DNA of 52,548 bases from IMG/VR virus record IMGVR_UViG_3300021964_000096, positions 1-52,548 of that record; one strand, written 5' to 3'. Positions 1-52,548 of this stretch are shown here, piece after piece. The notes beneath the pieces were generated by a model. That model did no database searches. It saw only the letters and a list, made by a program, of their open reading frames with translations, and was not told the origin of the DNA. This DNA is from a virus. The position numbers were made by a program, and so were the translations under genes. Position 1 is the stretch's first letter; each line of letters begins with the position of its first letter.

Positions 1-202
1 ATCGTCAGCCAAAAAGTTAGTGCATCAGTGCACAGAGCTTGGCGGCGTAAATGATGGAAGCACCGTAATGGTCCATCAAATAGCTACGGACGGGCGAGGG
101 ATCGTTATGAACTCCGCGAGTAGCAAATAGCTAGATGACGAGGCAGGAGGGCAATCGCGACGATAAATTCTGCGGTTGTTTTCAGAGGCCGATTCTAGTG
201 GC
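1..202. other. protein-free structured region, left edge
   Basis: No convincing coding frame or complete tRNA is visible here. The stretch is near half G+C, clearly richer than the A+T-rich genes that follow, which suggests structured RNA. A short hairpin (CTAGT, loop GGCA, ACTAG) spans its end, at about 195-208. I found no T-loop consensus in it and no group I intron core motif. It may be the body of an RNA whose 5' end lies left of the window and whose 3' tRNA-like part follows. The strand is inferred only from the orientation of the T-arms downstream. Confidence 0.35.
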
Positions 203-290
203 AACTAGGTGTGGATGCAACAGGAGTTATTAAATTAACCAGAGTTCATTACTGCTGACGAGTATGAGGGTTCGATTCCCTCACTAGTTA
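203..290 (+). ncRNA. tRNA-like 3' half with T-arm (degenerate or interrupted tRNA/tmRNA)
   Basis: A perfect T-arm is present: stem GAGGG (266-270), loop TTCGATT (271-277), stem CCCTC (278-282). It is followed by a seven-base acceptor-like strand ACTAGTT (283-289) and base A290. AACTAGG at 203-209 could pair with six of those seven bases, but then the D and anticodon region is about 15 nt too long. No clean 5-bp, 7-nt anticodon arm can be drawn, and AACTAGG also fits a local hairpin. It could be a decayed class II tRNA or the 3' end of a larger RNA starting outside the window. No CCA is encoded. Confidence 0.4.
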
Positions 291-294
291 CAAA

Positions 295-370
295 TGTGCA
301 GCGAATAAATAACAAAGACGCGCACCGGTCTAACGACAGTGGTGCACCGCGCTTAGGAAATGACTGCACA
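295..370 (+). ncRNA. stem-bounded spacer RNA between two T-arm RNAs
   Basis: A seven-base helix TGTGCAG (295-301) with CTGCACA (364-370) closes the whole segment between the upstream T-arm and the tmRNA-like domain. Inside, GCACC and GGTGC can form a second helix flanked by GCGC repeats. No TTCRA T-loop is present, so it is not a tRNA. The location suggests a processing spacer or part of the neighbouring RNA. The function is unknown. Confidence 0.35.
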
Positions 371-373
371 CAC

Positions 374-452
374 GGGGGTGATTTGGTGTTGACGTAGTAG
401 AAAGCCTGCAAAGGAACTACTTCGGAAGACAGTTCGAGTCTGTCCACCTCCA
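374..452 (+). ncRNA. tmRNA-like tRNA-like domain with a minimal loop
   Basis: The 5' end, GGGGGTGATTTGGTGTTGAC, matches the conserved start of tmRNA (acceptor strand, then a stemless D-arm ending in TTGAC). The 3' end has CTTCGGAAG, then T-stem GACAG, loop TTCGAGT, stem CTGTC, then CACCTCC and A452. The acceptor GGGGGTG pairs with CACCTCC over all seven bases, with one G-U. In normal tmRNA the tag frame and pseudoknots, some 250-300 nt, lie between these halves. Here there is only a 5-bp helix (GTAGT 394-398, ACTAC 416-420) with a 17-nt loop. It has no tag frame ending in a stop and no encoded CCA. It could be a mimic or decoy, a degenerate tmRNA, or an unusual tRNA. The fold is directly visible; the function is inference. 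Confidence 0.5.
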
Positions 453-473
453 CTAATTTTAAACTATATAATT

Positions 474-671
474 ATGCCAAATATGAGTTATTGCCGTTTC
501 GAAAATACGGTAAGTGATATGCGAGACTGCATTAGTGCCATTGAAGATGGTGACACTAGCGATTTAAGCCCTAGTGAAATAAGAGCGCTTGATGAGTTTT
601 TAGGTCTAGCACATGAAATTACTAATCTCGAGTATGAAATTGAAGAAATACTAGGAGATTATGAAAATTAA
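474..671 (+). CDS. small conserved phage protein with MSYCRFENT motif
   Basis: This 65-aa acidic protein has the N-terminal signature MSYCRFENT followed by a DC pair and a helical C-terminal half (LDEFLGLAHEITNLEYEIEEIL). I recognise the signature from many small early proteins of tailed phages, but no function is established. Translation may begin at the second Met, four residues in. It is the first gene after the RNA region and overlaps the next gene by 11 nt, so the two are probably co-translated. Confidence 0.75.
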   Translation: MPNMSYCRFENTVSDMRDCISAIEDGDTSDLSPSEIRALDEFLGLAHEITNLEYEIEEILGDYEN

Positions 672-930
672 AGAAAAAGATTTAATAACTCTAGGTTTCG
701 AGCGAACTGACGTGTCTGAGAAAGAATCTGGTGCTAATTCGTTTTATTATTATACATTAGATTTTGGTGAAAATAAAGTTGTAAGTCTTATTAGTTCAAG
801 CGATGACGAAGTGGTAGATGATAATTGGCTTTTATCAATATTTGAAGACGAGTGTTTAGTAGTAAAAAAGCTAGAAGATTTAATTAGTTTTATAAATATA
901 ATGAAAAAATTTAATAAAAAAAAGAAATAA
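661..930 (+). CDS. small early protein with lysine-rich tail
   Basis: The protein has 89 aa. The N-terminal part (KDLITLGFERTDVSEKESG, then FYYYTLDF) resembles short proteins that recur in Bacteroidetes phages and prophages. The end is a run of lysines (KKFNKKKK). No catalytic motif, signal peptide or membrane segment is visible. The start overlaps the previous stop region, and the next gene begins 3 nt after its stop, so it belongs to the packed early operon. Function unknown. Confidence 0.7.
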   Translation: MKIKEKDLITLGFERTDVSEKESGANSFYYYTLDFGENKVVSLISSSDDEVVDDNWLLSIFEDECLVVKKLEDLISFINIMKKFNKKKK

Positions 931-933
931 ATT

Positions 934-1221
934 ATGAAAATTAAAGTAAAACAAATGACAAGCCCAAGGGCAGGTGTATTAATGTGTATTCATCCACCTG
1001 TAGCTAACCAATTTATTATCTATACAAGTGAAGGAAAATATTTCCAAAGCTACGATAGTATTATTGTTGCTATTGAAGACGGTAAAATAACGTTAGATGA
1101 AAACACTTGGAATTACTCACGCACAACTAGTAAATACAGAAATATATTTTTAGACGAAACGACTGCAGAAACTAGAGCTAAAATAGAATCAGGTGAGTAT
1201 GAACTAGAAGATCTTAATTAA
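934..1221 (+). CDS. conserved phage protein with VANQF...YFQSYDSIIV motif
   Basis: This 95-aa protein has the blocks VANQFIIYTSEGKYFQSYDS, a middle DGKITLD, and TTSKYRNIFL followed by an acidic tail. This family recurs among early genes of marine tailed phages; its role is not known. Alternating hydrophobic residues suggest a small beta-rich fold. The start follows an A/T leader (aaattATG) with no Shine-Dalgarno, in line with a Bacteroidetes host. It sits in the early plus-strand operon. Confidence 0.75.
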   Translation: MKIKVKQMTSPRAGVLMCIHPPVANQFIIYTSEGKYFQSYDSIIVAIEDGKITLDENTWNYSRTTSKYRNIFLDETTAETRAKIESGEYELEDLN

Positions 1222-1240
1222 TTCAAAAGAAAAATAAATT

Positions 1241-1492
1241 ATGAGTGATTACCAAGGATGGACTAATTACGCCACATGGCGTGTAAATTTAGAAATACTA
1301 AGCGACATAGAGTTTGAGAACAAAACGTCGGCAGATGACCTAAGAGAAATAGTAGAAGATATAGTATTTAGCCAATATGAGCTTAGCAACGGATCTCATT
1401 TAATTGAAGACTATGCAAGAGCTTTTATAAGTGAAGTTAATTTTTATGAAATAGCTCGGAGTATTAATGAAGAACTAGAATTACAATCATAA
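1241..1492 (+). CDS. GWTNYATWRVNLEI-motif phage protein
   Basis: This 83-aa protein opens with YQGWTNYATWRVNLEI, a signature shared by a large family of small phage and plasmid proteins (N-[YW]-x-T-W-x-V-x-L) of unknown function. The rest is acidic and probably helical. Its stop codon is followed at once by a 30-bp promoter-like element, which suggests that a transcription unit boundary lies here. Confidence 0.75.
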   Translation: MSDYQGWTNYATWRVNLEILSDIEFENKTSADDLREIVEDIVFSQYELSNGSHLIEDYARAFISEVNFYEIARSINEELELQS

Positions 1493-1522
1493 TACGATAA
1501 CTATTGGATAATATTAATGTAA
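1493..1522 (+). promoter_or_regulatory. 30-bp promoter-like element, copy 1
   Basis: The segment starts TACGAT, has GGATAATAT in the middle and ends ATGTAA. A second copy of identical length and layout lies before the tRNA-Gln gene, with 22 of 30 positions the same. It occupies one of the few gaps in the early block, 20 nt before the next start codon. The conserved ends and the ATAAT core suggest an early promoter; the sigma factor that reads it is not known. Confidence 0.5.
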
Positions 1523-1541
1523 CAAATAAACAATTATAACT

Positions 1542-1682
1542 ATGAAAATCAAAGGATTAACAGAACAAGACTGTGCTTTTGTATACTACGTCTTACGAGA
1601 CTGGTCACAAAACCATGAAAATTATGACGAACAAGATGTAGATGATGTCTACCAAATTGCTAAAAAATTTAAAACTTACTAA
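1542..1682 (+). CDS. 46-aa acidic early protein
   Basis: The ATG lies 20 nt after the promoter-like element, in an A/T-rich leader (ttataactATG). The protein is helical-looking, with CAFVYYVLRDW near the middle, an acidic DEQDVDDVYQ stretch and a basic end. No known motif. The next gene starts 2 nt after its stop. It is supported by gap filling, packing and codon use similar to its neighbours. Confidence 0.55.
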   Translation: MKIKGLTEQDCAFVYYVLRDWSQNHENYDEQDVDDVYQIAKKFKTY

Positions 1683-1684
1683 AT

Positions 1685-1831
1685 ATGAAATACCTTTATC
1701 AAGAACTAGATGAGTTGTTAAGTACTATTAAATACTCAGACGAAAGGGGTTTAGATGATCTATATGATAATCTATACTTCGAAGACATTTTAGAAACATG
1801 TAAAGAAATTGCAAAATATATAGAAGAATAA
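1685..1831 (+). CDS. 48-aa acidic early protein
   Basis: The product begins MKYLYQELDELLSTI and ends in EIAKYIEE. It is highly acidic and probably a short helical hairpin. No recognised domain. It fits between neighbours with 2- and 4-nt gaps, as expected for a co-transcribed mini-gene. Function unknown. Confidence 0.55.
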   Translation: MKYLYQELDELLSTIKYSDERGLDDLYDNLYFEDILETCKEIAKYIEE

Positions 1832-1835
1832 ACAT

Positions 1836-2084
1836 ATGAGATCAAACTTACTATCTCGGCTAAAGCCCGAGTTTAAAAAAGGCTTGGAAGACAACAAGGT
1901 TAGATATCCTGATATGACTAACGATATTGAGTTCTTACTTACTCAATTATTTTACTACGACGACTTAACTGTTCGTCAAGTGTTAAACATATTTGTGTTC
2001 TCTGACATGGAATATCTTGACAGAAAATCATTCGACTGGCGCTATGGTGAAGACGTATTCGAAGTTGAAAACAACGTAGCATAA
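1836..2084 (+). CDS. 82-aa early protein, unknown
   Basis: The protein has a basic N-terminus (LLSRLKPEFKKGLE), then mixed helices and an acidic C-terminus. No motif is recognised. Its last base is shared with the start of the next gene (TAATG), a sign of coupled translation. Confidence 0.65.
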   Translation: MRSNLLSRLKPEFKKGLEDNKVRYPDMTNDIEFLLTQLFYYDDLTVRQVLNIFVFSDMEYLDRKSFDWRYGEDVFEVENNVA

Positions 2085-2308
2085 TGGTTATGTGTGAATG
2101 GACGCTTGCAGATATTAAGAATAGAGCAAGCAATAAGGCTTTTGCAAAGGTTACAACGCTAACCTTAGATGTTGAAACTTACAAGGAAGACTTAAGAACA
2201 GGTAATATCGGAGGTGTTACTTATGAAGAGTTTGAACAAGTAGTAAAAGGCTACGAAAAAGAGCTACAAGTATGGAATTACATTACAGAATTAATAGAAA
2301 AACAATAA
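2084..2308 (+). CDS. 74-aa early protein, unknown
   Basis: The start is coupled to the previous stop (TAATG). A second Met two residues in is an alternative start. The protein contains CEWTLADIKNRA, then a helical segment rich in Glu and Lys. No known domain. It sits in the early operon, 4 nt before the next gene. Confidence 0.65.
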   Translation: MVMCEWTLADIKNRASNKAFAKVTTLTLDVETYKEDLRTGNIGGVTYEEFEQVVKGYEKELQVWNYITELIEKQ

Positions 2309-2312
2309 TAAT

Positions 2313-2822
2313 ATGAGTAAAAAACTAATTACACCAGAACTAATTAACGAAAGACTAGAAGCTAAAGGCTTCGGTGACATTCAAGCTAACAATGAAAACG
2401 CAGCTAGAAAATCAGTACTAAAACATTTCAGTGTAGAACTAACAGACAACTATGCCGGTAGTGCCGACTTCTATATATACGAAGAATCAACAGCTGATGG
2501 CTACTCAGTGTTTGTAGCTACTCACGACCTAAGTGTAGTAAATGTAAGCGAGAATATATACTATTACGACACTGATCTAAGTGGTGCTCTTATAGATTTT
2601 ATGAAATATTTCGCTAACGGCGATGAAGATTATCCTGAGGTTGTATATGTAGATGATCTTCACCAGCAATTTATTTATGATGCTATCGAGGAGTTATTTG
2701 TGTATTTAGCTGAAAGATTCGAAGAAGAAGTTATCGATGAACTAAAAAACGAAGGGTACGTGTATGATGATCCTAAAACAGAAGCAGAATTTATAAACGA
2801 AGTAAATAATATATTAAACTAA
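2313..2822 (+). CDS. 169-aa acidic early protein, unknown
   Basis: This is the largest of the first ten genes. It is strongly acidic (many Asp and Glu, few Arg) and has two apparent parts: an alternating beta-like N-terminal half, then a helical half with IEELFVYLAERFEEEVIDEL. No catalytic signature or membrane segment. Acidic early phage proteins are sometimes inhibitors or DNA mimics, but nothing here proves that. The gaps to its neighbours are 4 and 2 nt. Confidence 0.7.
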   Translation: MSKKLITPELINERLEAKGFGDIQANNENAARKSVLKHFSVELTDNYAGSADFYIYEESTADGYSVFVATHDLSVVNVSENIYYYDTDLSGALIDFMKYFANGDEDYPEVVYVDDLHQQFIYDAIEELFVYLAERFEEEVIDELKNEGYVYDDPKTEAEFINEVNNILN

Positions 2823-2824
2823 TT

Positions 2825-3088
2825 ATGACAGAAACAAAACAAAAATTACCAGAGTGGTTCAAAGGTATGCTATACACAGAAGGATTAATAGTAGAAAATC
2901 CATTTAGTGGAGAAGAATACGAGCTAAATAATGTAGAACTAAGTATGTATGACTTCTTAATGGGTTGTGCTTTGCTGTTTGAAAGAGCATCTAACAGAGT
3001 TAACGACGATATGATAAGAGACTACGAAAAAGGTATTAAATGGTTCAGGCAGAATAACCCTGAAGCTTATATGGCTTTGCTAGATTAA
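2825..3088 (+). CDS. 87-aa early protein, unknown
   Basis: The start lies in a typical A/T leader (ctaattATG). The protein has PEWFKGMLYTEG near the start and a helical second half with MYDFLMGCALLFERA and IRDYEKGIKWFRQ. No known family is recognised. It is the last gene before the second promoter-like element and the tRNA. Confidence 0.65.
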   Translation: MTETKQKLPEWFKGMLYTEGLIVENPFSGEEYELNNVELSMYDFLMGCALLFERASNRVNDDMIRDYEKGIKWFRQNNPEAYMALLD

Positions 3089-3100
3089 TTACAAACTAAA

Positions 3101-3130
3101 TACGATTGTCTTCGGATAATATGTATGTAA
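3101..3130 (+). promoter_or_regulatory. 30-bp promoter-like element, copy 2 (upstream of tRNA-Gln)
   Basis: Same length and layout as the copy at 1493-1522: TACGAT, a variable middle, GGATAATAT, two variable bases, ATGTAA. It ends 7 nt before the first base of the tRNA. That position is where a promoter core would be expected, with transcription starting at the tRNA or just before it. Confidence 0.55.
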
Positions 3131-3137
3131 TAACATT

Positions 3138-3210
3138 TGTCTCATGGTGTAATTGGCAACACGTTGGTTTTTGGTACCAAAGAGTCTAGGTTCGATCCCT
3201 GGTGAGACAA
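3138..3210 (+). tRNA. tRNA-Gln (anticodon UUG)
   Basis: A complete 73-nt cloverleaf is present. The acceptor TGTCTCA pairs with TGAGACA. The D-arm is GTGT/ACAC. The anticodon stem TTGGT/ACCAA carries loop TTTTGGT, giving anticodon TTG. The T-arm is CTAGG, TTCGATC, CCTGG. The discriminator is A and CCA is not encoded. It is the only complete tRNA in the window. It decodes CAA, which is common in these A+T-rich genes; TAG and TAA are used as stops, so it is not a stop suppressor. Confidence 0.95.
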
Positions 3211-3239
3211 CAATTATTAACAATTAAATTAAATAACTT

Positions 3240-3473
3240 ATGAATAGATTAATTTTACCAATGCAAAGCGTAGAAGTTAATTCAACAGCTATAAGCAAAG
3301 CTGATTATGAATATGACAACTACAAATTAACGTTAACTTATAAAAACGGTAGTTCTTATAGTTATACTAAAGTTCCAAACTTCGTGTTTGAAGGCTTAAG
3401 ATTATCTCAATCTAAAGGCAAGTTTATTAACAAGTATGTGTTATCAACTTATAACTATAGAAGAGTTTCGTAG
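3240..3473 (+). CDS. KTSC-domain protein
   Basis: This 77-aa protein matches the KTSC domain: an early V-x-S/T-x-x-I segment (VEVNSTAISK), YKLTLTYKNGSSYSYTKVP in the middle, and SKGKFINKYV near the end. KTSC domains are found alone in phage proteins and fused to lysyl-tRNA synthetases and other enzymes; binding of a nucleic acid or ligand has been proposed but not shown. It is the first gene after the tRNA. The next gene starts directly after its stop. Confidence 0.75.
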   Translation: MNRLILPMQSVEVNSTAISKADYEYDNYKLTLTYKNGSSYSYTKVPNFVFEGLRLSQSKGKFINKYVLSTYNYRRVS

Positions 3474-3752
3474 ATGACAGATGAAGAAATGAGCAAGTTG
3501 GCTGACATTATTGTCGACAAGATAATACAAAGACAAAAAGCTTATGACGAAGAGTTTAAAGCCGATATTCAAGCGATGGTAGGTGAAAATACCGACCTTG
3601 AGTTCGGCGTTATAACTCAAGATGAGCTTATAATTCAAGAAATAGATAGTCTTCAAGAAAGATTAGCACAACTAGAAGAAAAAGAAGACTACGAATCAGC
3701 AAGGATCGTAGCAAATAAAATTAAACACTTAAAAAATAAATACAATTTATGA
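3474..3752 (+). CDS. small coiled-coil protein with UVR-like motif
   Basis: The protein has 92 aa. Residues about 62-90 (LQERLAQLEEKEDYESARIV, then KIKHLKNKY) match the UVR motif of UvrB/UvrC and related regulators, a helical hairpin used for protein contact. The N-terminal half is helical and rich in Lys and Asp. The nuclease and ATPase parts of UvrB or UvrC are absent. It could be an adaptor or anti-repair protein; this is speculative. It overlaps the ligase start by 4 nt (ATGA). Confidence 0.65.
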   Translation: MTDEEMSKLADIIVDKIIQRQKAYDEEFKADIQAMVGENTDLEFGVITQDELIIQEIDSLQERLAQLEEKEDYESARIVANKIKHLKNKYNL

Positions 3753-4576
3753 TAAAACCAATGCTCGCATACAAAGTAGACAAAAAACCTGTCGACTGGT
3801 CCGAGAAAGTATTCATACAACCTAAGCTTGACGGTATTCGTTGTATATTCACTAAAGATGGTGCATACTCTCGTACAGGTAAAGAATTTAAAAACCTAGC
3901 TCATATCAAGTATGATCTAACAGACTTTTTTAGAAAAAATCCAAACACTGTACTAGACGGTGAGTTGTATAATCATGCTCTAAAAGACGATTTTGAGAAA
4001 ATCGTATCATTGGTCAGAAAAACTAAACCGACTGAAGACGATCGCCGAGATGCACAACATTTAGTACAATATCACGTGTATGATACTATAGCTGAAGGTC
4101 CTGATTACGAGTCTCGTTTTAACTGGCTAAGAACTAATTTACCTATCGCAGCTTCAATGACACTTATTAAAAATACAGTTGTTGATAGCTATGATGAAGC
4201 TAAAATGTTACACAACGTACACTTAGCTCAAGGCTACGAAGGCTCTATGCTCCGTCTTAATAAACCGTATGAACAAAAACGTTCTTACAACTTACAGAAG
4301 TTTAAAGACTTCAGTGACACCGAAGCTACTATTATCGGTTATGAAGCTGGCAAAGGCAAGTTTACAGGTCTTATTGGCAAGTTCTTTATGCAAGATGATG
4401 ACGGTAATGAGTTTGGTTGTCCTATCGGTAAAGGTTATAACTTTGCTGATCGTAAAGCTATATTAGACAATGTACACGACTATATCGGTCAACGCGCTAC
4501 ATTTACTTATTTTCAACGAACACAAGCAGGTTCATATAGACATCCGCTTTTTAAAACACTTAGAAATTATGAATAG
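3749..4576 (+). CDS. ATP-dependent DNA ligase
   Basis: This 275-aa protein has the short two-domain form typical of phage ligases. The adenylation motif I is PKLDGIR with catalytic Lys26. A DGELYNH block is the likely motif III, EGSMLRL is motif IV and LQKFKDF is motif V. The C-terminal part (from about residue 195, ATIIGYEAGKGKFTG) is the OB-fold. It seals nicks during replication and recombination by ATP-dependent adenyl transfer. It lies in the early operon, and its last codons overlap the following small gene. Confidence 0.9.
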   Translation: MIKPMLAYKVDKKPVDWSEKVFIQPKLDGIRCIFTKDGAYSRTGKEFKNLAHIKYDLTDFFRKNPNTVLDGELYNHALKDDFEKIVSLVRKTKPTEDDRRDAQHLVQYHVYDTIAEGPDYESRFNWLRTNLPIAASMTLIKNTVVDSYDEAKMLHNVHLAQGYEGSMLRLNKPYEQKRSYNLQKFKDFSDTEATIIGYEAGKGKFTGLIGKFFMQDDDGNEFGCPIGKGYNFADRKAILDNVHDYIGQRATFTYFQRTQAGSYRHPLFKTLRNYE

Positions 4577-4775
4577 AGATAAACATATATGGGAAGGCTG
4601 GACAGTTGGTGACTTTATTGACGATATAGAAGTTACATTTAACTATCGATCAAAGTATTCTAACTTTTGGAAATCTAAAGAAGATCTTAAAAAATGGGTT
4701 GCGTCAGAACAGCCTTATTACAAGAAACACATACCAGAAGTGTATAATTATTTCTTAAAAAAATCAGGATTATGA
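4569..4775 (+). CDS. 68-aa protein with WEGWTVGDFI motif
   Basis: The ATG at 4569, overlapping the ligase end by 8 nt, is chosen over a longer in-frame start inside the ligase gene. It begins MNRDKHIWEGWTVGDFIDD, a motif I recognise from small phage proteins of unknown function. The rest is basic and aromatic-rich (YRSKYSNFWKSKEDLKKW), consistent with nucleic-acid contact, though unproved. Confidence 0.65.
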   Translation: MNRDKHIWEGWTVGDFIDDIEVTFNYRSKYSNFWKSKEDLKKWVASEQPYYKKHIPEVYNYFLKKSGL

Positions 4776-4879
4776 GTAAACTTATATGGAAACTATACAA
4801 TGAAAATATGATAAGTGAAGAGGTTGTACATCAACTTCTTGACTGTCATTATAACAGAGTTAACAATAAAAAATACTAA
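4772..4879 (+). CDS. 35-aa mini-protein
   Basis: The frame overlaps the previous stop (ATGA) and the next start (TAATG), so it fills the space exactly. The product begins MSKLIWKLYNENMISEE and is mostly helical with a basic end. No domain can be assigned. The double translational coupling is the main support. Confidence 0.5.
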   Translation: MSKLIWKLYNENMISEEVVHQLLDCHYNRVNNKKY

Positions 4880-5352
4880 TGAATATATTTTATTTACACG
4901 AAAACCCATACTTAGCTGCTACATACTTTTATGATAAGCATAAGGTTAAGATGATACTAGAGTGTGCTCAAATGCTTTGTACAGCTCATCACGTATATGG
5001 AAATGGTGACAATGTACCTTATAAGAAAGCACATTTAAATCATCCGTCTACAATATGGGCTAGATCAAGTAAGTCAAATTATTATTGGCTATACGATCAC
5101 ATGCTGAGTATCGGTAAACAATATACTAAGCGATATGGTAAGTATCATTTAAGTATTGAGAAATGTAGAGAAGCTTTAGCGTTTGCGCCTGTAGGTATGC
5201 CTGACACTGGTTTTACAGAACCACCACAATGTATGCCTGATGAGTATAAAGTTGAAGGCGATAGTGTATCAGCGTATTGGAATTATTATGAAGCTGAAAA
5301 AGTTTCAGTAAGAAACAAAGGTGAAGCAATAATAACAAGACCAAATGGGTAG
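4879..5352 (+). CDS. pyrimidine-dimer-glycosylase-like phage protein (Pyr_excise type)
   Basis: The protein has 157 aa. The N-terminus MNIFYLHENPYLAATYF then DKHKVKMILECAQML follows the pattern of the Pyr_excise family (T4 DenV-related) and of a conserved marine-phage group. Further blocks are NHPSTIWAR, YWLYDHML, KRYGKYH and QCMPDEYK. T4 DenV cuts DNA at UV-induced pyrimidine dimers; many members of this phage group are untested and some lack clear catalytic residues. It could help repair sun-damaged phage DNA. The family call is moderately sure, the activity is not. Confidence 0.6.
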   Translation: MNIFYLHENPYLAATYFYDKHKVKMILECAQMLCTAHHVYGNGDNVPYKKAHLNHPSTIWARSSKSNYYWLYDHMLSIGKQYTKRYGKYHLSIEKCREALAFAPVGMPDTGFTEPPQCMPDEYKVEGDSVSAYWNYYEAEKVSVRNKGEAIITRPNG

Positions 5353-5470
5353 AACTAGAGAATTATTTGAACAAATGAGGTTGGAATCAGAAAATGATTA
5401 TAATAATAATCATATTTTTTACCAACAATTAATACCAACTGAGGACTATGACAACAGCCCTCGAATATAA
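5345..5470 (+). CDS. 41-aa mini-protein
   Basis: The ATG overlaps the end of the previous gene by 8 nt. The product (MGRTRELFEQMRLESEND, then an Asn-rich stretch and FYQQLIPTEDYD) has no recognised domain. It fills the gap before the next gene. The end with aromatic and Asp residues is unlikely to be structured. Confidence 0.45.
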   Translation: MGRTRELFEQMRLESENDYNNNHIFYQQLIPTEDYDNSPRI

Positions 5471-5484
5471 ATAGTAATAAGCTT

Positions 5485-6105
5485 ATGTCACACGAAAGAA
5501 ACCTTGATTATCTTATCAAGAGACGTATTATATACCGTAGATCACCGATCACAGACAAACCAACAGAATCGTTTGACTGGGGTGATTACTATGAAAATGG
5601 TACATATGAATGCTATGAATTATTTCGTAGCAAAGCTAAGATAACAACATACAAATCTCTTAAGTGGCATATGCTTGTTCTATGGTATTTAAACCCTCAA
5701 CTAGATCAAGATGAGTTTCAAGCTTTATTTAAGTATATATGTAACAAGCGCACTGGTTTTATAACATTCAATGTTAATGAATCGTTGCTATACACAATGG
5801 TATATGAAGTGAGTATGATGGATTTAGATAAACCACCAAGAAACAAACAGCGTAAGATTATCTTCAAAGAGTTTTGTAAACTTACAACTGAAGAAAAATT
5901 AAGTGTTGTAGGCAAAATGGTAGGTCGATCTAAGTCAATACACGAAGATGATATTTATCAGTGCATGTTAGATATACACGATATGGGTAAAAAAATAACA
6001 ATAAGCAAAATAGCAGGTTTATTAGATTGCTCAGCTAGAACAATACATAGAAATATGGGTATGGATCTTAAGAAAGAAAAAGAATTATTAAATCAAGAAT
6101 TATGA
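5485..6105 (+). CDS. putative DNA-binding protein with C-terminal helix-turn-helix
   Basis: The protein has 206 aa. The C-terminal 40 residues, ITISKIAGLLDCSARTIHRNM, form a convincing helix-turn-helix: a helix, a turn around the DCS, then a recognition helix. The N-terminal part is aromatic and basic, with WGDYYENGTYECYELF and SLKWHMLVLWYL, and does not match a family I can name. Because it lies directly upstream of the sigma factor it may be an early transcription regulator. That role is inference. Confidence 0.65.
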   Translation: MSHERNLDYLIKRRIIYRRSPITDKPTESFDWGDYYENGTYECYELFRSKAKITTYKSLKWHMLVLWYLNPQLDQDEFQALFKYICNKRTGFITFNVNESLLYTMVYEVSMMDLDKPPRNKQRKIIFKEFCKLTTEEKLSVVGKMVGRSKSIHEDDIYQCMLDIHDMGKKITISKIAGLLDCSARTIHRNMGMDLKKEKELLNQEL

Positions 6106-6212
6106 AAAAAGACTTTAATGAGTGGATGGCGAGTATAGGTAATATATACTACGCCGATAACAGGCTAATGTCACAAGCTTTTGAAAAAATAGAAGAATAT
6201 GAAGAAATATAA
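6102..6212 (+). CDS. 36-aa mini-protein
   Basis: The frame starts inside the previous stop (ATGA) and overlaps the sigma gene by 14 nt. The product starts MKKDFNEWMASIGNIYY and has an acidic end. It resembles many short phage peptides, with no assigned role. It is supported by packing only. Confidence 0.45.
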   Translation: MKKDFNEWMASIGNIYYADNRLMSQAFEKIEEYEEI

Positions 6213-6951
6213 CGTACAAAATTACGTAAGATATAAAGAGGATCTTAAAAAGTCTATGCCTTCTGATAAGTTTTACGATTATTATACTCGTGACGAAATG
6301 ATAATAAAGTTCATGCCACTAGTAGAAAATTTAGCACGTAAATTCTCAACATCGCAGCAAGCGTCAGGCGTTTTAAGCATAAACGATCTTATACAAGAAG
6401 GTAATAAAGGTTTGATACTTGCTGTAGATAGATTAGAATGGGACGAAAAACTTATTGATTCACCTGATATTGAAAAAACATTAAAAAGCTTTTTTAGTAA
6501 AAGAATTAAAGGTGCAATACGCAGAGCTATAGATATAAACAGAGGTAACATAAAAATACCTGAGCATAAGCTTAATGAAATACGTAAATCACCAAAAGAC
6601 GAAAAAATGGTTGCTATGTTTTTCAACTCTATATTCTCTAGCTATGATGAATATGAAGATGATAAAGAAAACCCTATTTATCAAGTAGAAGATAAATCAA
6701 TTTCTTATAATTTAAATTTATTAAATATATATTTATTAAGTTTAATGAAGCAACATTTAAGCAGTATGCAATATGATGTATTACGCATGTCTTATGGATT
6801 AGACTGTGATAAAATGTCTGCTAATGAAATAGCTAGCAAAATAGGTATACAAGTAGCCACAGCAAATGTTAGAGTTTCTCAGATAAAAAAAGATGCAATA
6901 AACATACTTATAGATAATGTAGACGCTTCGCAAGTGATTGATTATCTGTAA
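6199..6951 (+). CDS. phage RNA polymerase sigma factor (sigma-70 type)
   Basis: The protein has 250 aa. Region 2 is clear at residues about 34-125: FMPLVENLARKF, SINDLIQEGNKGLILAVDRL, then FFSKRIKGAIRRAID followed by NIKIPEH at the start of region 3. Region 4 is at about 192-240, with a helix-turn-helix (SANEIASKIGIQVATANVRV). It would bind host core RNA polymerase and direct it to a set of phage promoters, most likely those of the late minus-strand genes, since no phage RNA polymerase is visible here. It is the last gene of the first early block. A conventional, shorter-than-RpoD sigma factor without region 1. Confidence 0.85.
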   Translation: MKKYNVQNYVRYKEDLKKSMPSDKFYDYYTRDEMIIKFMPLVENLARKFSTSQQASGVLSINDLIQEGNKGLILAVDRLEWDEKLIDSPDIEKTLKSFFSKRIKGAIRRAIDINRGNIKIPEHKLNEIRKSPKDEKMVAMFFNSIFSSYDEYEDDKENPIYQVEDKSISYNLNLLNIYLLSLMKQHLSSMQYDVLRMSYGLDCDKMSANEIASKIGIQVATANVRVSQIKKDAINILIDNVDASQVIDYL

Positions 6952-6962
6952 GATAGGTGATT

Positions 6963-6999
6963 AAATGTTGAATTTTATGTGTAATTATATTAATATACC
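6963..6999 (+). promoter_or_regulatory. possible promoter before the recombination genes
   Basis: The 63-nt gap between the sigma gene and the ERF gene is one of the larger gaps on this strand. It contains TTGAAT and an A/T block ending TATATTAATATACC. The ATATTAAT string also occurs in the promoter-like element at 1493-1522, but the conserved TACGAT end is missing. Weak evidence. Confidence 0.25.
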
Positions 7000-7014
7000 A
7001 AATAACAAAACCAT

Positions 7015-7539
7015 ATGACCATAAACGAAAAACTGGCTACGATCCAGACAAAGTTTAAATCTAAAAAATCTAGATTTAATTCATTCGGCAAATATTACTT
7101 CAGATCAGCCGAAGACATTCTCGAAGCAACAAAACCCTTTCTGTTAGAGTTAGGAGTAACAGTAACTATAGACGAGCAATTAGTTGAAACAGGTGGTGTA
7201 CCTATCATTTGTTCTACGGCTACAATTAGTGATGGCGAAAATGCTGTACACGCCTCTGCTTTAGTTGGTGTAGACTTAAACCAAAAAGGTATGCAAGTAC
7301 CTCAGCAGTTTGGATCAGCTTCGAGCTATGGTAAGAAGTATGCATTAGGTAATTTATTCCTAATAGACGATACGCAAGATTCAGATGCGTCAAACAATCA
7401 CGGTAAAGGTAACGCAGCCAAACCTAAGTTAGAAGGAGCTGCACTAACAAAAGCAAAAGCTTTTATTAAATCAGGCGGAAGCTTGGATGCTATTAAAAAG
7501 AAATATGACATTCCAGCTGATGTACTAAAAACGTTATAA
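7015..7539 (+). CDS. ERF-family single-strand annealing protein
   Basis: The protein has 174 aa. Hallmarks of the ERF recombinase superfamily are visible: an N-terminal INEKLATIQ, YYFRSAEDIL and PFLLELGVTV, then the QQFGSASSYGKKYALGNLFL block and IDDTQDSD. ERF proteins bind single-stranded DNA and anneal complementary strands in phage recombination. The C-terminal part (GAALTKAKAFIKSGGSLDAI) is a small helical tail. The next gene, a PD-(D/E)XK exonuclease, overlaps it by one nucleotide; the pair forms a Red-like recombination unit. Confidence 0.85.
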   Translation: MTINEKLATIQTKFKSKKSRFNSFGKYYFRSAEDILEATKPFLLELGVTVTIDEQLVETGGVPIICSTATISDGENAVHASALVGVDLNQKGMQVPQQFGSASSYGKKYALGNLFLIDDTQDSDASNNHGKGNAAKPKLEGAALTKAKAFIKSGGSLDAIKKKYDIPADVLKTL

Positions 7540-8270
7540 TGAAAAGAAAAGATGAGTTAAACAAGTTGAGAGAAGATGAACATTACTATGGTAAGTTTGG
7601 AAAACAGTTTCTAAGTAATTCAGATATCTCGACCTTATTAACAAATCCTTTGGCGCTAGGGAAACCAATGAAACCAATCCCTGCATTCCTAGTTGGAGGC
7701 TATTTTCACACAGCTATTCTTGAACCACATAAGCTCAAGAATTTTAAGATAATAGAAACTACGACTAGGAATACCAAAGCGTACAAAGAGATCTCAGACG
7801 GAGAGCTTTGCTTATTACAACACGAAGTAGATCAAACAGAGTTATTAGTAGAAAAAATTATGTCTAATGAAATCTGTAGAAATTTAATACGTGGTGAAAA
7901 CGTAGAGTATGAAGTACCTGGGATTGCTGAAATATTTGGTAATAAATGGAAAGGTAAGGCAGATATTATTAATCACGATGAAAAGTTAATCATTGACTTA
8001 AAAACAACTGCAGATATTTCTAAATTTCAATATTCAGCATCAAAGTACAATTATAACAGTCAAGCTTATATATATCAAAAGCTGTTTGGTTATGAAATGA
8101 TTTTTATAGTTATAGATAAAACCACACATCAAATAGGTATATATGACTGTTCTGATAAATTCCTATCTTATGGAGAGGAAAAAGTTCAGCAAGCAAGTGA
8201 AGCTTACGATTTATTTTTTAAAAATCCGGACTTTAAACCGGAAAACTATTTTATTAACAAAACCCTATAA
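7539..8270 (+). CDS. PD-(D/E)XK exonuclease (Cas4/RecB-like)
   Basis: The protein has 243 aa. The catalytic core is WKGKADIINHDEKLIIDLKT: the GKAD Asp is motif II and the IDLKT Asp and Lys form the D-x-K part. NSQAYIYQKLFG follows as the Q-x-x-x-Y motif of RecB-family nucleases. The N-terminal part (SNSDISTLL, GGYFHTAILEP) matches phage nucleases of the PDDEXK_1 type. It probably resects duplex ends to give single strands for the ERF protein encoded just upstream. The start is shared with the ERF stop (TAATG). Confidence 0.85.
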   Translation: MKRKDELNKLREDEHYYGKFGKQFLSNSDISTLLTNPLALGKPMKPIPAFLVGGYFHTAILEPHKLKNFKIIETTTRNTKAYKEISDGELCLLQHEVDQTELLVEKIMSNEICRNLIRGENVEYEVPGIAEIFGNKWKGKADIINHDEKLIIDLKTTADISKFQYSASKYNYNSQAYIYQKLFGYEMIFIVIDKTTHQIGIYDCSDKFLSYGEEKVQQASEAYDLFFKNPDFKPENYFINKTL

Positions 8271-8272
8271 TT

Positions 8273-8584
8273 ATGGCAAGTATTATTAAAGCAAGCATTA
8301 ACTTAAATGAAATTCCTAAGGATAAAATTTATGTTGGCAAAAAAGGTAAATATTTACCTATTACAATTACCCTAAATGATGAAGTAGATAACTACGGAAA
8401 CCAGGGACCAGTTGTAGTTGAGCAGTCTAAAGAAGAGCGTGAAGCTAAAGCTCCTAAAGTTTATTTAGGTAATGTCAAAGTAGTATGGACTAACGGAGAC
8501 AATGTTGCAGCGGCGCCTCGTGAGGGTCAGCCTCAACAAGCAGCAGCGGCAGTACCAGAGCCTGCAGATGATCTACCATTTTAA
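8273..8584 (+). CDS. SSB-like single-stranded DNA-binding protein
   Basis: The protein has 103 aa. It starts with a beta-rich part (INLNEIPKDKIYVGKKGKYL, then PITITLNDE and VYLGNVKVVW) and ends in an Ala/Pro linker with the acidic tip DDLPF, the same kind of tip that SSB proteins use to recruit partners. I do not see a full canonical OB-fold signature, so it may be a distant SSB analogue. Position between exonuclease and primase-helicase supports a role in replication and recombination. Confidence 0.7.
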   Translation: MASIIKASINLNEIPKDKIYVGKKGKYLPITITLNDEVDNYGNQGPVVVEQSKEEREAKAPKVYLGNVKVVWTNGDNVAAAPREGQPQQAAAAVPEPADDLPF

Positions 8585-8705
8585 TTCCGACCGCCGCCAT
8601 TTTAAAGTCAAAACACTTTACTGGTGTGAGATGTGTGGGAAAAGTGTATCGGAAGAAGAATATGACTTCTGCGATATATGCCCCGACTGTAGAGACGGAG
8701 ATTAA
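8568..8705 (+). CDS. small zinc-ribbon protein
   Basis: The 45-aa product has two cysteine pairs, CEMC near residue 20 and the cluster CDICPDC near residue 36, the layout of a zinc ribbon. I chose the ATG that overlaps the SSB-like gene by 17 nt; an earlier in-frame ATG lies deeper in that gene. Small zinc ribbons in replication operons often contact DNA or RNA polymerase; the partner here is unknown. Confidence 0.6.
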   Translation: MIYHFNSDRRHFKVKTLYWCEMCGKSVSEEEYDFCDICPDCRDGD

Positions 8706-8722
8706 CAATTAAATTAAATTAA

Positions 8723-10432
8723 ATGCAGACAACAGAGATCAATGGATTTTTGATTGATGAGTTCAATCAACATAAGCTTGAAGAGGGAAAAAAGCAAGGC
8801 ATATGTCCTCTTTGTTCTCACGATAGAAAACCCAAAAATCAAAAGGCAAAATGTGCGTCTTATGATTGGGAACGGGGTCTCGGTACTTGTCACAACTGTA
8901 ATACATCATTTCAACTACATACGTATCAACGTAAAGGTGCTAGTGAAAAGGTATATGTAAGACCTGCAGAGGTTGCGCATAAACCTCCAGCTAGCAAAGT
9001 AGTTGAGTGGTTTAAAACTAGGGGAATATCTCAGAAAACTCTCACTGATCTTAAGATTGGTGAGGGTCCTGAGTATATGCCTCAGACCGGTAAAACCGAG
9101 AACGTTATAAAGTTTAATTACTTCATGGGCGATCAACTTATTAATGTTAAGTATCGTGATGGACGAAAAAACTTTAAATTATATAAGGGCGCTGAAAAAG
9201 TGTTCTATAATATAAACAGTATAATAGGTTATGAGTATTGTGTTATTGTTGAAGGCGAAATGGATGTGCTTGCGCTACACGAAGCTGGAATAACAAATGC
9301 AATATCAGTTCCAAACGGAGCTACGTTAAATAGCAATAACCTTGATTACTTAGATGCTTGTATAGATTATTTCGAAGACAAAGAAAAAATCATATTAGCT
9401 GTAGACACAGACGAAGCAGGTCAAGCATTACAAACAGAGCTAGTTAGAAGATTAGGTTCTGAGGTATGTTACTTAGCTTCATTTGAAGATTGTAAAGACG
9501 CTAACGAATACTTAGTAAAATATGGAAAAGAAAAATTATCGCAGCGTATTTCAGGAGCAAGACCAGTACCGCTTGAGAATGTTACAACATTCAGGGATAT
9601 TGAAGATGAAGTTACCGACTTTGTTAAGAATGGCTTTAAACCAGGATTTCAAGTTGGCTTGGAAAATTTTGATGATATCTTCTCAACTTACACTGGTCAA
9701 TTCATTACTGTTACTGGTATTCCTAGTTCCGGTAAAAGTGATTTCGTCGATCAAATGGTTGTCGGATATAATAATAACTACGGATGGAAAACAGCATTTG
9801 CGTCGCCAGAAAATGTACCGACTTATTTACACGCTCATAAGTTAATGCGTAAGCATTGGCAAGGTATGCCGACTAGAGATGATATTGGTGGAGATAAATG
9901 GAATCAAATAGCAGATCATTGTAATAGCAATTACTTTCACATTGATATGGAACGTTATACGTTAGATTCTGTATTACGTAAAGGCGCTGAGCTGGTTAAA
10001 CGCAAAGGTATTAAATGCTTGGTTATTGATCCATTTAATAAAGTAAGAGATATCGATTGTAAAACTGAAGATGTAAATCGTTACACTATGGAATACTTAA
10101 GCAAGATTGAAATCTTTGCTAAGAAGTATGATGTATTAGTGTTTATTGTAGCTCACCCAACTAAAATGTATAAAGACAAAGATGGTAAAATTGAAGAACC
10201 AAATATGTATAACATTAAAGGCGGTGGTGAATGGTATGATGCTAGTTATCACGGGTTGTTAGTTCATAGAGATTATGAGGCAAAAACAGTCAAAGCTAAA
10301 GTACTTAAAGTAAAGTTTCAAAACCTCGGTGAAAACGGAGCTGAAGCTCATTTTAAATGGGAGCCTAAGTCTGGTTGTTTTATACCTCACGAGCAAGTTA
10401 ACTTAGCTGGTGAAAAAATGCCATGGGAGTAA
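8723..10432 (+). CDS. bifunctional primase-helicase (T7 gp4-like)
   Basis: The protein has 569 aa. An N-terminal zinc-binding module has Cys pairs at 28/31 and 56/59 (CPLC, CHNC). A TOPRIM domain follows, with VIVEGEMDVLAL at about 173 and the AVDTDEAGQ aspartates at about 225. The C-terminal part is a RecA/DnaB-type helicase with Walker A GIPSSGKSD at about 334, the Walker B-like CLVIDPFNK and IVAHPTK. It would unwind DNA at the fork and make primers. It sits downstream of the SSB-like gene and abuts the next gene. Length and domain order match T7-type primase-helicases. Confidence 0.92.
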   Translation: MQTTEINGFLIDEFNQHKLEEGKKQGICPLCSHDRKPKNQKAKCASYDWERGLGTCHNCNTSFQLHTYQRKGASEKVYVRPAEVAHKPPASKVVEWFKTRGISQKTLTDLKIGEGPEYMPQTGKTENVIKFNYFMGDQLINVKYRDGRKNFKLYKGAEKVFYNINSIIGYEYCVIVEGEMDVLALHEAGITNAISVPNGATLNSNNLDYLDACIDYFEDKEKIILAVDTDEAGQALQTELVRRLGSEVCYLASFEDCKDANEYLVKYGKEKLSQRISGARPVPLENVTTFRDIEDEVTDFVKNGFKPGFQVGLENFDDIFSTYTGQFITVTGIPSSGKSDFVDQMVVGYNNNYGWKTAFASPENVPTYLHAHKLMRKHWQGMPTRDDIGGDKWNQIADHCNSNYFHIDMERYTLDSVLRKGAELVKRKGIKCLVIDPFNKVRDIDCKTEDVNRYTMEYLSKIEIFAKKYDVLVFIVAHPTKMYKDKDGKIEEPNMYNIKGGGEWYDASYHGLLVHRDYEAKTVKAKVLKVKFQNLGENGAEAHFKWEPKSGCFIPHEQVNLAGEKMPWE

Positions 10433-10675
10433 ATGGCAAAAAGTAAAGGTGTAAACATGGGTGAGTATTTAGCTACCCCTGGAGAATGGGAAGCGTATAG
10501 ATGGTGTATAAGAAATGCTATACACATTGCACCCAAAGCTTTGACTGAAGCTAGATGGACAATTACAATAACAAATAAAGGAATAACTAATCAAGACCCT
10601 GAAAGCTATACAAAAGTAGTTATTTGGGAGACAGTCTTTAAATATTACAAATATTATTATGACAAATATAATTAA
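10433..10675 (+). CDS. 80-aa protein, unknown
   Basis: The start follows the primase-helicase stop directly. The product is basic and aromatic (GEWEAYRWCIRNAIHIAPKA; VIWETVFKYYKYYYDKYN), with no recognised domain. It overlaps the start of the thymidylate-synthase homologue by 17 nt. It is probably translated with the replication genes. Confidence 0.6.
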   Translation: MAKSKGVNMGEYLATPGEWEAYRWCIRNAIHIAPKALTEARWTITITNKGITNQDPESYTKVVIWETVFKYYKYYYDKYN

Positions 10676-11315
10676 TGCAGAATTTGAAACAGCGAGTGAT
10701 GCTTATAATTGGCTTTTTCCTAAAATAATTTGGGATGGGGTCGACTTCGGTGATACTAAAGCGTTGTTTAATGTAGGTTTTACAATACTGAATCCTACAG
10801 ACAAAATTATTCATAACAAAAACCGCAAGTGGAATATTGAATATGCAGAAGCTGAATGGCAATGGTATTTATCAGGTGACCCTAGTGTTGAAAAGCTTGG
10901 TGAAATATATGGTAAAGTGCCTCAAATATGGAAACGTATGGCTGATAGCTTAGGCAACGTAAGATCTAACTACGGTTGGCAATGGCAGCGTAATCATCAA
11001 ATAGACAAAGTTGTAGCAATGCTAAAAGACAATCCACAAACTAGACAAGCAGCAATAAGTATATATGACGGTAAAGAAATTGATACATACAGAAACGATA
11101 CACCTTGTACATATGCTGTTCAGTTTACGGTACTAAATAATAAGCTTAATATGTCTGTTTATATGCGTTCTAATGATCTCTGGTACGGCTTTTGCAACGA
11201 TCAGTATCAATTTGCATCATTGCAAGAATTAATCGCAGAGAGGACAGGATATGAAGTTGGTACTTATTACCACCACGCACATAACTTACATCTGTATAAC
11301 AATAAAATAACTTAA
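10659..11315 (+). CDS. thymidylate synthase-family enzyme, predicted dCMP-type
   Basis: The protein has 218 aa. The catalytic Cys150 lies in DTPCTYAVQF, and R170 and D173 lie in MRSNDLW. His211 and Tyr213 (HLY) match the ThyA H207/Y209 positions. Spacing from Cys150 to D173 (23) and to the next key residue (31) is the same as in E. coli ThyA, but that residue is Asp181 instead of the ThyA Asn177. In ThyA this Asn selects dUMP; Asp is found in dCMP hydroxymethylases such as T4 gp42. The protein is about 45 residues shorter than ThyA at the C-terminus. It probably alkylates dCMP with methylene-tetrahydrofolate, though the exact product is not known. Confidence 0.8.
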   Translation: MTNIINAEFETASDAYNWLFPKIIWDGVDFGDTKALFNVGFTILNPTDKIIHNKNRKWNIEYAEAEWQWYLSGDPSVEKLGEIYGKVPQIWKRMADSLGNVRSNYGWQWQRNHQIDKVVAMLKDNPQTRQAAISIYDGKEIDTYRNDTPCTYAVQFTVLNNKLNMSVYMRSNDLWYGFCNDQYQFASLQELIAERTGYEVGTYYHHAHNLHLYNNKIT

Positions 11316-11316
11316 T

Positions 11317-12090
11317 ATGTATTATTTATATCACATACCTGGTAAAAAGATTGGCGTAACACGTAATCTTAATACTAGAGTAACCCTTATGCAAGGCTAT
11401 AAGGAGGGTGAGTATGAAGTTCTTGAACAGTCAAGCGATATAGATTATATATCAGACCGTGAAATAGAACTTCAAAAGTCTTATGGCTACAAAGTTGATA
11501 GACAATCCTATAAAAATTTAATTAATAAAAACAATCAAATGCAAATAAACGCTACAGAGCAGACCTCAACATTCCCATGTCCATTAGACAAACTGAAAGG
11601 TAGATTAATGGACAATTTAAATTTAGTATGGCAAACATCACACGGTGAATTTGAAATTACAAAAGAAAATATACCTTGGATATTAGCTAACGCTAGGGCC
11701 TCGATGTATAACGATAATCGAAGCTATATTTATAACAAGGCTTTTTATGAAGCCTTTTTTAATCCGAAACATACACCTAAACCTTACCCTTTACCCTCAC
11801 GCTTTGATCTTATAAGAACTTGGGCTAGCGATAGAGGTATTTATGGTCAAGGCAATTCACATACACAATATGTTAAGCTCATGGAAGAAGCTGGTGAGCT
11901 AGCTAAAGCTTTATTAAAAAGAGATAATTTAGAAATAATAGATGCTATTGGAGATATGGTTGTAGTACTAACTAACCTAGCGGCAATGGAAGGTTTACAA
12001 ATTGAAGGTTGTATTGATTCGGCCTACAAAGAAATAGCTAACCGTAAGGGTAAAATGGAAAATGGTACATTTGTAAAAGAAACACTATAA
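11317..12090 (+). CDS. fusion of GIY-YIG-like domain and MazG-type pyrophosphohydrolase
   Basis: The protein has 257 aa. Residues 1-65 follow a GIY-YIG pattern (YYLYHIPGKKIGVTRNLNTR, then DREIELQKSYGY with the catalytic-type Glu), but the second Tyr of GIY-YIG is a Lys (KIG), so nuclease activity is doubtful. After a linker, residues about 185-245 are a MazG helix bundle with MEEAGELAKALL and DAIGDMVVVL, the metal-binding E-x-x-E and D positions. MazG-type enzymes hydrolyse nucleoside triphosphates or alarmones such as ppGpp. It starts just after the thymidylate-synthase homologue and overlaps the next gene by one base. Confidence 0.75.
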   Translation: MYYLYHIPGKKIGVTRNLNTRVTLMQGYKEGEYEVLEQSSDIDYISDREIELQKSYGYKVDRQSYKNLINKNNQMQINATEQTSTFPCPLDKLKGRLMDNLNLVWQTSHGEFEITKENIPWILANARASMYNDNRSYIYNKAFYEAFFNPKHTPKPYPLPSRFDLIRTWASDRGIYGQGNSHTQYVKLMEEAGELAKALLKRDNLEIIDAIGDMVVVLTNLAAMEGLQIEGCIDSAYKEIANRKGKMENGTFVKETL

Positions 12091-12446
12091 TGAAGATAGA
12101 CACTAAAGATGAAATAGTATTAGCAGTACTAAAGAAAATGGATCAACGTAGTATTATTGGTCAACAAAAATACGGAGCCACAATGATGCAAGAAATAGTT
12201 GGTGAGGAAAAAGATCTAAATCGTTTCTTAATTGATGTGCAAGAAGAGCTTATGGATGCTTTGCTATACATTGAAGCTGCTAAACGATGCTTGTCAGATG
12301 AAATTGAACAAGCTATGATTAATAGAAATAATATCATTGGTCAAAATGGTAACGATGGTCTGCATTATGACGAAGATCATGCTTTAGATACTGTTTTAAA
12401 TGATATGGTTAAAGACATTGAAGTAAATGAAGAGACTACCCTATAA
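12090..12446 (+). CDS. second MazG-like nucleotide pyrophosphohydrolase
   Basis: The protein has 118 aa. The motif RSIIGQQKYGATM followed by VQEELMDALLYIEAA has the layout of phage MazG-like or dNTP diphosphohydrolase proteins, with the E-E-x-x-D metal site. The rest is acidic with no extra domain. It lies directly after the first MazG domain gene, whose stop shares a base with its start (TAATG). Two such enzymes in a row suggest dNTP pool tuning. Substrate unknown. Confidence 0.7.
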   Translation: MKIDTKDEIVLAVLKKMDQRSIIGQQKYGATMMQEIVGEEKDLNRFLIDVQEELMDALLYIEAAKRCLSDEIEQAMINRNNIIGQNGNDGLHYDEDHALDTVLNDMVKDIEVNEETTL

Positions 12447-12888
12447 AAAACGAAGTAGAAAAAAAGGTCCAGTGCAGTCGAAGAAGGTGTCATATGATGG
12501 CATCAACTTCGCCTCAGGGCTAGAACGCTATATGTATATGGCTTTACAAAAAGCTAAAATAAGGTTTAAATATGAAGGAGAGACTTTTGTTTTACTTAAT
12601 GGTTTTCATTTTGATAATGAAGTTTATGAAAGACAATCTAATGGAAAAGGTGAGTATAAAAATAGAGGTTGTAAAAGAATACTTCCTATTAAATACACTC
12701 CGGATTTTATTGGTGATGATTTTATAATTGAAACTAAAGGTAGAGCTAACGAAAGTTTTCCAATGCGTTGGAAGTTGTTTAAGCAATTAATTGTAAGACA
12801 ATTTCCAGGTATAACATTGTACAAACCACAAAATCAAAAAGAATGCGACGAGACAATAAGCATAATCCTTTCGAAGCGAAGAGGATAG
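12427..12888 (+). CDS. T7 endonuclease I-like Holliday-junction resolvase
   Basis: The protein has 153 aa. It matches T7 gp3-type resolvases: SGLERYMYMAL (motif with Glu), a middle FKYEGETF, then YTPDFIGDD with the catalytic Asp and IIETKGR with the E-x-K pair of the PD-(D/E)XK core. A basic N-terminus (KKRSRKKG) could bind DNA. It would cut branched DNA before packaging. The start overlaps the MazG-like gene by 20 nt. Usual length for this family. Confidence 0.85.
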   Translation: MKRLPYKKRSRKKGPVQSKKVSYDGINFASGLERYMYMALQKAKIRFKYEGETFVLLNGFHFDNEVYERQSNGKGEYKNRGCKRILPIKYTPDFIGDDFIIETKGRANESFPMRWKLFKQLIVRQFPGITLYKPQNQKECDETISIILSKRRG

Positions 12889-13019
12889 CTAGACAAAAGT
12901 ATGCTGAGCGCCAAATTGATAAGTTTGTCAAATGGAGTTGGGAAATACGAGGTAAAGTTAAATATAATGAATTAATAGAATTACAAGAACAGTATGGAAT
13001 TAGATGTAGCGAAAATTGA
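12843..13019 (+). CDS. 58-aa basic protein
   Basis: The frame begins inside the resolvase gene (overlap 46 nt). The product is very basic at the start (MRRDNKHNPFEAKRIARQKY) and Trp-containing in the middle (FVKWSWEIRGK). No domain recognised. It overlaps the next frame by 26 nt. It is one of four small frames packed between the resolvase and ribonucleotide reductase. Confidence 0.5.
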   Translation: MRRDNKHNPFEAKRIARQKYAERQIDKFVKWSWEIRGKVKYNELIELQEQYGIRCSEN

Positions 13020-13149
13020 AAAATATGTAAGAGATAAATACCCTAGAACTTTTAAAGACAAACCTTTAACTATAATAGAAGAACAAGACTTTTATTTAAT
13101 AAAAAGAAACAACGACGAATCCCCATTAATATTAAGCAAAAACATATAA
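12994..13149 (+). CDS. 51-aa protein, unknown
   Basis: The ATG overlaps the previous frame. The product (MELDVAKIEKYVRDKYP, then EEQDFYLIKRNNDESP) looks like a small alpha/beta protein but has no known motif. It ends 1 nt before the next start. Confidence 0.5.
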   Translation: MELDVAKIEKYVRDKYPRTFKDKPLTIIEEQDFYLIKRNNDESPLILSKNI

Positions 13150-13150
13150 T

Positions 13151-13306
13151 ATGAGTAAAGAAAATGAAAACAAACCATTGTGGTCAATTGAATTAGGATT
13201 TTATCCTGGAATAGTTATAGGAGCTAGAACATATCCCGAACCAGAACAAACAACTCACGTGCTATACATACCTTTTATAGATTTAGCGTTAACAATTTAC
13301 AAATAA
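13151..13306 (+). CDS. 51-aa protein, unknown
   Basis: The start follows an A/T leader (catataatATG). The product has a hydrophobic centre (ELGFYPGIVIGARTYPE) and an end like VLYIPFIDLALTIYK. It is probably not membrane-spanning, as charged residues interrupt the stretch. I recognise this kind of small protein from marine phages but no role is known. Its stop shares a base with the next start (TAATG). Confidence 0.55.
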   Translation: MSKENENKPLWSIELGFYPGIVIGARTYPEPEQTTHVLYIPFIDLALTIYK

Positions 13307-13473
13307 TGGATCAAGACGTAGAAACACAATTCCATACAATAGACCTGTTTATACGATCTGTTTTAGATGATATGGATAAAGTATCAAAATCAACAAAAAA
13401 GATCGATATAATGGCTTATATTGATTCCTGGAAGACTGAATTAAAGACTGTACAACACATAATAAATATATAA
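13306..13473 (+). CDS. 55-aa protein, unknown
   Basis: Starts and ends at TAATG junctions, the second with nrdB. It is acidic at the start, then helical (VLDDMDKVSKSTKKIDIMAY). No domain is recognised. The tight coupling to nrdB suggests co-translation but not a shared function. Confidence 0.55.
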   Translation: MDQDVETQFHTIDLFIRSVLDDMDKVSKSTKKIDIMAYIDSWKTELKTVQHIINI

Positions 13474-14441
13474 TGGGATTATTTGACAAAAGAATAGCTT
13501 ACAAACCTTTTGAGTACCCTGACTACTACACAGAAGGCTGGTTGAAACAAGCTCAAGCATTTTGGTTACATACTGAAATTTCAATGCAAAGTGATATAAA
13601 AGATTGGAATGAAAAACTTAATGAAAAAGAAAAGCATTTAGTTGGTAATATCTTATTAGGCTTTGCACAAACAGAATGTGCTGTGTCAGACTACTGGACA
13701 CAAAAAGTAGTAGGTTGGTTTCCTAAACACGAAATACAACAAATGGCCATGATGTTTGGATCACAAGAAACAATACACGCTGTTGCTTACAGTTATTTAA
13801 ATGAAACATTAAAGTTAGAAGATTATGAAGCATTTTTACATGAGCCTGCTACGGCTGAGCGTTTTGATAATCTTGTTGCTTACGATGGTGATAATCCAAT
13901 CGGCATTGCTAAATCACTTGCTGTATTCTCTGCGTTCGCTGAAGGAGTTAGTTTGTATTCTGCTTTTGCAGTGCTGTATTCTTTTCAGTTACGCAATTTG
14001 CTTAAAGGTATTGGACAGCAAATGAAATGGTCCGTAAGAGATGAATCATTACATAGCAAAATGGGTTGTAAACTATTTCGCGATATGTGTAGTGAAAATG
14101 ATCAATTACTACATTTATGTCGAGAAGATATAATAAATGCTGCGGAAACAATGATTAAATTAGAAACTAAATATATTGACAAAATGTTTGAGATGGGTGA
14201 TATCGAGGGTATATCAGCTAATGATTTGAAACATTTTATAAAAAAGAGAACAAATGAAAAACTTGTGGAACTCGGTTATGTTGACTTGGGATCGTATTTT
14301 GCGTATGACACCAAAGCAGCAGCTAATCTTGATTGGTTCTATCATCTTACCGGCGGGGTCACTCATACTGATTTTTTCGCGACTAGGCCGACTGATTACT
14401 CGAAAGCTGGGGAAGGCGAAGACTTTGAAGACATTTGGTAA
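13473..14441 (+). CDS. nrdB: class I ribonucleotide reductase, beta (radical) subunit
   Basis: The protein has 322 aa. By spacing, the metal ligands are Glu68 (TECAVS), Glu99 and His102 (QETIH), Glu157 (FAEG), Glu191 and His194 (DESLH), with Tyr106 in the radical-tyrosine position. The first ligand is Glu where E. coli NrdB has Asp84; the Glu68-to-Glu99 and to-Tyr106 spacings equal those of E. coli. The C-terminal tip FEDIW resembles the peptide that docks beta onto alpha. The enzyme makes deoxyribonucleotides for phage DNA. The alpha gene lies downstream after small membrane and coiled-coil genes. Confidence 0.92.
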   Translation: MGLFDKRIAYKPFEYPDYYTEGWLKQAQAFWLHTEISMQSDIKDWNEKLNEKEKHLVGNILLGFAQTECAVSDYWTQKVVGWFPKHEIQQMAMMFGSQETIHAVAYSYLNETLKLEDYEAFLHEPATAERFDNLVAYDGDNPIGIAKSLAVFSAFAEGVSLYSAFAVLYSFQLRNLLKGIGQQMKWSVRDESLHSKMGCKLFRDMCSENDQLLHLCREDIINAAETMIKLETKYIDKMFEMGDIEGISANDLKHFIKKRTNEKLVELGYVDLGSYFAYDTKAAANLDWFYHLTGGVTHTDFFATRPTDYSKAGEGEDFEDIW

Positions 14442-14484
14442 TGTCATAACTGAAGACGAATTATACGAACAATTATACAAATGA
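14254..14484 (+). CDS. possible overlapping gene for a one-pass membrane protein
   Basis: The 76-aa frame overlaps the last 188 nt of nrdB in another phase and then continues 43 nt beyond it, ending in an ATGA junction with the next gene. The product has a basic start (LWNSVMLTWDRILRMTPK), a plausible membrane segment (LILIGSIILPAGSLILIF) and a basic then acidic tail. The long overlap argues against it; the exact junction and clean membrane segment argue for it. It could be holin-like, but the lysis genes are on the other strand. Confidence 0.35.
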   Translation: MKNLWNSVMLTWDRILRMTPKQQLILIGSIILPAGSLILIFSRLGRLITRKLGKAKTLKTFGNVITEDELYEQLYK

Positions 14485-14711
14485 AAGAACAAACTTTAAT
14501 AGAAATGAAAAACAAAATTGAAACGCTTGGACAAGCTGCTCAATTCTTAATGCAAGAAACTAAAAACTTAAAAGACCTAGCAGTAGGTACATTAGAAACA
14601 ATTAAACAAATGCCTGATTATGAGCAAGCTATCGAAAAGCTTAAAGAAAAAATGGTTGAAAAAACTGGTGAAGCAAAGAAAGCTGACACCGGTGGAAAGA
14701 TTATCGAATAG
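14481..14711 (+). CDS. coiled-coil protein between nrdB and nrdA
   Basis: The protein has 76 aa, is helical throughout and Lys/Glu-rich with heptad-like spacing (MKNKIETLGQAAQFLMQE; YEQAIEKLKEKMVEKTG). No cysteine pair, so it is not a glutaredoxin. It lies between the ribonucleotide reductase subunit genes. Function unknown. Confidence 0.65.
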   Translation: MKEQTLIEMKNKIETLGQAAQFLMQETKNLKDLAVGTLETIKQMPDYEQAIEKLKEKMVEKTGEAKKADTGGKIIE

Positions 14712-14721
14712 ATTAGGGTAT

Positions 14722-14898
14722 ATGGGGACGGCGTTTATGATGATGTCTCCCCATTTATTACCGGATCAAATTGGAATGGTTACATATATTATAGCAGGTG
14801 CTATATCAATACCTCAAGTGTTTGTAGCAAAACAATGGAACTTAGTAGCAGTTAATTTAAACGTAGCAATAGCCTACACAATATTATATTTATCATAA
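14722..14898 (+). CDS. 58-aa two-segment membrane protein
   Basis: I place the start at MGTAFMM, just after the previous gene; the frame is open further upstream and an earlier ATG (14620) would overlap the preceding gene by 92 nt. The product has two likely membrane segments, about IGMVTYIIAGAISIPQVFVA and VAVNLNVAIAYTILYL. Similar small membrane proteins occur in marine phages. It abuts nrdA directly. A role at the host membrane is likely but not defined. Confidence 0.6.
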   Translation: MGTAFMMMSPHLLPDQIGMVTYIIAGAISIPQVFVAKQWNLVAVNLNVAIAYTILYLS

Positions 14899-16620
14899 AT
14901 GTGGAATGAAAATTGGAAAAAAGGAGAAGATTACCCTACGTGGGGTGATACGGACGTATACAAAAAGACAATATCCGGGGGATATTTATTTGACGGAGAG
15001 TCACCTAAAGAAGCATACATGCGCGTCAGTAAAACGGTTGCTCGTAGATTATATAAGCCGGAAATGGCAGAAACTTTCTTCGAGTATATTTGGAACGGAT
15101 GGCTTTGCCTCGCGAGTCCAGTATTATCTAATACCGGCACTGATAGGGGTTTGCCTATTAGCTGCTTTGGTATCGATGTTGCTGATAGTATACAAGACAT
15201 AGGACAGAAGAACTTAGAGATGATGCTACTCGCTAAGCACGGCGGTGGAGTTGGTATCGGTATTAATCAAATTAGACCCGCTGGCGCTAAAATTACAGGT
15301 AATGGAACATCAGACGGAGTCGTACCTTTTTGCAAAATCTATGATAGCACAATTCTTGCGACTAATCAAGGATCAGTCAGAAGAGGAGCAGCATCGGTTA
15401 ACATCAATATTGAACACAATGATTTCGAAGAATGGCTTGAGATTAGAGAGCCTAAAGGAGATGTCAACAGACAATCGCTTAATTTACATCAGTGTGCAAT
15501 TGTGGGTGATAAGTTTATGCGACGCCTTGAACAAGGAGATGCGGATGCTAGAGCTAGATGGAGTAAATTACTTAGAAAGCGAAAAGCAACTGGAGAACCG
15601 TATATTATGTTTAAAGGAAATGTTAACAAAGCAAATCCAAAAGCATATAAAGAAAACGGGTTAAAAGTACATATGACAAACATATGTTCAGAGATAACGT
15701 TACACACAGATGAAAACCACAGCTTTGTTTGTTGTTTATCATCATTAAACTTAGCAAAATATGAAGAATGGAAAAACACTAACCTTATTTACGACGCCAT
15801 ATGGTTTCTTGACGGTGTTATGGAAGAATTTATTCAAAGGGCGAAAGGATTACGCGGATTCGAGAATTCTATACGATCTGCACAGAAAGGGAGAGCATTG
15901 GGACTGGGAGTCCTCGGCTGGCACACTTACTTACAAGAGAAGGGTATTCCTTTCGAAGGTTTATTATCTCAGTTTGAAACTAGGAGGATATTTTCGCAAA
16001 TTAAAATTGAAAGCGAAAGAGCTTCCATGGCGCTTGCTGAAACTTATGGTGAGCCTTTGTGGTGTGTTGGCACTGGTTATCGCAACACTCATTTGCGCGC
16101 CGTTGCTCCTACTGTCTCTAACAGTAAGCTCTCTGGAAACGTAAGTGCAGGTATTGAACCTTGGGCTGCCAATGTGTTTACTGAACAATCTGCTAAAGGT
16201 ACTTTTATACGTAAAAATCCTACGCTAGTTAAATTGTTAAGAAAACTTAAAATAAATAATAATGAAATTTGGAACAAGATTCTCGCGGATGGTGGTAGTG
16301 TTCAAGATATACCTGAGCTTGATGGGGTTACTGTTGGGTCACACGAAATCCCTGCGAAAGAAGTATTTAAGACGTTTAAGGAGATTAATCAATTAGAGTT
16401 AGTTAATCAAGCTGGACTGAGACAGCAGTATATAGATCAATCTGTTAGTTTGAATTTAGCTTTTCCTAGTGAAGCGACGCCTAAATGGCTTAATAAAGTA
16501 CATCATGAAGCTTGGAAAAAAGGAGTGAAGACTTTATATTATACGAGAACAGAGAGTGTTCTACGTGGAGATATTGCACAGCAAGCGATGAGTGAAGATT
16601 GTCTTGCGTGTGATGGTTAG
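14899..16620 (+). CDS. nrdA: class I ribonucleotide reductase, alpha (catalytic) subunit
   Basis: The protein has 573 aa. Recognisable sites are LPISCFG (first active-site Cys), NICSE (radical Cys plus Glu and Asn), FVCCLSSLN (second redox Cys), KTLYYTRT (Tyr-Tyr radical path) and the C-terminal EDCLACDG with the CxxC pair that thioredoxin-type proteins re-reduce. At about 190 residues shorter than E. coli NrdA, it has no N-terminal ATP-cone, so dATP feedback control is probably absent. It reduces ribonucleoside diphosphates together with the beta subunit. It is the last gene before the early terminator. Confidence 0.93.
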   Translation: MWNENWKKGEDYPTWGDTDVYKKTISGGYLFDGESPKEAYMRVSKTVARRLYKPEMAETFFEYIWNGWLCLASPVLSNTGTDRGLPISCFGIDVADSIQDIGQKNLEMMLLAKHGGGVGIGINQIRPAGAKITGNGTSDGVVPFCKIYDSTILATNQGSVRRGAASVNINIEHNDFEEWLEIREPKGDVNRQSLNLHQCAIVGDKFMRRLEQGDADARARWSKLLRKRKATGEPYIMFKGNVNKANPKAYKENGLKVHMTNICSEITLHTDENHSFVCCLSSLNLAKYEEWKNTNLIYDAIWFLDGVMEEFIQRAKGLRGFENSIRSAQKGRALGLGVLGWHTYLQEKGIPFEGLLSQFETRRIFSQIKIESERASMALAETYGEPLWCVGTGYRNTHLRAVAPTVSNSKLSGNVSAGIEPWAANVFTEQSAKGTFIRKNPTLVKLLRKLKINNNEIWNKILADGGSVQDIPELDGVTVGSHEIPAKEVFKTFKEINQLELVNQAGLRQQYIDQSVSLNLAFPSEATPKWLNKVHHEAWKKGVKTLYYTRTESVLRGDIAQQAMSEDCLACDG

Positions 16621-16639
16621 TTGTTTAGTTAGTTAGAAA

Positions 16640-16673
16640 GAGGGCGCTGGAAACGGCGCTCTTGTTTTATTTT
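16640..16673 (+). terminator. rho-independent-type terminator of the early plus-strand genes
   Basis: An 8-bp stem GAGGGCGC (16640-16647) pairs with GCGCTCTT (16656-16663), with two G-U pairs and an 8-nt loop (TGGAAACG). It is followed by GTTTTATTTT. It lies 19 nt after the nrdA stop and marks the end of the main early transcript. Confidence 0.75.
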
Positions 16674-16695
16674 AATATTTTAAAATTAAACTTTT

Positions 16696-16884
16696 ATGAA
16701 TTACGAAAAATTATTTAACAAATGTGTTGATATTTTATTATATTTAACTGATGTTACTGGTTTAAGTTATCAAGAGGTTAATGTTTGGGTATTTGTAATT
16801 ATAGAACCTGCTATATTTATAATAATGTTATTTTATATATTATATATTAATAATAAACTCTACCGTAAATCTCAGCAGGTTTAA
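16696..16884 (+). CDS. small membrane protein at the end of the plus-strand block
   Basis: The protein has 62 aa. An amphipathic start (KLFNKCVDILLYLTDVTG) and the motif LSYQEVNVWVFVIIEP lead into one strong hydrophobic segment (AIFIIMLFYILYI), then a basic end. I recognise the motif YQEVNVWVFVII from small proteins of Bacteroidetes and their phages. It lies after the terminator and its tail overlaps the convergent late gene by 38 nt, so the two mRNAs are complementary there. Confidence 0.65.
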   Translation: MNYEKLFNKCVDILLYLTDVTGLSYQEVNVWVFVIIEPAIFIIMLFYILYINNKLYRKSQQV

Positions 16885-17647
16885 CACCAGCTAGGTATTG
16901 GCCCACCGTTGTTATAGCATCAAGTTTTTCACTTTGGCCTTTGTATGGGTTTAAATCCCAAACATCATAGTAAGCTATATATTTTCCTTTTTCGTCTTCC
17001 CCTTTGCTAAGAGAGTAGTTACCTAAAACATCACCATACATCTCTCCTACCATTTCATCTTCGTAACCTTTATTAGCTTCAAGCATTGCTTTTATATTTT
17101 TTTCAGTGTGGGGAGAGCTATAATAAGTTACGTTTTTGTCTTTAGCTTTAGTAGGTTTATATTTAGAGACTGGTATAGTGCCGTGTTCTTGCTTACCTGT
17201 CATCATCATGCTTAGTAAATCTCGTCTTTCTGCATCATGAAGCATATTTTCTTCAGATTCTGGATCTAAATATAGTTCCTTTAGCCAATCTTCTTCTTTT
17301 TCAAAAGACGCTATAGAACCTTCTTCTGGCTCTTGTAATACACTTTTAACTCTTTCAAGTACTCCATCAGCACCTTCGTAGCCATAAGGATTTATATTTC
17401 TTGTAAATTTTTCTCTTAAAGGTTTTGTGGCTTGCGTTATTCCAAACTTTAAAGCTTTAATTCCAAAATTCGCAAGTCCTGTAGGTATTGTATTAATAGC
17501 TAAGAACTTAGGTGAAGCTCCGCTACCTTTTTTTGAATTACTTTTTACAACTCCTAAATCTACCTCAGGTAACATCTCTGTTTTAATAGGAGGCTGTGAG
17601 TTTGTTAAGCCGTCTTGACTCAACCTTTTTTTCATGTTAAATCCCAT
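16847..17647 (-). CDS. last late gene, probable virion protein
   Basis: The protein has 266 aa. A basic, Ser/Pro-rich N-terminus precedes a short amphipathic segment (FLAINTIPTGLANFGIKALK). The C-terminal part has the block GNYSLSKGEDEKGKYIAYYD followed by DLNPY, which I have seen in giant and structural proteins of marine phages. No catalytic motif is visible. As the distal gene of the late operon it is probably a minor virion protein. It ends in the convergent overlap with the small membrane gene. Confidence 0.65.
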   Translation of the reverse strand: MGFNMKKRLSQDGLTNSQPPIKTEMLPEVDLGVVKSNSKKGSGASPKFLAINTIPTGLANFGIKALKFGITQATKPLREKFTRNINPYGYEGADGVLERVKSVLQEPEEGSIASFEKEEDWLKELYLDPESEENMLHDAERRDLLSMMMTGKQEHGTIPVSKYKPTKAKDKNVTYYSSPHTEKNIKAMLEANKGYEDEMVGEMYGDVLGNYSLSKGEDEKGKYIAYYDVWDLNPYKGQSEKLDAITTVGQYLAGVKPAEIYGRVYY

Positions 17648-17649
17648 AC

Positions 17650-17778
17650 CTATATTTTATTTTTTACATTTTTTCCTTTTTTATATTTTTTCTTTGTAGG
17701 AGCATCTTCAGAACCTATTTTGTAACCGTTGTTACCCTTAACACCTAAGCCTTGAGGTCCTATTCCTTTTGTTTTCAT
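17650..17778 (-). CDS. 42-aa very basic peptide
   Basis: The product begins MKTKGIGPQGLGVKGNNGY and ends in a Lys-rich tail (KKKYKKGKNVKNK). It is mostly disordered in appearance. It starts after a gap from the coiled-coil membrane gene and ends 2 nt before the next ATG. It may be a DNA-associated virion peptide; the charge is the only clue. Confidence 0.5.
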   Translation of the reverse strand: MKTKGIGPQGLGVKGNNGYKIGSEDAPTKKKYKKGKNVKNKI

Positions 17779-17812
17779 AATTTATATATTTTAGTGTTGA
17801 TGAATCTTGTGA

Positions 17813-18160
17813 TTAATTATCAATACACCCTTCTAATTCCTTTACTTTTAATTTTAGTTCATCAATATCGCTTACAGCTTTTGCCTGATACTTTTCTAAA
17901 TATAGTAACCGCATGTTTTGCTCCGCATCATCTGGTAAAGATCCTAATTCACCGCGCGGCCATTTAACTCTAAACTCAGAATTCATATTAAGCTCAGACT
18001 CCATGCGCATTACATTAATGCGAAGCTGTTGTATTTCAGCTATTAATGTAAAATAGACTCCAGCTATGGAAAGCAATCCTGCACAAATAGCTATAATTGT
18101 TTTTACATTAATGTTAAAATTTGTGTTTTCGCTTAATTCTTTCATATTATTGTCTTCCAA
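17813..18160 (-). CDS. membrane-anchored coiled-coil protein, possible spanin or holin partner
   Basis: The protein has 115 aa. After a short N-terminal stretch comes one membrane segment (TIIAICAGLLSIAGVYFTLI), then a long helical region with heptads (IAEIQQLRINVMRMESEL; DELKLKVKELEG). This is the layout of an inner-membrane spanin (Rz-like) or of proteins that regulate holins. It overlaps the amidase gene end by 14 nt, so it belongs to the lysis cassette. No lipobox-containing outer-membrane partner is seen nearby. Confidence 0.6.
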   Translation of the reverse strand: MEDNNMKELSENTNFNINVKTIIAICAGLLSIAGVYFTLIAEIQQLRINVMRMESELNMNSEFRVKWPRGELGSLPDDAEQNMRLLYLEKYQAKAVSDIDELKLKVKELEGCIDN

Positions 18161-18578
18161 AAAAGCATATTATATTTTCATATTCTTTAGACACATCAAA
18201 ACTTGGGCATGCTTTACTTGAAAATTCATTATGTCCATGCAATGTAGCATCTGGGTAATCCTTCATTAAGTTCATTATTATTTCATATAAAGAACTTCTT
18301 TGCTCTTCTGTTCTAGTGTCAAGCGGTTTAAAAGTGTCTTTGTCTATACCACCAACATAGGCTATGCCTATTGAATCTTTATTATAACCTTTCACGTGAG
18401 CTCCTGGTATTTCAACAGGTCTGCCCTCAGAAATTTTACCGTCAATGTGCACGATATAGTGATAACCAATATCTGACCACCCACGAGCTTTATGCCAAGA
18501 TCTAATCTCCTCAACACTTGTTGGTCTGCATTCTGGCGTTGCAGTACAGTGTATTATTATTTTATTTATCGTCCTCAT
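18147..18578 (-). CDS. endolysin: N-acetylmuramoyl-L-alanine amidase (T7 lysozyme type)
   Basis: The protein has 143 aa. Zinc ligands by comparison with T7 lysozyme are His10 (IIHCTAT), His116 and Cys124 (HGHNEFSSKACPSFD), with Lys122 in the position of the T7 catalytic Lys. GYHYIVHIDGKISEGRP and IGIAYVGG are further family blocks. It cuts the amide bond between muramic acid and the peptide in peptidoglycan. T7 lysozyme also binds RNA polymerase; nothing here shows that. No signal peptide, so release needs the adjacent holin. Confidence 0.9.
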   Translation of the reverse strand: MRTINKIIIHCTATPECRPTSVEEIRSWHKARGWSDIGYHYIVHIDGKISEGRPVEIPGAHVKGYNKDSIGIAYVGGIDKDTFKPLDTRTEEQRSSLYEIIMNLMKDYPDATLHGHNEFSSKACPSFDVSKEYENIICFFGRQ

Positions 18579-18720
18579 TAACTTTCGACCATTTAGCTAT
18601 AGTATAACCTATAGTTACTAATAGTAATATTATTTTCAACCAATCTTCTATTTGAGTAAATGTTGTTACGCCTAATGTGCCACCGTTAATTGCGTAAAGT
18701 TTTATGTGTTCTAAGTTCAT
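18562..18720 (-). CDS. probable holin
   Basis: The protein has 52 aa. It starts MNLEHIKLYAINGGTLGVTT, has one hydrophobic segment (DWLKIILLLVTIGYTIAKW) and a charged C-terminus. It overlaps the start of the amidase gene by 17 nt and sits just upstream of it, the usual holin place. I recognise this short family from phages of marine Bacteroidetes. It would form lesions in the inner membrane that let the amidase out. Confidence 0.7.
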   Translation of the reverse strand: MNLEHIKLYAINGGTLGVTTFTQIEDWLKIILLLVTIGYTIAKWSKVNEDDK

Positions 18721-18926
18721 TATTTTTTATTTTTTGGTACACAGTTAGGTACTTTTTTACCTCCTTTTTTCTTCATGCCAATCATTTTGTACCCTGACCA
18801 GCAAGGTCCTTTCTTCTTAGCTATACTAATGGGACCGCCAGATCCATCAGCATTCATTGTAACTTCTTGGTTAACAGGAAATTTATAGCTTCTAGATTCG
18901 TTTACTCTTTTAGTTATTGGTTTCAT
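18720..18926 (-). CDS. small basic protein with GYKMIGMKKK...VPNC motif
   Basis: The protein has 68 aa. The C-terminal signature CWSGYKMIGMKKKGGKK followed by VPNCVP is common at the ends of phage-encoded proteins in the sea, including cyanophage and pelagiphage virion proteins. The two Cys may be structural. The stop shares a base with the holin start; the start overlaps the giant gene end. Probably a small virion or assembly peptide. Confidence 0.65.
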   Translation of the reverse strand: MKPITKRVNESRSYKFPVNQEVTMNADGSGGPISIAKKKGPCWSGYKMIGMKKKGGKKVPNCVPKNKK

Positions 18927-21900
18927 CGTAATATTATTTTTCTAGTCCTTGTTGTTCGTGTTCGTTTATTTGTTTTTTTGCTTTTCTTTTTATCTTCTAA
19001 ACCTAGGTTCCATTCATTCCAACCTGCTAGCAAAGCAATTCTTTGCCACTCTTCTACATTCTCTCCTAAAGCAGCGTCTATATTATTTATTTTCTTAATT
19101 AACCTATCTAATGGTACGTTAGTAGCTGCGGATATAACTTGACCGCCAGCTAAATAAGCTGGGTTGTCTAAACTAAAACCTTTTTCTTTCATTTCATCTT
19201 TATTCCATTGATAAGCTCTAGACGCGTTCTGTATTTGTGATACTTTAGCAGATAAAGGTGGTGATACTCTTAAAAGATCAGACACTAAAACTCTTTCTAC
19301 GTTTGGTCGTTTTTTATCAAGCTCGGTATTTAACTTTATAGCTGTATTCTTTAAAACACTAGCTATAGCGCCTACGTAACCAGAGCCTCTCATAACAGAA
19401 TCTGCCATACCATTTAAGGTTCTGTAAGAATCTTGTTTTTGTTTTTCAGACATTTCATTATCTTCATCAAAAGCTATAGCAAATAAAGCATTTTGAAGGG
19501 CGTTAAATATTAAGTTTTGAACAGCTCCGTAATACAGTATTTTAGATATGTTTTCTTTTTTACTACCTCTACCGTCTTTAAGATCCATATAAGCTTTCTT
19601 CATTATACGGTTGTACTGCATAGGCGTATTTGCAAAAGCTAAAACAACTCTACCTAAATCACTAGCTTGCTGAGCTGATATTCTGTCAGGTCTAGATGAC
19701 TGTTGGTTTTCTTCAGATATTTCTCTCCAGTCTTTAAGAGCTTGCTTCTCTGCGGCAACCTCGTTCATACCTTCTTTTACATATTTTTTAATTCTATTTC
19801 TATAATACGTAGAACCTCCAGACGCTATAGCAAAACTATCAGCAACTTGCGTTGGTGTAAAACCAAATTCAAGAAGTTTATTGACAACTCCTCTAACACC
19901 ACCTTTTTTAGCCATATCAGCAATATCAGCTTCGTTTATATTCATACGTAAACCGCTTCTTCTTTCTTTCAAAAAGTCAGAGTTCATTAACGTAGAAAAA
20001 TCCTTCCAATACTGTTTTTGATTAGCAAAAGCTTTTGCAGCTGCAAATATATTATTGTCTTTAAAGTTCAAGTAGTTAAAAGAAGATATCGTTTGTAGAA
20101 CTGCTGATCTTGTATTAAAGAACATAGTTACACCAATACTACCAGTTAACCAATCAACTAGTTTACCTGAAAACTTATCAGCATTGTTACCTCTGTTTCT
20201 ACCAGTTTCCATACGTTTTAATATACCTTCCATAGAAGATCTATAATTCTTACCAAACGCAGCTTCTAATTTATTTAAGTTTTGCTCAGAAAATATTTCA
20301 CTAACGTTTTGCTTCCAAGGCTCTAAATACTTAGCTCTTTTAGTAGTGTTTAAAGTTTGTAGTAAATCTGTAGTGATTGTTCCAGTAACCCAACCTTCGC
20401 CTGGTTTTGCGTATTGATCACCTTTTAATATATTTACTAACTGCTCTGAAAAAGAACTTAGTTCTGGAGATTTTTCTACAAACTCATTAAGTGATTTTAA
20501 ATCCGCCTTACTTAAGCCAGGAACTTCCATGCCTTGCTTACTCCATATATTAACTCTAACAGCTTGCTCTTGAGTGAAAGGTTCTCCAGGTAATTTTTTT
20601 CTTAAATTCTTAGGTACAGAGCTTATTTGTTTTTTTAACGCGTTAAAATCGTTTAACATAGCTACCCTGTCTCTAGATATATTATTCATGGCTCTAGCGT
20701 AAGGATCTAGCATTGTTTCTTTGTAAAACTTCATTTGAGCTTCACCTTTTTTACCTTTAGCTAAAGTTGTGTATAGCAAACCTGTAAAATCATTAGCAGA
20801 ATAAGGAACAAAAAAGTTTAATTTACCTTTTCCTTTTCCAGCAACCTCACCTTTAACTCTAGCGTATTTCTTTTGAGCTCCAATACCTGTTTTAAACTCT
20901 AAGTATTCGTTAAATGTCTTGCTTAAATCTATGTCTTTAGAAGCTTTGGCTTGTTGTACTTTAGATTTTACATCTATTTGACTTAATATATCTTTTACAG
21001 CTTTAACGTTTTTAATAGCATCATCTGCGAAGTAAAAATCATTGTAACCTTCACCTGCTTTATCTAAAACCCATTTAGCTTTAGCTTTAGCAGCTCCATC
21101 GCCTAACCCAGTTATGTTTTCAAGCGGTATATCTATACCAGCTTCTTTCATGAATTTCTGTATTTCAATAGCAGATTCAGGTGGTCTAGCTGTTAATATA
21201 AATACGTCTTCAGTTCCTCTAGCTGCTGCTATTTTTTCAGCTACACTAAATAAAGGTCCTTTTTTACCGTCAATAACTTTGCTAAACTCCTTAAAATCAA
21301 ATTTAGCTCCTTGACTCTCTAAAAGATCAGCTTGCTTAGCAAACTCAGAAGCATTTATTTTACCAACTTTATTTCTTGTTATACCTGAGTAAACCTTCTG
21401 TAAAAATCTTTCAGGTAACGCTTCACCAAAGCCGATGTCTGTAGTTTCTATTTCGTATAGTCTATCTCCAAACTCTTCTCTATATCTATTAGCACTTTCT
21501 TGAACTTGCTCCCAGGTTTTTCTAACAACAAAGTCAGGTAGTGATCTTTCAACTCTAGCTTGATTTCTGGATATAGCGGTTTCAAGAGGTGTGTTTGCTA
21601 CAACCATATGAACTTCAAAACCTGCGTCTTCAAGTTGCTTAACTTTCTTCATGGTAGCATTGTAAGAAGCGCCAGTACCATCAATTACCATACCATCTCC
21701 GTTCTTAGCATACTTATCAAACTTAGCAACAGCTGCTTTTCTAGCTGCCGCACCAAGTTTAGATCTCGTAGATCTTTGTTCTTTAGTGTACTCACCTTCT
21801 CTAGCTGGTAATCCAGCTTCTTCTTTCATAGCTTCAAGAGCTATATCTTGATTTACTACTTTAAAACCTCTTCTACCTAACTGTAAACCTTTACCTATGT

Positions 21901-24900
21901 TTGTTTTACCAGCTCCAGGCCCACCAACCATGAATATAGCTTTATATTTGTTAACCCCTTGCGAGAAGCCGCCTTCTACGTTTGGGGTAGTGTAATTTAC
22001 TTTACTATTAGATCTAGCTAATGTATCATCAAAATCAAATACTCTAATTTTTTTAACAGGAGCTTTTACGTCGTTACCTGCTTTTAAAGCTTTGTCTAAA
22101 GACTTTAAATTTTCTATGCTTTCTTGAACACTTTTAGGTTTTTCAAAAAACTCCTTTGAAGCTTTTGTAGATGTATTTTGCTCTAAAGCAGATTGGGCAT
22201 CTTTATAAGCTTGCTCAAAACCAGCCCCTTTTTTAACTGTTGTGTATGATCCATCAGCTTGTTTCTCATAAAGAGTAAGCTCTGTTATATCTCTACCGTA
22301 ATGGCTAAAGTTGTAATATCTTTTCCAAGGGTTTATAAGAGCTTCTAAAGGTAAGGAGCTTTGGTATTTTTCATTTATAATATTATCCATTTCCTTAGGG
22401 ATAATACTAGCGCTATAATCGTTTAATTTAGCTCTAAGTTCAGCCTTTGTTATTTTACCCTCTAGATACTGAACAGAGTAAACCTTCATAACGTTTGCAG
22501 GAGGATTATGCTCATACCTGTAGTTATCAGGGTTAAAATCTTTACCTTTTACAGCAATACTATTTAAGTTGGCTGCAGCTCTTAGCAAGCCTTCCATTGA
22601 AGATGTACTGCTAGATAGAAACATGCCAGTAGAATTATTGTCTCCGTTTTTCTTAAACTGCTCTAAAATATCTACATATAAATCTCTATTAGCATTAGCG
22701 TACTCTAAAGAACCGTCTAATGTTTCTTTAGATATTTTACCTTCTTTTTCAACTTCTTTTATAGCAGAGGAAGTTGCCGTTGAGCTCTGCTTAGCTCTTT
22801 TTACATCTATTCTTTTTCCGTCAAACTCTATATGTGAGAATTCCATTTTTTCACCTTCTTTAGTGTTTTTTGGTTTTCTAACAACTCTTATAGCGTCAGG
22901 GTTTGACATGTTGGGTTTTATAACTAAATTTATAAAATCTTCAGCTTTACCAAACGCACTTTGTCTAGTAGTACCTGTTTTACCGTTAGATAACTCTAGT
23001 ACTATCCCAGCGTCTGTTTCAGCCCACTTAAATAAACCACTACCAAGTTTAGCGTTAGCAGAGTAAGCTTTAACTAGAAACGCAGCTGTTTCAGCAAGCT
23101 CTGCATCTGTTTTGTCTTTAAACATCTCACCAATAGCCTTTTCATGTGCTCTTGTAAAAGCATTTATTTGTTCCGGGTTATCGAAGTCAATACCGTTTCT
23201 ACCTACACCTAACATTTCTTTAGTTTGCTCTTGAGCTCTTTGCTCTGAGACCTGCTCGAACAAATATCTTTGAAGTGGCTTTGGTTCAGTGCCTTTGGAC
23301 AAAGCTCTACTAGCTCTATCATACTCACCAACATTGTACTCTATAGATTTTATTAAATCATTTTTAGCTTTTAAAGGTGTGCCATCTTTCTTAGTTAAAA
23401 AAGTTTTATCAAAAGATTCGTTAAAAGCTTTTTCAACTTTCATGCCAGAAGCAATAGCGTTGTAGAAGTCGGCTTCACCTTCTTCATACATCTTTATATC
23501 CTTTGGGTTACTTATTAAGCTAGGTTTAAATTTATTTAATTTTCTTTTAGCCTCTTTAATAACTTCACTAGCCATACGCTTAGACGTGCCAGCTGCAATA
23601 TCAGCTATTATTTGATCTGTGCCTTTAGCTGTCTTGACACCAGATTCTTCAATCTTAGATCTTATAACTTTGTTTGTAACGTTATCTACGTAAAGCTTTG
23701 TTAAACCCTGTAAGAGTGTCCCAAACTTAGTTCTATTAGCTGCTTTCATAGGTATACTAAGCTCACCAGCTGGTGTAATACCTATATCTTGCTGTAATTT
23801 TCTTAATGTCTCTATAGATGGTTTTCTAAACTCAGGCTTTAGTCTCCAAACTTGAGTTTGCGATGTTTTACCTAAGCTTCTGCCTTTAGGTGAAGATATG
23901 CCAGGTATTTTAGTATCAACCTTGTCATACATTATTTTAAGCATTTTATTGCTTAAACCTGTAGCATAACCTTTAGCGTCAGGCGAAACATCTATAATCT
24001 TTTCTTGGCCTTCTAAAGTTTTAAGCGTAGCTTCTGGACCAGCAACGTTATATTCTGGCACTGTCTCCATAAACCTTTTAAACTCTTGAACGTTTCTAAA
24101 AAGTCCTTGCATTCTAGAAACTTCAGCTGCGCCGCTACCCCTACCGTAGTTCAAAGTAGATTTACCTGTAGCTCTTTCGTAAGGCACATCTAACAATGCT
24201 TCAGCTACTTTAGGTGAATACTCGTTAGCCGCTGTTTTGTATGTCAATGTAGATAAAGTTTCTGGCTTTAAATCTACAGACTCTTCTATTAATTCACGTT
24301 TAACTCTTACAGGTGTAAAATCTCTAACATCTATAAGATCTTTTGTTTCTGCCTCTTCTTTAGCTCTTCTTTCAGCTAGAGCTTCAGGAGATGATTGGTC
24401 TACTATTTCTCTAGCGAACTCAGTGTCAGCGCTTGTGGTTTCTCGTTTTCTACTATATTCTTCTACTATTTTAGGACCAACTCTAAGACCTAAAGGTTTT
24501 TGCATGTAAGTACTAAGCTCCACCTTTTCACCAGTTCTTGGGTTTACAGGTTTATAGTTTCTAATAACACTTTCAAGCTGATCTAATATTCTACCTTCTA
24601 TCTCAGGATTACCTTTAATAGCGCTAACAGGTACACCTTTTTTAGCCGCCCATGTACTTACAGCTTCTATACCTATTCTAACATACTGATCTTTAAAGTC
24701 AGTAAGCTCTTTAGGCGACATACTTTCTTTATTGTTTTGGTATTTTTCAGCTAGTTTACTAGCAGAAGCTTCAAGATCTTTAGATGCCTTTATTTCATTA
24801 ACTCTATCCTGTGTTATTTCATTGCCAAACGTATCAACTAGTTTGTTTCCGTCAATACTAATATCACTAAACTTTTCGAAACTTTTTTTAATACCACGTG

Positions 24901-27900
24901 CAGATCCTCCCTCTGAAACTCTACCCATGCTATACATAAATTCTAACAACTGCGAAGCTCTAGTTGAGTTAGATGCACTTAAGTCTAGGCTTGAGCTTAA
25001 ATCTAAACCTGCTTTTTTTCCTGTATTAACTAAAGTTCTTTTTAAGCTAGGAAGTAATCCTTTGTTTAAAAGCAAGTCAGCATATTTAGGGTTTTGTAGA
25101 AACTCTATAGCATTCATAACATACTCTTCAGCTTTAACATCCTTGCCGTAGGCAAAATCTATAACTTCTTCAAAAGTTAAATCTTTCTTGCCCTTGTAAT
25201 CAAACCTTTTACCTTGTAAAGCTTTATTGAAATCATTTTTTATAACATCTTTAAACTGCTTAGCAAGCTCAGGATTGGCTTTGAAAGCCATATCCATAAA
25301 AGCGTGTCCTACTTCGTGAGCAAAAACACCAGGCTTGTACTTTAATATGTCTACTGTAAACTTTTTGCTGATAGGATCATATAGTGCTTTTGCTCCTCCT
25401 GTTTTTTCACCACCCTCTACAATTTCTAACGAAACTTTATCTCCTAATATACCGGATTTTCGCATCTCATTAAACTGTCTATTGACTTGTCTTTGAGCCG
25501 CAGCAATATTAGCAGTACCTTGGTTTATAACCTTTTTAGCAGCTTCAATTTCGTATTTAGTAGATTTATCGCTATTAAGCACTGCTCTAGCAGCGTTCAT
25601 ATTATCTCTTACTGATGCTATATCTAGCTTATTAAAAGCTCTATCAGCAACAGCCATTTCGCTTTTCAGTAAATTTACTAAGTTTTGTTTCTTTAAAACT
25701 TCACTATCTGTTAATAGTTTTTCTTTACTAAAAGGACTTGCTTCTTTAAGAGATCTAGAAGTACTTTCTAAAGAACGTTTTTTTAGAAAATCGTTGTCAA
25801 GTTCATTTTGTGTTTTCTCAAGCAAGCTTCTTTTTTCTGCTATACTTTTGAAATCTAACTTTTTTATACCTAAACCTCCTATTAAAGAAAATACAGCCAT
25901 ATTAACAGCTACTCTAGACCCTACTTCTCCTAAATCTCCATACTCTTCTTCCATGCTTGAGCGGAAAGCTTTACTACCTATTACATCTTTATATACAGCT
26001 TCAGTAAACAAAGCTGCTTCAGATCCAACCGCACCACCTGGTCCAGCTAAAACTACTTTTTCTAAAAAAGGGTTAAACCTAGCTAAGTCTCCTTGAAATC
26101 TAAAAGGTATTGCTTTTCTCATTAAAGCACCTCCCGCAAAAAACCCAACACCACCACCTGTTTGAGATTCTCCTTCTGTTACAGCTTTAAATTTAGCTTC
26201 TTCCAATAAAGCTCCTAAAGCAAATCGCAATGGTTTATTACTAGTATTTGCTATTAATCTAGTTATTCCTGCAGCTCCAGCTACCTTATTGGCTAAAGCA
26301 AATTTAACCAGCTCTGGCATAAATGCTCCAACTCCTTCTGCAACATTCATTCCAAAACTTCGTTCAAAATTTTTCTTTTGATCTTCGGTCATAGTTATGC
26401 CTGCTTCGGAAAAAACACCTTCTAATGCGTCTAACTCTTTTCTAGCTGTAGTACCTATTCTTTCAGTAGCTTCCTCACCAATTGTGGCTTCCGTAGCGGC
26501 TTCAAAAAACCTAGAAGTTTTTGATTTCTTTATACTACCAGGATCTATGTTTAATAAATAAGCAGTTTTAAAAGCTTCTCTTTCAAGGTTTAATTTTTTT
26601 CTATCTTTGCTAATAGACTTAAGAGTTTTACCTAACAGAGGAACAATCCCTCCTTCTGGGTTGTATATAGATGACTGCAATAACTCTTCTTGATCTTGAA
26701 AATTCATTAGATCAGAGTACTTAACGTTTTTAAACACGCCATCCTCTGGTTCGTACCCGTAATTACCCAAAGCAATAGCAAACATTCCGTCTGTAGGTTT
26801 TAAGTCAATAGTGCTATTTCTATTTTTTTGGTAATCTTCATATTCTAATACATGACCAAAATAAGCCTGCTCTAAACTTTCTAAGTCTAAGTCTTTATAA
26901 TAGCCTTCTAATTCGTTCAACTCGCCTTCAAGATTAGTCATTTCATCTTGCTCACCCGCAGAATTTTTAGCTTCTACTTCAGGCTTAGTTAACCTCTGCC
27001 CTGTTTTATTATCAAACATGAAGGTAAGATCTTCGTTGTAAGTATTAAGAGCTTCATCGGCTAACGGTGATAGTTCTTTTAACTTTACTTGAGCGGCTAG
27101 TTTTTCATCATAAGTTCCGTCTCCTTGCAGTATTTTTTGTTGCTCTCGCGTTTGTTTTATTATATTAGCTAAATTTTTAGCTTCTTTAGATATTTCACTT
27201 ATGTGAAGCTTAGCTCCTGTGTTTAATTTAAAATCGTAACCACCGTCTTCTAACGCGTCTTCTACTAAAGCTCTAGCTGCATTCTGCTCTTGCTCAGCTT
27301 CTTGTTTTGATAGTTTTTTAATTTTAGCTTTAACTATATTATCTATGTCATAGTCTGATGGAAATTCTCCATTAGGAAATCTTCTGTAGTGAGCTTCTTT
27401 TATCTCAGACCTAATGTTGTCAAAAAAAGAAGGGTCTTCAGACAGCTCGCTTATAGAGCCTCCCTCTATATCTAACTGATATGGAGTATTAGAGTTCAAC
27501 ACAGCGTTAGCTGTTGATTCTAGGTTTTTTACTTTTTTTATATATTCCTTAGGTGTAGCCTTTGGGAGCTGCGTATTTCTTGTTCTAGTGCTTTCTACAG
27601 TTGTTTCATTAGTTGATTCTTCTAAACTTCTAGTGTAAGGCAAGGCATCTTTGTCATCTTCTATATCGACATTGTTTATTCCAAACTCAGCAAAAAACTC
27701 TTTATCATTTAACTTTTCTAAATCCAAAGAACCATTTTCCTGCTCTAAGTCCGTACTCTCGGATGCTATCTCCGGCTGCGGTGTTACAGTCGCATCCTCT
27801 TCCGCAACACCTTTTGGCTTTTTTACTTCTTTGAGACCATATTTACTAACATATTCATCAAAGCTCATGTTAAGGTTTGAAGCAGCTAGTTTTACATCTT

Positions 27901-27934
27901 CTAACGAGTATTCATTTCCTTCGTATTCAAACAT
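18923..27934 (-). CDS. 3003-aa polyvalent virion protein (zincin-type motif, HAD phosphatase with inserted P-loop kinase, internal-core C-terminus)
   Basis: The N-terminus has FEYEGNEYSLEDVKLAA, a short domain often found at the start of giant phage proteins. A zincin motif HEVGH is at 873-877. A HAD phosphatase starts at about 1964 (RVFDFDDTLA, Asp1967, Asp1969), is interrupted by a zeta-toxin/PNK-like kinase with P-loop GGPGAGKT at 2004-2011 and NQDIALEAM after it, then resumes with FILTARP (Thr2248) and FADDA (Asp2304, Asp2305). The last 700 residues are helical with a hydrophobic stretch (ILYYGAVQNLIFNALQNALF), as in internal virion proteins. Large polyvalent proteins of this kind are thought to enter the cell with the DNA and modify host targets. 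Roles of the single domains here are inferred. Confidence 0.85.
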   Translation of the reverse strand: MFEYEGNEYSLEDVKLAASNLNMSFDEYVSKYGLKEVKKPKGVAEEDATVTPQPEIASESTDLEQENGSLDLEKLNDKEFFAEFGINNVDIEDDKDALPYTRSLEESTNETTVESTRTRNTQLPKATPKEYIKKVKNLESTANAVLNSNTPYQLDIEGGSISELSEDPSFFDNIRSEIKEAHYRRFPNGEFPSDYDIDNIVKAKIKKLSKQEAEQEQNAARALVEDALEDGGYDFKLNTGAKLHISEISKEAKNLANIIKQTREQQKILQGDGTYDEKLAAQVKLKELSPLADEALNTYNEDLTFMFDNKTGQRLTKPEVEAKNSAGEQDEMTNLEGELNELEGYYKDLDLESLEQAYFGHVLEYEDYQKNRNSTIDLKPTDGMFAIALGNYGYEPEDGVFKNVKYSDLMNFQDQEELLQSSIYNPEGGIVPLLGKTLKSISKDRKKLNLEREAFKTAYLLNIDPGSIKKSKTSRFFEAATEATIGEEATERIGTTARKELDALEGVFSEAGITMTEDQKKNFERSFGMNVAEGVGAFMPELVKFALANKVAGAAGITRLIANTSNKPLRFALGALLEEAKFKAVTEGESQTGGGVGFFAGGALMRKAIPFRFQGDLARFNPFLEKVVLAGPGGAVGSEAALFTEAVYKDVIGSKAFRSSMEEEYGDLGEVGSRVAVNMAVFSLIGGLGIKKLDFKSIAEKRSLLEKTQNELDNDFLKKRSLESTSRSLKEASPFSKEKLLTDSEVLKKQNLVNLLKSEMAVADRAFNKLDIASVRDNMNAARAVLNSDKSTKYEIEAAKKVINQGTANIAAAQRQVNRQFNEMRKSGILGDKVSLEIVEGGEKTGGAKALYDPISKKFTVDILKYKPGVFAHEVGHAFMDMAFKANPELAKQFKDVIKNDFNKALQGKRFDYKGKKDLTFEEVIDFAYGKDVKAEEYVMNAIEFLQNPKYADLLLNKGLLPSLKRTLVNTGKKAGLDLSSSLDLSASNSTRASQLLEFMYSMGRVSEGGSARGIKKSFEKFSDISIDGNKLVDTFGNEITQDRVNEIKASKDLEASASKLAEKYQNNKESMSPKELTDFKDQYVRIGIEAVSTWAAKKGVPVSAIKGNPEIEGRILDQLESVIRNYKPVNPRTGEKVELSTYMQKPLGLRVGPKIVEEYSRKRETTSADTEFAREIVDQSSPEALAERRAKEEAETKDLIDVRDFTPVRVKRELIEESVDLKPETLSTLTYKTAANEYSPKVAEALLDVPYERATGKSTLNYGRGSGAAEVSRMQGLFRNVQEFKRFMETVPEYNVAGPEATLKTLEGQEKIIDVSPDAKGYATGLSNKMLKIMYDKVDTKIPGISSPKGRSLGKTSQTQVWRLKPEFRKPSIETLRKLQQDIGITPAGELSIPMKAANRTKFGTLLQGLTKLYVDNVTNKVIRSKIEESGVKTAKGTDQIIADIAAGTSKRMASEVIKEAKRKLNKFKPSLISNPKDIKMYEEGEADFYNAIASGMKVEKAFNESFDKTFLTKKDGTPLKAKNDLIKSIEYNVGEYDRASRALSKGTEPKPLQRYLFEQVSEQRAQEQTKEMLGVGRNGIDFDNPEQINAFTRAHEKAIGEMFKDKTDAELAETAAFLVKAYSANAKLGSGLFKWAETDAGIVLELSNGKTGTTRQSAFGKAEDFINLVIKPNMSNPDAIRVVRKPKNTKEGEKMEFSHIEFDGKRIDVKRAKQSSTATSSAIKEVEKEGKISKETLDGSLEYANANRDLYVDILEQFKKNGDNNSTGMFLSSSTSSMEGLLRAAANLNSIAVKGKDFNPDNYRYEHNPPANVMKVYSVQYLEGKITKAELRAKLNDYSASIIPKEMDNIINEKYQSSLPLEALINPWKRYYNFSHYGRDITELTLYEKQADGSYTTVKKGAGFEQAYKDAQSALEQNTSTKASKEFFEKPKSVQESIENLKSLDKALKAGNDVKAPVKKIRVFDFDDTLARSNSKVNYTTPNVEGGFSQGVNKYKAIFMVGGPGAGKTNIGKGLQLGRRGFKVVNQDIALEAMKEEAGLPAREGEYTKEQRSTRSKLGAAARKAAVAKFDKYAKNGDGMVIDGTGASYNATMKKVKQLEDAGFEVHMVVANTPLETAISRNQARVERSLPDFVVRKTWEQVQESANRYREEFGDRLYEIETTDIGFGEALPERFLQKVYSGITRNKVGKINASEFAKQADLLESQGAKFDFKEFSKVIDGKKGPLFSVAEKIAAARGTEDVFILTARPPESAIEIQKFMKEAGIDIPLENITGLGDGAAKAKAKWVLDKAGEGYNDFYFADDAIKNVKAVKDILSQIDVKSKVQQAKASKDIDLSKTFNEYLEFKTGIGAQKKYARVKGEVAGKGKGKLNFFVPYSANDFTGLLYTTLAKGKKGEAQMKFYKETMLDPYARAMNNISRDRVAMLNDFNALKKQISSVPKNLRKKLPGEPFTQEQAVRVNIWSKQGMEVPGLSKADLKSLNEFVEKSPELSSFSEQLVNILKGDQYAKPGEGWVTGTITTDLLQTLNTTKRAKYLEPWKQNVSEIFSEQNLNKLEAAFGKNYRSSMEGILKRMETGRNRGNNADKFSGKLVDWLTGSIGVTMFFNTRSAVLQTISSFNYLNFKDNNIFAAAKAFANQKQYWKDFSTLMNSDFLKERRSGLRMNINEADIADMAKKGGVRGVVNKLLEFGFTPTQVADSFAIASGGSTYYRNRIKKYVKEGMNEVAAEKQALKDWREISEENQQSSRPDRISAQQASDLGRVVLAFANTPMQYNRIMKKAYMDLKDGRGSKKENISKILYYGAVQNLIFNALQNALFAIAFDEDNEMSEKQKQDSYRTLNGMADSVMRGSGYVGAIASVLKNTAIKLNTELDKKRPNVERVLVSDLLRVSPPLSAKVSQIQNASRAYQWNKDEMKEKGFSLDNPAYLAGGQVISAATNVPLDRLIKKINNIDAALGENVEEWQRIALLAGWNEWNLGLEDKKKSKKTNKRTRTTRTRKIILR

Positions 27935-27943
27935 AATTTAATT

Positions 27944-29296
27944 TTATTTATTTAAACCAGGTAAACCTTTTTTTGTTAAAACTGGTTTTTTACCTCTTTT
28001 CTTTCTAATAGCATCTATAACATACGGTATTTGCTCAAAAACTAAATCAGTATTAGAGTCTGCGCCAAATCTACTTATTTCTAAGGTTTCAGCCAACCTT
28101 GCAACATCTTCAGCTCTATTTAGATCATATTTCATTTCGCCACCATCTCCGTTTTCTATTGTTATTACTCTATCATTTTTAGTTACACCGTCCAAACCTA
28201 TATATTGTCTTATAGTAGCCATAGGGTTAGCGTTATCACCAATTAAACCTTCTACAACAGAATTAGCTCTATTATTTATTCTTTGTTCTTTCTCTAATCT
28301 AGTTATCTCTGTTTGAGTAAGCTCATCAGTGTTAGACTTAAACTGTTCGTCTATTTGTTTTTTCTTTCTATATATATCTAATTGTCCTTGCTCTTTTGAT
28401 TGTAAATCTTGTTGCTCTTTTTGCTCTATCTGGTTTAGATATTGAGAAGCAACATCACTACGACCTTGTGCTAACCTAGCAGCTACTTGGTCTATTATGT
28501 CTTTTGCATCTAGATCTATATCAGAGAATAAATCAGAAGGCACACCTGGTATAATATTATCTCCTTTTACTATCATTTCAGCTACTTGTGGACTTAAAGA
28601 TGTTTTTAAGTCGTCTTTATACCGCATTGTTTCTTCAGGAGTGTAAGGAACTTTTCTTTTATAAGCTTGTTCTATGTCGTTTTTATATAAATTACCGAAA
28701 GTCAAACCAGCTTCTTTAAGTACAAGAACAGGCGGTTCTTTTACACCACCATATACAACCTCTCCATTGGGCCCAACTTCTAAATCACCAGTAAACCAAG
28801 ATTCAGCTTTGTCGCTTTCACCGTTTAAAGTGTTTAAAATAGAATATTTACCAGCTTTAGTATTATCAGCCCAATCAAGTTTACCTGTTTTTTGAACTTT
28901 TATATTGTTAGTTAAATTAACAAATCTATTGTTTATGGAGTTCAACTTGTCAGATAGCTCCATATATAACTCATAATTATCAGAAGCTGAAACCCTAGCT
29001 AATTGACTAGCCATGTCAGCGTATTCTTTTTTCCAAGCAAATGCTTTTGTTGCTATTTCTTTTTGCTCTTGAGGATTTAAATTAGCTATATCTATGTCTT
29101 CTAAACCATCTAAAAGCTTTACCATTTTAGCATCTTGAACAGCCTTTTTTTCTTGATCAGCCTTTAATTTAGCTTTACGCTGCTCTATTATAGGCCCGTA
29201 TGTTGATTCAAAACCTCTTGAAAAAGCTCCAAAGTAATCCACTGCCGGTCCTGCAGCTACAGCTGCGCCTCTTATTAATGCTTCGTTTACTGCCAT
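27944..29296 (-). CDS. internal virion protein, helical
   Basis: The protein has 450 aa. An Ala/Gly-rich start (RGAAVAAGPAVDYFGAFSRG) is followed by long charged helices with coiled-coil character (KQIDEQFKSNTDELTQTEIT). No enzyme motif. It lies between the giant protein and the T7-gp14-like protein, where ejection-core proteins are usually encoded. Its stop is 10 nt from the start of the giant gene. The role is inferred from context. Confidence 0.65.
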   Translation of the reverse strand: MAVNEALIRGAAVAAGPAVDYFGAFSRGFESTYGPIIEQRKAKLKADQEKKAVQDAKMVKLLDGLEDIDIANLNPQEQKEIATKAFAWKKEYADMASQLARVSASDNYELYMELSDKLNSINNRFVNLTNNIKVQKTGKLDWADNTKAGKYSILNTLNGESDKAESWFTGDLEVGPNGEVVYGGVKEPPVLVLKEAGLTFGNLYKNDIEQAYKRKVPYTPEETMRYKDDLKTSLSPQVAEMIVKGDNIIPGVPSDLFSDIDLDAKDIIDQVAARLAQGRSDVASQYLNQIEQKEQQDLQSKEQGQLDIYRKKKQIDEQFKSNTDELTQTEITRLEKEQRINNRANSVVEGLIGDNANPMATIRQYIGLDGVTKNDRVITIENGDGGEMKYDLNRAEDVARLAETLEISRFGADSNTDLVFEQIPYVIDAIRKKRGKKPVLTKKGLPGLNK

Positions 29297-29314
29297 TTTA
29301 TTGTTATTATTTTA

Positions 29315-29947
29315 TTAAGGCCCAGTGCTTCCACCGCCTCCAAACATGTTTGAGCCAGCTACAGCACCACCAATAGCGCCAATGCCTCCGATTATAGATT
29401 GTGTAGCAGCCGCTCTAGCTTGCTTAGCAGCGCCAAGTCTTTGTTGAGCCATTCCTAGTAGTGTACCTGTTTTTTCGTATTCTAAACCTCTAGCTTGAGT
29501 TGCTCCTTGAGCTTCTAACTCTTGCAGTCTTTGACCTTGTTGTGCTTGAAGTAATTGATTTTGTTGCTCTTGTTGACCTATGCTAGCTGACGCTTGTTGT
29601 GCTGCTTGCATTTGTTGTCCAGCTAATGATTGAGCTAACGCAGCAATACCAGATCCACCAGCGGCACCTTGTAGACCAGTCATGGTAGTAGCTAATGCTT
29701 GTTGTTGCATTTGTTTTTGAAACTGAGCTTGCTGCTGGTTAACTGTCAAGTCCTCCATGGTATTTTCCATACCAGCATAAAGATTAGAAGTGTCAAGCTG
29801 CTCGTACTGAGCTTTTCTCATGTTCATCTCTTGTTGAGCTGCTTTTTCTTCTCGCTTTCTTTTGCGGCTACCTATAATACCACCGGCTATACCAGCGACA
29901 CCTTTTATTGCACCACCTACGAGCGCAGCTGTTGCTATTCCTGCCAT
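29315..29947 (-). CDS. Gln/Ala-rich internal virion protein (T7 gp14-like)
   Basis: The protein has 210 aa. The hydrophobic, Gly/Ala-rich N-terminus (ALVGGAIKGVAGIAGGIIGS) and C-terminus (SIIGGIGAIGGAVAGS) flank a Gln-rich helical centre. This layout is that of small ejection proteins such as T7 gp14 that insert in the outer membrane. No sequence identity is claimed. It overlaps the cupin gene stop by 13 nt. It would help pass DNA across the envelope. Confidence 0.7.
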   Translation of the reverse strand: MAGIATAALVGGAIKGVAGIAGGIIGSRKRKREEKAAQQEMNMRKAQYEQLDTSNLYAGMENTMEDLTVNQQQAQFQKQMQQQALATTMTGLQGAAGGSGIAALAQSLAGQQMQAAQQASASIGQQEQQNQLLQAQQGQRLQELEAQGATQARGLEYEKTGTLLGMAQQRLGAAKQARAAATQSIIGGIGAIGGAVAGSNMFGGGGSTGP

Positions 29948-30423
29948 AATTTTTCTTTTTTATTATATTCTTCCATTGTTATAGAGTACAAAGATTTTTC
30001 TATTTCTTTCATGTCCTGTGTATTTGTTGGATTTTTATGCACGTTTATAAACAATGTATCTTCTAGTGATAGTATTAATCTTTTAGCGCCTTTCATAGAC
30101 TTTTGATAACAAGGCGCTATGTGTTCTATTTGCTCCCCATCAGTTGTAACTAATATTCTTCCTTTTAATAGAAACCAAAAATGCTCAGTATGATGTATTG
30201 CGCTTATAACAACGCACTCTTTGGGCATGTACATTTTACGCATATATAGTTGATCAGAAAATTCGTTTTCTATTCTAAATATTTCGTTATTAACTAAGTT
30301 CTCTCCATCGCCAAAAACATTTTCTAAATGATTGTTTTTTATCATGACATTTTGAAGATCTTCGAGTCTTTTAGTGTAATTACTTACTTTATTGTTATTA
30401 GATTTAATTTTAACTTTAGACAT
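29935..30423 (-). CDS. cupin-fold protein in the virion gene cluster
   Basis: The protein has 162 aa. Residues about 60-130 have the cupin pattern: LYMRKMYMPKE, HHTEHFWFLLKGRILVTTDG and APCYQKSMKGAKRLILSLED, with His residues in the HTEHFWF block that could bind a metal. Similar small cupins occur among virion genes of marine phages. It could be a structural or carbohydrate-related protein; neither is proved. Confidence 0.65.
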   Translation of the reverse strand: MSKVKIKSNNNKVSNYTKRLEDLQNVMIKNNHLENVFGDGENLVNNEIFRIENEFSDQLYMRKMYMPKECVVISAIHHTEHFWFLLKGRILVTTDGEQIEHIAPCYQKSMKGAKRLILSLEDTLFINVHKNPTNTQDMKEIEKSLYSITMEEYNKKEKLWQE

Positions 30424-30440
30424 ATAATTATTATTACATG

Positions 30441-30767
30441 TTATTTACTACTTTCAAACACTTCGCTACCTACAGAGAATAATTCCGCATACGCTGTAGT
30501 GTTGTTTCTAAACTGAGCTTCGGCATAATAACCTTTTAATTGACCAACGTGCGCTCTTGTATCTTTTTTAAAAAATATAAAGTCAACACCTGGTTCAGGT
30601 AGGCTAGCGCCAGTCACTATATCTATTGTTAAAATTAAATCTGTTATATCAGTTAGCGTTCCAAGTTTAATTTCATTACCTGTGTCTATATCTAAAAACC
30701 AGACTTCGTCTCCAACCTGTAGCGTTACTGGGAAAGGGTTGTTAAATGTTAGTGTTAAATTGGGCAT
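30441..30767 (-). CDS. 108-aa beta-rich virion protein
   Basis: The protein begins with LTLTFNNPFPVTLQVGDEVWFLD and has alternating hydrophobic residues typical of beta strands. A C-terminal KGYYAEAQFRNNTTAYAEL is a block seen in small tail proteins of marine phages. No known fold was assigned. It lies 12 nt after the fibre-like gene. Likely a minor tail or fibre-attachment part. Confidence 0.6.
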   Translation of the reverse strand: MPNLTLTFNNPFPVTLQVGDEVWFLDIDTGNEIKLGTLTDITDLILTIDIVTGASLPEPGVDFIFFKKDTRAHVGQLKGYYAEAQFRNNTTAYAELFSVGSEVFESSK

Positions 30768-30778
30768 AATTATATATT

Positions 30779-32902
30779 TTAAGTACAGTTAGCGTCAGGA
30801 CAACACAGTCTAAGCACACTCCAAGCTGTTCCTGTTGATCCAGTTACCCTTAGCGTAGCAAAATCTTTATTGTTATAGTCAGTAGCACTATATTGCCACC
30901 AAAGTATTTGTTGGTATGTATTACTTCCAACTGTCATGCTGTTAACGGTACGTCCGGTTGCATTTTGGAATTCAGATTGTCTAGTATATGTCCAAGGATT
31001 TGTTATATTTGTTCCAATAAACTGATCTACACCAGCGGCTTCCGTGGGTGAAGGTAGTTTGTTTCCTGTATTATACGTTCCAAATATACTATCAAAAGGA
31101 CCATCGTTAGAAGTTCCAGAACCTGGAATAACGTGACTTGTTGTTGCTACCTTATCACCGGTAGTTGCGGTTCCGTGGTATATTTCAAACTTATCTGGAA
31201 CACCTTGTGCATCAACTAAAAACGCTACTAAACCACCAGCTGGATCAAGTGGTATATCATAATCAACTATATCATAACCTCCAGAAGAAGATGTTGCAGC
31301 GCAACTTATCGACGGTATTACATATAAAAATTGATCTATATCTATAGTAAAGTTAGTGGTTAAATCACCTATACTGTAAACATCTACAAAGCCTTTTATT
31401 GTAGCTGTGCTAGTTCCGGTTACTTCAACGCTCGTAAGCTCAAACTCTATATTAGTACCGTTGTTTTTGACAAATAAAATATCTATATCATTGGCAACGC
31501 TTATATTTGGACTAACAGATATTTGAGTTTTAGAATCAACGCTTGTAACCTCGTAGTTAAAAGGAGCTAAACTAACAGCTTGCTCTTTAATAGAGCTTGC
31601 ATCATAAGCATTAAACCTGTCACCAGCGTCTATACCATCTGTACTACTTAAAGTTATGGTGCTTCCAGTGCTAGCTGACGTTGTAGAAGCTATAGTTGTT
31701 TGCATCTCTGGTATCAAAGGATACACCTCTCTATCTTCTTCTAAGTATGGGTGTGATAAACCTATTTTACTTCCAGAAGGAGCTGTGATATTCCACTCTA
31801 CAGGAACTTTAACAGGTGTAGTGTAGTTGTTAAGCGCGTCCCCCTGGTATTCGACTTGTGTAAATCCAGTCATTCCTTGAGAACTTAATCCATTAAACCT
31901 AACTCTAGGAAGTACATTGTATTGATTAAAATCTAATACGGTGTTACTAATATCAACATCAGCTCCGGATATAGCAAGAGAATACTTAACAACATTTACA
32001 GATGAATTTTGTATATTAGGAAAAACAACTTCAACATCAACATAACCAGCAGAAGGTATAGAAGCATTAGTTGCTAAATTCCATGTATTTGGGCCTGTTT
32101 CGGAATTATCGTCTGTTAAAACAACGCTAAAAACCGCTCCTTCGTCTCCCCATACTCTCCAAATTTGCGTTCTACCAACGCTTTCAATATTCATATCTGT
32201 TTTGTAGCAACCTGTACCAGAAACGTACCAACACCATCTTTTTACTTTTGGATTTGTAGGAGTGAAAATCTCAAAAGCTTTAATTGAGCGAATAGCAATT
32301 TTATCACCAGAAATACTTTGATTTGGATATATGTAATTAACATCATAAGTTATACTTGTTAATCTGTTTTCAGAATCATAGGTTGGTGTTTGAGCTATGT
32401 TATAGTTACTTTGTATGCCTTGAACAACTTGCATCCCAGCACCAATGTTTAAATAATGATTAGCAGCCGCGGTATATGTTTTACTAAATAATAACTCACT
32501 TTCCCCAAAAGCACCTGAATTTGAGTAAGGGGTATTCGCTTCTGTGCCATCGCCAGTAACATTAGTACTAACATTAGCTGTAAACGTACCTGCTATAGTT
32601 ATCTCCTTAACTTTACCTTCACCTACAACGCATAAAGGTATTGTATAATTACTCGAGGGCATAACAAATCCTGTGTCAAAAGTTACAGTACAAAGTACGT
32701 TTAAACCTGCTTGAGTGAATGAAACGTCCAAGACGGCATTGTCAGAAAAGCTAGGATCTTCTGAAAAATCCGCGGCGTTTGCTGTATATCCGCTATTTGG
32801 CACAATTGTTATTTGTGCAGTTGGGTATAATACAGAAACATTGCTTCCTTCTGGTATTGTATACTGAATATTTGTAAATGTATAATTATTAAAGCTTGGC
32901 AT
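30779..32902 (-). CDS. 707-aa fibre or adhesin-like virion protein
   Basis: The protein is Ser/Thr/Gly-rich and almost entirely beta-like with several Ig-like stretches (e.g. TVTFDTGFVMPSSNYTIPL; ISGADVDISNTVLDF). The C-terminal part is Trp- and Cys-containing (WWQYSATDY, LRLCCPDANC). It has no signal peptide. It follows the tail-hub gene and likely forms a fibre or receptor-binding spike. The C-terminal Cys cluster is unusual for a phage fibre. Confidence 0.65.
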   Translation of the reverse strand: MPSFNNYTFTNIQYTIPEGSNVSVLYPTAQITIVPNSGYTANAADFSEDPSFSDNAVLDVSFTQAGLNVLCTVTFDTGFVMPSSNYTIPLCVVGEGKVKEITIAGTFTANVSTNVTGDGTEANTPYSNSGAFGESELLFSKTYTAAANHYLNIGAGMQVVQGIQSNYNIAQTPTYDSENRLTSITYDVNYIYPNQSISGDKIAIRSIKAFEIFTPTNPKVKRWCWYVSGTGCYKTDMNIESVGRTQIWRVWGDEGAVFSVVLTDDNSETGPNTWNLATNASIPSAGYVDVEVVFPNIQNSSVNVVKYSLAISGADVDISNTVLDFNQYNVLPRVRFNGLSSQGMTGFTQVEYQGDALNNYTTPVKVPVEWNITAPSGSKIGLSHPYLEEDREVYPLIPEMQTTIASTTSASTGSTITLSSTDGIDAGDRFNAYDASSIKEQAVSLAPFNYEVTSVDSKTQISVSPNISVANDIDILFVKNNGTNIEFELTSVEVTGTSTATIKGFVDVYSIGDLTTNFTIDIDQFLYVIPSISCAATSSSGGYDIVDYDIPLDPAGGLVAFLVDAQGVPDKFEIYHGTATTGDKVATTSHVIPGSGTSNDGPFDSIFGTYNTGNKLPSPTEAAGVDQFIGTNITNPWTYTRQSEFQNATGRTVNSMTVGSNTYQQILWWQYSATDYNNKDFATLRVTGSTGTAWSVLRLCCPDANCT

Positions 32903-32911
32903 ATTATTATA

Positions 32912-35900
32912 TTAAGGTATTGTTGGCGTGACGGAATTGTATTGTACTATTTCAGAAATAATTCCATCTACTATTTTTATAAATTTATATTCATCTGGTA
33001 TTGGAGTAGGGTCAGTAGGATCTAGAGCTAAATTTGGATCAACAGTAGAAGAGCCTACCCATAAATACAATGCGTCCCATAGAATAAACTCGCAAGGATC
33101 AGATCCGTATGTTACCCAGATTTTAGTACCTACATTAACACCTTCGGCAATATTGTATCTATATTCAGCATTAATATTGCCTAAAGGTCCCGCGTTTGGA
33201 TAATCGATAAAGCTTTGTTCTATTGCACCTCTCGCCCATTCCATATCGGTAAAACCGCTCCAATTAATCCCTCCTAATTCTAGGCTAGCATCCCAATCTC
33301 TAAACCAATAAAAATAAATTGGTGTTTCCGGCAGACATTCATCTTCGCAGAGAGGGTTTGGGATTTGATTCATTTGAGTGATTTCTGTAACAACACCTGA
33401 TGAGTTTGTTTTAATTAATTTATACCCATCCGGCAGCAAAGATACATTGGTCCATCTATTAGCTGCATTATATTCTATGGAATATTCAAACGCATACCCG
33501 GGTCCTGGTCCTGTTACTAAATAACGGTCTGAGGCAACGTTCAAGTTAATAGGATCTATATAAAGAACTGTGTTAACTTCAATTTCCCCTGGTCCGTGCC
33601 AATAAATCTCAAAGCTGCTCCATCCTCCATTTGGGCCATTTATATTAGGATCATCATGTTGTTCCCAAAATGAATTCATAAAACCCCTTAAGCTACATAA
33701 AAAGTTATTTGTACTAGTATGTCCTTGTGTAACATTAAAAGAAGGTATTTGAGGATCAGAGTTATTTGCATTTAAGTATGTATCAAACCATCTAAACATA
33801 TCTGGCGTTGTTGGCGGGCATACTGCAAGAGAGTTATATGGAACAACAGAGCTAATAATACCATCCGATCCCCATATAACTATAAAGTACGTGTTAGGTA
33901 CTGAGACTGAATTATTAGGGTCTAAATAGAAGCTGTCTGGAGCAATTCCAATTGGCGGAGGCTTTATCCATAAATAAGTACCTGCTTCGGTTATAGGCTG
34001 CAAAGTATCTTTATCGTACATCTGAGTCCCTACGGATATTCCATCTGAAAACACATACTTAAATTGATGATAGTTTATTGAAGTTACCTGGCTGTAATTT
34101 CCATTTACATAATTGTAAAAATCATCTATAATACATTTAGCGTCCTGAGCGGTTAGTGCTTCTAATATTGAAGAGCTTAAACCTTTAGTGTTCCACTGAT
34201 ACCATCCTTCAAAATCAGTGTCTGGAGTTGGAGAACCAGAGCTGCTACAAGTTTCGTCAATAGTAACAGTTAATAAATAATTCTGAGGATCACACTCTAC
34301 TATAACTGGTGGTCCAATACCTTCACCTATAAATTCGCAATTGTTAAACTGCTCTAATCCTTTTATATAGTTAAAATACTTACCTTCTTTCTTTTCAAAC
34401 TCTTTAATCTCACCTCCTTCAAGATTTGTTTTGATATAATTTACATACCAACCTGGTTGCTTTTGTTCTACAAAATTTGGAATTATTTTATTAAAATTAA
34501 CTTCAGCTATAGAATATGGTTTACCTAATTGCTCTAGCTTGTATTGTAATCTTCTACTTTGCGTTCCAGTGTAGTTTAACGTACTAAACCCTTTTACAGA
34601 TTGAGGCATTTCATTAAAGATAACATTGAAGGCGCTATCATATTGTATACCATAAAAATTATTAGCTTTATCGAGAAGCCCGTGCTCCCAAATTCTACCG
34701 TGTTTAAAGGTAAAGTATCTATTGTTTAAACTAAGACCACTTTCTTGTATAAACGATTTTCTAGATGTCCAACCATCTACAGACTCTTTAAACGAAACAG
34801 TGGTTTGTGTTATTGGATCTGTTGTGTCTATGTTGCAGTCGGGGTTTAATTGATAATCTTGACTCTCGCTAAAAGTGTTTTTCCAAGATTGGCTAAGGTT
34901 GTTTAAAGTTACATTGTATATATCTTTGTCATCGTCATAACTACCTATAATTTTAGTAGAAACACCTAGGTTATCAGCAAAGAAATCTGACATACCTTTT
35001 TCTGCTATGTTAGTTATACCGTCTCTAGACAATCTTATAACAGCACCTCTATTTTTATCTGTAAAGTAAGATCTAAATGCGTATTGAGCAAATGATTCTG
35101 GATTTTTAGATATACCAAATTCACCAGCGTAAGGAACAGCTTGACCTAAAACAGCAGTATTACCAGTTAGGTTAACGTTGCCATCAGCATTATACAAGGC
35201 ATCTTTGTTAGCTAACACTCTAAAACACTTATCTTCACAAAGTGTTATTAAATCAGTGTCTCTAGCATGTAGCTTTTGTATCGTACCGTGTATTGGGTTT
35301 AAATCTTTTGTTATGGGTAAGGCTTGTATAAACTGATTTAATCTATTTATACCTGATGTAGAGTTGTATACTTGAGAGAATATATAACCACTACCCCTTC
35401 TTTCCTCTGCATAGGGATCGTCTAATACTGTAGAAACTTTAGGGCCTTTATCTATATAAACAGCGTTGTAATCATCTCTAATTCTATTAGACTCAACACC
35501 TTGACCATATGAATAACAGTTAAACCACTCTATTTGCTGGTTTGTATTATTATAGTCTGATATAGGTATAGCGTTAGAGGCTTCATAGTAAAGATCTAAA
35601 TCTACAGCTTCTTTAGGTTCTGTTTCAAATATAGCTGGATTAGGTGAAGTTAATAGTTTATTGTTGTCGGTACTAACGTTTTCAACTACTTGTATAGAAG
35701 GAAGTTTACTACTCAACACACTCTGCTGATTCCACTCTGGCATCCAAGGATCGTTTATAAACCTATCTAGAAATATCATAAATATAACTATACCGTTTTC
35801 AGAGTTTGTTCTCCAATTGTTACAATTTGACTTTTTGTATCTACCTCCTCTTGGAACTAGATAAGAAATTGTTTCCATCACGGTATATACCTCGCTCTGA

Positions 35901-38842
35901 TCACCTTGCTTAGATTGGAACCTTATTTTAGCGCCTTCTGCTAAAGTACCACCGGTGATTCTTCTTGATCCAAATTGGCTTGGCGGTGCATAACCAACCA
36001 TGCTGTTTATATACGTTTGGCTTGTATCGGGTCTTACGCCTGTGTAAACAAAGCCTACAACTCTTCTTCCCTTTGTAGGTGGCGCGTATCCTTCGCCATT
36101 CCACGATCTAGTGATATTTTGAGAGCTAAAATTAGTTCCAAAAGCTGGTGTAGTGCCTGCGTAATTCATGCTACTCCAGCCAAATATGCTATGCTGCTTG
36201 TTTCTTGAACTACATCCATCGTCACTACATCCATCACAACCCGCATCGCCGTAATTAAAAGTTTTATGGTAATTGCTCCAGCCCCAACTCCATGTTGTAG
36301 TAAAATCTATTTCATCTCTAACAGCATATCTAGGTGCTAAAGCTTTAAACGACTCTATTATATTTGTGTCAAACGCAAAGTTTCTATTTATTTTAGCAAA
36401 AAACCTACCCTCAAATTCTGGTAAATTTTTCTTTTCCGGCTCATATATTTTTATGGTAACTGTTGTACCAGAATTGGTTAAAGGCACTTCTGGACCCAAA
36501 GGTTCTTTTAACACAATTTCATACTCGTCATTATTACTACCTTTAGTTTTAAAAGACTCTATTTCATAATAATCACTAGTTGTACCAGCTGTTGTTATTC
36601 TTAACTTTCTATTACCGGTAAAACCTTTATGAAACTCTGGATTAGAAGTGTTTGTAGGCCCATCAAACTGAAGCGTTATTCTACCAGGTTCAATTTCATT
36701 TGTTAATTCTACATCGTTTCCGGCTTTAAAAATATCAAAAGTTGATATAAATTCTGGAGCAGATGAAGATATTGATAATATTTTATATCTATTCAACTCT
36801 TTTATAGCAACGTCATTATCGTGTTGTTTTTTTAGAATTAAATAAGTTTGTTCATCTACTTTATTTCTTTCTGAAGAAGGAAAAGACAGCCATATATTAC
36901 CATCTTCTGCATGATAAAATCTATCTAACGCTAGATTGTAATATTCATTAGAAGTTTCTTTTATAAAGAATTTATAATGAGTAGCCCAGTCTGGTGGTAT
37001 ATTAAGTGGACTTACTTGTAGCTTGTTAACAGTAGAAGAAGCTGATATATCTAACTGAAAACTAGCTTTTTGACTTGTAAAAACAGGTGTTTCTCTTCCG
37101 TATGTATCTTTATAAACAACTCCAACCTGATAAGTTCTTATTGATTTTATAGAAGGTGCTGGTTTTCCTATTTCGTATATAGGCTCGTGCGAAAAACTAT
37201 TAGAGCTAAGTAGTAAATCTACAGATGTAGATATACTAGAATCCGCGTTAATATACCCAACCGTGTTATAGTTTTGTAAATAATTACCATACACTATTCT
37301 ATTGCCTATAACTTCTTGAGATTTAGCTTTTTTAGGCACGTTATCCCAAGGTCTTAAAAGTTGATTATTATCTACAGTAGCACCTATTAATTCGCTTTTT
37401 ATTTGATACGTGCTAGGTAAAGAAACATTTAAATAATCCTCTTTTTTCAAAGTATCAACAACGTAGACAGATGTAGAATTACTTTCCTTATATAATATAT
37501 CAATTTCTGAAACCTCTTCGTCTGTCCAAATTAAATTTTCTATTATAAGTTTTTTAATTCTATTAACCATACCTAGGTTGTATGCATCTGAAGAAACGTA
37601 TTCAAATTCACCACCTAGAAATGCAACTTTAGAAAAAGGCGAAAAACAAGAATATTCATTGTCTATATATTTCCATCTATAAGCAAATCTAGGAAATTTA
37701 TATTCAAATATACTATCTTTTTCTAGCAAAACACACTCCCAAACTATTGGCTCTACTTCTTCCTCAGAATTTACAGTTTTTTGTATATCTAAAGATATAG
37801 CCTGTATCTGAGCCGTTATAGTTAGGTTGTTTATTTGTTTTATTTGTATTTGTATAGAATACTCTTCGTCTTGACCAAAAGGATTTTCATAATTACCTGT
37901 CATTATGACTACGTCATCTACTTGCCAAGCTGTAGCAATTTCACTTATTTCAAAGGTTATATGACCGTCCCAACCATAAGTTGCATCATAGTTAGGGTTA
38001 TTTGTAGGGTTATTAAAACTGGTATTTAAATAAGCACCACTTTCTCTTTGATCTAAATACTCTCCGTAAGTTGGATATGATATAAAAACATTTGGTTCGG
38101 TTACTGGGTTTGGTATATATGTAAAGTTTTCTAAATCAGTATTATTAAAAATTGTAGATACTGGTGTTATTCCAGTACCAGGAACATCATTTCCAAACTT
38201 AGAAACAGCTGCATTTATAGTAGGAGCATTTGTTGGTGATAACTTCGCTACGGTTACATCTTTTTCAGCAAAATCTGGTCTACCAGTTAAACTAGTCTGA
38301 TAAGTGTTTTGCTCTGGCAACCACTTAGGAATTTTAGTGTGTGTTGTAAAATCAACAGAACCTGTTTTAAATTTTTCAATATTAATCTTCTTTGGTTCAG
38401 TCTGATCGTCTGTCCAAAATAAAAACTTATCAAGTATATTAATACCTGTAATTAAATAGTCTTGTGAAAAATTGAGTATACCAGCTTTATCAACTAATAC
38501 TGGTTTTACTAGATCTGTAGTTTGATCATACTCCGCGATAGCGCTTGTGTTGTCAGAGGCTATAAACCAATAAATTCTTTCGGTTTGGTCATGTCTGTAA
38601 GACCCAATAACAACGGGGTTTTGAAGGGCATCTATATAGTCAGAACTCCAGTTTTCAGAACAACCTTCACAGCCACGCTGCTCTCGGTTTCCTTTTACAT
38701 TTTGTAAAGTACCTACATTAGATCCATCTGAGTTTGCTAAATCTAAGTTTAGCGCGTCGCGGTATTCACCATTTGGTATTAACCGCTCGTCAAGATCTTT
38801 ATTCATTCTCCCTGATTGGAAGGTATGGATAAATTCTGGCAT
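32912..38842 (-). CDS. 1976-aa tail hub/stabilisation-type protein with C-terminal repeats
   Basis: The N-terminus (TFQSGRMNKDLDERLIPNGE, then YRDALNLD and NVGTLQNVKGN) matches a domain found at the start of large tail or stabilisation proteins of podoviruses, including crAss-like and marine phages. The middle is beta-rich with a Cys-rich insertion (AGCDGCSDDGCSSRNK). The last about 430 residues hold three diverged repeats of about 130-160 aa, each with an F/YxWF-type start and a GxxVGT or similar turn. It probably forms the tail nozzle and carries fibres. Size is well above the T7 gp12 level. Confidence 0.75.
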   Translation of the reverse strand: MPEFIHTFQSGRMNKDLDERLIPNGEYRDALNLDLANSDGSNVGTLQNVKGNREQRGCEGCSENWSSDYIDALQNPVVIGSYRHDQTERIYWFIASDNTSAIAEYDQTTDLVKPVLVDKAGILNFSQDYLITGINILDKFLFWTDDQTEPKKINIEKFKTGSVDFTTHTKIPKWLPEQNTYQTSLTGRPDFAEKDVTVAKLSPTNAPTINAAVSKFGNDVPGTGITPVSTIFNNTDLENFTYIPNPVTEPNVFISYPTYGEYLDQRESGAYLNTSFNNPTNNPNYDATYGWDGHITFEISEIATAWQVDDVVIMTGNYENPFGQDEEYSIQIQIKQINNLTITAQIQAISLDIQKTVNSEEEVEPIVWECVLLEKDSIFEYKFPRFAYRWKYIDNEYSCFSPFSKVAFLGGEFEYVSSDAYNLGMVNRIKKLIIENLIWTDEEVSEIDILYKESNSTSVYVVDTLKKEDYLNVSLPSTYQIKSELIGATVDNNQLLRPWDNVPKKAKSQEVIGNRIVYGNYLQNYNTVGYINADSSISTSVDLLLSSNSFSHEPIYEIGKPAPSIKSIRTYQVGVVYKDTYGRETPVFTSQKASFQLDISASSTVNKLQVSPLNIPPDWATHYKFFIKETSNEYYNLALDRFYHAEDGNIWLSFPSSERNKVDEQTYLILKKQHDNDVAIKELNRYKILSISSSAPEFISTFDIFKAGNDVELTNEIEPGRITLQFDGPTNTSNPEFHKGFTGNRKLRITTAGTTSDYYEIESFKTKGSNNDEYEIVLKEPLGPEVPLTNSGTTVTIKIYEPEKKNLPEFEGRFFAKINRNFAFDTNIIESFKALAPRYAVRDEIDFTTTWSWGWSNYHKTFNYGDAGCDGCSDDGCSSRNKQHSIFGWSSMNYAGTTPAFGTNFSSQNITRSWNGEGYAPPTKGRRVVGFVYTGVRPDTSQTYINSMVGYAPPSQFGSRRITGGTLAEGAKIRFQSKQGDQSEVYTVMETISYLVPRGGRYKKSNCNNWRTNSENGIVIFMIFLDRFINDPWMPEWNQQSVLSSKLPSIQVVENVSTDNNKLLTSPNPAIFETEPKEAVDLDLYYEASNAIPISDYNNTNQQIEWFNCYSYGQGVESNRIRDDYNAVYIDKGPKVSTVLDDPYAEERRGSGYIFSQVYNSTSGINRLNQFIQALPITKDLNPIHGTIQKLHARDTDLITLCEDKCFRVLANKDALYNADGNVNLTGNTAVLGQAVPYAGEFGISKNPESFAQYAFRSYFTDKNRGAVIRLSRDGITNIAEKGMSDFFADNLGVSTKIIGSYDDDKDIYNVTLNNLSQSWKNTFSESQDYQLNPDCNIDTTDPITQTTVSFKESVDGWTSRKSFIQESGLSLNNRYFTFKHGRIWEHGLLDKANNFYGIQYDSAFNVIFNEMPQSVKGFSTLNYTGTQSRRLQYKLEQLGKPYSIAEVNFNKIIPNFVEQKQPGWYVNYIKTNLEGGEIKEFEKKEGKYFNYIKGLEQFNNCEFIGEGIGPPVIVECDPQNYLLTVTIDETCSSSGSPTPDTDFEGWYQWNTKGLSSSILEALTAQDAKCIIDDFYNYVNGNYSQVTSINYHQFKYVFSDGISVGTQMYDKDTLQPITEAGTYLWIKPPPIGIAPDSFYLDPNNSVSVPNTYFIVIWGSDGIISSVVPYNSLAVCPPTTPDMFRWFDTYLNANNSDPQIPSFNVTQGHTSTNNFLCSLRGFMNSFWEQHDDPNINGPNGGWSSFEIYWHGPGEIEVNTVLYIDPINLNVASDRYLVTGPGPGYAFEYSIEYNAANRWTNVSLLPDGYKLIKTNSSGVVTEITQMNQIPNPLCEDECLPETPIYFYWFRDWDASLELGGINWSGFTDMEWARGAIEQSFIDYPNAGPLGNINAEYRYNIAEGVNVGTKIWVTYGSDPCEFILWDALYLWVGSSTVDPNLALDPTDPTPIPDEYKFIKIVDGIISEIVQYNSVTPTIP

Positions 38843-38845
38843 ATA

Positions 38846-39751
38846 TTAATGTTTTATTTGCTTAGATTTGTTACGCATAACCTGCGTAATCTCTTCTATT
38901 TTTATATTTGACAATCTTAATTTAGCATTGCGTCTAGCGGCTTGTTTTTCACGCTTAAACCTTGCTATAATATATTCTGGTGTATTTGCTCTAGTTGATA
39001 AAATAGCGTGAGCTATATACTTATATAAAGCTTCTTCAGCAAACTTGTGTACTGTCATTTCTTCGTCAGTGCCTAAGCCATCACTTATATACTTTAAAGT
39101 AACGATACGGTTAACCATATCAGAGCTAAAGTGTATTAAGCCTTTTATTTGGTCTATAAAAAACACACCATTTGATTGAGAATTTTCAGGGTTAAGACCG
39201 TAACGTCTACCTAAAAAATGCTCTGTCATTAAATCACCACTATTTGTATTTCTATTATTTTCTTTATTAACCGGGTTAGATTTAAATTTTTCCCAAGTTT
39301 CAGAGTCTTGAGCATATAATATCTCACCGTTTTCATCAAAAGTATACTCGTAATTGCTATCTTGTAATATAGGTAGCGGATCACTAGTTTTTCTAGCTGG
39401 ATATATAACATGTTCTAAACCTTGGTCATCTGTCCAGGTCAACTTAACATAGTTTACATAGTCTTGTGGCAACACCATATACAACTGAGGGCTTATTTCT
39501 ATTTCTTGTGATTTAAAAGAAGGTAGAAGATCAAAATTAAACTCTTGTATACCGCGCTGGGCGTGGAAAGCAACGTCAGTTCTTTTTATTTTACTTATAA
39601 CTTTACCTTCACCTACGTAAGATATAATAAAGTTATTTATAATATCTTTTAATGAGACAAATTGGTAGTTACCATAATCTTCGTCTAAACTATTCCAGAT
39701 ACCATCTGGTCCTTCGTAATATTGCTCGTTAGTATAGTTTATTAGTCCCAT
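38846..39751 (-). CDS. head-tail ring/neck protein
   Basis: The protein has 301 aa. It starts GLINYTNEQYYEGPDGIW and has DIINNFIISYVGEGKVISK, FHAQRGIQEFNFD and LPQDYVNYVKL, the pattern of neck or tail-tube proteins of podoviruses in marine and crAss-like genomes. The C-terminal 60 residues are helical and basic. It is flanked by a second ring-type gene and the tail hub, an arrangement typical of a portal-capsid-ring-hub order. Confidence 0.7.
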   Translation of the reverse strand: MGLINYTNEQYYEGPDGIWNSLDEDYGNYQFVSLKDIINNFIISYVGEGKVISKIKRTDVAFHAQRGIQEFNFDLLPSFKSQEIEISPQLYMVLPQDYVNYVKLTWTDDQGLEHVIYPARKTSDPLPILQDSNYEYTFDENGEILYAQDSETWEKFKSNPVNKENNRNTNSGDLMTEHFLGRRYGLNPENSQSNGVFFIDQIKGLIHFSSDMVNRIVTLKYISDGLGTDEEMTVHKFAEEALYKYIAHAILSTRANTPEYIIARFKREKQAARRNAKLRLSNIKIEEITQVMRNKSKQIKH

Positions 39752-39754
39752 TTA

Positions 39755-40483
39755 TTAAGATTTTTCTTGTTGTATAGTTTCAATTTCTTCTTGATTAGCT
39801 ACATTGTATAAATTGTAGTCTTTAATCAATAAACCAGCCATTTCTAATATCTTTATAACAAGCTCTGTTTCTTCAGATGGATTTAATTCAAAATTAACTG
39901 AATTAGCAGCGTCATACAATGGCTCACCAAAAACTATTTGATATGCCCATTGTGGAGTGGTTGGCTTTTTAATATAATTACACTTTACGTCAGAAGTTAA
40001 TTCAGAATCACCATAAACATTGATTCCAGACGTGTTTTGAGTGTATATAGGACGTGTATTCTTTGGTTTTGTAAGTGGAGATGAGTTGATATATAAAATT
40101 TCATTTTTAGCAACTCTCTCAGCTTCTATTTGCTCTGTGGTAGACGTGCCAAAACCGTCGGTTGTAGTATTACTATATATAACTGTGCCAAGTCTATATA
40201 GATCAGTTGGTAATTCAAACTTAGTATTGTCGTGGGTTAAATTACCTGATGTTACTTCAAATGGACTTATTTTTTCGTTTAAAATATCTAACATGTCTGA
40301 GTACTCTGTGTCATTGCCAGGTAATCTTCCAAATTGATTAATATCATAAAAGTATTGCTCAAATAAATCTAATTGAGCTTGATTAGCAAATAAATTAAAC
40401 TCTTGAGGTGTTACATAACCTCTTTGCTCTTTATTTAATATAGCTAAAACTTTTTGATATACTGTATCTATGCTTATTGCCAT
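39755..40483 (-). CDS. head-tail ring/connector protein
   Basis: The protein has 242 aa. It begins ISIDTVYQKVLAILNKEQRG with YVTPQEFNLFANQAQLDLFE, a helical start known from neck proteins placed after the capsid gene in podoviruses. The rest is beta-rich with an acidic C-terminus. It is encoded 4 nt upstream of the second ring protein. Confidence 0.7.
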   Translation of the reverse strand: MAISIDTVYQKVLAILNKEQRGYVTPQEFNLFANQAQLDLFEQYFYDINQFGRLPGNDTEYSDMLDILNEKISPFEVTSGNLTHDNTKFELPTDLYRLGTVIYSNTTTDGFGTSTTEQIEAERVAKNEILYINSSPLTKPKNTRPIYTQNTSGINVYGDSELTSDVKCNYIKKPTTPQWAYQIVFGEPLYDAANSVNFELNPSEETELVIKILEMAGLLIKDYNLYNVANQEEIETIQQEKS

Positions 40484-40506
40484 TTGTTATTTTTATTTAT
40501 AATAGT

Positions 40507-40529
40507 TAGGCCACCATTACAGTGGCCTA
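40507..40529 (-). terminator. strong hairpin between the head and neck genes
   Basis: A perfect 8-bp stem TAGGCCAC (40507-40514) with GTGGCCTA (40522-40529) encloses a 7-nt loop. It lies between the 272-aa head gene and the ring-protein gene. On the minus strand it is followed by an A/T-rich but not U-rich stretch, so it may be a weak terminator, an attenuator or an mRNA-processing site rather than a complete stop. Confidence 0.55.
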
Positions 40530-40545
40530 GCTACTATAATGTGAC

Positions 40546-41364
40546 TTATAATTTTTTAATTATATGTTTGTAAACTTCCATACCTTCATCTGTTTTAAAG
40601 AAGGCTGCAAGCGCAGAATAAGGGTGTTCATCAAAAGGAACAGTCATTAACTTTCTACCAGTTTCACCATATGAAAAAGTTCTCTGATCTGAAGATAATT
40701 TTAATATCCCTAAGTCTGTAGCCTTTATACCTACGTTTCTAAGCTCAACGTTATCATCGTTAGCAAGTTCTAAAAATAATATAGGATTTTTCTTAGCAAA
40801 AACTAATCCATCTCTTTTAAGCTCGCTAGAAGTTAACCTATCAACTTTACTACCATATTCAACCCTCAATATTGCTTCTAAACTGCTTATATCCATTTGT
40901 TTAGCCGCTAGCAAAGCTTCAATTTCGTATTCCATGTAAGCAAGTTCGTTTACAGATTCTTGCACTGGATTGTACTCTTCGTACACTTTGTTTAAGGCTG
41001 GGTGGTATAATGATAATAGTTTTTGAAGGTTTTGTTGCTCTTTTGGAACAGCTAATACACCATCTCTAAAAATTATTCTACCCAATATATATTGACCTTT
41101 TTGATCGTCAACAAAAGGTGAGTTTTGATTAGTAGCGTATCTAAGTTCTTTTTGCTCCCCTGTTTTTTCATCAAACCAAAGAAGAGGAGATCTTCTAGAG
41201 TTTTTTGAAGGCAGAGTAAACACTAAAGGTGATTTACCTTGTTTTAATTGATATAATCTATTTTTTATTTCCCAACTAGGTTTAGCTGGGGCTTGTGGTT
41301 TTTTTATAACCACCGGCTGAGGTGCAACCTCAACAGCTTCTTCTGCTTTAGCTTTTTTAGCCAT
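40546..41364 (-). CDS. 272-aa head-associated protein
   Basis: A disordered basic/Pro/Ala start (KKAKAEEAVEVAPQPVVIKK) leads to WEIKNRLYQLKQGKSPLVFT, then alpha/beta segments ending in YSALAAFFKTDEGMEVY. No enzyme motif. It is the first gene after the capsid terminator and precedes the ring proteins. A head decoration, completion or connector role is likely from its place; no family is assigned with certainty. Confidence 0.65.
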   Translation of the reverse strand: MAKKAKAEEAVEVAPQPVVIKKPQAPAKPSWEIKNRLYQLKQGKSPLVFTLPSKNSRRSPLLWFDEKTGEQKELRYATNQNSPFVDDQKGQYILGRIIFRDGVLAVPKEQQNLQKLLSLYHPALNKVYEEYNPVQESVNELAYMEYEIEALLAAKQMDISSLEAILRVEYGSKVDRLTSSELKRDGLVFAKKNPILFLELANDDNVELRNVGIKATDLGILKLSSDQRTFSYGETGRKLMTVPFDEHPYSALAAFFKTDEGMEVYKHIIKKL

Positions 41365-41394
41365 GATATAATAAAATTAAATAGTTAATAAAGG

Positions 41395-41425
41395 TAAGAA
41401 ATACCCCTGAAGTTGCATCAGGGGT
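41395..41425 (-). terminator. terminator after the major capsid gene
   Basis: A perfect 8-bp stem ACCCCTGA (41403-41410) with TCAGGGGT (41418-41425) has a 7-nt loop. Reading on the minus strand it lies 17 nt after the capsid stop and is followed by a U-rich run (ATTTCTTACCTTTATT). It would make most late transcripts stop after the capsid gene, raising capsid output relative to downstream genes. Confidence 0.75.
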
Positions 41426-41442
41426 AAAACTTACTTGTGTTG

Positions 41443-42933
41443 TTATCCACTAGGTAAAGTTGCTTTTTTGAATAAAACAAAGTTGTTAGCACCTTGAACA
41501 CATAAACATCTTTCAGATAAGAAGTTTACGTTCATTTCATCAGCTTCACTTGTATAGTTTCCACCAACAGATCCAGTCACCCAAGACTTCAAACGACGAT
41601 CGTCAGCTTCTGAAGCTCGGTAACGAACGTGTAAGAAAGGTCTTTGGATATTTTGACCTAGAATTTGATCGTAAACAGTTGAAGTTCCAGCTGGGACTAA
41701 AGCACCTAAAGTAAGTCCAGTTACTCCAGCAGTTGTAGAATCGTTCAAGTATTTCCAATCAGTTTTATAAAAGTCATAAGATCCTCTACGGAAACCAGAG
41801 AAACCTAAGTTAAGCGCCATATCTTCTGAATTTTCAAATACTCCATAAGAAGTACCTCCAGCTCCATAAGAATTTTGAGCAGCTAACATTAAGTCGATAT
41901 CTAGAGAAGTAGCACGATTCAAGAAAAGCATGTTTTCTTCAATAGCACCTTGCTTGTCTAGTTCAGCTAAAATGTCATCAAACTCTAAAATTCCTTCTGA
42001 ACCAGCAGTAGTATCAGCAAAGTCAGGATCATTGTAGACAAGACCTCTATCCTCAATAGCAGCAAAAAGACCTTCAGACCCAGTGTAACCAGCGGCTCCA
42101 GCAGCACCACCACCAGAGGTAGTATCAGTAACAGCTTCAATCATTGACATTTCTAAATAATCTTCAAAACGAATACGTGCTTCGTGCTCAGATTTTAAAT
42201 ACCAAAGATATCCTCCAGTTCCAGCTTCAGTAGTAACTTCAACCCATCCAATTTGTGCAACATCAGACCCATTAACGTTGTATTTATCTCTTAAGATAAT
42301 AGGTTTGTTGCTAAACTGAGTGAATTTAGCATCTACAGTTTTGCTAGGCCCAGGATTAGTTGAAGTTCCACTTCCTTTTGTGTACTCAGAGCCGTAAACA
42401 AAAACTTTTACAACACCTGGATCACCATCATTACTAGCGGTATAAATACTTGTTAAATCAGCTACTCCATAAGGCGCTACAGTAATAGTTGCAGCAGCAC
42501 CATCACCACCAGTCGTAACTCTAGCTTTAACAGTTGTAACTCCAGTAGATATAACAATAGTGTTACCAGCGTTAATTAAAGCAGCTTTTTGAGCACCTGT
42601 TTGAGATCCAGCAACTGCAGGAGCGTCATCTCCAAAAGTCAACAAGTTACTACCAGTTGCAGCTACTTGACAATCTTCAAAAGCAATATGAAGACGTCCT
42701 TGTTCAGACCAAACCACTTGATCAGAAGCCATAGGCATTTCAGCGCCTACCATTCTTAAAAATCCAGATACAGTACGGTTACCATATCGCTCTACCTCTT
42801 TTTCATACACTTCAGGTAGAAATTGTTGTGTAAAATTCATGTCATCTAGAGACAAATAGTTGTCACCAAATAGACCTTTAATAGGGCGCGGAGTTACGTG
42901 ATTTAACTCAGCACCAGTTCCAGCAAATGCCAT
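41443..42933 (-). CDS. major capsid protein
   Basis: The protein has 496 aa. It has the family blocks LFGDNYLSLDDMNFTQQFLP, VSGFLRMVGAEMP and VVWSEQGRLHIAFE, then a beta-rich insert of about residues 100-220. The middle helix (RIRFEDYLEMSMIEAV) and FLHVRYRASEADDRRLKSW near the end fit an HK97-type shell protein. It follows a scaffold-like gene, is placed after portal, and is closed by a terminator. The length is like that of capsid proteins of large podoviruses. No own protease domain is visible. Confidence 0.8.
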   Translation of the reverse strand: MAFAGTGAELNHVTPRPIKGLFGDNYLSLDDMNFTQQFLPEVYEKEVERYGNRTVSGFLRMVGAEMPMASDQVVWSEQGRLHIAFEDCQVAATGSNLLTFGDDAPAVAGSQTGAQKAALINAGNTIVISTGVTTVKARVTTGGDGAAATITVAPYGVADLTSIYTASNDGDPGVVKVFVYGSEYTKGSGTSTNPGPSKTVDAKFTQFSNKPIILRDKYNVNGSDVAQIGWVEVTTEAGTGGYLWYLKSEHEARIRFEDYLEMSMIEAVTDTTSGGGAAGAAGYTGSEGLFAAIEDRGLVYNDPDFADTTAGSEGILEFDDILAELDKQGAIEENMLFLNRATSLDIDLMLAAQNSYGAGGTSYGVFENSEDMALNLGFSGFRRGSYDFYKTDWKYLNDSTTAGVTGLTLGALVPAGTSTVYDQILGQNIQRPFLHVRYRASEADDRRLKSWVTGSVGGNYTSEADEMNVNFLSERCLCVQGANNFVLFKKATLPSG

Positions 42934-42952
42934 AATTTTAAATTTTTAGTTG

Positions 42953-44149
42953 TTATTTTCTAATTTTCATTTTTAATTTAGAAGTATCAACACCGTTAAC
43001 AGACCTTACTGTCCAACCGTTAGAAGTTGTAGTTTTTTCATGGCCCCGTCTAGGTTCCATATCTACATTCTTGGCTCTAGCAACACTAGATTTTATAGCA
43101 TCGGCTTTACCTTGCTCATAAAAATGTTGCGCTATAGCGTCAGAATTCATAGCGGTGAACAAAGACTTGTGATAACCTTTAGCATCAGACATTTCATTTT
43201 TATCGTTTAAGAACTTCTTAACAAAATTATTAATGTCGCTTTGTGTGTTTTTCACGTTGTCTACGTCTTTAACGTTAAAACGATACCTCTTGTCCCCAAC
43301 TGAATATTCAAAACCTTTGAAATCATTGTTGAACAAATCGTTTGTTTTCTTTAAAAACGTATTTTTTTGTTGCTCTGCAACTTTAGTTGACTCTTCGTTT
43401 TCTTTATTGTAGCGGTTGAAAAATTCAACTGCTTTTTGCTGATCAGGTGTAAGCCTAGAACCAGCTTTTATTTCGTCATAGTATTTAGACTTCAAGCTTT
43501 CCATGTGGTTTTGAGCTTTAGCAAGCTCCTCCTTATAAGCTATTTTTCTTTTTCTAATATCTCTTTCGTCATCTAGCTCTTCATCATAGCTAAAATCTTC
43601 CATCAATATATCGACGTCTTCTTTGTCTAAATGTGGTTTTGTGGTTTCGTAATATTCCCTTAATAATTGTTCGTTATTTAACTTAGAATAATCTTGGTTT
43701 AATTTTACATAATCCTCAAGAGTTCCACCAGTGTCATTCATAAAGTCTACAACTTTTTGAATATTTTCTGGTAAATTAACTCCAGTTTGCTCCTGCTCTT
43801 CAATAGCATCAGCAATATCTTCCGTTAATTGCTCTGTTTGCTCTTGTACTTCTTCTTCGGTAATTTCTTCAACTACCGGCGCTTCACTCCGTACATCTTC
43901 AACACGCTGCTCGGGGTTTTCTTCAACCAATTCTTGCAATTCCAGGTTGGACTCTTCTCTGCTTTCTGCGCTTTCGTCTTCGCTGCGTAACACGCTTTCA
44001 TCTGTGCTTTGTTCTTGAACGGCATCTTGGTTTGTTTTGTTTAGTTTACTTAAATCAACCTTTATTACACCATCTTCTTGCATAACAGGCTTTGGCGCTT
44101 CTTGCTGCACCTCTTCAACTAAAGAATCTTTAATTTCTTCGTTTTCCAT
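42953..44149 (-). CDS. putative scaffolding protein
   Basis: The protein has 398 aa. The N-terminal 150 residues are extremely Glu-rich and low in complexity (EESNLELQELVEENPEQRVE), followed by charged helices with coiled-coil potential and a basic C-terminal end (SVARAKNVDMEPRR; KLKMKIRK). This acidic helical layout with a basic end is typical of capsid scaffold proteins, which bind the shell through the C-terminus. Its position between portal and capsid supports that. No protease motif is seen. Confidence 0.7.
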   Translation of the reverse strand: MENEEIKDSLVEEVQQEAPKPVMQEDGVIKVDLSKLNKTNQDAVQEQSTDESVLRSEDESAESREESNLELQELVEENPEQRVEDVRSEAPVVEEITEEEVQEQTEQLTEDIADAIEEQEQTGVNLPENIQKVVDFMNDTGGTLEDYVKLNQDYSKLNNEQLLREYYETTKPHLDKEDVDILMEDFSYDEELDDERDIRKRKIAYKEELAKAQNHMESLKSKYYDEIKAGSRLTPDQQKAVEFFNRYNKENEESTKVAEQQKNTFLKKTNDLFNNDFKGFEYSVGDKRYRFNVKDVDNVKNTQSDINNFVKKFLNDKNEMSDAKGYHKSLFTAMNSDAIAQHFYEQGKADAIKSSVARAKNVDMEPRRGHEKTTTSNGWTVRSVNGVDTSKLKMKIRK

Positions 44150-44182
44150 GATAAAATATTATATAATTACTATTAGTTATTA

Positions 44183-46612
44183 TCACCTGGGTTGTAGTGA
44201 ACCTAAATCAAATCCACCGCTTAATATGTCATTCCCAGATGATTCAAAGTTTTTTGGCGGTAGATCATTTTTTCTTTGAGCTATAAGTTCGCTTTGTTGC
44301 GTAGCTTGTATTTTAGTTCTTTCGTCTTTTCTATCTTCTTTCATTTTATCTTTTCCAGACAAAACTTCACTTTGTTGCTTTTGAAGCTGCATATTAATTT
44401 GAAACTCGTAAGCCATTAATTGTTTCTTCAACTCAGCTTCTCTCATTAGTTTATCTGCTTCAAAGTTAGCTTTAGCTTGCTCTAGTTGTATTTTGCTTTG
44501 AGTTAAAGCATTTTGTTTTTGAACTTCTAATTGAGCAGCGACTTGCTGTGATTGTTGATTAGCTTGTGCTTGAGCTTGAATATTCTGTTGCTGAATCAAC
44601 TGATCACGCTCCATTTTCTTTTTACGTCTAAGTTTTAGTAGCGCGTTAGCTAACTTTATATTTTTAACATCTCTAACATCTATAGCATCTTCTAAGTCTA
44701 TAGACTTTTGAGTTATAGCCATTTGTATGTTGTTTTCTAATATAGCTTTTTCTTCTTCGTCTGGCTGCAGCTCTATAAATATACCAAAGTCGTATAAATG
44801 TAACTCACTTAACTCATCTAACGTCGCTACATTATGAACACCTATTTGCTGTATAAACGCGTCTTTTGTTGGTGAATATTCTAATATATCTGATATTCTA
44901 AGTGATAAGTTCTCTGCTAAGTCAGATGTTATAAACAAACCACCGGTCAGTATGTGCCTTGTAGCTGTGTTTGAATTAGCAGCTGCAAGTTTTTGCACTC
45001 CAACTAAAGCGTCTTTTGAAGGTGTACTACCATCTCTAGCTTCATTAAGACCCGTTACGTCACGAATCATTTGTAGATAATAGTTGTAAGTATTTATAAG
45101 TTGAGGTATTTTATTACCACCAGAGCCACTTGCTATTTCTTGAATAGGTATTTTACCTGGGTTTAAGTCACCTTCCTGTGTAAATGATCTACCAATTACA
45201 GAACCTGTTTGAAAAAACATGTTTAGCGCTTCTTGCGGATTGTAATTAGTTCCATTGCCAAGGTCAACTTCGGCTAAACCATCAGCGTCTAAATAAACAC
45301 CATCTGGCACCATGCGTGACAACACCTGTTGTAGCTTCAAATGTGTTAGTTGAATCATATCAGCAAAACCGGTTATACGGCTAACTAATGATTCAATTTG
45401 TCCTTTATACATACGAGGCGCGCAAATACTATAATTCATTTTAACTTTAGTAAAATCACTTTTTGGTCGTAGCATATTTTTAGCCATTTCCCACTTAAGT
45501 AATTTATCTGTACCTAAAACTAAAACACCTTCATATAAAACTTCTAAAGATCTACCAACTTTTTGTATACCATACTGCTCAAGTATTTCTTGAGGTGGGT
45601 TAAATTGATCATCTTTAATTAATATTTTTTCAGCACCAGTAGCAGATTCTTTGACCTTATATACTTCATTCATATATGTTTTATAATTGAAGTATAATAT
45701 TTGAACAGTGTTAGAATCTGTTTCGTCGTAATTAGTTATTGTTCTGTCGTAAAAACCATTGTTTTGGAATGATGTCTTACTAATATCTTCTAATTGATCA
45801 TCTGTTAGCTCTGGAAATTGCTTTTTAAGCTCGTTAATATGAACTGATTTTATTTCACCAACATAATATATATCATCAAAATATGGTGATTCTGTATAAG
45901 AATATACCATGTATGCTGGATCTACATAGTCAACAACAACGCCCTCTGATTGTGTAAATCTATTTTTAACAGCTCCAATACCTATAGTGGTTAAATCGTA
46001 ATTAACTCTTTTTCTAGTTAAATCATATTTATTACCCTCTAACAAAACATTTATAGCTTGCTCTTGCGCTATTTCAATATTTTGCTTGTACGTAAGCTGC
46101 ATATGAAGCTCAAGTTCTTCTTTTGTTTCTGGTAAAGTAGCTGGATTATTTTCAAATAAATTAATACCTAAATTTTCTTGTACGTATTCGTTTATTTGTT
46201 TTGTTTGCATATCACGAATAATAGATTCCATATATGCAGTTCTTTTACCTACACCGTAAGGGTCTTGTGAATACGCGCTTATATCAAAAGCCCTTTCAGA
46301 TATACCATTGACAACAATATCAACAAACTTAGGTATAATAGGTACTGGTTTCCAGTCTAAATTTAAATAAGATAAATCACCATTTATAGATAATTCGTCT
46401 TTATATTTTTGTATACTTTGTTCTCCGCGAGCGTATAGTCTTAATCTGTGAAAAGTGTTTTGATTACTTTTATACCTATTAACACCGTTGGTAGATTTAA
46501 ACCATTCATCTTGAATAGCTCTACCAACTTTTAAACCATACTCGAAAGAGGCTTTTTCTTGATCACTAGCAACTTGACTAGGAAAAAAACTTTTTACAAC
46601 TGACTCAGCCAT
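44183..46612 (-). CDS. portal protein
   Basis: The protein has 809 aa. Portal-type segments are visible: FHRLRLYARGEQSIQKY, PIIPKFVDIVVNGISER and VDYVDPAYMVYSYTESPYFD, with a long helix (MIQLTHLKLQQVLSRMVPDGV) in the middle. The last 130 residues are Gln-rich, Lys-rich helices (LIQQQNIQAQAQANQQSQQ), likely the barrel at the inside of the head. It forms the dodecameric gate for DNA. It is encoded directly after the large terminase subunit. Confidence 0.85.
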   Translation of the reverse strand: MAESVVKSFFPSQVASDQEKASFEYGLKVGRAIQDEWFKSTNGVNRYKSNQNTFHRLRLYARGEQSIQKYKDELSINGDLSYLNLDWKPVPIIPKFVDIVVNGISERAFDISAYSQDPYGVGKRTAYMESIIRDMQTKQINEYVQENLGINLFENNPATLPETKEELELHMQLTYKQNIEIAQEQAINVLLEGNKYDLTRKRVNYDLTTIGIGAVKNRFTQSEGVVVDYVDPAYMVYSYTESPYFDDIYYVGEIKSVHINELKKQFPELTDDQLEDISKTSFQNNGFYDRTITNYDETDSNTVQILYFNYKTYMNEVYKVKESATGAEKILIKDDQFNPPQEILEQYGIQKVGRSLEVLYEGVLVLGTDKLLKWEMAKNMLRPKSDFTKVKMNYSICAPRMYKGQIESLVSRITGFADMIQLTHLKLQQVLSRMVPDGVYLDADGLAEVDLGNGTNYNPQEALNMFFQTGSVIGRSFTQEGDLNPGKIPIQEIASGSGGNKIPQLINTYNYYLQMIRDVTGLNEARDGSTPSKDALVGVQKLAAANSNTATRHILTGGLFITSDLAENLSLRISDILEYSPTKDAFIQQIGVHNVATLDELSELHLYDFGIFIELQPDEEEKAILENNIQMAITQKSIDLEDAIDVRDVKNIKLANALLKLRRKKKMERDQLIQQQNIQAQAQANQQSQQVAAQLEVQKQNALTQSKIQLEQAKANFEADKLMREAELKKQLMAYEFQINMQLQKQQSEVLSGKDKMKEDRKDERTKIQATQQSELIAQRKNDLPPKNFESSGNDILSGGFDLGSLQPR

Positions 46613-46614
46613 AT

Positions 46615-48825
46615 TTATTTCATTATTTTTGATATATTCCCGCTGTTAGTATATCTAGCGATTTTTATATTTATTGGTTCTTTTTCTATTTTAGCTACAG
46701 GTCTATATAAATGTCTATTGCAAGCCATTATAGCTAAACCAGAACTTATAGCAGCATCAAACTTTGTTCTTTTGTTTATATCGAACTTAGCCCAATCGTT
46801 TAATGTTTTATTAAAATACATATCTCCATATTGAGCATCTGATTTTAATCCAACGTATCTATCTATGTAAGACTCTATAGCCGCAGCGTGAGCTTGCTTT
46901 ATGTCTTCACTAGAGTTAGGTATACCACCTATTTCTTTTTCAGCTACAGATAATTTGTTCCAAAGCTTATCAGGTCTGTTCATTGAATAACCTCTATAAC
47001 CTCTTCTTTTTAAATAATATAAAAGTCTTGGTTTGTTATTTTCTGCGAGCAAAGGCATACCGTAAAAAACTAAAGCCATCAACACGTCTTCAAAAAACAT
47101 TTCAGCAGTTTGCGGTCTAGCTATATATTCTAGAAAAAATGAGCTTGGCGGCGCATCTTCCATGCTAAACTTAGTTAAACCGTGTAAAGCACCTTTAGAT
47201 CCTTTACCATCTACTGTTCCAGATATATCGTAACTATCACAACCAAAAGCACCTATATGTTCATTACCTGGGTGCTTAATACCATTTTTTATTATTTGTT
47301 TATTTTGTAAATCATAACTAGGAACCCAAGTGATATTGAAATTACCGTTTGGATTTGGTACAAATTTTACTCTAGTATCTTTTACACCATTCTCCCATTG
47401 AAATGTTCCAGTAGTAATAACGCTTGTGTTTCTTAAATCTTCGTTATAATCTATTTGCTCGTATATTTTAACTAAATTAAATATACTATTTTTTGTTTCG
47501 TCTCTAAACGCGTGTTCTTCAGTTCTTGGAAACTGTCTGTAAAATTCGTTTAAAGCATCTTGATCACTTCTGAGACCATCAGCTTCGTTTTCCCAATGTT
47601 CTATAACACCTACATCAATTAAATCACCATGTGGTCCTTCAACTGGTTCTTGCGGAGTATTGAAAACAGGGTGTCCATAAGAATCAATGAATCCCTCGTA
47701 GTTCCACTCCATAGGTATGAACAAAGAATATAGTCCTGAGCTAGTCTGTCCATTCCGGTTTCGCTTAGTAACACCGGAGTTGTAATATAGTTTTTTAAAA
47801 TTTTCTCCACCTTTATCTAAAGAGTTTGACGTTGAACCCATCATACACTTACCTATGATCCTTGAACCTAATCTCAAACAAGTTTTAGTAACTCTCCAGT
47901 TATTTAATATATTATCAGGTCTCTCCCATTTACCACTTTCATCGTGCACTAATAATTTTAGTTTTTCCCCATCGTAGGAATTGTCACCAGTATTTTTCCA
48001 ATCAATTGTGGTGTCGAGCCCTTCAAGTATTTCATCATTTGGTTTGTTCTGAATAGATTTACGAGTAAGTCTTGACGCTGGAATCCTATAAGCCAATTCT
48101 GTTTTTGGTCTATCCATACCGTCTTGGATTGGTTTGAAAAAGAACGGATAGTTGACCGATATTGGTACGACTTTATCTGTAAACATTTTTTTAGCGTCAG
48201 CTCCCGACTTAGACAATATTCCGAACCTAGAGTCGCTGGATATGGTCGCCATATTAACGGTTTCTCCACTTGCCATAAAAGAGAATCCAGATCTTCTGTT
48301 CTTGAGATAGCACATTCCATAGCATCGTGGGTCAGCTTTGCAAGCTTCCCAGAATATAAAGAATAATCTGTTTGCTTCTCTAAACTCTGGCTTGCCAACG
48401 TCAATCTTGGACCACTGCAGGTACATAAAGTGAGTGCCAGTAATGTAAGTAGCCACGCCTCTATTATAGAACCAATGACCTTCTTCTCGTTTTTTAAACT
48501 CATTATCTATGTAATTTTCCCATTTAGCTTTAAATTCTTCTGGATAATCTCTCCATTCGAATACACTATTAATGTTTTTAAGCTCTTTAGGATACTCTTT
48601 AGCTTCCCACCTGTCAATACCTTTAGTTAGATTTTTCGGTGTCTTAGGGAGAGCTATTTTAAGACCTTGTATTTCGTATATTTCACCTATTTGACCTGTC
48701 TTGCTAATAACTACAATGTCATTTTCTTTGTTGTAGCCATAATTCCATTTTTTAGATTTATTAAGTCTATTTAATGTGTTTATTTTTACAGGTTCAATTA
48801 TCTTGTATAAACTCTGCTCGTACAT
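46615..48825 (-). CDS. terminase, large subunit
   Basis: The protein has 736 aa. The ATPase has a non-classical Walker A, KNRRSGFS (175-182), in which the usual Gly-Lys-Ser/Thr is replaced by Gly-Phe-Ser and the Arg pair may serve. The Walker B is LLVHDE (Asp295, Glu296), and STSN (about 331-334) is the coupling motif. The nuclease has GCDSYD (Asp530) and a C-terminal FDAAISSG Asp. It cuts concatemers and pumps DNA through the portal. It starts one base into the small-subunit stop and is followed by the portal gene. Confidence 0.88.
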   Translation of the reverse strand: MYEQSLYKIIEPVKINTLNRLNKSKKWNYGYNKENDIVVISKTGQIGEIYEIQGLKIALPKTPKNLTKGIDRWEAKEYPKELKNINSVFEWRDYPEEFKAKWENYIDNEFKKREEGHWFYNRGVATYITGTHFMYLQWSKIDVGKPEFREANRLFFIFWEACKADPRCYGMCYLKNRRSGFSFMASGETVNMATISSDSRFGILSKSGADAKKMFTDKVVPISVNYPFFFKPIQDGMDRPKTELAYRIPASRLTRKSIQNKPNDEILEGLDTTIDWKNTGDNSYDGEKLKLLVHDESGKWERPDNILNNWRVTKTCLRLGSRIIGKCMMGSTSNSLDKGGENFKKLYYNSGVTKRNRNGQTSSGLYSLFIPMEWNYEGFIDSYGHPVFNTPQEPVEGPHGDLIDVGVIEHWENEADGLRSDQDALNEFYRQFPRTEEHAFRDETKNSIFNLVKIYEQIDYNEDLRNTSVITTGTFQWENGVKDTRVKFVPNPNGNFNITWVPSYDLQNKQIIKNGIKHPGNEHIGAFGCDSYDISGTVDGKGSKGALHGLTKFSMEDAPPSSFFLEYIARPQTAEMFFEDVLMALVFYGMPLLAENNKPRLLYYLKRRGYRGYSMNRPDKLWNKLSVAEKEIGGIPNSSEDIKQAHAAAIESYIDRYVGLKSDAQYGDMYFNKTLNDWAKFDINKRTKFDAAISSGLAIMACNRHLYRPVAKIEKEPINIKIARYTNSGNISKIMK

Positions 48826-49100
48826 TATCTAGACCTCCTTTCTGCAAAACCACTAAAAGTTTTTTTATTTTCTTCTTTTGGTTTATTTTCTAAAACAGCT
48901 TCCTCTTCTTGTATTCTTGTCAATATCTCAAAAGCGTCAAATATAGCTAGTTTTTTAGTTGCAGCAGCGTTTTTAAGTCTATCAGCTGAAACATCATCTT
49001 CTGTATTAGTAATGATTTTTTCCTCAGCTACTTTTATTAATTCCTCAACTGCTTTGTGACCAGCTTGGATTATACTCTTTTTCGTTTCCTTGATATTCAT
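48825..49100 (-). CDS. putative terminase small subunit
   Basis: I choose the start MNIKETKKSIIQAGHKAVEE, which leaves a 56-nt overlap with the GroES-like gene; an in-frame ATG at 49145 would overlap by 101 nt. The product (91 aa) is helical, with a Lys-rich start and an acidic end (EEEAVLENKPKEENKK). Its place just upstream of the large subunit, with one base shared, suggests the DNA-recognition subunit. No clear helix-turn-helix is visible. Confidence 0.6.
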   Translation of the reverse strand: MNIKETKKSIIQAGHKAVEELIKVAEEKIITNTEDDVSADRLKNAAATKKLAIFDAFEILTRIQEEEAVLENKPKEENKKTFSGFAERRSR

Positions 49101-49635
49101 ATTTAATTGTAATAAGTCTGTTTGGAACTCTATATAGTCTTTCATTTTCTATAAAAAACTCGTATTCAGCCCCAGGTTTAAAAGAAACTAACGTACCTTT
49201 TTCTATATAACCGTCGCTATGTTTTACAACACCTTTACCAACAACTTCTTTGTTTAATTTAAACATGTCTTCATCTTGCAAAGGTTTGATAAAAGAAAAA
49301 CCGCTTATAGCTTTCCATTCATTATCTCTTTTATAAGCATAAACTTGATCTTGTTGTACAAAAAATAAGTCTTCTTTAAAATAGCTTTTACTATTTTTTT
49401 CTTTACCTCTTACATCATAAAATCTTCTAAATACATTATGATGTACTATGACTTCATCACCTGCTTTGACTTCGCTACAAATAGCTAATGGTGTAGCTAT
49501 TACAACCCCGTGTCTACTTACATATTGATGGTTTTGCATTTCTGTATTTAGTATCAATTCAGAGTCAGCAATTTTAACCTTATTGTTGTTTCTTTCGTCA
49601 AACGGTTTAACTATAAAATTAAAAATACTGTTCAT
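49045..49635 (-). CDS. GroES-like co-chaperonin fold protein
   Basis: The protein has 196 aa. Two beta-barrel-like halves are suggested: HGVVIATPLAICSEVKAGDE with VIVHHNVFRRFYD, and GKGVVKHSDGYIEKGTLVSF with GAEYEFFIENERLYRV. These GDEV and GxVV blocks are like Cpn10/GroES and T4 gp31, though longer. It could adapt the host GroEL for folding the capsid protein. The gene is next to terminase; the assignment rests on pattern only. Confidence 0.6.
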   Translation of the reverse strand: MNSIFNFIVKPFDERNNNKVKIADSELILNTEMQNHQYVSRHGVVIATPLAICSEVKAGDEVIVHHNVFRRFYDVRGKEKNSKSYFKEDLFFVQQDQVYAYKRDNEWKAISGFSFIKPLQDEDMFKLNKEVVGKGVVKHSDGYIEKGTLVSFKPGAEYEFFIENERLYRVPNRLITIKYEYQGNEKEYNPSWSQSS

Positions 49636-49853
49636 TAATATTCTAAATCATATTCAACTGCAATAGCCATGTTTTTGTTAAAATCTTTCCACGGCAGTAT
49701 CTCATCATTCTTTTTAATATAGATAGAGTACTTTGTATCTTCTTCTATTATATTTTCTATAATATGACCACCATACACTTCCTGTCCAACAGAGTAGTGC
49801 ATGGCATCATTCTTATAGTCTCTCCCAATACTAATTTTCCGTACTAGGCTCAT
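49635..49853 (-). CDS. 72-aa protein, unknown
   Basis: The product (GRDYKNDAMHYSVGQEVYGG, then HIIENIIEEDTKYSIYI) is beta-rich and resembles small proteins encoded near terminase in marine phages. Its stop shares a base with the GroES-like start; its own start overlaps the coiled-coil gene by 23 nt. No function assigned. Confidence 0.6.
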   Translation of the reverse strand: MSLVRKISIGRDYKNDAMHYSVGQEVYGGHIIENIIEEDTKYSIYIKKNDEILPWKDFNKNMAIAVEYDLEY

Positions 49854-50085
49854 TATCTAACTTCTTGTAAGATCCGTCGTTTATATCTATAGTTATGTCT
49901 CCATAGATACCTCTTAACTCTTCTTGATACTTTTGCAATTCTACTTGAAGTGTGCTAGCACCGTGAAGCACTTGGTGTTTTTCAATTTCTAACTCACCTA
50001 TTTTTAACTGGTGTTGGTTAAAATTTTTAACTAAATCTTGCAATTTAACTAACTCTTCTTCTTTAATTGCTTCTACTTTTTTCAT
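49831..50085 (-). CDS. 84-aa coiled-coil protein near terminase
   Basis: A Leu/Gln/Glu heptad region (EEELVKLQDLVKNFNQHQLK; EIEKHQVLHGASTLQVELQK) forms a coiled coil and ends in a short beta tail (YGDITIDINDGSYKK). I recognise this family in phages of Bacteroidetes, where it lies upstream of terminase genes; it is not functionally known. Confidence 0.65.
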   Translation of the reverse strand: MKKVEAIKEEELVKLQDLVKNFNQHQLKIGELEIEKHQVLHGASTLQVELQKYQEELRGIYGDITIDINDGSYKKLDNEPSTEN

Positions 50086-50145
50086 TTTAATTATATTTAA
50101 TTGTTATTTATAGTTTTATTATTACGTATAAAGTTAATTATTTAC

Positions 50146-50466
50146 CTAACTCCAAGGCAAACCTGTGTTTGTTGGTAGGTCTTCTATTTGGTCTTTTTTA
50201 ATAGTCGCCTGCGCATCTACGTAAGTTTCAGCATCTGTTACAGCGGTTGCTCCTAAGTCTGCTTGCACTAAACCTATAACTTGAGATTCGGTTAGTTGAT
50301 CATAAGGCGTTAGTGGAGCTGGCCCTACTACACCAGATAAAGTATTAGTAAATACTTTTCTAGCATAACCAACACCGTCCTGCCCTTGCGCTGCAGATAT
50401 TACCACTAGCTTATCCTCGCCAGCGTTGTTTTCATATTCCATTGATAAAATTGTCCAAGTCGCCAT
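50146..50466 (-). CDS. 106-aa conserved virion-region protein
   Basis: The protein begins TWTILSMEYENNAGEDKLVV and has a beta strand-rich first half, then an acidic helix. This short family recurs between fibre and terminase genes in marine phages. It starts 8 nt after the fibre stop. It may be a fibre chaperone or attachment protein; this is inferred from position only. Confidence 0.6.
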   Translation of the reverse strand: MATWTILSMEYENNAGEDKLVVISAAQGQDGVGYARKVFTNTLSGVVGPAPLTPYDQLTESQVIGLVQADLGATAVTDAETYVDAQATIKKDQIEDLPTNTGLPWS

Positions 50467-50474
50467 ATTTATTT

Positions 50475-52548
50475 TTAATTATAAGTTCTTATTTCTAATG
50501 AGGCTTTTGTAAGCTTGCCATCGCTATTATGTGTAAGTATTCTTAAATTGTCAGCGTCAATAACCTCCCATGCAACATCATGATTGTTTTCAGCTGATCC
50601 ACCATTTACAAATACGATTGTTTTTAATAGTTTAAATTTACCCGGTGCGTTTAAATTATATTCCCCGCTTGCTACCCTTGTAAAAGCACTATATGGTGAT
50701 ACAATACCTAACGAGTTTTCTAAAACTAGATTAGGTTGTGGGTTTGCAGCTCCTGATTGACTAAGCAAGCAAACAAAACTTAAGTAGTCTGGCTTGTATG
50801 GATTCTCTGTTTCTATTATTTGACCATTTGCATCAACGGATAAATTGTAGGCTGCTGTTCCAGTTACAGTGCCTGAACCATATGTAGGTATTTTAATATT
50901 ACCAGCGCCGTTTATACTTAAAGAGTTTGATCTACCACCTCCAGATCCATTACCTATTTGGAATTTATTAAAAGAATCTGTATTGTCATTATATGTGCCT
51001 AAATAAACACCGTATTGAGAAGACCCTTCAAGATAAGCTCCTATTAATTTTTGCTGCCCTTGCGTGCCAGCGTTATTATTGTTTCCAACTACAAAAGATT
51101 GAAAACCTCCTGCTGGTACGCCATTAGTAATCCCAAAAACAGCGCATGTGTTTGCAGATATGGTGTTGTTAATCCCGTAAGCAATAGACTCTGATCCTGT
51201 TACAGTGCTATTTTTACCACCTATAAAACTATTATCACCTGAAACAACATTGTTATCACCAGTAGCTATAGACTGAAATCCACTTGCCGTTGTGCCATTT
51301 CCTATTGCAAAAGAGTTTGGTCTAGAGGCTACGCACTCAAAACCAAACTTAGCTGAGTTAGTGCCGCTTGCTGATCCTTCGTAACCAAATTTAACAGCAT
51401 TATTCGCCGTAGCTGTACCACCAAATCCAGAAACAAAAGTGTTTTTAGCCTGTGCATCGCCTTTTTCACCAATAGCTACTGATGATGGCCCAGATGCGAT
51501 TGAATCTTGCCCAGATGCAATACTATAAGGACCAGAAGCAACTGACTTGTTTCCAAACGCTGCTGAAGCTAACCCTCCTGCTTCAGTTAATAAACCAAAG
51601 GCAGAAGATCCTCCTCCTGATGCTAATGTTATAAAGTTAGCAGCGAATGATCCATTTCCAAAAGCTGTAGTAGCCGCCCCTACTGATAACGCGTTTTCTC
51701 CGTTTGAATATGCATTACCACCCATATTAAATGATGGGCCGATGTTTAATATATCGCCAGAAGGTAATACAACACCACCGCCGCCGTCTTGAGTTATAGA
51801 AAACTTTTGACTGCCGCCAGAGTTTAAATCTAATAGCTTAGTGTTAATAGCTGGCGTATACGCTGTAGTAGTTATAGCGTTTAAATCAAATACAGTACCA
51901 CCATCTACTTTAGTTTGTGTTATTTGAGAATCGCCTAATTCACCGTTTGGGCCATCAGTCCAAATAGGTAAAGTGTTTGTTGTACCAGTTCCGCTCACAG
52001 TTCCGCTGCTAATATCAATCCACTCAATCTGCCCACCGTCCGATGATAGTACTTGACCTGCTGTTCCAGGACTACCATCTCCATCAAATAATTGCTCACT
52101 AATAGTTACTGTACCATTAAACTCGGCATCACCATCCGCAACAAAAATACCTTGAACTGTGACGTTATTACTACATTCCACTTCATCGATGAATGTAGCC
52201 ACACCGTCGACTGTTAAAGTTGAATTTATAGTTACAGGGTTATTAGCTACTAAATCGCCTTGCACTGTTAAATTATCGTCGAATGTAGCCACACCGTTGA
52301 CCGCTAAACTACCGTCTACGCTAAAATCTGATGTTACATCTAACCTGCCGGTCACGGTCACGCCTTGACCTGTAGCTGCTTGAGTTATTATAGAGTCATC
52401 AATTTTTTGCCCGTCTGGTGTAAACAGAGGTATTGTGTTTAAAGTACCGCCTCCGGTTATAATATTCTTAAGAGATATTAAGCCGTCTCCAAGCGCACCT
52501 ATTGAATAGTTTTTAGTTATACTATTGTCGTCAGCATCAGTACCTATT
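50475..52548 (-). CDS. tail fibre with YadA-head-like repeats, 5' end outside the window
   Basis: The reading frame stays open to the right edge, so this is a partial gene. A GTG at 52361 is only an internal codon candidate. The upstream part holds repeats of the type G-L/T-V-x-G-x-A-x-F (VDGSLAVNGVATFDDNLTVQ). The centre has many GxxSxASG-x-x-S-x-A repeats (SGPYSIASGQDSIASGPSSV; SGDNSFIGGKNSTVTGSES), as in YadA/Hep_Hag head domains, which form trimeric beta-rolls. The end is a compact domain. It likely binds the host surface. Confidence 0.75.
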   Translation of the reverse strand, partial: IGTDADDNSITKNYSIGALGDGLISLKNIITGGGTLNTIPLFTPDGQKIDDSIITQAATGQGVTVTGRLDVTSDFSVDGSLAVNGVATFDDNLTVQGDLVANNPVTINSTLTVDGVATFIDEVECSNNVTVQGIFVADGDAEFNGTVTISEQLFDGDGSPGTAGQVLSSDGGQIEWIDISSGTVSGTGTTNTLPIWTDGPNGELGDSQITQTKVDGGTVFDLNAITTTAYTPAINTKLLDLNSGGSQKFSITQDGGGGVVLPSGDILNIGPSFNMGGNAYSNGENALSVGAATTAFGNGSFAANFITLASGGGSSAFGLLTEAGGLASAAFGNKSVASGPYSIASGQDSIASGPSSVAIGEKGDAQAKNTFVSGFGGTATANNAVKFGYEGSASGTNSAKFGFECVASRPNSFAIGNGTTASGFQSIATGDNNVVSGDNSFIGGKNSTVTGSESIAYGINNTISANTCAVFGITNGVPAGGFQSFVVGNNNNAGTQGQQKLIGAYLEGSSQYGVYLGTYNDNTDSFNKFQIGNGSGGGRSNSLSINGAGNIKIPTYGSGTVTGTAAYNLSVDANGQIIETENPYKPDYLSFVCLLSQSGAANPQPNLVLENSLGIVSPYSAFTRVASGEYNLNAPGKFKLLKTIVFVNGGSAENNHDVAWEVIDADNLRILTHNSDGKLTKASLEIRTYN

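Follow-up and report, generated by a model that had tools for sequence, protein, structure and literature searches.

A tmRNA tRNA-like domain without a message

What is a tmRNA without a message doing in a phage genome? The question is raised by an 82-nt element, GGGGGUGAUUUGGUGUUGACGUAGUAGAAAGCCUGCAAAGGAACUACUUCGGAAGACAGUUCGAGUCUGUCCACCUCCACUA, located at positions 374-455 (plus strand) of the window, that is, of the whole 52,548-base (52.5-kb) linear virus record analyzed here. The element consists of the tRNA-like domain (TLD) of tmRNA only. The Rfam tmRNA model RF00023 matches it with 53.1 bits (E 3.9e-18; the gathering cut-off is 47), in an alignment that extends from the first to the last model position and skips around 300 positions in the middle. 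A message-less phage TLD had been proposed in an initial annotation made from the sequence alone, and the match bears out that proposal. A better fit to a tRNA model would, according to that annotation, have refuted it; the Rfam tRNA model, which belongs to the same clan as RF00023, scores lower at 374-455. ARAGORN made a single call in the window, a tRNA-Gln at 3138, and called neither a tRNA nor a tmRNA at 374-455; its silence, together with the lack of an anticodon arm and of a D stem, argues against a tRNA-Ala gene.

The anatomy of the element is that of a TLD. The acceptor stem is formed by GGGGGUG (374-380) and CACCUCC (445-451) and is followed in the consensus fold by the discriminator A73 (452). 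It contains the pair G3 (376)-U70 (449), the alanine identity element that the initial annotation had pointed out. No CCA is encoded: the acceptor stem is followed by ACUA, and the CUA tail (453-455) places the end of the element at 455. The span given previously, 374-452, ends too early. The D-loop, AUUUGGUGUUGAC (381-393), aligned to RF00023, ends in UUGAC and lacks a D stem, in agreement with the stemless D-arm described before. The T arm, GACAG-UUCGAGU-CUGUC, occupies 428-444 and is recognized both in the sequence and by covariation of its stem. Between the two halves lies a central arm (394-423), delimited by covariation in two alignments (A3 and A4). Its outer helix, P2 (394-400/417-423), is made of strands GUAGUAG and CUACUUC, with six of seven positions paired and one U-U mismatch; inside P2, a purine internal loop AAAG/AA (401-404/415-416) is followed by the hairpin CCU-GCAA-AGG (stem 405-407/412-414, GCAA loop). 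Comparison of nine relatives establishes this 7-bp P2 with its inner loop and CC/GG hairpin in place of the 5-bp helix and 17-nt loop drawn initially.

Neither a resume codon nor a tag frame is found in 374-455, where the central arm is a covarying hairpin and only 24 nt lie between the inner limits of the 5′ and 3′ outer ends of P2. The consensus fold has no pseudoknots, for which 82 nt would leave no room. Folding of the lone sequence yields a z-score of -1.67, which is weak evidence; the comparative evidence decides. A permuted, two-piece tmRNA was also considered. The corresponding model (RF04321) scores 31.3 bits, below the cut-off of 47, and the two halves are in standard order; moreover, the stretch that might hold an upstream message (55-373) is made of recurring modules, and in some relatives the TLD lies only 3-10 nt from the upstream gene, which encodes a 62-aa protein.

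Covariation and a compact class in unrelated phages

When nine relatives were aligned, 99.2% of the cells in the P2-arm structure and the T stem were paired, and 14 cells showed double changes. Shuffled controls had a mean of 3.7 double changes and none of 500 reached 14, while sliding one partner lowered pairing to 32-45%. Covariation in P2 is not built in, as no search pattern contained P2.

A broader DNA pattern combined with BLAST located compact TLDs, most of them with the classic UUCGAC D-loop, in stretches that contain no 62-aa gene as fetched (L282, L291, L294, L296, L297, L329 and L343). Two cultured Streptomyces phages also carry an unannotated compact TLD with G3-U70: LuckySocke (OR725497, 17977-18057; L350 291-371) and Shaeky (MT701595, 42932-43013; L351 291-372). 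Both TLDs sit within tRNA arrays, and both phages are convenient laboratory models. In an alignment of 15 compact RNAs including that of the window, 95.7% of the cells are paired and 73 show double changes; the shuffle mean is 24, none of 500 shuffles reaches 73, and slid controls give 37-47% pairing.

A covariance model of our own, R1, was made from these 15 members. The compact class scores at least 62 bits, its own members matching by construction, and full tmRNAs and tRNAs score about 35 or less; the window RNA scores 88.9 bits, as one of the training sequences. At E 1e-9, R1 found no match in 198 genomes of the sampled bacterial class, a result that bears only on the compact form because module-bearing TLDs (see below) score under that limit. 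Hits in Mycobacterium phages TClif and Shaobing (L352 and L353) were discarded as TLDs, since they adjoin tyrosine integrases and look like tmRNA 3′ ends that serve for attachment, probably for integration into the tmRNA gene of the host.

Recurrence of the element downstream of a 62-aa gene

The terminase encoded in the window matches those of Flavobacterium 'elemo' phages at about 45% and that of an uncultured spring phage at 62% and is related, like the 'elemo' terminases, to those of Cellulophaga phages. Given this kinship, the host is probably a member of the Bacteroidota. Window 18923-27934 and 32912-38842 (-) hold two very large ORFs, which encode 3003 and 1976 aa, respectively.

Base 1 of the record lies inside the 62-aa gene, whose 3′ end (…IVSQKVSASVHRAWRRK-stop) occupies 1-54 (plus strand) according to the translation read against alignment A2. 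The 62-aa protein (e.g., L091 5745-5933) is strongly conserved and displays CxC...C motifs (MYCRCG...TGNTIQIVSQEVSASVHRAWRRK); searches of Pfam and PHROG gave no match, and a search for the gene in cultured phages gave none. Where both occur, the 62-aa gene is always upstream of the RNA array.

Relatives of the element were sought with RF00023 among terminase relatives, which gave three divergent tag-less TLDs, and then with DNA patterns and with the upstream 62-aa gene. The extraction rule retained 133 distinct RNAs, none of them longer than 230 nt. Because a few are other tRNA-like genes (L304 and L318 score about like tRNAs under R1), we state the count as more than 100 distinct tag-less TLDs, found in uncultured marine phages of Bacteroidetes type. 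The TLD thus recurs at the same locus in related phages, where the initial annotation had advised to look for it. At all 143 loci with both, the TLD and the 62-aa gene are on the same strand, with the TLD mostly 3-624 nt downstream. Some 62-aa-gene loci yielded no TLD under the extraction rule, several of them being truncated by the contig end. A match in L092 turned out to be a chance match of the pattern to a full tmRNA.

Loci found via the protein alone carry the identical acceptor tail CACNUCC-ACUA. They matter because later search patterns fixed UCC at positions 70-72; U70 was therefore imposed in those searches, and it is also present in the loci found independently of them. With U70 given, 98 of 100 TLDs have G at position 3 and the remaining 2 have A. 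Relatives differ at pair 4-69 and in the T stem; as extraction demanded full acceptor pairing, these counts illustrate pairing rather than prove it. In most relatives at the locus the UUCGAC/GGA signature has disappeared, and the tmRNA model gives them 31-41 bits, less than its cut-off.

Could the element be a relic, or an assembly error, in which a full tmRNA has lost its message? Other phages do carry full tmRNAs. However, all 19 full tmRNAs recovered sit elsewhere and none is found at a 62-aa-gene locus; many contigs carry the tag-less form at this locus, and compensatory changes are seen both in its P2 and in its T stem, so that the relic contemplated in the initial annotation is highly improbable.

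The 3′-end pattern of the TLD was found in only 5 contigs among 84,980 genomes, three of which have the 62-aa gene and one of which is a bacterial full tmRNA. A search of plasmids found no TLD. Within the samples searched, the family is restricted to phages.

Exchangeable RNA modules

The initial annotation overlooked that the element belongs to a large phage family whose central arm is often swapped for nested RNA modules. In most relatives, inserts take the place of the central part on a constant scaffold (GGGCGUGAAAUGGUUAG ... AACGCAGGUUCGAUUCCUGCCACGUCCACUA), for a total length of 68-188 nt. An uninterrupted closing stem of at least 5 bp is found in 65% of inserts but in 20% of mononucleotide shuffles. 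The minimum-energy fold contains the acceptor in 100 out of 100 TLDs. Inserts from 71 loci fall into 47 clusters. Among 27 pairs of loci with 62-aa genes that share 95% or more of their DNA sequence, similar inserts were seen in only 4; these figures depend on the score thresholds chosen, and recombination may also affect the 62-aa gene.

Around 33 recurring modules were delimited by eye, each present in several parents. For example, m3 is found in TLS3 (a scaffold described below), TLD, m13 and m14; m12 in m9, m10, TLS3 and TLD; and m7 in TLS3, TLD, m35 and m2. Modules also nest, as in L215 (m7 in m2 in TLD) and L220 (m6 in m4 in TLD). Module cores are strand-fixed, with 247 forward occurrences versus 2 reverse. 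This fixed strand and the preference for G-T at pair 3-70 speak for an RNA rather than an element acting at the DNA level. A mobile-intron nature of the inserts was rejected because an empty TLD was never seen and closing stems vary with the insert. A host origin of the modules was also rejected: the exact m12 core occurs in 33 viral contigs, whereas a search of 395 genomes from the sampled bacterial class gave no match to it with up to one mismatch, and the m3 pair is found in one of those 395 genomes, on the phage contig of that MAG. No module matched Rfam, either at the gathering score (20 loci) or at E up to 3 (11 loci); the matches at these loci were to tRNA and tmRNA alone.

The window has its own modules directly upstream of the TLD (54-366, plus strand). 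Module m26 (54-74) recurs upstream of the TLDs of relatives; the m12 core, GCGAGGGAUCGUUAUGAACUC (94-114), lies within its own outer stem; m25 (137-192) is another recurring module; and m11 (300-366) harbors m32 (316-354), which is also found in the TLS2 of other phages. TLS2 (203-291) is a second tRNA-like scaffold, with acceptor AACUAG…CUAGUU and T arm GAGGG-UUCGAUU-CCCUC, that recurs with differing inserts; it received neither an ARAGORN call nor an Rfam tRNA match. It has a long variable arm, and in several phages the insert reads as a short putative frame, MDATGVIKLTRVHYC or longer, in which synonymous and non-synonymous changes are mixed. A further scaffold, TLS3 (GCUAG ACGAGUA GCUUA AUUAGG, insert, ACA UAAGU GAAU, GCUAGC), occurs in upstream arrays (e.g., L083, L084, L085, L103 and L128), with an outer stem GCAGG/CCUGC in L084.

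Two TLDs with differing inserts can be found in one phage (L257 79-260, where they are adjacent, L140 and L245). In L177 (4285-4470), ARAGORN calls a tmRNA with the tag ERTEVYYIC*. This tag is probably a misreading, as the element is a TLD with nested m2, m35 and m7.

Possible functions of the tag-less tmRNA

A TLD-only tmRNA has a precedent. Mycobacteriophage DS6A is reported to encode one (tmID 11587 of the tmRNA Website), and a similar molecule reportedly inhibits tmRNA strongly in Escherichia coli whether or not it can be charged, perhaps through titration of SmpB (Mao et al. 2009, as cited in PMC4131195; PMC11915505). Mitochondrial tmRNAs and two plastid tmRNAs also lack a tag frame (PMC4131195, PMC11915505), and the mitochondrial ones co-occur with targeted SmpB (PMC11915505).

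Our leading hypothesis, in line with the decoy suggested in the initial annotation, is that the element at 374-455 is a functional phage RNA that acts as a decoy, damping host ribosome rescue; we give this hypothesis about an even chance. In more general terms, the shortened rescue RNA is probably a tool against the host protein-making machinery and not a broken gene. Several observations point to a decoy: the tmRNA model fits with its message skipped, P2 and the T stem covary in the nine relatives and in the 15 compact RNAs, a G-U wobble is preferred at 3-70, full tmRNAs are lacking at the 62-aa-gene loci, the compact form appears in unrelated phages, and an RNA similar to that of DS6A is reported to inhibit tmRNA.

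Such a decoy would be transcribed together with the upstream 62-aa gene, have its ends trimmed by the RNase P of the host and by 3′ processing, and be provided with CCA. Host AlaRS might charge it via G3-U70, and the TLD would compete with host tmRNA for SmpB, EF-Tu, AlaRS or stalled ribosomes. As it has neither a resume codon nor a tag, it would be unable to complete trans-translation, and rescue and tagging would therefore be damped during infection. In most relatives, the scaffold with exchangeable structured modules might add a second functional layer.

Three observations speak against a decoy. The inhibition cited above did not require charging, so titration of SmpB does not suffice to account for the conservation of G3-U70. 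Most relatives at the locus may not bind SmpB, as they have lost the signature and score below the cut-off. Lastly, as the arm with its AAAG/AA loop and CC/GG hairpin is conserved, the RNA seems to do more than a bare decoy would.

A different interpretation, possible though rather doubtful for the window RNA, is that the TLD is mainly a stable carrier, processed like a tRNA, and that the central arm is its active, swappable payload. The tRNA-like body would define the ends, resist nucleases and perhaps bring the RNA to EF-Tu or to the ribosome; the payload in the window would be the small AAAG/AA, CC/GG arm. Hypervariable inserts on a constant body, and modules that nest and recur in other scaffolds on the same strand, are in line with this view. 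However, a mere carrier needs neither a preference for G3-U70 over A-U nor the tmRNA-type D-loop of the compact class, and the compact arm is common to unrelated phages. Because UUCGAC/GGA is lost and scores fall below the cut-off in module-bearing relatives, a carrier fits them better than a decoy does. Both interpretations can hold, with decoys in the compact members and carriers in the module-bearing ones.

It is unlikely that the RNA is a working, tag-less rescue factor of the type proposed for mitochondrial tmRNA, in which a charged TLD bound to SmpB would take the stalled peptide and the ribosome would be freed untagged, to the benefit of the phage. The retained alanine identity pair and the co-occurrence of tag-less mitochondrial tmRNAs with SmpB (PMC11915505) speak for such a factor, yet no mechanism is evident for ribosome release without a message, and a similar TLD RNA reportedly inhibited tmRNA when expressed in E. 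coli.

Even less probable is a role in processing, in which the TLD would mark the site where a polycistronic transcript is cleaved to separate the 62-aa gene from the one that follows, as tRNAs can do. The invariable co-orientation, the frequent location of the TLD a few nt from the 62-aa stop codon, and the many loci where the next ORF starts 20-30 nt downstream are as expected for a punctuation signal; however, alanine identity, the compact arm and the variable inserts are left unexplained, and the TLDs of LuckySocke and Shaeky lie in tRNA arrays.

Comparison with known tmRNAs and RNA scaffolds

The DS6A precedent makes the TLD-only phage tmRNA a known kind of molecule. Both the DS6A RNA and the window RNA are phage-encoded TLDs without a message. 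DS6A belongs to a different phage group, and module inserts, present in most relatives of the window RNA, are unreported for it. With canonical tmRNA (ssrA, RF00023), the window RNA shares G3-U70, the lack of a D stem, the tmRNA-type D-loop, the T arm and the standard order of halves; canonical tmRNA has a tag frame and pseudoknots, whereas the 82-nt RNA has neither.

Engineered tRNA scaffolds combine a constant tRNA-like body with interchangeable structured RNA inserts, and the module-bearing relatives resemble them in architecture. Unlike them, these relatives are natural, their body derives from an alanine-type tmRNA, and their modules are nested.

In a 2025 database, 79 of the tmRNAs are from phages and nine sequences are classed as 'standard, no CDS'. 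In the literature searched, which included few subscription papers and no bioRxiv preprints, no relevant paper on modular or tRNA-like phage RNAs was found; likewise, no description of the size of the family, of the compact arm across unrelated phages or of the module-bearing variants was found in the searchable literature. With the present family, the single curiosity that was DS6A becomes part of a class of tmRNAs that lack a message, share a conserved arm and are widespread. Since the class is widespread and goes unannotated even in cultured Streptomyces phages, the question of whether phages turn off ribosome rescue by means of an RNA is now testable.

The module-bearing relatives, from uncultured marine phages that are well represented in databases, keep their tRNA-like body constant while the RNA domains on it are swapped and nested. 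The architecture is modular, nested and exchangeable. A speculation whose chances fall somewhat short of even is that it might serve as a combinatorial RNA arsenal in which modules are swapped and nested in one another and in tRNA-like carriers, the alanine-chargeable tag-less tmRNA among them. With the same reserve, each combination might hit host translation or defense and be rapidly replaced in an arms race, and the whole could be, just as tentatively, the RNA counterpart of an anti-defense gene island.

Mitochondrial tmRNAs and those of Mallomonadaceae plastids (RF02544, PMC11915505) also lack a message. Organellar tmRNAs differ in that mitochondrial genes are usually permuted, whereas the window RNA has the standard order and is encoded by a phage. 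An RNA that looks like a circularly permuted tmRNA was detected in Maribacter phage Panino (PP540027; L093 2440-2740), with a 3′ half ending in CCACCTCCACTA, a short spacer and then the 5′ half, GGGGGTGATTGGATTTGACAG. The tmRNA span deposited for Panino (2431-2763) overlaps annotated tRNAs and seems to be mis-set.
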